Shown one piece after another: positions 1 to 36,438 of a stretch of DNA of 36,438 nt. The position numbers and the translations under genes were made by a program. Location: positions 1 to 36,438 of the IMG/VR virus record IMGVR_UViG_3300046794_000164. One strand, written 5' to 3'. This DNA is from a virus. How positions within the stretch are numbered: position 1 is the stretch's first letter; each line of letters starts with the position of its first letter. The notes beneath the pieces were generated by a model. It had not been told where the DNA came from, did no database searches, and was given only the letters and a program-made list of their open reading frames with translations.

Positions 1-184
1 CAGAGCGCGGGCTTGTGCGTCGTTCGCGTGTCAGGGTTGAACGGTCACCTGCGGCCCATGTACATCTCGGCGCCGTTGGCGGACATGATGTGCAGGTACG
101 GGGTGCGCTGGACGCGGGCGATGAGCCAGTCGGCAATGGGCGGGCAAGCAGCTTTGCGACCAGGCGCCAGAAGAGATTGATCAT
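1..184 (-). pseudogene. Decayed small phage gene, cut by window edge
   Basis: An ATG at 184 overlaps the stop of the 213-residue gene (ATGA), which is the usual translational coupling in this operon. The first 16 codons read MINLFWRLVAKLLARP. At about 136-144 the reading then has to jump by one base to continue as IADWLIARVQRTPYLHIMSA and on to MYMGRR. That frame stops at a TGA (45-47) and resumes after it as PFNPDTRTTHKPAL to the edge. The two halves join naturally if one C is added in the CCC run and the TGA is read as TGG. I read this as a frameshift plus a nonsense change in a short phage protein with an N-terminal hydrophobic segment. The family is not firmly recognised. A sequencing error could explain the frameshift but is less likely to explain both lesions. 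Confidence 0.55.
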
Positions 185-822
185 GCGGCCACCTGCTGCT
201 GTTCCTGGCTTAGCGCTGCCTGGACAGCCTCGACGATCCGTCGCAGGAACGTGTATTCATGGTTTTCCTCGACAGCCTTCCCATCGAGCGGGTAATGCCA
301 TTCATCGCCGAATAGTTTGGTCAGCAGTTTGCTGTGATGCCAGCATTCGTTTGCCGTCTCGACCCTGCTCAGAACATCGATGTCATGCCAAAGCTCGCGG
401 GCCTCACCTTTGCTCAGTTCGCCCAGCTCCCAATCGTGGCGTCCGGTCTGTTGCCGACGGCGCTGGACGATGCACTTTTTGGCGAGGGTATGGAGCGCGT
501 CACCGCTGAATCGCGTGCTGCTGATCCCGCGATTTAGGCAGTTCAATACGTAGTCCCAGCTGCAGTTGGTGACGAACTCGGAGACGGTGCGCGGCCCCAT
601 GCCGCCCCAGTAGGCGCTCCAACTTTTATCCCAGCAGTTGATCGTGATCTTGCCTTGGGCCGTCTGGTAGTTCGGATTTGATCCGGTCGGACAGTCGCGG
701 CGACCGAAGTCCTCGAGGAACACGGTGATCGGGTCAAGTCGCGGGGCGCCTGTGATCACTAACTTCGTGACAGACGAGCGCTCAATCTTCAGCGGCTCGG
801 CCGGTTTGTTTTCTGTGGGCAT
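181..822 (-). CDS. Conserved phage protein, 213 aa, unknown function
   Basis: This 213-residue soluble protein has no signal peptide or membrane segment and no motif that I can name. The start at 822 has a good Shine-Dalgarno (GAGAGGACG) about 6 nt upstream. Visible features are a Trp/Tyr/Cys-rich middle (CWDKSW near residue 63, then SAYWGGMG and CSWDYVLNC) and a charged C-terminal half ending in a Gln-rich tail (SQEQQQVAA). The stop overlaps the ATG of the decayed gene at the left edge. It is the penultimate gene of the leftward early operon in this window, downstream of the methyltransferase and away from the recombination genes, so its role is probably accessory. Confidence 0.75.
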   Translation of the reverse strand: MPTENKPAEPLKIERSSVTKLVITGAPRLDPITVFLEDFGRRDCPTGSNPNYQTAQGKITINCWDKSWSAYWGGMGPRTVSEFVTNCSWDYVLNCLNRGISSTRFSGDALHTLAKKCIVQRRRQQTGRHDWELGELSKGEARELWHDIDVLSRVETANECWHHSKLLTKLFGDEWHYPLDGKAVEENHEYTFLRRIVEAVQAALSQEQQQVAA

Positions 823-966
823 GGGGCGTCCTCTCTGGTCGCGTCACGACCAAAAGTGATGTCAAGGGGGGAAAGTTGTAGGAAGAAAAAGGGCAGATTT
901 CCGGAGCAGCCCAGAAACTGTCGTGACGGGACAATCTGGCTATAACTCAAGCCGGAGAAGTACCGA

Positions 967-1050
967 ATGAAACGACTGACGGAATGGATAAACCTTATTG
1001 CTGCAGTGATTCGCCTGATCAACGCGATCAGCCGTACGGGTTGGTTTTGA
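967..1050 (+). CDS. Possible 27-aa hydrophobic peptide
   Basis: A short plus-strand reading frame (MKRLTEWINLIAAVIRLI followed by NAISRTGWF) starts with ATG 6 nt after a strong Shine-Dalgarno (GGAGAAG, 954-960). A TATAAC hexamer lies upstream at 941-946, but no convincing -35 accompanies it. The peptide is a basic, amphipathic or membrane-type helix, of the size and composition of small membrane peptides or type I toxins. It runs convergently into the 3' end of the methyltransferase gene and overlaps it by 23 bp. The support is the ribosome binding site and the clean helix pattern only, and chance is possible for an ORF this short. Confidence 0.35.
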   Translation: MKRLTEWINLIAAVIRLINAISRTGWF

Positions 1051-2725
1051 GCTGGCTGAGAATGCGCTGTCCAATCCAGCGAACGACGGTGACCGCCTTG
1101 CTGTTCCCGATCGCCTTATAGCGCGGCCCGTCCGGGCAGTCGCTGGCAGGCTTGCCGCGCCAAGGGATTAGCGTGTAGTCGTCGGGCATGCCCTGGAGGC
1201 GCTCGCACTCGCGGGGAATGAGGCGGCGAACCGAGGCTGATTCCGAAACAACGTTGGGGCCCAGGGAGGAGTTCGTGTTGTCGACCTGCTTGCCATAATT
1301 GCTGGTCAACGTTTGGGCGACATCGCGACATGCAACAATCGGCTGGCCACGTCCGGTTCCGTCCTCACTGCCGTCGAAGCCATCAGCTTTCAGGGTGTGA
1401 GTGACTTCGCCTGTGATGCACACGGCTACCTGGCCGCCGGCGTTGGCGTGCCTGTTCGAGTGGTTCATTGCTCGTAGCGTTGGAGATACCGCCCCGGCAT
1501 CGGCGTCATGATCTTTGCAGCTGAAGGCGAGCACTGCATTTTCCTGGCCGTTGTTTCGACCGAGCGCGAAGGCCGTCGAGTTGCTGACCCCGGGATCTTG
1601 TGTGCCGTGCACCACCAATAGGCCTGACTCCGCATCCTGCTGAGTGGCGCTGCCGGCCGCCTTGCCGTTGGCATTGAGTGTGCCAGCCACAATGAAGGCC
1701 TCGGAGTCGCGATGACTACTCTGCGCCTGGGCTCGGAGTGCCGGGGCGGTGATGGGGATGTCGTCGAGCGAATACCCTCCGGACTTACACCCGCCGCCAA
1801 CGAGTGTCGGCGCGACAAAGAACGTCTCGCTTTCGAAATCTTGCCGGCCACCGTGGTGGGTGAGAGTGCCCGCCCGCTCAACCGAGCCTGTCGCATTGCC
1901 TGCGCCGAATGCTGGGATGCCGCCGAACATGCTTACCGCCGGGCCTTCATCGCCCTCACAGTTCACGCAGCCGTACGGTCCGAGCTCTTCGCCGAAGACG
2001 CATCCACATCCGCACTGGAGCGCAGGGCCGAAAGGAGTTGTTCCGGTAACGTCTTGCCCCTCGCCTCGGCGCGGCGCAGTATCCCGGCGCACGCCTTCTC
2101 GCTCAAAAAGTACCTCGGTGGGATCGAATCCGTCTCGAGCACTTGCGACAACGAACACACGGCGGCGTCGTTGGGCCAGGCTGAAATATTGGGCGTCCAG
2201 GACCCGCCACGCGATTGTTCTTTTGGGTCCATACACACAACCAGCGTCCGGCCATTTCTTCCCTGAAGGCTGCAGTTCGCAGTCTTCCCCAGCAAGCGCG
2301 CCAAGAAAGCATCCGAAGGCGTTCCCTTTGTCGCTGAGGACGCCGGGGACGTTTTCCCAGACGATGACGCAGGGCGGCTTTCGCTGGTCTGCTCGAACAT
2401 AGTCAACTGCATCTGCGAGCTCCACGTATCTGATGGTGAGGGCGCCGCGCGGGTCGGTGAGGCCTTCGCGCATCCCGGCTACGCTGAAGGTTTGGCACGG
2501 TGTTCCGCCGACGAGGACGTCTGGCGCAGCGATCTTGCCGGCCAGCACCAGGGCGCCGAGCTTGGTCATGTCGCCCAAGTTCGGCGTGTTCGGGTAGTGG
2601 TGAGCCAGCACTGCGCAGGGGAAGGCCTCTATCTCAGCGAACCACGTAGAGCACATCCCGAGCGGCTTCCATGCAAGTGTTGCTGCCTCAATGCCGGAGC
2701 ACACGCTTCCATAAGTGATGGGCAT
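1028..2725 (-). CDS. dcm: DNA (cytosine-5-)-methyltransferase
   Basis: This is a C5-cytosine methyltransferase that transfers a methyl group from SAM to cytosine in duplex DNA. Motif I (GSVCSGIEAATLAW) is at residues 6-19 and motif IV (GGTPCQTFS) has catalytic Cys77. The ENV motif VI is at 124-126, motif VIII (QRRRRVFVV) at 185-193, motif IX (RECERLQGMPDDY) at 505-517 and motif X (YKAIGNSKAV) at 536-545. At 565 residues it is longer than usual because of a roughly 270-residue insert at 220-490 where the target recognition domain lies. The insert begins with a Cys cluster (C238, C240, C242, C253, C256) resembling a zinc ribbon and then carries repeated 'x-T/A-L' strand motifs. No cognate endonuclease is adjacent, so it is an orphan phage methylase, probably protecting phage DNA. 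The start at 2725 has a GAGG about 9 nt upstream. Confidence 0.93.
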   Translation of the reverse strand: MPITYGSVCSGIEAATLAWKPLGMCSTWFAEIEAFPCAVLAHHYPNTPNLGDMTKLGALVLAGKIAAPDVLVGGTPCQTFSVAGMREGLTDPRGALTIRYVELADAVDYVRADQRKPPCVIVWENVPGVLSDKGNAFGCFLGALAGEDCELQPSGKKWPDAGCVYGPKRTIAWRVLDAQYFSLAQRRRRVFVVASARDGFDPTEVLFEREGVRRDTAPRRGEGQDVTGTTPFGPALQCGCGCVFGEELGPYGCVNCEGDEGPAVSMFGGIPAFGAGNATGSVERAGTLTHHGGRQDFESETFFVAPTLVGGGCKSGGYSLDDIPITAPALRAQAQSSHRDSEAFIVAGTLNANGKAAGSATQQDAESGLLVVHGTQDPGVSNSTAFALGRNNGQENAVLAFSCKDHDADAGAVSPTLRAMNHSNRHANAGGQVAVCITGEVTHTLKADGFDGSEDGTGRGQPIVACRDVAQTLTSNYGKQVDNTNSSLGPNVVSESASVRRLIPRECERLQGMPDDYTLIPWRGKPASDCPDGPRYKAIGNSKAVTVVRWIGQRILSQLKTNPYG

Positions 2726-2775
2726 GGTTAAACCTCGCTGGTATATTCCGCCGGTTATTAAATTTGGTGACCCGC

Positions 2776-3432
2776 ATGGAACGCTTGAAAAAATCGATAT
2801 TTAGCTTCTGGTTCTTATTAGTCTGCATAGTTTTTGTGTGCGCTATTTTTGCTTCCTATTACTACTGGACGATGTTTGGGAGTCAGTTGTCTTCGAATTC
2901 TGCAGATTGGTCAGCATTTGGAAGCTATTTTGGTGGTGTGTTTGGTCCACTAATATCGTTCTGCACTCTTCTAGCTGTTCTTAAAACGGTTTACTTGCAG
3001 AGAGAACTGCTCGATGCTCAGAAAGATGAATTTCGTGCTATAAATAATCTTCAATCTGAAAGCCTCATGGCCCAGTCGGAGCAGTTGAATCTGGCGAAGG
3101 CGGAGTCTCGGCAAACCGAAATTCAGTCTTATCAAACATCCCAGATTAATTTAATTGAGATGTTTATCGAGCATCAACGTCGAATAGCTGAAAGCCTAGA
3201 GCAACATATTGCGTCAACAAAGGATGCTCGCATTTCGCATGAACAAAAGATGGCTGCGCTGGAGAATCTTCGAGCGAGGAAAATCAAGGCAAATAACGCT
3301 GCAAATAGTCTTCTGATTCTGGCGTTTGAAATTTCCGTAACGCAGTTTTCTGATACGGGCAAAATAAAGATGCTTCTTGCAGAGAGATTGCCGCCCATTT
3401 TAAATTTGAAAATGCCCTCATCTGAGGGGTAG
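2776..3432 (+). CDS. Two-TM coiled-coil membrane protein, possible exclusion or abortive-infection gene
   Basis: The ATG at 2776 follows GGTGA at 2766-2770. An upstream in-frame TTG at 2764 is less likely. The 218-residue product has an N-terminal membrane helix (about residues 9-28) and then a short loop with a WSAFGSYFGGVFGPLISF motif leading into a second membrane helix (about 50-68). A long charged, Gln/Glu/Ala-rich coiled coil follows to about residue 170, with a hydrophobic C-terminal patch (SLLILAFEISV). This two-helix plus coiled-coil layout, with the FGGxxGP turn, resembles proteins annotated as putative phage abortive-infection (putAbiC-like) proteins. That assignment is from memory of the pattern and is not proven. 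The gene is clearly AT-richer than its neighbours and points against the leftward operon, which is typical of an acquired accessory gene with its own promoter. Confidence 0.75.
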   Translation: MERLKKSIFSFWFLLVCIVFVCAIFASYYYWTMFGSQLSSNSADWSAFGSYFGGVFGPLISFCTLLAVLKTVYLQRELLDAQKDEFRAINNLQSESLMAQSEQLNLAKAESRQTEIQSYQTSQINLIEMFIEHQRRIAESLEQHIASTKDARISHEQKMAALENLRARKIKANNAANSLLILAFEISVTQFSDTGKIKMLLAERLPPILNLKMPSSEG

Positions 3433-3664
3433 GAACTTGAGCTAGCTCCTCTCACCGGCTGGCGTGATTCGTTGAAGTGGGGAGGGTGCTGACGGGCAGC
3501 GCGGGAATGTTTGAGTATTTTGGTACTTGGAGCGCGCTGCATTCCTTGGCTAGCATGACTGGTCTGCCCGCATGCTGAGGCTCAGATAGTTGACGACTCT
3601 TTGATTTCGGATAATCTGCTGAGCTTAATTTCGACGTCTTGGCGTCCTTGTTGGCAGGATTTAT
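3433..3664. other. Intergenic, no gene seen
   Basis: These 230 bp separate the two AT-rich plus-strand membrane-protein genes. A minus-strand open frame crosses the region but has no ribosome binding site and is antisense to the upstream gene. No strong hairpin terminator or LexA-type box was found. A promoter for the downstream gene is expected here, but I could not assign one with confidence. Confidence 0.4.
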
Positions 3665-4315
3665 ATGTCTAACTGGTTCTCAAATCATCCGGCGACTAGC
3701 ATCATTGGTCACACAGTTATTATTGCGGCTGGAGTGGGGGCGTTCTGTATTTTTGTTCTGAACGATAATCGAATTAATTTGTATAAGGCACAGGTCGAAA
3801 CCTCCAAAGCACAGGTGGATAACTCTAAGACTATTGCTGAGCAGTACATCCAGAAAGTTTCGGGTTTAGAGGCTGAAATTGGAACGTTAAAGGCGGAGAA
3901 TGAAAGGTATTTAGCTTGGCTGACTTTGGATCAAAAGTCTTTTCCCGCTCTTTCTTTGAAGATCAGCAACCTTGAGCGCGAGCTAGAAGCAGCAAGGCTG
4001 ACTAATAAAGGGGCGGATGGGGGTGAGAATCTGCCAGCCGTCAATTTTTATGAGTTCTCAAAGGGTTTTTCAAAGGGGGAGTCCTTCAAAGATCCGAAAA
4101 CTAAAGCTGTACTAGGCGTCTCAGATATTTCGGCTAACTATACTGCTTACGGGGCAGTTACATTGCCAGATGGTAAAGTAATTAGCCTCAACGGTGCGAG
4201 GCCTGGGGAAGGATGGGACTTCAAGAGTGCTGGTAAGGATTACCGACTAACGCTTGATTCGGTGAACTGGACCAATAATAGTTTGAAAGCCTCGGTTTCG
4301 GAGGTGGTGAAGTAG
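3665..4315 (+). CDS. Membrane-anchored coiled-coil protein, unknown
   Basis: The 216-residue product starts at an ATG preceded by an AGGAT-type Shine-Dalgarno about 6 nt upstream. One membrane helix lies near the N-terminus (about residues 14-33, HTVIIAAGVGAFCIFVL). A heptad-like coiled coil follows (about 40-110, including two AQVETSK/AQVDNSK repeats). A separate C-terminal domain (about 125-216) is rich in Gly, Asp and aromatic residues and looks like a small beta domain. The topology suggests an inner-membrane protein with most of its mass on one side. It is AT-rich, points against the leftward operon and sits directly after the other coiled-coil membrane gene, so the two may be one accessory cassette. 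I do not recognise its family. A role in superinfection exclusion or defence is inference only. Confidence 0.75.
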   Translation: MSNWFSNHPATSIIGHTVIIAAGVGAFCIFVLNDNRINLYKAQVETSKAQVDNSKTIAEQYIQKVSGLEAEIGTLKAENERYLAWLTLDQKSFPALSLKISNLERELEAARLTNKGADGGENLPAVNFYEFSKGFSKGESFKDPKTKAVLGVSDISANYTAYGAVTLPDGKVISLNGARPGEGWDFKSAGKDYRLTLDSVNWTNNSLKASVSEVVK

Positions 4316-4465
4316 CCGAATTTTTACTACTTCAAAGTAGTCCCTATCTGGTAGATAATCCGCCGACCGGCCTACTGGGAAATGCTTCATGCCTCTGGAT
4401 TGGGCCTCAGCATGTGACAAAGGCCATTCAAGTGATGCACATGCATTTGAGGCCGCACCAGCGTA

Positions 4466-4777
4466 TCAGCCGAGGCAGCCGATGCGCAGGGCTTCGCGGT
4501 TGTAGGCGAGCTCAAGTTTGCGCGACACGTTTTCGGGTATTACGTATGCGTGCCGCGGTGGCGCGAAGAATGGTGCTGAGCCTTTCGGCCCGAGGGCGTG
4601 CAGGTGATGAAGGGCCAGGGTCATTGCCTCGCCCTGTTCATCGATCTGATGCCACTTCATCAAGTCGGCCAGCACCTGTCGCGTGCCGGCCATGGCATGC
4701 ATTCGCAACTCTTCCTCGCCACGAGCCTTTCGTTTCGTCGCAGTCTTTGCCGATCGTTCTTTCTGCGCAGCTGCCAT
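4466..4777 (-). CDS. Conserved phage hypothetical protein, 103 aa
   Basis: A small basic protein with a Lys/Arg-rich N-terminus (MAAAQKERSAKTATKRKARG), a helical middle and a Pro/aromatic stretch (APPRHAYVIPENV) near residues 72-84. The ATG at 4777 has GAGG about 7 nt upstream. It lies 69 bp after the HTH gene in the leftward early operon and precedes the AT-rich cassette. No catalytic motif is visible. The charged N-terminus would suit nucleic-acid binding, but that is only a guess. Confidence 0.7.
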   Translation of the reverse strand: MAAAQKERSAKTATKRKARGEEELRMHAMAGTRQVLADLMKWHQIDEQGEAMTLALHHLHALGPKGSAPFFAPPRHAYVIPENVSRKLELAYNREALRIGCLG

Positions 4778-4846
4778 GGCTTACCTCTTCGATACCGCTG
4801 GCCGGTATTCCGAGCCAGGTCTGTCGTTTGCGTTGTTGAACGCGGG

Positions 4847-5440
4847 CTATGCGGCGCATGAGGTACTACCTCGGCGCGCTTTCGGGTAGTCGATGCCGTG
4901 GGCCGTAATGATCCGCTCGAAGGCTTTGTTGCCGATGGCCAGCTTCCCGCAGCACTGGCGCCGGGTGATGCCCAATTCCATGAAAGCCCTGATCCGCTCT
5001 GCATATTTTGCGTCTCTGGCATCTGCTTGCTCCTTGCTCAGCGCGTCATTCGCGCCTCCACGGCTTGGGCGCTGAAATGTGATGCCGTGCTCTTTGGCGA
5101 TGTTGTAGATAGCCTTCCTGCTGACGCCGACGACCGCCGCAACTTCCACTTGGGTGTGTGTGCTGCTCAACCCACGAACTTGATCGACCATCCTTTCGCG
5201 CGCCTGCTGGCGGGCATTGAATGCATCTGGTAGCGGAGGCGGTGCTTCAACCCGGCGCCGAACAAATGGCTTCGGTGCCGGCGGCATCTGGTTGCTGTAG
5301 CTGATCGGCTTGGGCTTGTAATTGTAGGGGGCGGCTTCTTCGATCTTGCCGCCCATAGCCACGAACTGGGCGATTTGTGCCGCCAGCTCGTTTGACTTGG
5401 GCCGAAGCTGCTCAACCAGATTGAGATGATTGCTAATCAT
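4847..5440 (-). CDS. DNA-binding protein with two helix-turn-helix motifs
   Basis: The 197-residue protein overlaps the stop of the exonuclease gene by four bases (ATGA at 5437-5440), so the two are translationally coupled. A Pro-rich linker (about residues 40-75) precedes a helix-turn-helix of the kind found in resolvase and phage HTH proteins (about 95-120, TQVEVAAVVGVSRKAIYNIA). A second HTH-like segment follows near 150-185 (GITRRQCCGKLAIGNKAFER). Both have the A-x3-G-V/I-S/G-x-K pattern of a recognition unit. It may regulate early genes or guide the recombination proteins to DNA. The exact family is not known to me. Confidence 0.75.
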   Translation of the reverse strand: MISNHLNLVEQLRPKSNELAAQIAQFVAMGGKIEEAAPYNYKPKPISYSNQMPPAPKPFVRRRVEAPPPLPDAFNARQQARERMVDQVRGLSSTHTQVEVAAVVGVSRKAIYNIAKEHGITFQRPSRGGANDALSKEQADARDAKYAERIRAFMELGITRRQCCGKLAIGNKAFERIITAHGIDYPKARRGSTSCAA

Positions 5441-7074
5441 GCGGCCACCTTCACCAGCCTCACGCCGGCAGCGATGAAGCTTTGCCCCTTGGCGGCAACC
5501 ATGGCGTCGAGAGCTTCCCAGTTGACCGACAGGACCGAAATCGGCACCTGCCCGACTGCGACGGCATGGACCAGCGCCTCAAGGTCGAAGACTTCGGCCT
5601 GAAGGCTCAGTGGCGTCTGCGCTGTTGCAGCAACCGGCTTCGGCGCTGCCTGGGTGACTGGTGCGGGCTTTACCGGCTCCGACGTAACCACCGGTGCAGG
5701 CTCGGCGACAGGCTCAACCACCTGTTTTGCCTTGGATTCGTCCTCGATGCGCTTCAGTTCTTCCTTTCGTATCTGCTCGCGCTGGGCTTCGGCTTTCGCT
5801 TCCTCGGCTTTCTGGTGCTCGGCGATCCGAACCTTGATCAGTGCGACTAGGTCGTCGTTGGCCTTCATCACCAGTTGCTGAGCATCGACGAACAGGAAGG
5901 CATGGTCGACGGCCAGCGTGCGCAGGCTTTCGACGTTCAGGCGAATGCCGTCGGCCATTTGGCTGGCGTCGATCTTCGCCCGGGCCAGTTCGGTGTCCAC
6001 GGCATCCTGCAGACTGGCGATGGTGCGCTTGTTCTTCATGGCGCCCGCGAAGTCCGCAGTCACGGCCGGCAGCGTCACTTTGCCCAGGGTCTTGTTGATC
6101 GCCGCGACGTGATCAGTCAGCGCCTGCTCGGCCTTTTGTTTGATGTTGTTCTTGACCAGCAGCTCTTGAGCCTTCACCAGCTTGTCGACCTTTAGGCGAG
6201 TTTCCCGGGCGTGCTTGCTGATGCGATCCAACGAGCAGAACAGCTCGTCGATGGTCTGGGTTTGCGACAGTGCCTGCTTCTTCGCCGCCGTCACGGCGTC
6301 TTCAACATCGCCGCACCACTTCACGGCCTTTTTCGCGTCCGCGAAGTCTTGGTCAGTGGTCAGCGTGGTTTTCACCGAGTCGATGACGGCCAGAGCCGAC
6401 TGCTCGAACACTTTCAAGTTGCTGGCGGTAACCATGCCAGTCAGTTCGATGCGCAACGCTGGCAGTTCGTCCGGGGCCTTGCCGACAACGATCGACGGTG
6501 CATCTGCCACTTCGTGGCCGGCGAGATCCGCCTCGAACTGTTTCCAGCCTTCGACCAACTGCGCGGCGCGGCCGGCAACCGGGCGATATTCCATGCTGAC
6601 GAAGTTCTCGGCGGTGCCGTCGGAGCACACGAAGATCACGCGCTCGGCGCCGCTCACCAGAAGCTGCTGCTCAAGCTGCCAGTAATAGTGCGGGGACAGA
6701 TCTCCCGACTTCACCTGGGCGACCAGCGATTCGTTCCAGAGCTTGTGCTCGAACAGCGTCTCACCGAGCATCGTCGCTCCGTCCATCGAGGCGAGCAGGT
6801 TGCCATCGGTGCCTACGACCGGATACAGCTCTTCGCCGATCATCGATTCCACCAACGGCCGGGCAAGGGCCTCAGTGGCGTGCCCCCTGTCGAAGATGTG
6901 CTGCTGCGACGGGGTCACGTCAGGCGAAATGCCGGTCTTCTTTAGGGTCAGTAGGTCGGTGCGGGTCTGGTACTTCGAGGCACCCATCATTGCCGGTGCT
7001 TCGGATGCAGTGAAGTGCTGGGCGCGGAGGGCGTGCCACTCGGATGAACCTTGAGCTACGTTATGGATTTTCAT
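5437..7074 (-). CDS. YqaJ-family (lambda-exonuclease-like) viral recombinase nuclease
   Basis: The N-terminal half is a PD-(D/E)XK nuclease of the YqaJ family, the 5'-3' exonuclease partner of a RecT annealase in phage recombination. The N-terminal motif QGSSEWHALRAQHFTASE is at residues 8-25 and Glu68 lies in RGHATEAL. The metal-binding core is Asp98 in MDGAT plus the Glu109-x-Lys111 pair in FEHKL. QLEQQL at 133-138 is the conserved Gln motif. At 545 residues it is about twice the length of the nuclease alone. The C-terminal part (about 210-545) is helical, with a Lys/Glu-rich coiled coil (about 400-450), a Pro/Val/Ala linker and a small terminal domain. The stop and start overlap both neighbours (HTH gene downstream, recT upstream), which supports a coupled operon. 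Confidence 0.92.
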   Translation of the reverse strand: MKIHNVAQGSSEWHALRAQHFTASEAPAMMGASKYQTRTDLLTLKKTGISPDVTPSQQHIFDRGHATEALARPLVESMIGEELYPVVGTDGNLLASMDGATMLGETLFEHKLWNESLVAQVKSGDLSPHYYWQLEQQLLVSGAERVIFVCSDGTAENFVSMEYRPVAGRAAQLVEGWKQFEADLAGHEVADAPSIVVGKAPDELPALRIELTGMVTASNLKVFEQSALAVIDSVKTTLTTDQDFADAKKAVKWCGDVEDAVTAAKKQALSQTQTIDELFCSLDRISKHARETRLKVDKLVKAQELLVKNNIKQKAEQALTDHVAAINKTLGKVTLPAVTADFAGAMKNKRTIASLQDAVDTELARAKIDASQMADGIRLNVESLRTLAVDHAFLFVDAQQLVMKANDDLVALIKVRIAEHQKAEEAKAEAQREQIRKEELKRIEDESKAKQVVEPVAEPAPVVTSEPVKPAPVTQAAPKPVAATAQTPLSLQAEVFDLEALVHAVAVGQVPISVLSVNWEALDAMVAAKGQSFIAAGVRLVKVAA

Positions 7075-7958
7075 GCTTGTACTCCTTCGATTGGTGCGAG
7101 CCCGTGAATGACGTCGATCTGCTCTTCGCTCAGCGTGTATTTGCTAGCTATCGTCGCGATGACCTTTTCGGGCGTAGATCTGCCCGCATCAATCGCACCG
7201 CGCCATTTCGGAAGGTTCTCGGCGAGCTTTTCATATGGGTATTCAGGAAGCTCGTCAGTGGATGCCGTAGTGCGGGGTGAAACATCGCGAACTACCGGTG
7301 CATTTTCTTCCAGCTCATCGGGGCTATACACACCAAGGATCACGTCTGGGCAGTAGAGGCGCGACCATCGCTTTGTAGCGAGGTACGCCAATTGTTGGCG
7401 GGGATCATCTGCCCAAAGCGTACTGTTTCGGGTACGTGCTTGAGCCAGCAGCAGCTCAAGAACTCGGGGTTCATCTTCACCGCGGAAGGTTGCCCAGACC
7501 TTCACGCCCAGACCTTTCTCGTCTTCCAGCTTCCATCCTGGTACTCGGTACTCGCCCTTGTCGCCGTTCTTGATGGTGAACTGGCCGATTACCTTCTCCC
7601 AAGCACCGAACCACTCGTAGCGCAGGCGATCCAGAACCGGTGCGCAGGTGGTGATAACTGCGTTTACCAGTTGAGCCTCGTAGCCCAGCACGCCGTTGAC
7701 CAGGTGCGTTTTTTGCGCCACGGCGAAAGGGTTCATCTTCCACTGCATCGATTGCATGACGACCGCCAGGCAATCCGCCGGATTGCCGTTGAAGTGCCTT
7801 GGCAGAGTGGCGCGGCCGGTGGCCATGACTTCGGCCAGACGCATCATCTTGTCCAGGCTGTCGCCGTCCAGTACCAGTGCGCTGGTGCTGGTTGCTGCGG
7901 GCGGAAGGACGTGGAGGTTTCGGTCGTGCGCCACCGGCGCCACGCTTTGAGCGGACAT
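7071..7958 (-). CDS. recT: RecT-family single-strand annealing protein
   Basis: A RecT-type annealase that pairs complementary single strands made by the adjacent exonuclease. The RecT core runs from about residue 38 to 215. It includes LPRHFNGNPADCLAVVMQS, MNPFAVAQKTHLVNGVLGYE, the CAPVLDRLRYEWFG segment and ARTRNSTLWADDPRQQLAYL, all in the order seen in RecT proteins. The C-terminal tail (about 230-295) is acidic and variable. The 295-residue length is normal. The start at 7958 has GGGAGA about 7 nt upstream, and the stop overlaps the exonuclease start (ATGA). Together the two genes form a complete RecET-like pair for phage recombination and concatemer formation. Confidence 0.95.
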   Translation of the reverse strand: MSAQSVAPVAHDRNLHVLPPAATSTSALVLDGDSLDKMMRLAEVMATGRATLPRHFNGNPADCLAVVMQSMQWKMNPFAVAQKTHLVNGVLGYEAQLVNAVITTCAPVLDRLRYEWFGAWEKVIGQFTIKNGDKGEYRVPGWKLEDEKGLGVKVWATFRGEDEPRVLELLLAQARTRNSTLWADDPRQQLAYLATKRWSRLYCPDVILGVYSPDELEENAPVVRDVSPRTTASTDELPEYPYEKLAENLPKWRGAIDAGRSTPEKVIATIASKYTLSEEQIDVIHGLAPIEGVQA

Positions 7959-8052
7959 GAGTGTCTCCCGCGCCTTCCTTGCGGGGCGCTGTGCTGATCA
8001 AAAGGGGGGATGTGAGATACTCCTTGAATTACTCAATTTGAGAGATCAAGGA

Positions 8053-8373
8053 ATGGCAAAGACAAAGATCGTTCGAGCACCAACCCCACAGAACGGTGTT
8101 TACGGTGGAACCATAAAAAATACCGGCTTGGATCAGCGCGCAACTCTCGAAGAAATAATGGTGAATCTTGCGACTGCCTTAGGCATTAAAGAAATTTACA
8201 AAGCAGATACTGCTCGCGGAAGCACAATTTACGAGCCGCAAGGAAAGAGCTTTTTTTATTCTTATCAAAGCGCCTCAAATACCATCCTTGAACTATCTCG
8301 TGATGTTGCAAAGCGAGCAGCAGATGCGAAAAAGCAGGCTGCAGCCTTAAGAAAAGCAGAGAAGCCCGCGTAG
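8053..8373 (+). CDS. Small basic protein, unknown, against the operon
   Basis: A 106-residue plus-strand gene lies inside the leftward operon between recT and two small genes. I use the ATG at 8053 because the preceding codons read as non-protein. AGGA lies very close to it and a GAGAG lies further upstream. The protein has a short conserved-looking N-terminus (MAKTKIVRAPTPQNGVYGG), an IYEPQGKSFFYSYQS segment in the middle and an Ala/Lys-rich helical C-terminus (RAADAKKQAAALRKAEKPA). It is AT-richer than the flanking genes. No family is recognised. It is probably an independently transcribed accessory gene. Confidence 0.65.
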   Translation: MAKTKIVRAPTPQNGVYGGTIKNTGLDQRATLEEIMVNLATALGIKEIYKADTARGSTIYEPQGKSFFYSYQSASNTILELSRDVAKRAADAKKQAAALRKAEKPA

Positions 8374-8391
8374 CGAGCGACGGCTAGCTGC

Positions 8392-8841
8392 TTACGCTGC
8401 ATCTGCCTTCCGCTGCTCTTCCAAGTCTGCGGCGTTGTTTGCGTCAAGCTCTTCAGCGCGAGCTCTGCCATATTCGTTAGCGTGTGGCCGTATAAGCGAC
8501 TCAGCGACGTCATGAAGGGCTGTTGGGCTACGCTCGCTCTTTGGTTTGCCCAGCGCCTCAATGGCCAAGTCATAAGCCCGTCCGTGCATTCGACGCCCGT
8601 CGGCGATGACTTCGCAAATCATTCGTTCAATCGGATACTCGCGATTGTCTGTGAGCAGCGGTGCGATGTGCTCCTGCGCGTCCAAGTGCTCAGCCAACGC
8701 CTCCCACAGTGACTGAGGAGTGATCAGCGCTACCGATTTGCCGTGCGCTCTCGGCGCCGTGACGTTTTGGCCGCAGATCAGCGTGTTGATTGCATCGTGG
8801 AGCCAATCCGGCCCTTCTGGAGTATCGAGAAAGTCGGTCAT
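8392..8841 (-). CDS. Phage hypothetical protein, 149 aa
   Basis: An acidic, helical, soluble protein of the leftward early operon. Its start overlaps the stop of the upstream gene (ATGA at 8838-8841). It opens with MTDFLDTPEGPDWLHDAINT and ends in a Glu/Ala/Asp-rich helix (ARAEELDANNAADLEEQRKA). No catalytic motif, zinc ligand or DNA-binding motif is evident. Position directly ahead of recT suggests a recombination or early host-takeover accessory, but the sequence itself does not show a function. Confidence 0.7.
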   Translation of the reverse strand: MTDFLDTPEGPDWLHDAINTLICGQNVTAPRAHGKSVALITPQSLWEALAEHLDAQEHIAPLLTDNREYPIERMICEVIADGRRMHGRAYDLAIEALGKPKSERSPTALHDVAESLIRPHANEYGRARAEELDANNAADLEEQRKADAA

Positions 8842-9092
8842 GGCCGAGTCTCCAATTCAAGTCGGCGCGCCAATTCGCAGGCTTCGTTGTGATCGCGGCG
8901 GAACCCCAACACCTTGTCGGTTTGGCTATCCACCACATGGAAGAACTCACGACCTGCAGGCTTGACCAACACCCGGTAGGTGGTAACCGGCATGTGCCGA
9001 TTGATCAGCCGGTAGAACTCGGTCGTGGCGAGAGCAGAGCGCTGATGCAGAACATCGAGGATTTCGCGGCGGGTTTGGATGCTTGGGTGCAT
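8838..9092 (-). CDS. Phage hypothetical protein, 84 aa
   Basis: The chosen start at 9092 has a strong GGAGG 5 nt upstream. An upstream in-frame ATG at 9140 lacks one and would add a peptide of poor character. The product is a small alpha/beta protein with MHPSIQTRREILDVLHQRSA at the N-terminus and a strand-rich middle (TTYRVLVKPAGREFFHVVDS). Its ATGA overlap with the next gene shows co-translation. No family is recognised. It is the first gene after a 620-bp leader downstream of the lyase gene. Confidence 0.7.
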   Translation of the reverse strand: MHPSIQTRREILDVLHQRSALATTEFYRLINRHMPVTTYRVLVKPAGREFFHVVDSQTDKVLGFRRDHNEACELARRLELETRP

Positions 9093-9182
9093 GGTCGCCT
9101 CCAGAGTGGCGGGGGTTGATCCAACAAAACTCGGCTGCACTCATCCATTCCGCTGGTTGCCGTTGGGCGCGGAGGGGAGTGC

Positions 9183-9677
9183 ATGCGGGTGGTGTCGGGG
9201 GAGAGTTGCCGAGGCCCGCTACTGGCGACGGCCTGGGTGTGCAGCATCAGCAATGTGCGATGTCGTTCGGTTGGGCCTACCGGTCCCCGGTTGATGCGCG
9301 GTCACATCCTCGGCCCTGCTTTCCGCTGCCTGCCAGGGTGTTGGGCGCAGCCTTCAGGCTTACTGCGCCACGCGGGTGGGTCGTTGATCTACTTCATGGT
9401 GGTCATCCTCAAAGGCGCGCCGTTGGCATCTTGGCGGGCGCTCGCCGTTCTCTGGTATTGCCTGCAGGGGGCCGCGTTGCGCGGTGCAGAATCGTCCGCA
9501 TCGGGGTGTGATCTGGTCAGAGGTGCGGTCTCTTCAACAGCTCGCCGTTCACGTCGCAACGAGACAAATACCGAACGCTTAGGTCGGCATGATCGCTGGC
9601 TTCATCCTCGGTCTGCTGTGACAGCTGCAAACCAGATCACACTCCGATGCGGCCTGGTGCTGGGGAGTGCCAGGTGA
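9183..9677 (+). CDS. Doubtful Arg/Cys-rich ORF, 164 aa
   Basis: An open frame starts at an ATG with a very good Shine-Dalgarno (GGAGGGGAG, 2 nt before the ATG) in a stretch with no other gene. The translation is rich in Arg, Cys, Gly and Ser. It has one hydrophobic stretch (SLIYFMVVILKGAPLASWRA, about residues 68-87) and no recognised domain. Both arms of the inverted repeat at 9496-9652 fall inside it. It would be antisense to the PL transcript. The composition is half-way between a real gene and a GC-rich shadow, so I list it only as a candidate. Confidence 0.3.
   Translation: MRVVSGESCRGPLLATAWVCSISNVRCRSVGPTGPRLMRGHILGPAFRCLPGCWAQPSGLLRHAGGSLIYFMVVILKGAPLASWRALAVLWYCLQGAALRGAESSASGCDLVRGAVSSTARRSRRNETNTERLGRHDRWLHPRSAVTAANQITLRCGLVLGSAR
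9496..9652. repeat. Imperfect 22-bp inverted repeat
   Basis: The left arm at 9496-9517 reads CCGCATCGGGGTGTGATCTG plus GT. The right arm at 9631-9652 is its reverse complement except for one G/A difference. The 113-bp interior contains a further small GTCTC/GAGAC pairing. Such arms could form a large RNA stem on either strand, mark the ends of a lost or invertible segment, or be protein-binding sites. No transposase lies inside. Confidence 0.8.
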
Positions 9678-9715
9678 CCGGGCAGTTATCGTCAGGCTGA
9701 CGTGGCTGAGTGTTC

Positions 9716-10390
9716 TCAGTCGTGGGTTATAGACAGGTCGCTGATAACGCAGACCGATCCGTCGTCCGGGTCGGTCGTGTCGGAGTAGTCGATCTGGTTG
9801 TAGACACCGCCGTGAAAAGCGAGAGTTTTTGTGTCCCAACTGTTGTCGAGACGCATGATTGCGGATGTTGATTTAACACCGTTGCAACTTGCCGATACGG
9901 AAACTGCGCCGCTTGAGTTGGCGTGAATGTTGATCTTGAAGAGCGCGCCGAGCGGCACGTTTTCCAGTACCGTCGTGTTGACCGGATCATCTTGGAGGTA
10001 GCTCGACCGGAACCCCATGGTGATCTTGCCCTTGTTCCAAAACACCTTGACTGGAGGTCGCTCTGAATCCTTCACATGGATTTGGGCGATGACAACCTTC
10101 TGTAGTGAGTTGACCTTCAATAGGCGCATTTCTTGACGGTTCCAGTGGTCCGCAGCGCTGGAGAAGAGCCAATAACCTGGCTCCTTCCACTCGCAGCGGG
10201 TGCGCTTCGTGCTCTTGCTGGAAGCACCAAGTGTGGGCGCTGTCATCTGCAGCGAGCCGTCGGGAAGCATTGAGACGATGTCAGGGCATTCAAGCAGTGC
10301 CCGCCAGCCGATCAATTCAAGCGCAATCGGGTTGGTCTCGGAAATTGGAAGGGGAGTAGCGATGGTGAAGTTGCTGATGTCTACAGTCAT
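9716..10390 (-). CDS. Polysaccharide lyase family 7 (alginate-lyase-like)
   Basis: The 224-residue protein matches the PL7 / alginate lyase 2 jelly-roll family in order and spacing. An Arg-rich strand KRTRCEWKEPGYW (residues 62-74) stands in the place of RTELRE. The catalytic QIH motif is at Gln103-Ile-His105, followed by KVFWNKGKI, then FKINIHANSSG, and FHGGVYNQIDY carries the catalytic Tyr197 and Gln199. PL7 enzymes cut alginate or related uronic-acid polymers by beta-elimination. No signal peptide is visible, so the enzyme would be freed on lysis. The start has GAGG about 9 nt upstream. It is the first gene behind PL and the nut-like leader, an unusual place for a depolymerase. The Arg motif is divergent, so the substrate could be another polyuronate, or activity could be lost. 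Confidence 0.82.
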   Translation of the reverse strand: MTVDISNFTIATPLPISETNPIALELIGWRALLECPDIVSMLPDGSLQMTAPTLGASSKSTKRTRCEWKEPGYWLFSSAADHWNRQEMRLLKVNSLQKVVIAQIHVKDSERPPVKVFWNKGKITMGFRSSYLQDDPVNTTVLENVPLGALFKINIHANSSGAVSVSASCNGVKSTSAIMRLDNSWDTKTLAFHGGVYNQIDYSDTTDPDDGSVCVISDLSITHD

Positions 10391-10730
10391 GGTCTTTACC
10401 TCATCCCATTAATGTCGCTTGGTTGATTTCCCGTCTGGCCCTGTCGCCAAGGCCAGCCAGTGAAATCTGTTGTCCGCTCCATGCTCGGCGCCTCGGTTTC
10501 CCCACCTGGCCGGCGTCACACATTTCGTGTTCGGTGTTCTTCGCCGGTTGGCTTGCATGGTTTGGCGTTCTCCCTTGTAGGGAGCCCGGCCAGTTCCAGA
10601 GCTGGCATGGAGATCGAAATTTGTGTTTCGCGCTGTACCCGTTGCCGGGGATCGATCCGCGAAGATTCCTGACTGTTAAAGAGCGGTCAGGCCCTTTGAG
10701 GCCCTTCGCAGTGGCTGTGTGTCGCTGCGA
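10391..10730 (-). other. Untranslated PL leader
   Basis: About 340 nt separate the inferred PL start (near 10,731) from the lyase ATG. The leader carries the boxA/boxB pair described separately and no convincing coding frame. A 121-codon minus frame at 10401-10766 runs through the promoter and nut site and is not accepted. A perfect GGATCGATCC palindrome lies between boxA and boxB. Confidence 0.6.
10638..10685 (-). promoter_or_regulatory. nut-like antitermination site (boxA + boxB)
   Basis: On the leftward strand, CGCTCTTTAACA at 10685-10674 is a near-perfect boxA (the rrn consensus is TGCTCTTTAACA), the NusB/S10 binding element. Twenty-four nt downstream, CCCG-GCAA-CGGG at 10649-10638 forms a four-pair stem closed by a GNRA tetraloop, like boxB hairpins bound by N-type proteins. 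The pair sits about 45-95 nt after the inferred PL start, matching nutL in lambdoid phages. No lambda N homologue is recognisable, so the partner protein is unknown. Confidence 0.7.
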
Positions 10731-10737
10731 TGGGTTT

Positions 10738-10766
10738 AATTTAGAAAGCTTAACAAAAATGATCAA
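10738..10766 (-). promoter_or_regulatory. Leftward early promoter PL
   Basis: On the minus strand, TTGATC (10766-10761) and TAAATT (10743-10738) are separated by exactly 17 bp. One operator copy overlaps the -10 and another lies just upstream of the -35, so repressor bound here would block polymerase. The transcript enters the nut-like leader and then the lyase and recombination genes. Confidence 0.7.
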
Positions 10767-10799
10767 GGGTTATTTTTAGAAAACTTAACAAATGTTTAG
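10740..10799. promoter_or_regulatory. OL operators
   Basis: Two sites share the 14-bp core TTTAG-N4-CTTAA: TTTAGAAAGCTTAA at 10740-10753 and TTTAGAAAACTTAA at 10775-10788. A half-site TTTAG is at 10795-10799. Both full copies are followed by CAAA. The same core occurs three times between cI and cro, which identifies these as CI/Cro operators at PL. Confidence 0.75.
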
Positions 10800-10822
10800 A
10801 GGTGGGAGTTTCTAGAGGCGGG

Positions 10823-10846
10823 AAAGCCCGTGGATTAACGGGCTTT
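10823..10846 (-). terminator. Hairpin after DUF1654 gene
   Basis: The 9-bp stem AAAGCCCGT / ACGGGCTTT with a 6-nt loop lies 15 bp beyond the stop of the leftward DUF1654 gene. Only three Ts follow on that strand, so strength is uncertain. It would insulate that SOS-type transcript from PL. Confidence 0.55.
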
Positions 10847-10860
10847 GAGGGGCGGGGAAA

Positions 10861-11112
10861 TCAATCGTCTTTCGGTACAACCCAGAACACCTGCACGCCG
10901 CCATCGTCCTGATGCGCAACGGTTACGTTGTCGATTTCACCAATGTCTTCAAGAACCTGCTTCCAATCTACATCGTCTTCTTCCGGCAGCTTGTAGAGTA
11001 GGGCTGTCTTCGTCCTCTGCGCACCTGGTGAATTGATTATTCGCTGAAGTCGAACGCCGATTTGCTCGTATGGAGATGGTGCGGCTGGGGTAGCGGTCTT
11101 CGCTCTGGCCAT
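10861..11112 (-). CDS. DUF1654 protein, SOS-regulated
   Basis: The 83-residue protein matches the DUF1654 family found mainly in Pseudomonas and its phages. A YEQIGVRLQRIINSPGAQR segment (residues 15-33) is followed by a KLPEEDDVDWKQVLEDIGE segment and a C-terminal strand pair (NVTVAHQDDGGVQVFW). The molecular function is not known. The start codon lies about 20 nt downstream of a perfect LexA-type box (11133-11148), so expression should rise with DNA damage, separately from CI control. A hairpin lies just downstream. It stands alone between the PL operators and the rex-position gene. Confidence 0.85.
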   Translation of the reverse strand: MARAKTATPAAPSPYEQIGVRLQRIINSPGAQRTKTALLYKLPEEDDVDWKQVLEDIGEIDNVTVAHQDDGGVQVFWVVPKDD

Positions 11113-11132
11113 AGTTGTTGCTTCCTTTTTAG

Positions 11133-11148
11133 CTGTATGAATATACAG
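11133..11148. promoter_or_regulatory. LexA (SOS) box
   Basis: CTGTATGAATATACAG fits CTGT-N8-ACAG exactly, and the flanks (G/TA) extend the resemblance to the gammaproteobacterial LexA consensus. It lies about 20 bp upstream of the DUF1654 ATG and just after a TTGACC hexamer (leftward strand), so LexA would overlap the promoter. Confidence 0.88.
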
Positions 11149-11237
11149 TATGTTCCGGTCAAGATAAGAGCAAGAGGAAATCGATGTTTGCGAGATGACA
11201 TGTCAATTTTTCGTGCATGTCCACAGAATTGCAGGCA

Positions 11238-11266
11238 CAAAAAAGCCCGCGTCATGGCGGGCCTTT
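11238..11266 (-). terminator. Rho-independent terminator after the DUF4145 gene
   Basis: GCCCGC-CATGAC-GCGGGC followed by TTTTTT on the leftward strand lies 17 bp past the stop of the DUF4145 gene. On the plus strand the same stem is followed by TTTT, so it can act in both directions. It would end the cI-DUF4145 lysogenic transcript. Confidence 0.85.
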
Positions 11267-11283
11267 TCGTCAGCTGCTTATTG

Positions 11284-11973
11284 CTACTCTCGTTCCAGGG
11301 ACTTCTCAAGATCCGTAATCTGTGATGGCAGAACGTAAAGGTAGGAGATTAGATAGTCGAGTAGTTCAACCATCTGCTTGGCTTGAGCTTCGCTTGGCTC
11401 ATGCTCTGCATCGAAATGCGCTCCGAGGTTGCCGCCGGCTCGTATTGCATGTGAAAGAGATTCAAGTGGCGCGGCTAAATCTACGTTGTTTTTCACCTCG
11501 TCGATCAGCTGAAAAAGCGACTTGTTCCTTTTGCTCTCATCCACGCGGTACTTAAAAATGCCCTCTAGCGTCCGCCTTGCGCCGACCGCAGTGGCCGGAA
11601 AATTTTGGGAGTTAAGCGAGTCTATCGTGGAGAAGAGCGCCTTCTGAAGAGGCTCAGGGACTTCACTAGGCAGTTTCGGATGGGAGTATCCAAACTCTGA
11701 GGCTGGATACATAAAAACATCGTACTCCCTGTCTCTAGGGTTCCCATCGGCATCAGTCGTTGATTTGATGGTCCAGAAATGTACCGCTCGACCGCAACCC
11801 GGACAAATCCCAGTGGAAGCAACGGAGTTGCGGTTCCCGTCGGCAACGTGACTGCCGAGGGCAAAAATCACTTTTTCTGCACAAAATGGGCATTGAGCAC
11901 TAATGGATGTCGCTACTCTGAGGCTGCTAGCCGTCCCCCAGGACTTAATTTTTTGTTGGTCGATAAGCTTCAA
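11284..11973 (-). CDS. DUF4145 (HEPN-like) protein with zinc ribbon, rex position
   Basis: The 229-residue protein has an N-terminal zinc ribbon (Cys28-PF-Cys31 and Cys57-PG-Cys60). The C-terminal helical domain is typical of DUF4145, including AVGARRTLEGIFKYR (129-143) and RAGGNLGAHFDAEH (178-191). The Arg178, Asn182, His186 pattern recalls the R-x-H motif of HEPN ribonucleases, a superfamily to which DUF4145 has been assigned. Many DUF4145 genes sit in defence islands. The start appears to be TTG at 11973, since there is no earlier ATG, with AAGGAT about 9 nt upstream. It lies 60 bp behind cI with no terminator between them and one after it, so it should be made in the lysogen, as lambda rexAB is. 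A prophage defence role is inference. Confidence 0.8.
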   Translation of the reverse strand: MKLIDQQKIKSWGTASSLRVATSISAQCPFCAEKVIFALGSHVADGNRNSVASTGICPGCGRAVHFWTIKSTTDADGNPRDREYDVFMYPASEFGYSHPKLPSEVPEPLQKALFSTIDSLNSQNFPATAVGARRTLEGIFKYRVDESKRNKSLFQLIDEVKNNVDLAAPLESLSHAIRAGGNLGAHFDAEHEPSEAQAKQMVELLDYLISYLYVLPSQITDLEKSLERE

Positions 11974-12033
11974 TGTTTAGATCCTTTGTTCATTGTTTTT
12001 ATCGCGTTGGTGTGATCGAGCTGACAGCTACGG

Positions 12034-12684
12034 TTAAAGCCCGGTGACTTTCACGTCGATCACTCGGCCGATGAACTCCCAGTCGTCCTTCACCTGAATA
12101 GTCTCGAATGCCGGATTGAGCGGCGCCAAATATTCTTTTCCAGCGTCGTAGACGTATTGCTTGAACGTCCTTTCGCCGTCTCGATGCTCGGCGATATAGT
12201 ACTTCCCACTAATCAGGTCGAAGCCTTCAGGCTGAACGAGCACATATGTGCCTGGCATGAAGCTTGGGCTCGAATCCGACATCATCGATTTGCCCTTCAC
12301 CTCCAGCCAATAGCCGTGCTCACCAGCATTCTGGTCAGACTCGAACCATTTGTCCGCGCCAGATATGTAGTCCTGTGGCGCCTCAGCTCGCTTGCCAGCC
12401 GCCACCCAACTAATCACCGGATAGCTAACCGCCTTCTTGAATGGGCGGAATGTCGGCGAGATGTTTTCTCCGTCACTTGGAGGTTCGCCCGTTCCTGTCT
12501 CTAGCCAGGTGGGCGAGCACTGCAGCAGCTCCGCCAACAACAGCAGATTTTTCCCTTTCGCACCGTTCGTTCCATTCATCCAGAACGTCACGGTGGCTCG
12601 AGACACCTTTACGCGCTCGCTTACATCAGTCGCGCGGAGCCCTAGGGCATCCATCCGCTGCTTCATTCGGTCTTTGAATTCCAT
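12034..12684 (-). CDS. cI: CI-type S24 repressor
   Basis: The 216-residue lysogeny repressor has an N-terminal helix-turn-helix (about residues 18-38, ATDVSERVKVSRATVTFWMN). Its C-terminal S24 self-cleaving domain has the cleavage pair Ala96-Gly97 (SWVAAGKR), nucleophile Ser133 (VKGKSMM) and general base Lys175 (RTFKQY). RecA filaments should trigger self-cleavage and induction. I prefer ATG 12684 over an upstream ATG at 12708. The start has no Shine-Dalgarno, and an operator ends 2 bp upstream. The -10-like TAGAAT at 12697-12692 would place the RNA start at or next to this ATG, so the message is probably leaderless as in lambda PRM. Confidence 0.93.
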   Translation of the reverse strand: MEFKDRMKQRMDALGLRATDVSERVKVSRATVTFWMNGTNGAKGKNLLLLAELLQCSPTWLETGTGEPPSDGENISPTFRPFKKAVSYPVISWVAAGKRAEAPQDYISGADKWFESDQNAGEHGYWLEVKGKSMMSDSSPSFMPGTYVLVQPEGFDLISGKYYIAEHRDGERTFKQYVYDAGKEYLAPLNPAFETIQVKDDWEFIGRVIDVKVTGL

Positions 12685-12685
12685 A

Positions 12686-12746
12686 TTTAGGATTCTAAAC
12701 AGAGTCATGTTTAGATAACTTGCCTTGTCTCGTTAATTTTTCTAAA
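12686..12746. promoter_or_regulatory. OR operators between cI and cro
   Basis: Three copies of the phage operator lie here: TTTAGGATTCTAAA (12686-12699), the weaker TTTAGATAACTTGC (12710-12723) and TTAATTTTTCTAAA (12733-12746). The last, read on the other strand, is TTTAGAAAAATTAA and differs from the second OL site at one position. The centre-to-centre spacing is 23-24 bp, like the three OR sites of lambda. Confidence 0.8.
12692..12720 (-). promoter_or_regulatory. PRM (maintenance promoter for cI)
   Basis: On the minus strand a good -10 (TAGAAT, 12697-12692) lies inside the first operator. The -35 position, 17 bp away (12720-12715), reads AGTTAT and is poor. A weak -35 next to an operator fits a promoter that needs activation by bound repressor. 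The expected RNA start coincides with the cI ATG. Confidence 0.55.
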
Positions 12747-12748
12747 CT
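12720..12748 (+). promoter_or_regulatory. Rightward early promoter PR
   Basis: TTGCCT (12720-12725) and TAAACT (12743-12748) are separated by 17 bp. The middle operator overlaps the -35 and the right operator overlaps the -10. Transcription leads into cro, whose ATG is 25 bp downstream behind an AGGAG. Confidence 0.7.
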
Positions 12749-12772
12749 CTACCGAGAATAGGAGAACCCCAC

Positions 12773-12982
12773 ATGACTTATGACCAAGCCCTGAAGTTTT
12801 TCGGCTCAGGCCGATCCATCGGAGACGCCCTGGGAGTTAGCGGAAGTCGCGTTTCGCAATGCCGCGCTGCCGGGGGCTTCTCCTACCAGTTGCAGTGTGT
12901 CCTGGAGAAAGAGTCGGCCGGGAAGCTCACCGCATGCCGCTCTGACGATCCAGCGCACGAACAAAAGAAATCAGCCGCTTAA
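12773..12982 (+). CDS. cro: Cro-type repressor
   Basis: The 69-residue protein is a Cro-family helix-turn-helix protein with the characteristic N-terminus MTYDQALKFFGSGRSIGDAL. An HTH of the Cro/YdaS type spans about residues 15-35 (SIGDALGVSGSRVSQCRAAG). It is divergent from cI across the operators and is the first gene from PR. The ribosome binding site is AGGAG about 9 nt upstream. It should bind the same TTTAG-N4-CTAAA sites and turn down cI during lytic growth. Confidence 0.85.
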   Translation: MTYDQALKFFGSGRSIGDALGVSGSRVSQCRAAGGFSYQLQCVLEKESAGKLTACRSDDPAHEQKKSAA

Positions 12983-13011
12983 CAAAATTCATTAGCCGCA
13001 AGGAGCAGTAC

Positions 13012-13203
13012 ATGTACGACGAGCCGCGCCACCTAAAAGACCGGGAGATCAAGTCCCGTTATGACGATGAGACCTACGAGGCGCTCAAGGCTGTGGCGAA
13101 GCTGCACAAGCTTCAGCTCGCGGTCTTTGTGCGCATGTGCGTTGAAGAAAAACTGGAAAGCATCGTTGAGATGGATGTTAACGACAAACGCCACATGGCC
13201 TGA
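13012..13203 (+). CDS. Ribbon-helix-helix protein, 63 aa
   Basis: A small Arc/CopG-like DNA-binding candidate. A short strand (REIKSRYD) leads into helix A (ETYEALKAVAKLHK), a turn and helix B (LAVFVRMCVEEKLES), which is the normal RHH spacing. The ATG has an AGGAG about 7 nt upstream. It lies 29 bp after cro and before a second RHH-like gene, and is probably an early regulator acting as a dimer. Its target cannot be read from the sequence. Confidence 0.75.
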   Translation: MYDEPRHLKDREIKSRYDDETYEALKAVAKLHKLQLAVFVRMCVEEKLESIVEMDVNDKRHMA

Positions 13204-13223
13204 AGTCCCTGAAGGAGGCCAAC

Positions 13224-13466
13224 GTGCCCGAAAACACGATCTGCCATGGGATCGATGGACGCCTCTACGAAAAGCTTGAGCGATTAGCCAAGGCAAAGGG
13301 TATGACGCCTAGCGAGTACGCCGCAAAGCTTGGAGCAGAACGTTTTTTCGAGAAGACCAGGCCAAGAGGTGCCGGGAAGATCCGGAACCTGCCAACTACC
13401 CGTCGCCACCATCCGCCGGACTTTAAAGGGCCTGAAAAAGGACGAACCGATGACGGCCCTGAATAG
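13224..13466 (+). CDS. Second ribbon-helix-helix protein, 80 aa
   Basis: It starts with GTG behind a strong GGAGG (6 nt upstream), 20 bp after the first RHH gene. Residues 8-42 show the RHH pattern: a short strand (CHGIDGRLYEKL), a helix (LERLAKAKGM), then TPSEYAAKLGAERFF. The tail is basic and Pro-rich (about 43-80). The two tandem RHH genes may be a duplicated pair or regulators of different early promoters. A terminator-like hairpin follows at 13,491. Confidence 0.7.
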   Translation: MPENTICHGIDGRLYEKLERLAKAKGMTPSEYAAKLGAERFFEKTRPRGAGKIRNLPTTRRHHPPDFKGPEKGRTDDGPE

Positions 13467-13490
13467 CAAACCCCAAACAGCGGGCGAAAA

Positions 13491-13517
13491 AAAACCACCA
13501 GGCCCGGTGGTTTCTTC
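13491..13517. terminator. Hairpin terminator in the early rightward operon
   Basis: AACCACC / GGTGGTT with a 6-nt loop is preceded by a run of eight As and followed by TTTCTTC. On the minus strand it is a strong terminator (stem, then TTTTTTTT). On the plus strand it is moderate. It sits between the RHH genes and the Rha gene, where lambdoid phages have an antiterminated tR site. Confidence 0.65.
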
Positions 13518-13552
13518 AACTGCGTACAGCAAAAGCATCTGTGAGGCCGATT

Positions 13553-14371
13553 ATGCATACCTCTAATACCGATGTACAGGCCCTCAAAAAGCCCGCGACA
13601 CATTTCATTCAGCAGCAAAACGTGGCGCGTACCACGATGTCTTCTCGCGAGATCGCCAGCGTCACCGGCAAGCGTCACGACAACGTGAAGCGCACCATTG
13701 AAGATCTGGCTGCAAGCGGGTTGGTCCAGCCTCAATCTGAGGATGAATGGTCCAGAGATAAATTGGATCGACCTCGCGCCACACGCATCTACAACGTGTG
13801 CGAGCGAGACAGCTACGTCATCGTGGCTCAACTCTCTCCGGAGTTCACCTCCAAGCTGGTAGATCGCTGGCAGTCGCTTGAGCGCGTTGTCGCTGGTATG
13901 GCGCCGCAACCAACCAACAATTCCAAGATCGTCGGCGAACTGGCCATCCTGGAATGCTTCGACCGTCTGCTCAAGCCAGCGCCGTCCAGCAAGATGATGA
14001 TGCTGGCCCAGATCGCCGCAAACAACGGGCTCGACGCCAAGTTCCTGCCCGGCTATGCCGTAGACGCCGCCCCTGATGCGGCTGGCGGGTCTTCCATGCT
14101 GACCAAGGCCGTTACCGCCCTGATCAAGGACAACGGCATCAGCAGCACTGCGCCCGGCTTCAACCGCGCCCTGGCTGCCCATGGTTTCCTCAAGACCATG
14201 CAGCGCAGGAACTCCAAGCAGGAAATGGTCGACTTCTGGTCCGTCACCGATAAGGGCCTCAAGTACGGCAAGAACCTCACCAGCCCGCAATGCCCCCGCG
14301 AGACGCAGCCTCACTGGTACGTCGATCGCTTCCTCGAACTGGCCGACTTGATCGGCAAAGGCAGCAAGTAA
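13553..14371 (+). CDS. Rha-family phage regulatory protein
   Basis: The N-terminal part (about residues 25-110) matches the phage regulatory protein Rha family. MSSREIASVTGKRHDNVKRT is the winged-helix start, followed by RIYNVCERDSYVIVAQLSPE and LVDRWQSLE. The C-terminal half (about 130-272) is a separate domain, probably DNA-binding (GYAVDAAPDAAGG, then DFWSVTDKG). I use ATG 13553, which has GAGG 8 nt upstream, rather than the GTG at 13541. Its stop overlaps the next start (TAATG). Rha proteins can interfere with phage growth under some host conditions. Here it leads the replication operon. Confidence 0.82.
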   Translation: MHTSNTDVQALKKPATHFIQQQNVARTTMSSREIASVTGKRHDNVKRTIEDLAASGLVQPQSEDEWSRDKLDRPRATRIYNVCERDSYVIVAQLSPEFTSKLVDRWQSLERVVAGMAPQPTNNSKIVGELAILECFDRLLKPAPSSKMMMLAQIAANNGLDAKFLPGYAVDAAPDAAGGSSMLTKAVTALIKDNGISSTAPGFNRALAAHGFLKTMQRRNSKQEMVDFWSVTDKGLKYGKNLTSPQCPRETQPHWYVDRFLELADLIGKGSK

Positions 14372-15165
14372 TGGCCGGAGACTGGATAAAAATGCGCATC
14401 GAACTGCAAACTCATCCGAAAGTGTTCCGCATGGTGTCCGCATTGAAAGCGGACAGGCTGCGGATCATCGGTGGACTGCACATCGCCTGGAGCATCTTCG
14501 ACACTCATTGTGATGATGGTGTGCTGGTGGGTTACACCACTGATGCGATGGATGCCGTGATCGGCTGGCCGGGCTTCACCCAAGCGATGATTGACGTGGA
14601 GTGGGCGGCCTTGAACGACTCTGGAAGCCTTGTAATGCCTCGCTTTGATGAGCATAACGGCAAGAGTGCTAAGCGTCGCGCCAACGACAATGAGCGGAAG
14701 CGTAACGACCGTAATACCAAGGACGTCCGCAATTTGTCCGCTAGTGATGCGGACAAAAAGCGGACCAGAGAAGAGAAGAGAAGAGAAGATAAAGATCAAA
14801 AGCCTTATGGCGATGATGCAGTCGACTCGGCTGAACTGTTCGCCCGGTTCTGGTCGCTGTATCCCCGCAAGGTTGGCAAGGAGGCTGCACGCAAGGCGTG
14901 GGACAAGCTCACCCTGACCGCCGAGCTGTTCGAGGTGATGGTTCAGGCGCTGGGCGCGCAGAGCGTCAGCACGGAATGGACCAAGGACAACGGCCAGTTC
15001 ATCCCGCACCCGTCGACATGGCTCAACGGCAAGCGCTGGGAAGACGAAGTGCCCGAGCCGGCGCCTGCTGCAAACAATGTCCACCCGTTCCCGCCGCGTC
15101 GTCAGGCCAACGGTCCAGACTTCGATAGTCGAACCTGGGCTGAGAATCTGGATGGTGGCCTGTGA
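14371..15165 (+). CDS. Replication initiator, lambda O-like
   Basis: The 264-residue protein begins with a winged-helix-like N-terminal domain (MAGDWIKMRIELQTHPKVFRM and on to about residue 100). A very basic, charged linker follows (about 100-148, KRRANDNERKRNDRN), and then a C-terminal domain with FWSLYPRKVGKEAARKAWDKL-type residues and GQFIPHPSTWLNGKRWEDE. That C-terminal signature is common in phage replication proteins. The linker DNA holds the probable origin, as in lambda gene O, so initiator and origin are nested. It is coupled upstream to the Rha gene (TAATG) and downstream to the P-like gene (GTGA). Confidence 0.82.
   Translation: MAGDWIKMRIELQTHPKVFRMVSALKADRLRIIGGLHIAWSIFDTHCDDGVLVGYTTDAMDAVIGWPGFTQAMIDVEWAALNDSGSLVMPRFDEHNGKSAKRRANDNERKRNDRNTKDVRNLSASDADKKRTREEKRREDKDQKPYGDDAVDSAELFARFWSLYPRKVGKEAARKAWDKLTLTAELFEVMVQALGAQSVSTEWTKDNGQFIPHPSTWLNGKRWEDEVPEPAPAANNVHPFPPRRQANGPDFDSRTWAENLDGGL
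14425..14465. repeat. Four-part palindromic array, copy 1 (candidate origin)
   Basis: This 41-bp array reads TTCCGC-5-GTCCGC-7-GCGGAC-5-GCGGAT. The inner pair is a perfect GTCCGC-N7-GCGGAC palindrome, and the outer hexamers each differ at one base. It has the same spacing as copy 2, exactly 300 bp downstream. Confidence 0.8.
14725..14806. other. ori: Probable replication origin: iteron array copy 2 plus purine tract
   Basis: At 14725-14765 four hexamers form a perfectly symmetric array: GTCCGC-5-GTCCGC-7-GCGGAC-5-GCGGAC. It is followed at once by a 23-nt all-purine run of AGAGA-type repeats (14767-14789) and an A-rich stretch to about 14806. Iterons inside the initiator gene followed by an easily melted asymmetric tract is the layout of lambda ori within gene O. 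Confidence 0.75.
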
Positions 15166-15944
15166 ACAAGCAGAAGCCGCCGAGAAGCGCGGCTCAGCTT
15201 ATGAACACCGCTGGTGCGACCACCGACCTGCGCGCAGCTGTTGGCAATTACCAGCCGCCTGCGTTGCCAGTCATGCCGAAGACACTGCCGCCCGGGACGA
15301 TCGATGTCGTCAACGCCTTGTTCAAGGAACTGCAGGCCATCTTCCCGGCGTGGAAACAGGCATGGCCGACCGATGACGCGCTGGATTCCGCCAAGCGCAG
15401 CTGGATCAAGGCATTCATCGTCGAGGGGATAACTCAGCTGGAACAGATCCGATTCGGCGTTGAGCGTTGCCGTTCGCTGGGTACGGACTTCATGCCTAGC
15501 GTGGGTAGGTTCATCAGCTTGTGCCAGCCAACGCCGGAAATGTTGGGCATCCCGTCGCACGACAAAGCGTTTCGCGAGGCACTGGATAACTCCCACCCGA
15601 GCAGGTTCGGCGGCCGCACATGGTCCCACCCAGCCGTGCGTCACGCTGCGCTGCAATGCGAGATGCACAACCTTGGCGACCTGGTGCCTGAGAAGGCCAG
15701 CGAGGTATTCGACCGGGCCTATGAAATCACCATACGCCGTCTGGTCGCAGGCCTACCGCTGGAAGACATCGCCATCGGCATCGGCCACGACGACCAGAAG
15801 ACCGAACGGGAGTTGGCCGAGGAATTTGCCAATCAGCGTCAAGCACGGCTGCTGGATGTTCAGGGCATTCCATCCAACGGCGGCGCCGCGCGAGCGCAGC
15901 TTCTGGCCAAGTTCGGCAGGAAGAGCAAGGAGCAACGGGCATGA
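15162..15944 (+). CDS. Replication protein P-like helicase loader
   Basis: The 260-residue protein follows the initiator with a GTGA overlap and starts with GTG. It has the layout of the replication P family. A proline-rich, disordered N-terminus (about 1-45) is followed by a helical domain including VNALFKELQAIFPAWKQAWP and KRSWIKAFIVEGIT and GTDFMPSVGRFISLC, and a charged C-terminal region. P-type proteins bring the host DnaB helicase to the initiator at the origin. The next gene (ninB) overlaps its stop by four bases. Confidence 0.85.
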   Translation: MNKQKPPRSAAQLMNTAGATTDLRAAVGNYQPPALPVMPKTLPPGTIDVVNALFKELQAIFPAWKQAWPTDDALDSAKRSWIKAFIVEGITQLEQIRFGVERCRSLGTDFMPSVGRFISLCQPTPEMLGIPSHDKAFREALDNSHPSRFGGRTWSHPAVRHAALQCEMHNLGDLVPEKASEVFDRAYEITIRRLVAGLPLEDIAIGIGHDDQKTERELAEEFANQRQARLLDVQGIPSNGGAARAQLLAKFGRKSKEQRA

Positions 15945-16411
15945 CCGACAAGATCAGCGTCAACAGTCAAGCCAAGCTGTCCGAGGCCATCACCAGCCTG
16001 ACCACCATGTACCGAGACAAGAAGTTCGTCGTCGTATCGCTGCGCCCGGGCAAGGACCGCACGCTCGACCAGAACGCCCTGTGGTTCTCCCTGTACCAGC
16101 GCATCGCGGCGATGACGCAGGTCGGTGACGTGGAGGATGCCCGCCGGTACTGCAAGCTGCACTTCGGCGTCCAGATCCTGGTGAACGAGGACGACGATTT
16201 CCGCAACGGCTGGTACCGGACCATGCGCCACCTGTCCTATGCGGAGAAGCTGGACCTTATGGGTAGCTGCCCGCTGTTCGGTCCTGACGGATTCCCGGTA
16301 ACTCGGTTGTTCAGTCGCGCCCAGGGCATCGCCTACACCGACCGCATCGTGTCCGACTTCACGGAACGTGGCGTGGTGTTCACGGATCTGCTGGGCGAGG
16401 TGGCTGCATGA
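15941..16411 (+). CDS. ninB: NinB-family recombination protein
   Basis: This 156-residue protein matches NinB (lambda Orf), a single-strand DNA and SSB-interacting recombination mediator that can replace RecFOR. Typical features are the DRTLDQNALWFSLYQRIA segment (about residues 42-59), ARRYCKLHFGVQILVNEDD, and YRTMRHLSYAEKLDLMG. It is overlapped by four bases on both sides (replication P upstream, ninG downstream). Together with RecT and the YqaJ nuclease the phage carries a full recombination set. Confidence 0.93.
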   Translation: MTDKISVNSQAKLSEAITSLTTMYRDKKFVVVSLRPGKDRTLDQNALWFSLYQRIAAMTQVGDVEDARRYCKLHFGVQILVNEDDDFRNGWYRTMRHLSYAEKLDLMGSCPLFGPDGFPVTRLFSRAQGIAYTDRIVSDFTERGVVFTDLLGEVAA

Positions 16412-16989
16412 GTCTCGCCGCCAAACAGCCTCGACCGAAGAAGTGCAGTGTTATGTCGTGCCGGGCCGTATTCATCCCAAAGCAGAGCTTTCAGAGCTGG
16501 TGCTCGCCGGATTGCGCTGTTGTGATCGCCAGAAGCAGGCAGGAGAAAAAGCGCAAGGCATTGGCTCAGATCGAGCGCCGGGAGATCAAGGTCCGCAAGG
16601 AGAAGCTCAAGAGTCGGGCTGACCACCTCAAGGACACGCAGATCGCCTTTAACGCCTGGGTGCGTGAGCGTGACGCCGATCTGCCTTGCATCAGTTGCGG
16701 CCGGCACCACCAGGGCAAGTACGACGCGGGGCATTACCGCACAGTCGGGAGTAACCCCGCGCTGCGCTTCGAGCCGCTCAACTGCCACCGGCAGTGCTCG
16801 CCGTGCAATACCAAGTTGTCAGGGAACGTCGTGAATTACCGCATTGAGCTGGTGAAGCGGATCGGCGCCGAAAAAGTGGAATGGCTCGAAGGCCCTCATG
16901 AGCCCAAGAAGTACACCGTCGAAGAGCTGAAGGCGATGACCGCCGATTACCGGGCAAAGACAAGACAGCTGAAGGGGAGAGCAGCATGA
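16408..16989 (+). CDS. ninG: NinG/Rap recombination nuclease
   Basis: The 193-residue protein belongs to the NinG (Rap) family, a structure-specific nuclease that cuts recombination intermediates. An N-terminal zinc-finger-like cluster (C13, C18 then C32, C36) is followed by a basic helix (about 47-75). The HNH-like metal site then comes: CISCGRHHQGKYDAGHYRTV (about 92-111) and LNCHRQCSPCN. Length and order are normal for the family. It overlaps ninB and the next gene by four bases each. Confidence 0.93.
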   Translation: MSLAAKQPRPKKCSVMSCRAVFIPKQSFQSWCSPDCAVVIARSRQEKKRKALAQIERREIKVRKEKLKSRADHLKDTQIAFNAWVRERDADLPCISCGRHHQGKYDAGHYRTVGSNPALRFEPLNCHRQCSPCNTKLSGNVVNYRIELVKRIGAEKVEWLEGPHEPKKYTVEELKAMTADYRAKTRQLKGRAA

Positions 16990-17531
16990 CCTATCGCAAC
17001 GTGGTATCCGCAGTAGTTCGGGCGCTGGCCGCCGAAACCATCAATTCTGCCGGTGGGTGCGACTTTGAGCCCAAGGTGCAGTGCGCCAAGCAGAAAGGGG
17101 AGATCGTGGGCAAGGAGGCCGCTTTCCTCACAGACTGCTGGGTCTTCGGCCGCCTGCACAAGTCGCTGTCGGCTGCACACTGGAGAGCTCTGGTTGCGAA
17201 GTACTCCACGCATGACGAACGCAAGCATGGCGCCATCCTGGAGCTGCTGAACTCGGTCAAGTCGCCAGCACCGAAGCGGTTCCGGGAGTGCGCGATTCTG
17301 ACCTGGGCAATCCCTCAGGTTGCGGGCACCGACGGCAAACGATCTGCGGCAGTGCTTCCGGCAGCGTGGTACGACATCACGAACTGGGACAACGACGGCA
17401 AGCCGGAATCAACTCGGTACCGGTGGCGCTCATCGATCCGCAAGAGCCTGGATGACTTGGTCAACGAAGCATTGACTGCGGCGCAAGAGATCATGGATGC
17501 AGAAGGATTAATCGTAAGTTGTGCGGCTTAG
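16986..17531 (+). CDS. Protein in the Q (late antiterminator) position, unknown
   Basis: The 181-residue last gene of the early rightward operon, coupled to ninG by an ATGA-type overlap. It contains HWRALVAKYSTHDERKHGAI (about 60-80) and WYDITNWDNDGKPESTRYRW (about 129-150). The Trp/Tyr-rich pattern recalls helical antiterminators, but no Q family signature or zinc cluster is evident. Its place just ahead of the late leader and a terminator at 17,612-17,640 is where lambdoid Q genes lie. Function as a late regulator is inferred from position only. Confidence 0.6.
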   Translation: MTYRNVVSAVVRALAAETINSAGGCDFEPKVQCAKQKGEIVGKEAAFLTDCWVFGRLHKSLSAAHWRALVAKYSTHDERKHGAILELLNSVKSPAPKRFRECAILTWAIPQVAGTDGKRSAAVLPAAWYDITNWDNDGKPESTRYRWRSSIRKSLDDLVNEALTAAQEIMDAEGLIVSCAA

Positions 17532-17552
17532 CGAATAGTTATTGCAAGTAGT

Positions 17553-17640
17553 GAGAGAATGAGAGAATATTTATCCATCCTGTCGATCTTGCGCGTTAGG
17601 GATTGACACATAGAAGCCCGGCCATCCGCTGGGCTTTTTT
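17553..17640 (+). promoter_or_regulatory. Late leader with tandem GAGAGAAT and terminator
   Basis: Downstream of the Q-position gene lie two tandem copies of GAGAGAAT (17553-17560, 17561-17568) and then a TTGACA. A stem AGCCC / GGGCT with six Ts follows (17615-17640). A short promoter-proximal transcript ending at a terminator is the pattern of a Q-dependent late promoter region. The exact late promoter could not be assigned. Confidence 0.45.
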
Positions 17641-17706
17641 GTGGAAAACTTCTGTTTGTGATGGTGGCTAATTGATATATTCCCGCCCTAATTTTAGGAG
17701 GGACTC

Positions 17707-18066
17707 ATGAAAAAAGCCGCCATCGCACTTCTTTTTGCTGCTGTTGCCACCTCGGGCTGCACTATTCGTGTTGCTGACATGACGGTCGCGAGCACCAAGA
17801 ACTACAACATCAATGCCTCAAAATTTGTAAAGGGTAAGCGCGTCACGGGAGAGGATAACTACCCGGTAATTATCTTCCCGACTGGCATCCCAAACATGAA
17901 GACAGCAATGGATAACGCTATCCAGCAGGACAGTTGTGCGGTGGGCCTGACGGATGTTGTCATGAGTCAGCTGAACCATTCCTTCTTGTTCGGGATGATC
18001 GGCTTTCGCGTCGAAGGCGACTTGGTCATCGATACGACGCGTCCAGGGTGCGAAGTCCGCGCTTAA
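17707..18066 (+). CDS. Phage-borne lipoprotein
   Basis: The 119-residue protein has a clear lipoprotein signal (MKKAAIALLFAAVATSGC, lipobox ATSGC with Cys18) and should be anchored in the cell envelope. The mature part has VASTKNYNINASKFVKGKRV, a short DNxxPVIIFPTGIPN segment, two more Cys and LFGMIGFRVEGDLVIDTT. It has a very strong ribosome binding site (AGGAGG, 6 nt) and is framed by terminators on both sides, so it is an independent unit. Position next to lysis genes suggests a moron expressed in the lysogen, perhaps altering the surface. No activity is known to me. Confidence 0.85.
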   Translation: MKKAAIALLFAAVATSGCTIRVADMTVASTKNYNINASKFVKGKRVTGEDNYPVIIFPTGIPNMKTAMDNAIQQDSCAVGLTDVVMSQLNHSFLFGMIGFRVEGDLVIDTTRPGCEVRA

Positions 18067-18082
18067 GACGTCAAGAAAAACC

Positions 18083-18110
18083 AAAGCCTCGGCATTTGCC
18101 GGGGCTTTTT
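18083..18110 (+). terminator. Terminator after lipoprotein gene
   Basis: AAAGCCTCGGC-ATTT-GCCGGGGCTTTTT forms a stable hairpin followed by a T run, 16 bp after the lipoprotein stop. Its 3' tail (TTTTTCGTATCTGG) recurs at other gene borders in this phage. Confidence 0.85.
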
Positions 18111-18169
18111 CGTATCTGGTTCCCTCGCGGCTCGCTTGAACTTGGCCACCACCTGGCGGCCTTTTTTAT

Positions 18170-18595
18170 TCAGGCTGCCTCGACAGACACCACCAGGCGT
18201 TTGCCCATGGCGGCCAAAGCCTTCTCGATGGCCTCCATCTTCGAGGTGTGCAGGAAGTCGACCAGACGATCACCCTGTGTCTGGGACAGATCCAGAAGAC
18301 GACACAGATCGGCCTTGCGCATACCGCGCGCCATCATCTCGTTCCACAGAACGATCTTGGCCACGGTCACCGCAGGTAGCCGAACAACATGCTGACCTGG
18401 CTCTGGTTCGGACGCTGGCGGAATGACGCGGCGCTCATCGACGTAGATGGAAAGGGCGGTTTCGATACCGTCCACGGATTCACGCAGCGCATCGGCGACA
18501 TCGTCCCCGGCACTGTTGAACTCTGGTAGATCCGGCGCAGTCACCGCAACCCCAGGGTTTTCGTCCTCGTGAATAATCACGGGATAATCGTACAT
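18170..18595 (-). CDS. hicB: HicB antitoxin
   Basis: The 141-residue antitoxin starts at 18595 behind AGAGGG. The N-terminal half (MYDYPVIIHEDENPGVAVTA, then PDLPEFNSAGDDVADAL) is the degraded RNase H-like HicB fold that covers the toxin. The C-terminal part (about 85-125, MMARGMRKADLCRLLDLSQT) is a helix-turn-helix that should bind the operator ahead of hicA. It is encoded downstream of hicA, the usual order for the toxin-first HicAB systems, and is antisense to the late operon. Confidence 0.93.
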   Translation of the reverse strand: MYDYPVIIHEDENPGVAVTAPDLPEFNSAGDDVADALRESVDGIETALSIYVDERRVIPPASEPEPGQHVVRLPAVTVAKIVLWNEMMARGMRKADLCRLLDLSQTQGDRLVDFLHTSKMEAIEKALAAMGKRLVVSVEAA

Positions 18596-18644
18596 GGTGC
18601 AGCCCTCTCTTCTGTCGAGATGATCTAAGCGAGTGAGCTGGGGC

Positions 18645-18827
18645 TCATTCAAGCCCCAGCTGTTTGATGATTCCTTTGCGGGTTGGCTCTTTCATTTCCT
18701 TAGCGCCGTGGTCCGCAAAGACCGTTTGTTTGCCGTTGTAGTAGACCTTGAAGTGGCTTGTTCCTTTGCCAGCTACGAAGATCACCCCTCGGGCCTTCAA
18801 CCATCGTCTGAACTCGCTGTATTTCAT
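18645..18827 (-). CDS. hicA: HicA toxin (mRNA interferase)
   Basis: The 60-residue double-stranded-RNA-binding-fold toxin has catalytic His25 in GKGTSHFKVYYNGKQTV and the conserved ending EPTRKGIIKQLGL. I use ATG 18827, the normal HicA start. An ATG 10 codons earlier is possible. It cleaves mRNA when free of HicB. A 9-bp-arm palindrome overlaps its promoter. In a prophage such a pair may stabilise lysogeny or act against other phages. Confidence 0.92.
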   Translation of the reverse strand: MKYSEFRRWLKARGVIFVAGKGTSHFKVYYNGKQTVFADHGAKEMKEPTRKGIIKQLGLE

Positions 18828-18856
18828 CACCCCGCCTCGTTGTTTGGATGAGTCCA

Positions 18857-18895
18857 TTTTACCACGTTTTTGTGGTAAAACAACAAATTTGTGGT
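18857..18895 (-). promoter_or_regulatory. hicAB promoter and operator
   Basis: TTTTACCAC-N6-GTGGTAAAA (18857-18880) is a perfect palindrome just upstream of hicA, with another GTGGT half-site at 18891-18895. On the minus strand TAAAAT inside the palindrome is a good -10, with TTGTTT 16 bp upstream. Binding of HicB or HicAB here would autoregulate the pair. Confidence 0.75.
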
Positions 18896-18953
18896 GTTAT
18901 TGTTTATTGCCCTTTTGAGCTTGTTTCCTGCTCGCGCTAAGAGGGCCTCATTC

Positions 18954-18980
18954 AGGCCTCTGCATTCGCGGGGGCCTTTT
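18954..18980 (+). terminator. Terminator-like hairpin before holin
   Basis: AGGCC-N14-GGCC followed by TTTTCG lies between the hicAB promoter and the holin. It overlaps another small GGCCT/AGGCC pairing at 18944-18957. The 3' tail TTTTCGTATCTGG is shared with the terminator at 18,083. Confidence 0.5.
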
Positions 18981-19076
18981 CGTATCTGGCACCCATGCCC
19001 CCGTCTTTGCTCCGAGCGGATGAGGAAGGCGTGGATTGCCGGACCAACTATCGCTCCCCACAAGGGAGGAATCCGG

Positions 19077-19406
19077 ATGCCAAACATGCCCGACAAACCA
19101 GACACCTGGCTCATCGTCATGGCCTGGCTCAGCCAGCATGCCCCGATGTTCTATGCCGCGGCGCTGTCGTGTTGGATCGCCTTCTTGCGCGTGATCTACG
19201 GGGGAGGGGGGCGGCGACAGGCCCTGCTCGAATCCTGCCTGTGTGGCGCGATCACGGCCGGGGCATTCCCGCTGCTCGAGTACTTCAACCTACCGTCGAG
19301 TCTGGCGGCAGCGCTGGGCGCCATCATCGGCACTCTCGGCGTGAAGAAGGTTGCCGCCCTGGCTGACCGATTTACCGACTTCAAATTGCCCAAGCGGCAG
19401 GAGTGA
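19077..19406 (+). CDS. Lambda S-type holin with dual-start motif
   Basis: The 109-residue holin has three membrane helices (about residues 24-43, 49-71 and 75-95) and a charged C-terminus (DRFTDFKLPKRQE). It begins MPNMPDKPDTW, and lambda S begins M-K-M-P-E-K-H-D. The Met1/Met4 pair therefore mirrors the S107/S105 antiholin/holin dual start. GGGAGG precedes the first ATG. It makes membrane holes that release the endolysin at a set time. The endolysin gene itself is not next to it and is not in this window. Confidence 0.9.
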   Translation: MPNMPDKPDTWLIVMAWLSQHAPMFYAAALSCWIAFLRVIYGGGGRRQALLESCLCGAITAGAFPLLEYFNLPSSLAAALGAIIGTLGVKKVAALADRFTDFKLPKRQE

Positions 19407-19409
19407 CCC

Positions 19410-19604
19410 ATGCAACTGATCGACAACTGGAAACAAGCGCTGAGCATGAACAGCGTTCAGGCGGGTGGCGCCATTGCCGCCCTGGGTATCGCTGAACAGC
19501 TGATGCCGCAACTGCAAGCCGTGTTGCCACCGATAACCTACGGCGTACTGGGCCTTCTGGTGATGGTTGCCCGGGTGATCCTTCAGCCGAAGCTGAACAA
19601 ATGA
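19410..19604 (+). CDS. Small membrane protein, possible second holin
   Basis: The 64-residue protein starts 3 bp after the holin stop, behind a GGAGTG-type site. An Ala/Gly-rich amphipathic segment (QAGGAIAALGIAEQLM) is followed by a hydrophobic helix (ITYGVLGLLVMVARVI, about 42-57) and a basic tail. This matches small accessory holin-like proteins found beside lambda S-type holins in Pseudomonas phages. The next gene overlaps it by four bases. Confidence 0.75.
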   Translation: MQLIDNWKQALSMNSVQAGGAIAALGIAEQLMPQLQAVLPPITYGVLGLLVMVARVILQPKLNK

Positions 19605-19789
19605 GCAGCGTCACTCGGCTACATCACGCATTGCCACTGAGCCCAGCCATCAACAAGGCCATCACTGACCTGGATAGTGTCATCGCCAAAGCGATCAATG
19701 CCGCAAAGGCTGCCGGTATGCCTCAGGGCCTGGTCGTATCTCTCTTGCACGGGCACGCCCAAGTACAGACCAACATCATGGTGAGCTGA
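19601..19789 (+). CDS. Small lysis-region protein, unknown
   Basis: A 62-residue soluble protein overlapping the membrane protein gene (ATGA). It is helical and Ala/Ile-rich in the middle (INKAITDLDSVIAKAINAAK), with a conserved-looking end (GLVVSLLHGHAQVQTNIM). No signal or membrane segment is visible. It is translationally coupled to the holin cassette, but its role is not known to me. Confidence 0.65.
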   Translation: MSSVTRLHHALPLSPAINKAITDLDSVIAKAINAAKAAGMPQGLVVSLLHGHAQVQTNIMVS

Positions 19790-19857
19790 ACTGTTCAATG
19801 CTCTGGATTGATCTGTCAGTACCAGCTACTTTGAGATTTCACGCAAGGAGTTCTGAC

Positions 19858-20091
19858 ATGGCAGATAAATATGTTGGAAAAGTAGTTGGGGTTGGCACGG
19901 ATAACTTGCACTACGTGATTAACATCTATCAGGACGAGACCATTGAGCGCTCGCCAAACGGCATGGTTCGACATGAAGGCCTGAAGCATTTCGAAATGCA
20001 ATCTGGTGGTGACGTGAAAAAGATTTCTGAGACTGAGTACGAGATTGTGGCTACGGGAGTGAGGGTGACCGTGCATGATGCTCAAAGCTAA
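19858..20091 (+). CDS. Hypothetical protein, 77 aa
   Basis: ATG 19858 has a strong AAGGAG 8 nt upstream, so the longer frame upstream is not used. The product is a small beta-rich protein (YVGKVVGVGTDNLHYVINIY, then EYEIVATGVRVTVHD) with no membrane segment. Its codon use is more AT-rich than that of the flanking late genes. No family is recognised. It stands alone between the holin cassette and the terminase, a place where accessory genes often enter. Confidence 0.65.
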   Translation: MADKYVGKVVGVGTDNLHYVINIYQDETIERSPNGMVRHEGLKHFEMQSGGDVKKISETEYEIVATGVRVTVHDAQS

Positions 20092-20357
20092 GAAAGTCGG
20101 TCTGTCATGTGAGCACTTGAATGAGAGTGCCACATGGTAGGTCGAAGCAATCTCCCGTTCGCCACCATATGAAAACAAGTGTGGCCAAGGGGGATCGGCT
20201 CTGAGGACTCGCCTAAACCTTTGTCTCAAACCGCTGCGTTAATCCTTAACCTGCGGGGAATGAATCAGTTTTCCGGCATAGCTCCGACTCCTTTCCTTGA
20301 ATTAATCCCCGCCAGTATCCGTAGCCACGCCACCATTTCAAACATCTGAGTACACCC
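20092..20357. other. Gap before terminase, candidate cos/pac region
   Basis: No gene is seen in 265 bp. The segment holds a 7-bp inverted repeat (GCGGGGA at 20253-20259, TCCCCGC at 20306-20312). A GTTCGCCACCA string near 20,157-20,168 looks like a tRNA 3' end, but no tRNA fold lies upstream of it. Packaging start sites of lambdoid phages are usually just ahead of the small terminase gene, so cos or pac may be here. This is inferred from position only. Confidence 0.4.
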
Positions 20358-20966
20358 ATGACAATCAAGCAACCCGACTGGGAGGCGATCGAACGAGCCT
20401 ACCGGGCCGGATTGCTTTCCATCCGTGAGATCGCATCAGCCCAGGGCATCACCCACGGCGCAATCAACAAGCGCGCTAAGCGGGATGGGTGGGAGCGAGA
20501 CCTCAAGGCAAAGATCAAAGCCAAGGCTGACGCGCTGGTATCCAAGCGAACGGTATCCACCGAGGTATCCATCAAAACGGCGGATACCGAACGGGAGATC
20601 ATCGAGGTCAACGCCGAGGTCATTGCGAGCATTCGCATGGCTCACCGTGGTGACATTTCCCGCGGCCGTCGTCTCACGAACAAGCTGCTGGATGAGCTGG
20701 AAGGCCTGACCGATAACCGGCACCTGTTCGAAGAGTTGGGCGAGCTGATGCGCTCCGAAGACGACAATGGGCAGGACAAGCGTAACGACCTGTACCAGAA
20801 GATCATTGATCTGCCTGGCCGATCCAAGACGATGAAGGAAATGGCGGAGACGCTGAAAACTCTCATTTCCCTTGAGCGTCAGGCTTATGACCTAGACGCC
20901 AAGTCTGGAGGCAGCGAGGCAGAAGAACTCTCCAAGCTGATGGACGAACTTTCAAAGGACGCATGA
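20358..20966 (+). CDS. Terminase small subunit
   Basis: The 202-residue DNA-recognition subunit of the packaging motor. The N-terminus carries a helix-turn-helix (IERAYRAGLLSIREIASAQG followed by ITHGAINKRAKRDGW, about 11-45). The central helices (about 60-175) would form the oligomerisation coil, and the acidic C-terminus should contact the large subunit. It is followed after 1 bp by the large terminase gene. It selects phage DNA at the packaging site. Confidence 0.85.
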   Translation: MTIKQPDWEAIERAYRAGLLSIREIASAQGITHGAINKRAKRDGWERDLKAKIKAKADALVSKRTVSTEVSIKTADTEREIIEVNAEVIASIRMAHRGDISRGRRLTNKLLDELEGLTDNRHLFEELGELMRSEDDNGQDKRNDLYQKIIDLPGRSKTMKEMAETLKTLISLERQAYDLDAKSGGSEAEELSKLMDELSKDA

Positions 20967-20967
20967 C

Positions 20968-22455
20968 ATGAAGCCCGAACACATGAAACTGCTCAGGGAC
21001 AAGCGTTGGCGACTGAACAACCTGTACTGCATCACCGACAAGCAAGGTAAGAAAGTCCGCTTCCGGATGACGGATGAACAGCTTGAGTATTACGAAGGGC
21101 TGCACACGCGGAACATCATCCTGAAGGCCCGGCAGCTCGGTTTCACAACCGAGCAGTGCATCATCCAGTTGGACGCCGCCCTGTTCGAGTCGGCCAAGTG
21201 CGCCCTGATTGCCCACACCCTGACGGACGCCAAGCGCCTGTTCCGGGAGAAGATCAAATATGCCTATGACAACCTTCCCGCCGAGATACGGGCTGCCAAC
21301 CCTGCTTCTAACGATGCTGCTGGCGAGCTTGTGTTTCGCAAGGGCGGATCGCTCTACGTGTCCACATCCTTCCGGGGCGGGACTCTACGGTATCTGCACG
21401 TATCCGAGTTCGGGAAGATCTGCGCCAAGTTTCCCCACAAGGCCAGAGAGATCGTCACCGGCGCCTTCGAGGCCGTCGCCACCGATTGTTTCGTCACGAT
21501 TGAGTCGACGGCGGAGGGCCGGGCCGGCTACTTCTACGACTATTCGCAGAGCGCTGAAAAGCAACAACTGAGCGGCACGCCACTCGGTCTGCTGGACTGG
21601 AAATTCTTCTTTTTCAGTTGGTGGAAGAACAAAGGCTACTGGCTGGAGCCGGAAGGTGCGTTCATCCCGCAGCGCCTGACCGACTACTTCAACGAACTGC
21701 ACGCCAAGCACGGCATCGTCACGAACGACGGCCAACGCGCCTGGTACGCGGCCAAGGAGAAGACGCTCGGCGACGACATGAAGCGGGAGTATCCGTCGAT
21801 ACCAGCCGAGGCCTTCCAGCAATCGGTTGAAGGCGCCTACTACGCCAAACAGTTCGCCAAGCTCTACCTGAATCAGCGCATCGGCACCGTTCCGGACAAC
21901 AGCCACCAGCCGGTGATGACCTTCTGGGACATCGGTGTCGGCGACTCCACGGCCATCTGGTTCGTGCGCCAGATCGGCGACGAATACCACGTCATCGATT
22001 ACTACGAGAACAGCGGCGAAGGTCTGCGGCACTACATGAAGGTGCTCAAGGATCGGGGTTACACCTATTCCGAGCACTGGGGCCCGCACGACATCGACAA
22101 CCGCGAGTTTGGTAGCGATGCCAAGACCCGCCGAGAGCTGGCCCGGGAGGGCTACGAGATCGACGGGCAGAAATACAGCATGACGTTCCAGGTCGTGCCG
22201 AAGCTCGGCGTCAATGACGGTATCGAGCAGGCGCGCGAGATCCTGCCCAAATGCGTCTTCGACAACGCCAAGTGCGAAGAGGGGATTGCCTGCCTTGAGG
22301 GTTACCGCAAGGAGTGGGACGACAAGCGCGGCTGTTGGAAAGACAACCCGCTGCACGACTGGACATCGCACGGCTCCGACGCCTTCCGTTACTTCGCCGT
22401 CGCGAAAAGCGCGAGGAAGCCCGTTAAATCAATCAGCATGGGATTCGCCCGATAA
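20968..22455 (+). CDS. Terminase large subunit
   Basis: The 495-residue packaging ATPase/nuclease. A non-canonical Walker A (LKARQLGFTT, about residues 52-61) is followed by a Walker B (LHVSEFGKI, about 148-156) and the coupling motif TIESTAEG. The C-terminal RNase H-like nuclease has acidic residues in MTFWDIGVGDST, the HDIDNREFG segment and HDWTSHGSDAFRYF. It cuts concatemers and pumps DNA into proheads through the portal. The stop overlaps the portal start (TAATG). Confidence 0.95.
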   Translation: MKPEHMKLLRDKRWRLNNLYCITDKQGKKVRFRMTDEQLEYYEGLHTRNIILKARQLGFTTEQCIIQLDAALFESAKCALIAHTLTDAKRLFREKIKYAYDNLPAEIRAANPASNDAAGELVFRKGGSLYVSTSFRGGTLRYLHVSEFGKICAKFPHKAREIVTGAFEAVATDCFVTIESTAEGRAGYFYDYSQSAEKQQLSGTPLGLLDWKFFFFSWWKNKGYWLEPEGAFIPQRLTDYFNELHAKHGIVTNDGQRAWYAAKEKTLGDDMKREYPSIPAEAFQQSVEGAYYAKQFAKLYLNQRIGTVPDNSHQPVMTFWDIGVGDSTAIWFVRQIGDEYHVIDYYENSGEGLRHYMKVLKDRGYTYSEHWGPHDIDNREFGSDAKTRRELAREGYEIDGQKYSMTFQVVPKLGVNDGIEQAREILPKCVFDNAKCEEGIACLEGYRKEWDDKRGCWKDNPLHDWTSHGSDAFRYFAVAKSARKPVKSISMGFAR

Positions 22456-23882
22456 TGGCCAACGACGTCACTTTTACCCGCCCGGAATACGACGCGGCCC
22501 TGAACCGCTGGCGCTTGGTGCGTGACGTGTGCAAAGGGTCAGAGGCGATCAAGGCGGGCAAGGAACGATATCTGCCGAAGCCGAACCCGGACGACAATAG
22601 CGCGGCCAACACCGCGCGCTACGAGGATTATCTCAAGCGGGCCGTGTTCTACAACGCAACAGGGCGAACCAAGCACAGCCTGGTGGGTGCGGCGTTTCGC
22701 ACCTGGCCAACGCTGACCGTCCCCGGTGCACTCGACTACGTGGCCAAGGACATCGACGGCCAAGGCGTGAGCATCTATCAGCAGTCGCAGTCGGTGATCG
22801 GGCATCTGCTCGAAGTCGGTCGTCACGGTCTGCTGGTGGATTACGCGGCCGTGAAGTCGGGCACCGTGAGCAAGGCTGATGAACAATCCGGCAGGGCTCG
22901 GGCAAGCGTTGCCAGCTACCCGGCTGAAGCCATCAGGAACTGGAAGACCCGCAACGTTGGTGGTCAGCACCTGCTGAGTTTGACCGTCTTGCGCGAAGAT
23001 GTGGACATTGACACCGACGACGGCTTCGGCAGTGAAAAGGTCGTGCAATATCGAGTGTTGCGCCTTGACGATGCCGGCACCTATACGCAGGAGGTTTGGC
23101 AAGAGGGGCCGAGCGCCACCTTACTGATCACTCCAGCTTTCTCGCCACTGAATGGCTCCGGCCAGCCGTGGAAGCTGATCCCGTTCCAGTTCCTCGGCAG
23201 CGAGAACAACGACACCAGTGTCGACGACTCCCCGCTGTACGACATGGCCGAGGTCAACATCGGCCATTACCGCAACAGCGCGGACTACGAGGATTCGGCC
23301 TACTTTGCCGGTCAGCCGCAGTTCTGGATTTCCGGCCTTGATGAGGCGTGGCGTGATCACTTGGAGGCGAACGGCATCTATGTCGGCTCCCGTGCTCCGC
23401 TGACGCTGCCAAAGGATGGGGCGTGCGGATTTGCCCAGCCTGAGCCTAACACCCTCGTCAAAGAGGCCATGGATGCCAAAAAAGAGGACATGGTTTCTCT
23501 CGGCGCCAGGCTTATCGAGCGCGGCAGTGCCGTGAAGACCGCCACCCAGGCCGATAACGACAGCGCCGCCGAACACAGCGTCCTTTCGCTGATCGTGAGC
23601 AACGTCAGCGAGGCTTATACCCAGTGCCTGGTCTGGATGGCGGAGTTCGCCAACGCTACGGGGGAGGCGGTCTACAAGATCAATCAGGACTTCACGCAAG
23701 TGAGCCTGGACGCGGCGATCATGGCTAGCCTGTTCAATGCAGTGCAGGGAGGTCGTGTGCCTGAATCGGACTTCTGGCAGTACCTGCGTGACCGTGGGGT
23801 AATCGACCCGGAGAAGACCGACGAGGAGATCCGGGGCGAACTGGAATCCAGCACGGCTGGTTTGGCTTTGGGCGGTGAGTGA
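22455..23882 (+). CDS. Portal protein (DUF4055)
   Basis: The 475-residue protein matches the DUF4055 portal family. RPEYDAALNRWRLVRDVCKG at the N-terminus, a KERYLPKPNPDD segment, AVFYNATGRTKHSLVGAAFR, DSPLYDMAEVNIGHYRNSAD and a long helix near 355-400 (EAMDAKKEDMVSLGARLIER) are all typical. It forms the dodecameric ring at the capsid vertex for DNA passage and tail joining. It sits between terminase and MuF as usual. Confidence 0.93.
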   Translation: MANDVTFTRPEYDAALNRWRLVRDVCKGSEAIKAGKERYLPKPNPDDNSAANTARYEDYLKRAVFYNATGRTKHSLVGAAFRTWPTLTVPGALDYVAKDIDGQGVSIYQQSQSVIGHLLEVGRHGLLVDYAAVKSGTVSKADEQSGRARASVASYPAEAIRNWKTRNVGGQHLLSLTVLREDVDIDTDDGFGSEKVVQYRVLRLDDAGTYTQEVWQEGPSATLLITPAFSPLNGSGQPWKLIPFQFLGSENNDTSVDDSPLYDMAEVNIGHYRNSADYEDSAYFAGQPQFWISGLDEAWRDHLEANGIYVGSRAPLTLPKDGACGFAQPEPNTLVKEAMDAKKEDMVSLGARLIERGSAVKTATQADNDSAAEHSVLSLIVSNVSEAYTQCLVWMAEFANATGEAVYKINQDFTQVSLDAAIMASLFNAVQGGRVPESDFWQYLRDRGVIDPEKTDEEIRGELESSTAGLALGGE

Positions 23883-24952
23883 TGACAACGATCGAGCAGC
23901 TCGACAGCAGCATCCGCAACATGGTCATGCTGGAGCGGCTGAAGTCGGGGGAGGCGAAGAAGTTCACCCCCTTCCTGGTGAAAATCGACCAGAGCATCCG
24001 GGAGCGGCTGAGCGGCGATGAGCTGACCAGCTTCACCCGGGCGCGTCTGGACAAGCTGCTGAAGGAAGTCGACGTCGTCCTCACCGACATCCTCGCCGGC
24101 TACACCGATCAGTTGCAGCTCGACCTGATGGACATTGCGCAGTCGCAGGCCAGTTTCGAAGCCAAGCTGCTGACCAACACACTGCCGGCGGGCATCAGCC
24201 TCGACGCAGCCGTACCAGCGCTTCAAACGCTCAAGACCGCAGCCTTCAAGAACCCGCTCAGCATCAAGGGTAACGGAGGCGGCAAGTTGCTCGATTCGTT
24301 CATCAAGGACTGGTCGAAGGCCGAGGTTGAGAAGGTCAGCGGGGCGATCCGGCAGGGCTGGTTCGAGGGGCAAACCAATGCCGAGATCGTTCGCCAGCTC
24401 CGCGGTACCAAGGCGCTTGCCTACTCCGACGGCATCCTCGCCACGACCGAACGCAACGCCGCCACGGTGGTGCGCACGTCAGTGCAGCATGTGGCCGGAC
24501 AGGCGCGCAATGAGGTCGCCAAGGCGAACGATGACTTCGTATCAGGGGTTCAACTGATTGCCACCCTCGACAGCAAGACCACGCCGTTTTGCCGGGCCAT
24601 CGACCATCAGGTCTACCCGGTCGACTCAGGCCCTCGGCCACCGTTCCACCCCAACTGCCGGACCAGCTTCATCCTGCTGACCAAATTCAGCCAGATGTTC
24701 AGCAAGGGCGCGACCCGGGCAAGCGTTAACGGCCAGGTGCCGGCGAGCCTCACCTATTACGCCTGGCTCAAGACCCAGCCGATGAGCTTCATCGAACTGG
24801 CCATTGGGCCGAACCGCGCCAAGCTGCTGATGAATGGCGGCCTCGATGCTGACAAGTTCGCCGCCCTGCAACTGGGGAAGAACTTCAAGCCAATCACCCT
24901 GGACCGCATGCGCGAGCTTGAGCCGGAAATGTTCAAGCGTGCCGGGTTTTAG
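23882..24952 (+). CDS. MuF-type head morphogenesis protein
   Basis: The 356-residue minor capsid protein starts at an ATG overlapping the portal stop (TGATG). The N-terminal half is helical. The MuF domain (about residues 145-265) carries TERNAATVVRTSVQHVAGQA, and DSKTTPFCRAIDHQVYPVD followed by GPRPPFHPNCRTSFILL, which is the conserved Cys/His/HPNCR pattern. No toxin domain is fused to the end. MuF proteins are thought to help capsid assembly around the portal or be injected with DNA. Confidence 0.9.
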   Translation: MTTIEQLDSSIRNMVMLERLKSGEAKKFTPFLVKIDQSIRERLSGDELTSFTRARLDKLLKEVDVVLTDILAGYTDQLQLDLMDIAQSQASFEAKLLTNTLPAGISLDAAVPALQTLKTAAFKNPLSIKGNGGGKLLDSFIKDWSKAEVEKVSGAIRQGWFEGQTNAEIVRQLRGTKALAYSDGILATTERNAATVVRTSVQHVAGQARNEVAKANDDFVSGVQLIATLDSKTTPFCRAIDHQVYPVDSGPRPPFHPNCRTSFILLTKFSQMFSKGATRASVNGQVPASLTYYAWLKTQPMSFIELAIGPNRAKLLMNGGLDADKFAALQLGKNFKPITLDRMRELEPEMFKRAGF

Positions 24953-25100
24953 CGGGGCACAAAACACAGATGCGGCAGGACCAAGGTGCTGCTTTGCGTC
25001 GGGTGTCTGCTCGAGAGGTAGGGAGTGCCATTGGTCTAGTCCTGATTGTATGAGTCGAGTGCATTTGATAGCGTTCTGCCATTAATTTTGGGGTTCTTTT

Positions 25101-25457
25101 ATGAAATGGCCGCTTATTACCGCCTCGTTTCTGGCCGCTATTGGAGCCGGGTCAGCCCAAGCTCAGGGCTACATCTATGGTCAGTCAGGCACGAACTACA
25201 ACAACGTCGGTAATTCGGTATATGGGTCAGATGGCACCTCCTATACCCAAATAGGGAATACCACCTTCGGCTCTGACGGCTCAACCGCCACGCGCATCGG
25301 GAATACCACCTTCGACTCCAACGGCGGTTCCAGTACGCAGATCGGAAATACGATGTTCAACTCTGACGGTTCGTCTGCGACAAGAGTCGGAAACACTGTT
25401 TTTGGTTCAGATGGAAGCACCTGCACTAAGGTAGGTAATTCAACCTTCTGCAACTAG
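25101..25457 (+). CDS. Secreted protein of 15-residue repeats
   Basis: The 118-residue protein has a signal peptide (about residues 1-21, ending GSAQAQG). After it, nearly the whole chain is 5.5 tandem repeats of 15 residues with the pattern [I/V]GNTxFxSDGSxxTx, ending in VGNSTFCN. Regular Gly-Asn and Phe spacing suggests a small beta-solenoid. Two Cys near the end (in STCTK and STFCN) could form a disulfide. It is out of place between MuF and scaffold genes, has its own upstream gap and is followed by several terminators, so it is probably a moron exported from the lysogen. No function is known to me. Confidence 0.82.
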   Translation: MKWPLITASFLAAIGAGSAQAQGYIYGQSGTNYNNVGNSVYGSDGTSYTQIGNTTFGSDGSTATRIGNTTFDSNGGSSTQIGNTMFNSDGSSATRVGNTVFGSDGSTCTKVGNSTFCN

Positions 25458-25467
25458 GTTTTATCGA

Positions 25468-25574
25468 ACGCATCGTCCGCCACTGAGCGGGATTTTCTTT
25501 TCAGGCCCTGGCATCCGCTGGGGTTTTTTTATGTCCGCAACAAATCAATAGGCCCCGCCAAGTGCGGGGTTTTT
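25468..25574 (+). terminator. Three tandem hairpin terminators
   Basis: CCGC-N6-GCGG then ATTTTCTTTT (about 25,469-25,500), a GC-rich hairpin then GGGGTTTTTTT (about 25,503-25,530), and CCCCGC-CAAGT-GCGGGG then TTTTT (25,553-25,574) stand in a row after the repeat protein. They insulate that gene from the scaffold gene, or tune late transcription. Confidence 0.75.
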
Positions 25575-25618
25575 CACATCTGCAGGCTGGGCCTGCGCCA
25601 AGTCTCTGGGAGACAGCA

Positions 25619-26329
25619 ATGACCTTGAAATTCCAACTGGACACCCTCGAAGGCGTCGACGACTCCGTAAAAGCGCTGTACGTCGAGAAGGACGGCAAAT
25701 TCGTGCTGGGCATCGAAGGCTTGCCGCAACCCGAGGACGTGAGCGGCCTGAAGTCGAAGGTCGAGGAACTGCTGAGCGAGAAGAAAGCGGCCGAGAAGGC
25801 CCGTCGCGAAGCTGAGGACGCAGCACGCACCGAGCGCGAAGAGGCGGCCCGCAAGTCCGGCAACGTCGAAGAGCTCGAAAAGTCCTGGTCTGAAAAGTAC
25901 AACCGCCGCGAAGCCGAGCTGAACGGCATGCTGGAACAGGAGCGTGGCACCCTGAGCGGGCAGATCCGGGATCTGACTGTCGGCCGTACCGCTACTGACA
26001 TCGCGTCTGCCTTGGCAATCCCAGGCAGCGCCAAAGCCCTGTTGCCGCACATCGAGCGCCGTCTGAGCGTCGAGCAGCGCGACGGGAAGCCTGTTGTGGT
26101 CGTGCTCGACCAGCAGGGAAAGCTCTCGGCGGCAACGCTGGATGAGCTGAAAGCAGAATTCGCAAACGACACGGCCTTCGCGCCGTTGATCGCGGGTAGC
26201 AAGGCATCTGGTGGCGGGGCTTCAGGTGCTGGGAATGGCGGCGGGGCCGCAAAAGGCAATATCGGCGGCACCAAAGAGGAACGCACGGCGGCAATAGCAA
26301 GCCGGTTCCCAGATCTCCCTCAATCGTAA
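25619..26329 (+). CDS. Capsid scaffolding protein
   Basis: The 236-residue protein starts at the ATG at 25619. A short N-terminal strand domain (LKFQLDTLEGVDDSVKALYV) is followed by a long Lys/Glu/Ala coiled coil (about 45-115), a second helical segment and a Gly-rich linker ending in TKEERTAAIASRFPDLPQS. This layout and its place directly ahead of the major capsid gene are typical of phage scaffolds (GP20-type). It should guide prohead assembly and leave before DNA packaging. Confidence 0.85.
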   Translation: MTLKFQLDTLEGVDDSVKALYVEKDGKFVLGIEGLPQPEDVSGLKSKVEELLSEKKAAEKARREAEDAARTEREEAARKSGNVEELEKSWSEKYNRREAELNGMLEQERGTLSGQIRDLTVGRTATDIASALAIPGSAKALLPHIERRLSVEQRDGKPVVVVLDQQGKLSAATLDELKAEFANDTAFAPLIAGSKASGGGASGAGNGGGAAKGNIGGTKEERTAAIASRFPDLPQS

Positions 26330-26340
26330 GGAAATAACTC

Positions 26341-27309
26341 ATGTCCCTGTCGCAAATGCAGGTCTTCAACGAATACATCATGCCTGCGACTCTCGAGACG
26401 CTGGATCAGTATCTCGCTGCTTTCAACGCCGCTAGCCGTGGCGCGATCGTGCTGTCCCCGGACGGCTTTACTGGCGACTTCCTCCAAGAGTCGTTTTTCC
26501 AGACCCTGGCTGCTGCCCAACGCCGCGTGGATCGCTACAGCGCTAATGCTGCTGTCGCTGCCACCGACCTGACCGAACTGAAAAACACCTCGGTGAAAGT
26601 TGCCGGCGGCTTCGGTCCGATCCGTTATGAACCATCGCAGATGACTTGGCTGGAGCGCCCAACCGCGCAAGGCATCGAGGTTGCGAGCCGTGCGTTCGCT
26701 GAGATCCTGCTGAAGGACCAGTTGAACACTGCAATCGCTGCTTTGGTTGCTGCGATCACCGCCCAGGTCGCCGCGGTCAACGACGTGTCTGCGACCGCAG
26801 GGATCACCTACGCCGGCCTGAATAACGCGCATGCCAAATTCGGTGACGCAAGCCAGAACCTGGTTACCCAAGTGATGCAGGGCACCAGCTACCACAAGTT
26901 GGTCGGCCAGAACCTGGCGAACCAACAGCAGCTGTTCCAAGCGGGCAACGTGCGAGTGGTGGATATCCTCGGCAAGATCTCCGTTGTTACGGACGCCCCG
27001 GCGCTCATGCAGGCTGGCACCCCCAACAAGGAAATCATCCTGTCCTTGGTCCAAGGCGCAGCGCTGGTCCACGACGGCCGCGACATCATCAGCAACGTCC
27101 AAACCGTGAACGGCAAGGAGCGCATCGAAACCACGCTGCAAACCGATTACACCTTTGGCCTGGGCTTGAAGGGTTACACCTGGGACACCACCTCCGGCGG
27201 CAAATCCCCGACCGACGCGGAGCTGGCGACCGGTACCAACTGGGACAAGACCGCGACCAGCATCAAGCACACCGCTGGTGTTGCTCTGATCGGTGACGCC
27301 TCCAAGTAA
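26341..27309 (+). CDS. Major capsid protein
   Basis: The 322-residue shell protein is preceded by AAGGAAATAACTC. MSLSQMQVFNEYIMPATLET is followed by FLQESFFQTLAAAQRRVDRY, a VKVAGGFGPIRYEPSQMTWL segment, a long Ala-rich helix (ILLKDQLNTAIAALVAAITA) and a C-terminal YTFGLGLKGYTWDTTSGGKS. These match a capsid family common in lambdoid Pseudomonas siphophages and presumably having an HK97-type fold. No protease domain is fused to it. A strong 8-bp hairpin lies just downstream. Confidence 0.88.
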   Translation: MSLSQMQVFNEYIMPATLETLDQYLAAFNAASRGAIVLSPDGFTGDFLQESFFQTLAAAQRRVDRYSANAAVAATDLTELKNTSVKVAGGFGPIRYEPSQMTWLERPTAQGIEVASRAFAEILLKDQLNTAIAALVAAITAQVAAVNDVSATAGITYAGLNNAHAKFGDASQNLVTQVMQGTSYHKLVGQNLANQQQLFQAGNVRVVDILGKISVVTDAPALMQAGTPNKEIILSLVQGAALVHDGRDIISNVQTVNGKERIETTLQTDYTFGLGLKGYTWDTTSGGKSPTDAELATGTNWDKTATSIKHTAGVALIGDASK

Positions 27310-27321
27310 CCCCTGATAGCT

Positions 27322-27343
27322 GAGCCGGGCTCTCGCCCGGCTT
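27322..27343 (+). terminator. Hairpin after the capsid gene
   Basis: AGCCGGGC-TCTC-GCCCGGCT is a perfect 8-bp stem 13 bp after the capsid stop, without a T run. It may be a partial terminator or an RNA stabiliser that raises capsid mRNA over downstream genes. Confidence 0.55.
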
Positions 27344-27358
27344 GGTGAGGACACGATC

Positions 27359-27916
27359 ATGAGCAACAAGAATATTTGGTATCTGCCCGGCCCATTCCAC
27401 CAGTACCAGGAAGACGTAAAGGCGTTGGCCAAGGAGCATGGCTTGCGCATCATCGACGCGAACGTGACAGAGGGCCGCGACGACGAAGCCGTCAATAAGC
27501 CCGAAGTGACTCTGAAGAAAGTCGAGCAGCATCAGGTAGTGATTGTTGGCGCTGGCAATAGTCAGGCTGAACTGGAAGACCTGATCGGCAAGCTGCGCAT
27601 CGAAAGCGATACGGTCCGCTCTGTTATTGATGGGCTCGACGTTGGCGAGATTGAAAAGCCGGAAGCAGGCGAGCTCGCAATCCGACTGTTTCAAGCGCTC
27701 GACGGCATCCGGCTTCAGATGGCAGATCTGGGCGGTGCGCGTGACGAGCTTGCCCTGGAAAACGAGATACTTCGTAACGAGCTCGCTGCCCTCAAGGCTG
27801 AGGGCCAGGAGGTCGAGGCTCTGAAGGCTAAGCTCGATGCCGCCGGCGTGACGTACCGCGCCAATGCCTCGAAAGAGTCCTTGGAAAAGCTCATCGCCGA
27901 GCTGCCCACGGCGTAA
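27359..27916 (+). CDS. Head protein with C-terminal HeH/LEM-like domain
   Basis: The 185-residue protein has a strand-rich N-terminus (NIWYLPGPFHQYQEDVKALA), a middle helical region and a leucine-rich coiled coil (about 125-155). It ends with a small helix-extended-helix module (EALKAKLDAAGVTYRANASK then ESLEKLIAELP), as seen in HeH/LEM-domain phage proteins. It lies between the capsid and head-completion genes. The exact role is unknown. Confidence 0.75.
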   Translation: MSNKNIWYLPGPFHQYQEDVKALAKEHGLRIIDANVTEGRDDEAVNKPEVTLKKVEQHQVVIVGAGNSQAELEDLIGKLRIESDTVRSVIDGLDVGEIEKPEAGELAIRLFQALDGIRLQMADLGGARDELALENEILRNELAALKAEGQEVEALKAKLDAAGVTYRANASKESLEKLIAELPTA

Positions 27917-27977
27917 TACTTCGGCTGCCGGTAAGCCGGTGGCCACTTATTCAAAACACATTCCAGCGAGTTGATCC

Positions 27978-28481
27978 ATGACGCTCATAATCGAGGACGG
28001 CACCGGGAAGCCGGACGCCGACAGCTTCGCCACGGCTGCTGAACTGGTTACCTACGCTGCGAACTATGGCGCGGCCGTCCCGGCAGATACGCCAGGCCAG
28101 GAATCCCTATTGCGCCGCGCTGCTCTGGCCATGGACGGATACACCTGGAAAGGCACCCGCACCAACGGCGAGCAGGCCTTATCGTGGCCGCGCCGAGACG
28201 TAACCATCGACGAGCGAACCTTACCGTCCGAATCCATTCCTGTCCGCATCAGAAGCGGGCAGATGGCGCTTGCCGCCGAGATCCACCAGGACGACATCGA
28301 TCCGATCGAGAAACGTAAAGGCGCGGTGACGCTGGAGCGTGTCGAAGGGGCGGTGACTCGCGAGTACGCCACGATTCCGAACACAAGCGGCCGACTGTTG
28401 CCGGCGGCGCCAGGTCGGCCCAGCGCCACGCAGTTTGCTGATTACCTGCAGCGGCGCGGGTTGTTTGCTGTCCGTGCTTAG
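27978..28481 (+). CDS. Head-tail connector (DnaT-like family)
   Basis: The 167-residue protein matches a family often annotated 'DnaT-like ssDNA-binding' but always found in the head-tail connector region. It has IIEDGTGKPDADSFATAAEL at the N-terminus, a SLLRRAALAMDGYTWKGTRT segment, QALSWPRRDVTIDERTLPSE and YLQRRGLFAVRA at the end. The WPR and dGxxxpDADSy motifs are family hallmarks. In structure it is most likely a neck/adaptor protein that binds under the portal. Confidence 0.85.
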   Translation: MTLIIEDGTGKPDADSFATAAELVTYAANYGAAVPADTPGQESLLRRAALAMDGYTWKGTRTNGEQALSWPRRDVTIDERTLPSESIPVRIRSGQMALAAEIHQDDIDPIEKRKGAVTLERVEGAVTREYATIPNTSGRLLPAAPGRPSATQFADYLQRRGLFAVRA

Positions 28482-28517
28482 AGTACGTTTCGAACTTCAA
28501 TAGAATGGAGTTCTAAA

Positions 28518-28718
28518 ATGGCAGATTTTCCGCCAAAACTTGAAGCATGGATGCGGTATAGCCAGGAAGCTTTAGGGGCAATTATTATCGCAAAAAGCGA
28601 CTTGAACCCGGCAGCTGCAGCACTCGAAGCTGCTGATTATGCGGATCGGATGTTGGATATTTGGCTGCAGAAAGCTGGTTTTTTGAAGCGGCAAAAATCG
28701 GACCCTGATCGAGAGTAA
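28518..28718 (+). CDS. Hypothetical protein, 66 aa
   Basis: A small helical protein (MADFPPKLEAWMRYSQEALG, then AAAALEAADYADRMLDIWLQ) has an ATGGAGTT-type site about 9 nt upstream. It is less GC-rich than its neighbours and is followed by a strong terminator at 28,730-28,752, so it may be an inserted small gene rather than a head component. No family is recognised. Confidence 0.6.
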   Translation: MADFPPKLEAWMRYSQEALGAIIIAKSDLNPAAAALEAADYADRMLDIWLQKAGFLKRQKSDPDRE

Positions 28719-28729
28719 TTGAATGCATG

Positions 28730-28752
28730 CCCAGCCACTGCGCTGGGTTTTT
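28730..28752 (+). terminator. Terminator before head-closure gene
   Basis: CCCAGC-N6-GCTGGG followed by TTTTT is a classic hairpin. It shares the 16-nt string GGGTTTTTCACATCTG with the hairpin at 25,553-25,582. Confidence 0.8.
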
Positions 28753-28769
28753 CACATCTGGAGCCCACC

Positions 28770-29138
28770 ATGGCCTTTTACGACGAAATGGCCGTGATGG
28801 CTCTGGAGTTGATCACAGAGTTTGGCCAACCCGTCACCATCCGGACGATCACCGTCGGTGAGTACGACCCTGACACCGGTACCGCATCGCCTGACACCAT
28901 CACGGATCAGACAGCCCAAGGCATCCTTGCCGACTACACCGGTCTGGAGTTTCAGGCGAACAGCCTCATCAAGCAGGGCGACAAGAAGCTGAAGTTGGCC
29001 GCCAAGGGCCTGACCTCGGCGCCGTCGCTGCTGAGCAAGGTAATCGCTGACGGCAAGACCTGGTCAATCGTGCCCCCGCTGAAAGAGATCAACCCGGCCG
29101 GCACGCCGCTGCTGTACGAATTGCAGGTGCGCGCCTGA
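28770..29138 (+). CDS. Head-closure / head-tail joining protein
   Basis: ATG 28770 follows GGAGCCC about 4 nt upstream. An upstream in-frame start through the terminator is rejected. The 122-residue protein is strand-rich, with GQPVTIRTITVGEYDPDTGT and a terminal KTWSIVPPLKEINPAGTPLL followed by YELQVRA, a pattern usual for siphophage head-closure (stopper) proteins. It overlaps the next gene by one base. It presumably seals the connector before tail docking. Confidence 0.8.
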   Translation: MAFYDEMAVMALELITEFGQPVTIRTITVGEYDPDTGTASPDTITDQTAQGILADYTGLEFQANSLIKQGDKKLKLAAKGLTSAPSLLSKVIADGKTWSIVPPLKEINPAGTPLLYELQVRA

Positions 29139-29575
29139 TGGCGAACAACATGCAGGTCAAGTACGGCGGAAAGTCTGGAGGCTTCGCCCTGGAGTTGGCC
29201 AAGTTCGCCGAGCAGGCAACGGTAGCCATCGACGCCAGTCTGCGCGAGGTCATCATCGAGGTTGCCGGCTCGCTGATTCAGATGTCGCCAGTCGACTCCG
29301 GCCGGTTCCGTGGCAACTGGCAATTCAGCTTGATGACGCCGGACAACAGCACAAGCCTGAACGTCGATCCTACTGGCGCCGAGACACTGGGCCGAATCGT
29401 TGCTGCCGCTGGCGTCTTCACGGCGGGGCAGACGGCGTTCATCACGAACAGCCTGCCCTATGCCATCCCGCTGGAGTACGGCCACTCGACGCAAGCTCCG
29501 ACCGGCATGGTGCGCGTGACCCTGGCCAGATTTCAGGAGATCGTCAACGAGGCAGTCAGGAATAACCAGGTATGA
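29138..29575 (+). CDS. HK97 gp10-like neck/tail completion protein
   Basis: The 145-residue protein has the HK97-gp10 layout. An N-terminal helix (GGFALELAKFAEQATVAIDA) is followed by the SPVDSGRFRGNWQFSL motif (about 51-66) and then NSLPYAIPLEYGHSTQAPTG MVR and a final helix (LARFQEIVNEAVR). This family joins the tail to the neck. It overlaps both neighbours, so it is tightly coupled. Confidence 0.9.
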   Translation: MANNMQVKYGGKSGGFALELAKFAEQATVAIDASLREVIIEVAGSLIQMSPVDSGRFRGNWQFSLMTPDNSTSLNVDPTGAETLGRIVAAAGVFTAGQTAFITNSLPYAIPLEYGHSTQAPTGMVRVTLARFQEIVNEAVRNNQV

Positions 29576-29988
29576 GCCACAAGATCATCCGCCAGATTTA
29601 CGAGGCCCGGCTTGCTGCTTGGGCGGCTGCCAGGGTGCCGGCGCTGCGCATCGCATATGAAGGCGTGACCTTCACCCCGGCCGACGGCGAAACCTATCTG
29701 GCGGCCTTCACGCTGCCGGCCGGAACCAATAGCCAGACGCTGGGCGGTGACCACAGGGCCTATACCGGCCTGTTTCAGGTCAGCATCGTGACGCCGTCCG
29801 GCATTGGCACCGGTAAGGCCGAGGGCATCGTCGACGAACTGGCCAACCTGTTCCCGCTGTACGCCCAATACACCAAGGCAGGTCTGACAGTCATGACGCT
29901 GACACCGGTAGAGCCAGGCCCCGGCATTCCCGAGGGCAACACCTGGACGGTCGCGGCGTCATTCCAGTACCGATCCGACGCCGCCTAA
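29572..29988 (+). CDS. Tail terminator protein (DUF4128-like)
   Basis: The 138-residue protein has MSHKIIRQIYEARLAAWAAA and YLAAFTLPAGTNSQTLGGDH, then YTGLFQVSIVTPSGIGTGKA and VAASFQYRSDAA, as in DUF4128 tail-terminator proteins that cap the tail tube and set the joining surface. The overlap with the gp10-like gene is four bases. A hairpin with TTTT lies shortly after its stop. Confidence 0.85.
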   Translation: MSHKIIRQIYEARLAAWAAARVPALRIAYEGVTFTPADGETYLAAFTLPAGTNSQTLGGDHRAYTGLFQVSIVTPSGIGTGKAEGIVDELANLFPLYAQYTKAGLTVMTLTPVEPGPGIPEGNTWTVAASFQYRSDAA

Positions 29989-30012
29989 TCACGCCCATTG
30001 GGCAAACCCAAG

Positions 30013-30033
30013 ACCCGCCATTGAGCGGGTTTT
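30013..30033 (+). terminator. Hairpin before tail tube gene
   Basis: ACCCGC-N6-GCGGGT followed by TTTG lies between the tail terminator and tail tube genes. It is a weak terminator or RNA stabiliser, followed by TCATTTCTG that resembles the tail of the other border hairpins. Confidence 0.6.
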
Positions 30034-30062
30034 GTCATTTCTGAAACGAGGAATATCCCCCC

Positions 30063-30710
30063 ATGAGCGTAAAACTCCCTAACGGCGCGACGTTCGAGCA
30101 TGCCTCTACCTACGCCGCGCCTCTCCCTTTCTCGGCCATCTCCAACGCCTCGGAAGCTGTCTGCACCGTCGTCGGCGCCACTCTGGCAGTCGGCGACATC
30201 TTGCTGGTCGCTTCCGGCTGGACTGCGCTGAACAATAAGGTTGTGCGCGTCAAGGCTGCGACCGCTACCGCGATCACTCTGGAAGCGATCGACACCACGG
30301 ACATCGGTACTTACCCAGCCGGATCCGGTGTTGGCACCTTGAAGAAGGTGCTGACCTGGGTACAGATTCCGCAAATCACCGACTTCGAATCCGCAGGCGG
30401 CGAGCAGAACTATCAAGACGTCGCCTTCCTCGAATCGCAGCAAGGCTTCCAAATCCCGACCGACAAGTCTGCGGCCAGCATGACCATCACCGTGGCGGAC
30501 GATCCAACCCTGCCATATGTACCGGTCGTGAGCGCTGCTGATACAGCTCGAACCATCCAGGCCGCGCGCATGAACCTGCCAGGCACAGACCGGATCTATT
30601 ACGGCGTTTACACCTCGTTCTCGCAGCAGCCTTCGATCTCCCGTAACAACGTGATGACCAAGACTGTTTCCATGGCGCTGCAAGCCACTGCCACCCGCTA
30701 CCTGTCGTAA
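30063..30710 (+). CDS. Major tail tube protein
   Basis: The 215-residue tail-tube subunit has the two-layer beta layout. MSVKLPNGATFEHASTYAAP and TVVGATLAVGDILLVASGWT and LKKVLTWVQIPQITDFESAG are followed by GGEQNYQDVAFLESQQGFQI, a SAASMTITVADDPTLPYVPV strand pair and a basic SISRNNVMTKTVSMALQATA end. It polymerises around the tape measure. It is followed immediately by the chaperone pair, as in lambda V-G-T. Confidence 0.9.
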   Translation: MSVKLPNGATFEHASTYAAPLPFSAISNASEAVCTVVGATLAVGDILLVASGWTALNNKVVRVKAATATAITLEAIDTTDIGTYPAGSGVGTLKKVLTWVQIPQITDFESAGGEQNYQDVAFLESQQGFQIPTDKSAASMTITVADDPTLPYVPVVSAADTARTIQAARMNLPGTDRIYYGVYTSFSQQPSISRNNVMTKTVSMALQATATRYLS

Positions 30711-30719
30711 GGAAACCTC

Positions 30720-31103
30720 ATGGCCAGCTTCAAGATTGCACAGAACGCCACGTTCAAGGCTGACGTCGAGATTCCGCGCGTCGGCTTCGACCCTGTGAAG
30801 GTCGAGTTCGAGTTCAAGTACCGCGACCGCAAGGAGCTGTCTAAGTACTACGACAAGTGGAATACGGAACGTGACGCGCTCGCCAAGGAGTCGATGAAGG
30901 ATGGCGCGACGTGGGAGGCCGCCACGGCACGGCAGATCGTGCTGGAGGTTGGGCAGATCAAGGACATCGTCGCCGGCTGGAGTTTCGATGAGGAGTTCAC
31001 GGACGAGTCGATCACTGAGCTGGCCACCACCTGTGTCGGCGCCCCCGCTGCCGTCCTTGAGGCCTATCAAAAAGCCTACGAGTCGGCACGCCGGGGAAAC
31101 TGA
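30720..31103 (+). CDS. Tail assembly chaperone (lambda G analogue)
   Basis: The 127-residue zero-frame product (MASFKIAQNATFKADVEIPR, FDPVKVEFEFKYRDRKELSK, DIVAGWSFDEEFTDES) is the short tail chaperone. Its last codons carry the slippery heptamer GGGAAAC directly before the TGA. A fraction of ribosomes should shift -1 there and continue into the DUF1799 part, giving the G-T fusion. Together the two products load the tape measure protein during tail assembly. Confidence 0.9.
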   Translation: MASFKIAQNATFKADVEIPRVGFDPVKVEFEFKYRDRKELSKYYDKWNTERDALAKESMKDGATWEAATARQIVLEVGQIKDIVAGWSFDEEFTDESITELATTCVGAPAAVLEAYQKAYESARRGN

Positions 31104-31411
31104 TCGCCGCTGCGCGGGCGCTGTACGAGCCTGGCGCATCTGCCGAGGACATGGCGATGTTCGGGCTGACCCTGGCCGACATCGATGAGGACGTGGAGGT
31201 CTGGCCGGATAACTGGCCAGTCTTTCGCCTCTTCAATGCGCTGGCGACGCAATGGCGCACCGGCGCCGTCGGCGCTACCGGGCTCGACTACTCCGTCATC
31301 CGTGAAGTGGCCAGCCTCATTGGCATCAAAAAGCGGCGAGTCCCCGAACTCTTTCCTGATCTCCAAGTAATGGAGGCAGAGGCCCTGCTCGTCATGAGCG
31401 ATTCGAAGTAA
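30720..31411 (+). CDS. Tail chaperone G-T fusion by -1 frameshift, with DUF1799 C-terminus
   Basis: A -1 shift on G-GGA-AAC (31094-31100) joins the 127 residues of the short chaperone to 103 more, giving a 230-residue product. The extension starts LIAAARALYEPGASAEDMAM and contains the DUF1799 core NWPVFRLFNALATQWRTGAV followed by GATGLDYSV. The -1 frame is open from the shift site to 31411. The ATG at 31151 has no good ribosome binding site, so the extension is best explained by frameshifting. A hairpin candidate (TGCGC / GCGCA) begins 11 nt after the heptamer. Confidence 0.87.
31094..31100 (+). promoter_or_regulatory. -1 ribosomal frameshift site GGGAAAC
   Basis: The heptamer is in the correct phase (G GGA AAC) immediately before the zero-frame TGA and matches X-XXY-YYZ. 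Lambda uses GGGAAAG in the same gene pair. Confidence 0.88.
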
Positions 31412-31421
31412 TGGAGCATTC

Positions 31422-34220
31422 ATGTCGGGCACAATCGCGCAGTTAGGTATTGAGGTAGATTCGGGCGAGGCCGTTCAGGCAGCAACCGACCTCGACAAAC
31501 TGACCCAGGCGGGCACGAAGGCCGAGAAAGTAACTGCCGACCTGGCTGGGCAATCCACCAAGGCTGGCGCATCGATCAAGGCCATGACAGCCGAGACGAA
31601 AGCGGCGGGAGCGGCTACTTCCAAGCTGTATAAGCACACTGAAGCGGCCGGAATTTCCGCCAAGCAGACTGCTGCAGCACTGCGCGGGGTGCCGGCTCAG
31701 TTCACCGACATTGCCGTGTCACTCCAGGGTGGCCAGTCCCCGCTGACAGTTCTGCTGCAGCAGGGAGGCCAACTCAAGGATATGTTTGGCGGCATCGGAC
31801 CGGCTGCTCGGGCGCTGGGCGGGTACGTGCTCGGCCTGGTCAATCCATTCACCTTGGCGGCTGCGGCCGCTGCGGGCCTCGGAGTTGCCTACTACAAAGG
31901 CAGTGAAGAGGCGACGGCTTATTCGAAGGCGCTGATTTTCACCGGCAATGCCGCTGGCACCAGTGCAGATCAACTGGCATCGCTCGCCAATCAGGTGAGC
32001 TCAACGGTCGGGACTACCGGCGCGGCGGCTGAAGTATTGGCGCAGCTTGCTGGAAACGGCAAGATCGCCGGTGAGGCCTTCGGCACTGTGGCCACAGCCG
32101 CACTCCAAATGGAATCGGCAACCGGAAAGGCCATCGAGGAGACAGTCGCCGAGTTCGCCAAGATCGGAAAAGACCCGGTCGCCGCAGCGAAGGAGTTGAA
32201 CGACCAGTACAACTTCCTGACGACGGCTGTTTACTCGCAGATCGTTGCGCTGAAGGAGCAGGGCGACACCATCGGCGCCACCAAGCTGCTGACCGATACC
32301 TATGCCGACACCATCAAAACCCGTACTGCTGACGTCACCGCCAACCTTGGGTTGATTGAAGGCGCATGGAAGAAGGTCAAGTCGGCTGCCGCCGGTGCGC
32401 TCGACGCGACCCTGGATGTCGGTCGTACACAGTCGATCGATGAGCAGATTGCCAACCGGGAAAAGTTGCTGGCGGATCGCAAAGGCAGTTTTCTCGCTTC
32501 GCTGTTTCCGGATGACCTTGGGGATAATAGCCGCCAGACCAGGTTCATTGAGGACCAGGTCGCCGCACTCAAGCGCGCCAAGGCTCAGATTGAGGCGAAC
32601 GCCAAGGCGGAGGGCGACCGGGCCAAAACCCAACGCGACGGTATCGACGCCAGTCTGCGCCTGAAGGCCATTAGCGACGGCAACCTCACCAACGAGGAAA
32701 AGCGCAACAAGCTGATCAAGGAGTACACGAGGGACGTCGAGGCGCTACGCAAGGCCAACCCGAACGATCCACTCGTCCAGGGTGATGTGGTCGCCAAGAC
32801 CATCCAGAACATCAAGGACAAGAACAAGGATCCGGCAGGCACGGCGAACCAGCTCAATCTGAGCGGCTACAACGACGCTCAGAATGCGATAAAGGCGCTA
32901 CATGCCACCTACTCGAATACCGAAAAGGAGCTTGAGGCTCAGCTGAAAGCCGGCCTGGTCACTCAGCAAAATTACCTCGACCAGCGTGCTGCGCTGATCC
33001 GGGCAGAGCGTGAGGAAGTCACCGGCGCTTACCAGGCCGAGATCGCGGCACTGGAAACCGTCAAGGACAAGGCCGGCACGACTGGCGCCCAGCGCATCCA
33101 GTTGGACCAGAAGATCGCCGACGCGCGTACCAACATGGTCAAGGCGCAGAAGGATGCTGACAGCCAGCTTGAAGTCCTCGCCACCAACGAGGAAGGCCGG
33201 CTGAGGAAGCAGTCTCTGGCCATCCAGACCTACACCGATGCCTTGCAGCAGCAGGTTGTCACGTTACGCCAGCAAGGGCAGCGCGATGCAGCAGGGCTCG
33301 GCATGGGGGACCGTCAGCGCGGGCTGAGCAATCAGTTCGACGGCATTGACGATCGCGCCAACCAGCAGCGGATCGACTTGGCCAACCAGTACGGCGACGG
33401 ATCGCGGGGTATGAGCCTCGACGAATACAACGCCAAGCTGAAGGCTGTCGCGCAGAGCCAGCATGACCTGGGCAGTACAGCGACCGACAATTACGACGCG
33501 ATGACCGCTGCCCAAGGTGATTGGAGCGCCGGCGCATCGTCGGCGTGGCAGAACTACTTGGAGTCGGCGCGTGACGTGGCTGGGCAGACGAAAAGCTTGT
33601 TCACAAATGCCTTCACCTCGATGGAAGACGCCGTCGCGAACTTCGCCATATCTGGCAAGTTCGCGTTTGCCGATTTCGCCAAGTCGATCTTGGCCGACAT
33701 GGCGCGTATCGGTACGCGGCAGGCGGCTTCCGGGCTCCTTTCGAATCTTGCGGGCACTGCCGCCAGCGCTTACTTCGGCAGCGGTAGTGGCGCAGCAGCG
33801 TCGGCCGGCTCGACCCAAGCCGGGTATACCGGGAGCGATTTCTCGAGTTGGGTTTCTGGGCAAAGAGCCACGGGCGGTCCGGTCGCAGCGAACTCGCTGT
33901 ATGAGGTCAACGAACTGGGGCCTGAGCTCTACAACGAGGGCGGCCGGTCCTTCCTCATGACTGGGGCGAATGGTGGCAGCGTTACGCCGCTGACAGCCGG
34001 CGGTGGAGCCGGCATTCAAGCCATGAGTGGTGGCGGAGCTACGCAAATCAGCGTGCAGGTAAACGTCGCCAGCGACGGCAGCACCAGCGCAACGTCCAGC
34101 GATCCGTCTTATCAGCAGTTCGGCAAAGAGCTTGGCGACTTTGTCGAGCAGAAGTATCGACAGCTGCTGCGCAAGGATCTGGGTCAGGGCGGCAGCATTA
34201 CCAGAGCAATCAAAGGGTGA
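31422..34220 (+). CDS. Tail tape measure protein (lambda H-like)
   Basis: The 932-residue tape measure matches the lambda family. An N-terminal helical part with Ala/Lys/Thr repeats (about 20-80) leads to AALRGVPAQFTDIAVSLQGG QSPLTVLLQQGGQLKDMFGG, a hydrophobic segment (about 130-155) and long coiled coils (about 330-620). The C-terminal lambda-family domain (about 700-800) has AFTSMEDAVANFAISGKFAF ADFAKSILADM. Gly/Ser-rich segments follow to the end. At about 1.5 angstrom per residue the length predicts a tail near 140 nm. It should be injected and may span the inner membrane. Confidence 0.93.
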   Translation: MSGTIAQLGIEVDSGEAVQAATDLDKLTQAGTKAEKVTADLAGQSTKAGASIKAMTAETKAAGAATSKLYKHTEAAGISAKQTAAALRGVPAQFTDIAVSLQGGQSPLTVLLQQGGQLKDMFGGIGPAARALGGYVLGLVNPFTLAAAAAAGLGVAYYKGSEEATAYSKALIFTGNAAGTSADQLASLANQVSSTVGTTGAAAEVLAQLAGNGKIAGEAFGTVATAALQMESATGKAIEETVAEFAKIGKDPVAAAKELNDQYNFLTTAVYSQIVALKEQGDTIGATKLLTDTYADTIKTRTADVTANLGLIEGAWKKVKSAAAGALDATLDVGRTQSIDEQIANREKLLADRKGSFLASLFPDDLGDNSRQTRFIEDQVAALKRAKAQIEANAKAEGDRAKTQRDGIDASLRLKAISDGNLTNEEKRNKLIKEYTRDVEALRKANPNDPLVQGDVVAKTIQNIKDKNKDPAGTANQLNLSGYNDAQNAIKALHATYSNTEKELEAQLKAGLVTQQNYLDQRAALIRAEREEVTGAYQAEIAALETVKDKAGTTGAQRIQLDQKIADARTNMVKAQKDADSQLEVLATNEEGRLRKQSLAIQTYTDALQQQVVTLRQQGQRDAAGLGMGDRQRGLSNQFDGIDDRANQQRIDLANQYGDGSRGMSLDEYNAKLKAVAQSQHDLGSTATDNYDAMTAAQGDWSAGASSAWQNYLESARDVAGQTKSLFTNAFTSMEDAVANFAISGKFAFADFAKSILADMARIGTRQAASGLLSNLAGTAASAYFGSGSGAAASAGSTQAGYTGSDFSSWVSGQRATGGPVAANSLYEVNELGPELYNEGGRSFLMTGANGGSVTPLTAGGGAGIQAMSGGGATQISVQVNVASDGSTSATSSDPSYQQFGKELGDFVEQKYRQLLRKDLGQGGSITRAIKG

Positions 34221-34226
34221 CGATTT

Positions 34227-34565
34227 ATGGCGCTTGAGCGATTCACCTGGCAGATCGAAAAAGGGGCCGAGGGCGACATCAGTCAGCGAGTGCGCTCCAA
34301 GCAATTCGCTGATGGCTACAGCCAGTCAGTGTCGGACGGCATCAACAACAAATCGCAGTCCTGGCCGTTCAGTTACACCGGAAAGGCCGTCACGATCAGG
34401 CAGATCATCGCCTTCCTCGACCGTCACGCAGGGGCGAAAGCTTTTCTGTGGACTCCGCCACTCGGCGAACTCGGGCTCTACAAGTGCGCGGGCTATAAGT
34501 CTGCGCATAAAGGCGGCGACGTCTACGCGCTGACTGGCACCCTCGAACAAACCTTTCACCCTTAA
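34227..34565 (+). CDS. Minor tail protein M
   Basis: The 112-residue protein matches the phage minor tail M family. MALERFTWQIEKGAEGDISQ at the start is followed by QFADGYSQSVSDGINNKSQS, a WPFSYTG segment and FLDRHAGAKAFLWTPPLGEL. It caps the tail tip together with L. It lies 6 bp after the tape measure stop and 11 bp before gene L, in the lambda order. Confidence 0.93.
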   Translation: MALERFTWQIEKGAEGDISQRVRSKQFADGYSQSVSDGINNKSQSWPFSYTGKAVTIRQIIAFLDRHAGAKAFLWTPPLGELGLYKCAGYKSAHKGGDVYALTGTLEQTFHP

Positions 34566-34576
34566 GGAGCTGCCAC

Positions 34577-35329
34577 ATGGCATTGATAACGGACATCCAG
34601 AAGCTGGAGCCCGGCGGGGAAGTGCGGCTGTTTGAAATTGACGGCGCGGAATACGGCGCCGACGTGCTGCGCTTCCATGGTCACGCCATCCCGCACACGC
34701 CCGCCGAGCTGCTGGCCTATGAAGGCTCGACGGAAGAACTGCCAGCCAAGTCGATCTGGTGGCAGGGCAACGAATACGCGGCCTGGCCAGTGCAGATTGA
34801 AGGCATCGGCGCGGACAGCAATGGCAGCGCAACGCGGCCAGTGTTCAGCGCTGGCAACGTCAACGGACGAATCACTGCGTTGTGCCTTGCCTTCGACGAC
34901 CTACTGAAGTTTCAGCTGACCGTGCGCGAAACCATGGCCCAGTACCTGGATGCGGCGAACTTTCCGGGCGGCAACCCGACTGCTGACCCCACGCAAGAGG
35001 CGCTGGAAATCTGGTTCATCGACCAGAAGACCGGCGAAGACGGCGAGGTTGTGCAGTGGGAGCTTTCGTCCCCGGGTGAGATCGATAACCACGGGCTGCC
35101 TGGGCGCCAGATGACGACCTTCTGCCACTGGGCAATGACCGGCGGCTACCGCGGGCCGAACTGCGGCTACACCGGTGGGGCCATGTTCGACGATGACGAC
35201 AACCCGACCGACGACCCGAGTAAAGACGAGTGCAAGGGCGGGCTTAAGTCCTGCAAGTTGCGCTTTGGCGACAACAACCAACTTCCACACGGCGGCTTCC
35301 CCGCCGTCTCCCTGATCGCACGGAGCTGA
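34577..35329 (+). CDS. Minor tail protein L (Fe-S cluster type)
   Basis: The 250-residue protein matches lambda L. The N-terminal domain (LEPGGEVRLFEIDGAEYGAD) is followed by WQGNEYAAWPVQIEGIGADS and RITALCLAFDDLLKFQLTVR. The C-terminal Cys pattern C183, C196, C219 and C226 (FCHWAMTGGYRGPNCGYTGG, ECKGGLKSCKLRF) corresponds to the four Cys that hold a [4Fe-4S] cluster in lambda gpL. It is an RBS-led gene (AAGGAG, 8 nt) in the M-L-K operon and forms part of the tail tip. Confidence 0.93.
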   Translation: MALITDIQKLEPGGEVRLFEIDGAEYGADVLRFHGHAIPHTPAELLAYEGSTEELPAKSIWWQGNEYAAWPVQIEGIGADSNGSATRPVFSAGNVNGRITALCLAFDDLLKFQLTVRETMAQYLDAANFPGGNPTADPTQEALEIWFIDQKTGEDGEVVQWELSSPGEIDNHGLPGRQMTTFCHWAMTGGYRGPNCGYTGGAMFDDDDNPTDDPSKDECKGGLKSCKLRFGDNNQLPHGGFPAVSLIARS

Positions 35330-35331
35330 CC

Positions 35332-36144
35332 ATGCGCAAGCAGATCCTGTTGGCGGTCCAGGCGCACGCGGCTGCCGAGTACCCGAAAGAGTGCTGCGGC
35401 CTGCTGTTGGCGGTTGGGCGAAAGCAGCAGTACTTCCCGTGCCGGAACATCGCGGCCACACCTAGCGAAGAGTTCCGGATTGATCCGGAAGACTACGCCG
35501 CGGCGGAGGACCTGGGCGAGGTGATCGGCATCGTTCACTCGCACCCTGATGCCACCAGCCGACCATCGCCGCATGACTTGGCTATGTGCGAGGCCACCGA
35601 GCTTCCCTGGCACATCCTGAGCTGGCCGGAAGGCGATCTGCGCAGCATCACGCCGGCCGGCAACACGCCGCTGCTCAATCGGCCTTTTGTACACGGAGCG
35701 TGGGACTGCTGGCAGGTCTGCGCGGACTGGTACAAGCGCGAACTGGGGCTGGAGTTCGAGGCCTTCAAGCGCGAGGACGGCTGGTGGGAACGCGCGGACG
35801 CGGTCAGTCTGTACGAAGCGAACTACGAGGCCGCCGGCTTCTACAAGGTTGACCAGCCACAGCGCGGCGACATGATCGTGATGGAAGTGGGGCGGACGGT
35901 TCACCCGAATCATGCCGGGATTTTCCTCGGCAGCGATCCGGCACTATCCGGCGAGGATGCGGTGACCTTCGGTCCTGGCCCTTTCCTGTTGCACCACCTG
36001 TACGGCAGGCCGTCGGAGGTCATCGTGTTCGGCGGGCCCTGGCTCGACCGCACACGCCTGATTCTAAGGCACAGAGATGCACAACCAATCACGTTATGCG
36101 GCAGGGCCGCGGGAGGGCGATATGATTCAGTCGTTTTTAGTTGA
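35332..36144 (+). CDS. Tail tip protein K: JAMM plus NlpC/P60 domains
   Basis: The 270-residue protein joins two hydrolase domains, as lambda K does. The N-terminal Mov34/JAB domain has Glu20 (EYPKECCG) and the JAMM metal site His69-x-His71-x7-Ser79-x2-Asp82 (HSHPDATSRPSPHD). The C-terminal NlpC/P60 cysteine peptidase has Cys126 (HGAWDCWQVCADWY) and its His in HPNHAGIFLG. It is thought to assist tail-tip assembly or open peptidoglycan during entry. The last 20 or so residues look like read-through past the usual family end (LILRHR). The downstream small gene overlaps this tail. Confidence 0.93.
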   Translation: MRKQILLAVQAHAAAEYPKECCGLLLAVGRKQQYFPCRNIAATPSEEFRIDPEDYAAAEDLGEVIGIVHSHPDATSRPSPHDLAMCEATELPWHILSWPEGDLRSITPAGNTPLLNRPFVHGAWDCWQVCADWYKRELGLEFEAFKREDGWWERADAVSLYEANYEAAGFYKVDQPQRGDMIVMEVGRTVHPNHAGIFLGSDPALSGEDAVTFGPGPFLLHHLYGRPSEVIVFGGPWLDRTRLILRHRDAQPITLCGRAAGGRYDSVVFS

Positions 36145-36328
36145 AGATGATGGAAGCGTATCCATCAACGGTGCAGAGGTTCTGCAGTCGCAGATGGTCC
36201 TTGCTGGCGCGGGCGCTGGCCTGCCACAGGACTGGGGTGATCGCCAGCGAGAGAAAGCCGACCTGCTTGAGCGCCGGCTTTCCAGATTGGAGTCAGCGCT
36301 TGGCTTGAACCCTATTTGTGCTGATTGA
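36122..36328 (+). CDS. Small protein between K and I, 68 aa
   Basis: I use ATG 36122, which has GGGAGG about 6 nt upstream. An in-frame ATG at 36077 is possible and would add 15 residues. The product has a compact acidic start (MIQSFLVEDDGSVSINGAEV) and a basic coiled-coil-like end (RQREKADLLERRLSRLESAL). It overlaps gene K by 23 bp. Lambda has gene I next, and this is not obviously lambda I. Function unknown. Confidence 0.6.
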   Translation: MIQSFLVEDDGSVSINGAEVLQSQMVLAGAGAGLPQDWGDRQREKADLLERRLSRLESALGLNPICAD

Positions 36329-36437
36329 AGATCTTAGAAATCCGTTCAATATCTGGTCGCGTTGGCCCATTGGATGGCATGGACTTCGCCACTTCTAAAG
36401 CAAATAGCCTCGCAGCTTCAACTCCTTCTGGACCTTG
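36312..36437 (-). CDS. Partial minus-strand gene entering from the right edge
   Basis: On the minus strand a frame is open from the edge to a TAG at 36314-36312. It encodes the last 41 residues of a protein, with EGVEAARLFALEVAKSMPSN followed by GPTRPDIERISKIFNQHK. It reads as a normal soluble protein C-terminus (two helices and a Pro/Asn turn). It runs convergently into the 3' end of the small gene with a 17-bp overlap. A minus-strand gene inside the tail-tip operon would be an inserted accessory gene. Only its end is visible. Confidence 0.55.
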   Translation of the reverse strand, partial: QGPEGVEAARLFALEVAKSMPSNGPTRPDIERISKIFNQHK

Positions 36438-36438
36438 G

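Follow-up and report, generated by a model that had tools for sequence, protein, structure and literature searches.

Two palindromic arrays built on one hexamer lie in the replication initiator gene of the viral record analysed here (36,438 bp; this whole 36.4-kb stretch is referred to as the window), the second of them beside a purine tract, and selection acts at the DNA level on both arrays and on the tract. The reading that we favour, with a probability of about 0.8, is that array 2 and the tract constitute the core of a replication origin and that the same initiator also uses array 1, for pairing or control. Judged from sequence comparison, the most likely place of the origin core is array 2 with its (AGAGA)n tract, and array 1 is most likely a further site of the same protein, which could act in pairing (handcuffing) or in self-regulation. 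The first-pass annotation had placed a probable origin inside the initiator gene, and this stands as the best reading given conservation in relatives and constraint at synonymous sites; binding by the initiator and origin activity are predicted, as are strand opening and any loop or control function.

The initiator gene and its arrays

The gene that holds both arrays had been named an initiator gene beforehand, which its match to PHROG 9474 bears out (Table 1). The gene order is a Rha/antirepressor-like gene, the initiator gene, the lambda P-like loader gene and then NinB-like and NinG genes. The encoded protein comprises an N-terminal winged-helix domain, a charged linker, in the coding sequence of which array 2 and the purine tract are found, and a variable C-terminal domain. 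An AlphaFold model of the initiator is confident over approximately residues 10-90, corresponding to the winged-helix domain, and the structural neighbours of this predicted domain are mostly of the winged-helix type; a fold search with Foldseek returned generic winged-helix-level matches only (E above 0.4). By profile, by its MAGDWIKM start and by the presence of both arrays and the tract, the gene fits the epsilon15-type initiators (PHROG 2509/9474), and its product shows 62% identity to the epsilon15 protein across the N-terminal 125 residues.

Table 1. Positions of the initiator gene, its neighbour and the DNA elements within the window
Feature	Position	Strand	Description
Replication initiator gene	14371-15165	+	264 aa; PHROG 9474 E 1.6e-87, PHROG 2509 E 1.3e-57
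Lambda P-like helicase loader gene	15162-15944	+	Pfam PF06992 E 6.1e-32; PHROG 109 E 5.6e-56; directly 3' of the initiator gene
Array 1	14425-14465		TTCCGC-atggt-GTCCGC-attgaaa-GCGGAC-aggct-GCGGAT; 6-5-6-7-6-5-6; N-terminal coding region
Possible weak outer half-site of array 1	14414-14419		ATCCGA; mean 3.73/6 in relatives; weak
Extra outer half-site of array 1	14471-14476		GTGGAC in the window; GCGGAC exact in 29/49 relatives, mean 5.47/6; 11-bp ladder kept
Array 2	14725-14765		GTCCGC-aattt-GTCCGC-tagtgat-GCGGAC-aaaaa-GCGGAC; 6-5-6-7-6-5-6; linker-coding part, abuts the purine tract
Purine tract	14767-14789	+	(AGAGA)4AGA, period-5; candidate strand-opening element; codons invariant
Least stable 50-mer of the initiator gene	14768-14817		Tract and AT-rich sequence 3' of it; nearest-neighbour energies

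The sequences read as the first-pass annotation had them: the two arrays have a common layout and inner pair, with changed outer hexamers in array 1, and the 23-nt purine tract lies beside array 2, from which a single C (14766) separates it. In both arrays the half-sites are spaced on an 11-bp ladder (6+5) about a 7-bp centre. Array 1 was found to span more than had been described (14414-14476). Counted by gene nucleotide, its strong sites are those at nt 54, 65, 78 and 100, and that at nt 89 (14460-14465) is weakly conserved; 30 of the 31 glycines encoded at the outer half-site 14471-14476 use the codon GGA.

The inner palindrome, GTCCGC-N7-GCGGAC, occurs exactly twice in the 36,438 bp, both times in the initiator gene, and was never found in 100 dinucleotide shuffles. 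With up to two mismatches allowed, five matches were observed in the window versus 3.7 expected, so the surplus near-matches can be attributed to chance, and neither whole-window nor whole-record searches detected additional arrays above chance elsewhere in the phage. A palindrome with one mismatch (GTCCGCATCAGAAGCGGGC) lies at 28242-28260, the count of such near-matches being at chance level. According to nearest-neighbour energies, 78 of 80 relatives have the purine tract within their least-stable 5%. A GC-skew profile did not show a clear turn at the site.

Selection at the DNA level

Both inner palindromes of the window encode S-A-x-x-A-D in the same frame, which would fit arrays that are by-products of protein coding and have no role as DNA sites. 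Comparison among relatives makes this explanation hardly credible. Elsewhere synonymous conservation is approximately 0.45, and it rises to peaks of 0.7-1.0 at array 1, at array 2 and at the purine tract. Among 37 divergent relatives, which were picked by protein pattern and not by array presence, most codons of the array 1 core are identical in 94-100% of same-residue pairs versus approximately 45-50% elsewhere, with Arg fixed as CGC, Ser as TCC, Ala as GCG and Asp as GAC, while the arginine after the core is encoded by AGA or AGG in most of these relatives. Array 2 shows the same codon fixation. The comparison that the first-pass annotation had suggested, of conservation in relatives and at synonymous sites, thus places both arrays far above coding constraint. 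The peak of constraint also shifts with the array, as codons 15-35 and 46-60 score 0.72 and 0.46, respectively, in the GTCCGC class versus 0.43 and 0.82 in the GTCACG class; the clade sets in this comparison were picked for exact palindromes, which makes it partly circular at the hexamer positions, a circularity of which the 37-relative set is free.

Relatives differ in the frame in which they read the AGAGAAGAGAAGAG tract, and all three frames are used (frame 0 in 129, frame 2 in 28 and frame 1 in 3). At one locus (L575, 682-1160), array 2 and the tract are encoded in another reading frame, and the N-terminal part carries four direct GTCCGC repeats with 11-bp spacing and a start, VADEWIKV, that is related to MAGDWIK. 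At another (L129, 1880-1930; GTCCGG class), the initiator reading frame ends at a stop codon within the linker array and the array and tract straddle the gene end, in an assembly that is possibly faulty. Taken together, the three-frame tract, the frame change in L575 and the stop in L129 show that the DNA itself is under selection. Synonymous shuffling gene by gene separated observed from shuffled scores only moderately well (observed scores of 19-24 versus shuffled maxima of 18-23), and it is the comparative tests that bear the argument. Coding coincidence was accordingly ruled out by the synonymous constraint, AGA/AGG arginines included, by the three-frame tract and by the blind matching of hexamers described below, since other classes code different residues elsewhere and yet their hexamers match.

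One further codon shows a bias. The Asn codon of the conserved HNG motif (14656-14658 in the window) is AAC in 49/49 GTCCGC-class genes, and in the GTCACG class it is AAC in 16 genes and AAT in none. This could represent a third DNA-level element, or a codon preference.

Both arrays carry the same hexamer

The linker hexamers found in related initiators are GTCCGC, GTCACG, GTCACA, GTAACG and GTCGCC, and distant MAGDWIKM-type initiators have the common architecture and the tract with different hexamers. In a survey of the linker layout that covered 362 distinct genes, the 5-7-5 arrangement scored at least 19/24 in 216/356 relatives versus 27/7,240 random positions. Upstream scans with a gene's own linker hexamer gave scores of 21.1, 19.7 and 18.3 of 24, compared to 12-17 for most other hexamers. 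Moreover, when perfect 6-7-6 palindromes were searched upstream blindly, the hexamer recovered was identical to that of the linker for 76 genes out of 80, whereas pairings made by shuffling agreed in 35 on average and in no more than 47.

This matching holds across different positions of array 1, which lies at gene nt 54 in HPKV genes, with the inner palindrome at nt 65, and further in, at nt 137 with the inner palindrome at nt 148, in the DDPAV clade. On a tree of the N-terminal domain from which the array codons had been removed, hexamer classes cluster, with 8 changes for array 1 and 7 for array 2; this small number of switches means that independent co-switches are few and that near relatives swell the raw counts. 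GTCACA genes, for example, are nested within the GTCACG clade, and both of their arrays have changed. As far as can be read from these sequences, both arrays change hexamer together in evolution.

Binding of the arrays by the initiator is a prediction, and another protein, either a repressor or a host factor, could be the one bound at both. This seems very unlikely, as the presence of array 1 tracks the type of N-terminal domain and the hexamer classes cluster on the tree of that domain. A host factor in particular is unlikely because the same GTCCGC arrays are found in relatives from Pseudomonas, enterics, Burkholderiales and xanthomonads, some environmental assemblies being further sources of relatives.

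Distribution and possible role of array 1

When viral contigs were searched with the DNA of array 2 and the tract alone, 70 distinct loci were recovered; 65 of these have an exact array 1 at a distance of 276-312 bp on the upstream side, and a MAGDWIK-type start is seen in all except L575 (69 loci). Of 16 phage records, 15 hold exactly two copies of the palindrome, both of them in the initiator gene, and the remaining record holds one. The 15 include epsilon15, where both arrays and the purine tract are present. Of the 52 HPKV-type genes whose linker holds a GTCCGC palindrome, 51 have array 1, as do most genes of the DDPAV type. WDDPR-type initiators keep the linker layout (13 with GTCCGC), and the upstream array was found in 0/40 of them. 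Array 1 is therefore not needed at every such origin, and its limitation to some clades suits a role in control or assistance more readily than one as a strict necessity. The WDDPR-type loci that have a GTCCGC linker and lack array 1 include L232, L252, L262, L286, L293-L295, L303-L306 and L308, so that this hexamer is also used by another N-terminal clade. The idea that this clade offsets the absent array by extra linker half-sites was set aside as unconvincing (5.9 versus approximately 5).

The distance of exactly 300 bp between the arrays, to which the first-pass annotation had drawn attention, is true of the window and is not conserved, with values of 264-342 bp in the GTCCGC class and 189-258 bp in other classes. 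Exact spacing or helical phasing is not supported as a requirement. With spacing that is variable and not clearly phased, a rigid loop gains no support.

The favoured model would operate as follows. The N-terminal winged-helix domain would read the GTCCGC half-site along the 11-bp ladder about the 7-bp centre, initiator molecules would gather on array 2, and the weak duplex of the purine tract would open beside it; the bound initiator would then recruit the lambda P-like loader, which would deliver the host helicase. The same initiator would also assemble on array 1, which has no melting tract and lies within the part of the gene that encodes the DNA-binding domain. Array 1 would most likely pair with array 2 across approximately 190-340 bp, allowing co-operative loading or handcuffing-type control, and could additionally block transcription of its own gene.

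Alternatively, array 1 may be an autoregulatory operator only, at which the initiator would bind, 54-100 bp inside its own gene, and stop transcription, with array 2 alone serving as the origin. An operator would suit the location of array 1 early in the gene, its lack of a melting tract and the freedom of its exact position (nt 54 or approximately 137), as well as a further matched palindrome that precedes the start of the Rac-like MN652886 ydaU by 33 bp. However, array 1 is located within the coding region and not over a promoter, and one clade exists without it. Taking both sides into consideration, pure autoregulation has a real chance of being correct, though clearly a minority one, and pairing of the arrays, for co-operative loading or handcuffing, is favoured over it with low certainty. 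In a broader form, the favoured model would describe a widespread type of origin with two co-evolving arrays, one in the code of the DNA-binding domain and one by a frame-neutral (AGAGA)n tract, which fires only when the arrays pair; we hold this form to be possible, at slightly below even odds. If it is true, the origin specificity and the domain that reads the sites would move as a unit.

Comparison with known systems

Origin sites inside the initiator gene have been reported for lambda, SPP1 and pSK41 (PMC7466680, PMC6316719, PMC5703833). As in lambda, the predicted origin has repeat sites midway through the initiator gene, an asymmetric, easily melted tract alongside and a P-type loader gene next. 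The first-pass annotation had set the palindromic arrays against direct repeats in lambda, a contrast that was overstated, since in lambda, too, the single iteron is an inverted repeat, imperfect and 19 bp long (PMC7466680), which is the length of the 6-7-6 unit of the window. The systems differ in that the window half-sites form one palindromic array on an 11-bp ladder, whereas lambda has four to six iterons in line, and in the purine (AGAGA)n tract and the second matched array upstream in the gene. Pfam, searched at E up to 1, gave no lambda O match for the window initiator, and PHROGs 9474 and 2509 are distinct.

The RepA_N initiators of pSK41 type have a winged-helix N-terminal domain, four central Rep boxes in the rep gene, a dispensable linker and a variable C-terminal domain (PMC5703833). 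The window gene has a broadly similar plan, and the pSK41-type Rep structures 4pql, 5kbj and 4pt7 are among the top PDB neighbours of its predicted N-terminal domain, at Z scores (5.4-5.6) that are tied with those of unrelated winged helices and lie in the common winged-helix range. No RepA_N domain (PF06970) was found in the window initiator with Pfam at E up to 1, and, unlike the present case, a second array in the domain-coding part is not described in the passages of the review considered (PMC5703833).

SPP1 gp38 binds two separate regions, oriL (in gene 38) and oriR (PMC6316719), and thus resembles the window in having two regions for one initiator, one of them in its own gene, although binding is predicted here. 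The SPP1 sites are approximately 13 kb apart and both have direct repeats and AT-rich tracts, whereas those of the window lie in one gene, with a melting tract beside only one of them. RctB of Vibrio cholerae also combines one initiator with two kinds of site; these are reported to be separate activating and inhibitory types (12-mers and 39-mers) that differ in length, while the window arrays have the same hexamer and layout (PMC5395669).

Origins within initiator genes are already known. A second, co-varying site with the same hexamer, in several hexamer classes and inside the coding part of a DNA-binding domain, was not found in the open-access literature searched, nor were papers on EEKRREE or on the origin of epsilon15. 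The arrays allow origins and specificity codes to be predicted across a large group of temperate phages, classical epsilon15 included, and provide natural matched protein/DNA pairs from which site reading by a winged-helix initiator could be learned. A two-array origin would also be a clean test case for looping or handcuffing in a phage origin, and the frame-neutral purine tract is an instance of DNA selection overriding the reading frame.

Domain exchange and the ydaU genes of Rac

The C-terminal domain encoded behind the same array varies, with a DnaT domain in epsilon15 and no such match for the window protein in Pfam. Similarly, the YdaU proteins of K-12 and of MN652886 have a common C-terminal half and differ in their N-terminal halves and repeats. 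Both observations would be compatible with linker DNA that is conserved mainly as a recombination seam for swapping the C-terminal half of the initiator. We regard this explanation as improbable, since a seam leaves the matching hexamer upstream and the palindromic 5-7-5 layout unexplained and may be an effect of a conserved origin and not its cause. With regard to the favoured reading of the arrays as initiator sites, the YdaU pair suggests that the N-terminal domain and its sites travel together.

The Rac-like ydaU of MN652886 (L538:1195-1620) carries GTAACG-N7-CGTTAC at -33, +160 and +367 from the gene start. The ydaU of E. coli K-12 (L540:8472-8578) encodes a different N-terminal domain and has, in its linker region, the repeats TGTTCAAACA and their inverse. 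The origin oriJ of the K-12 Rac prophage was considered as direct evidence and dropped because the N-terminal domain and the repeats of K-12 YdaU differ. The linker repeats of K-12 ydaU are candidates for the sites of oriJ.
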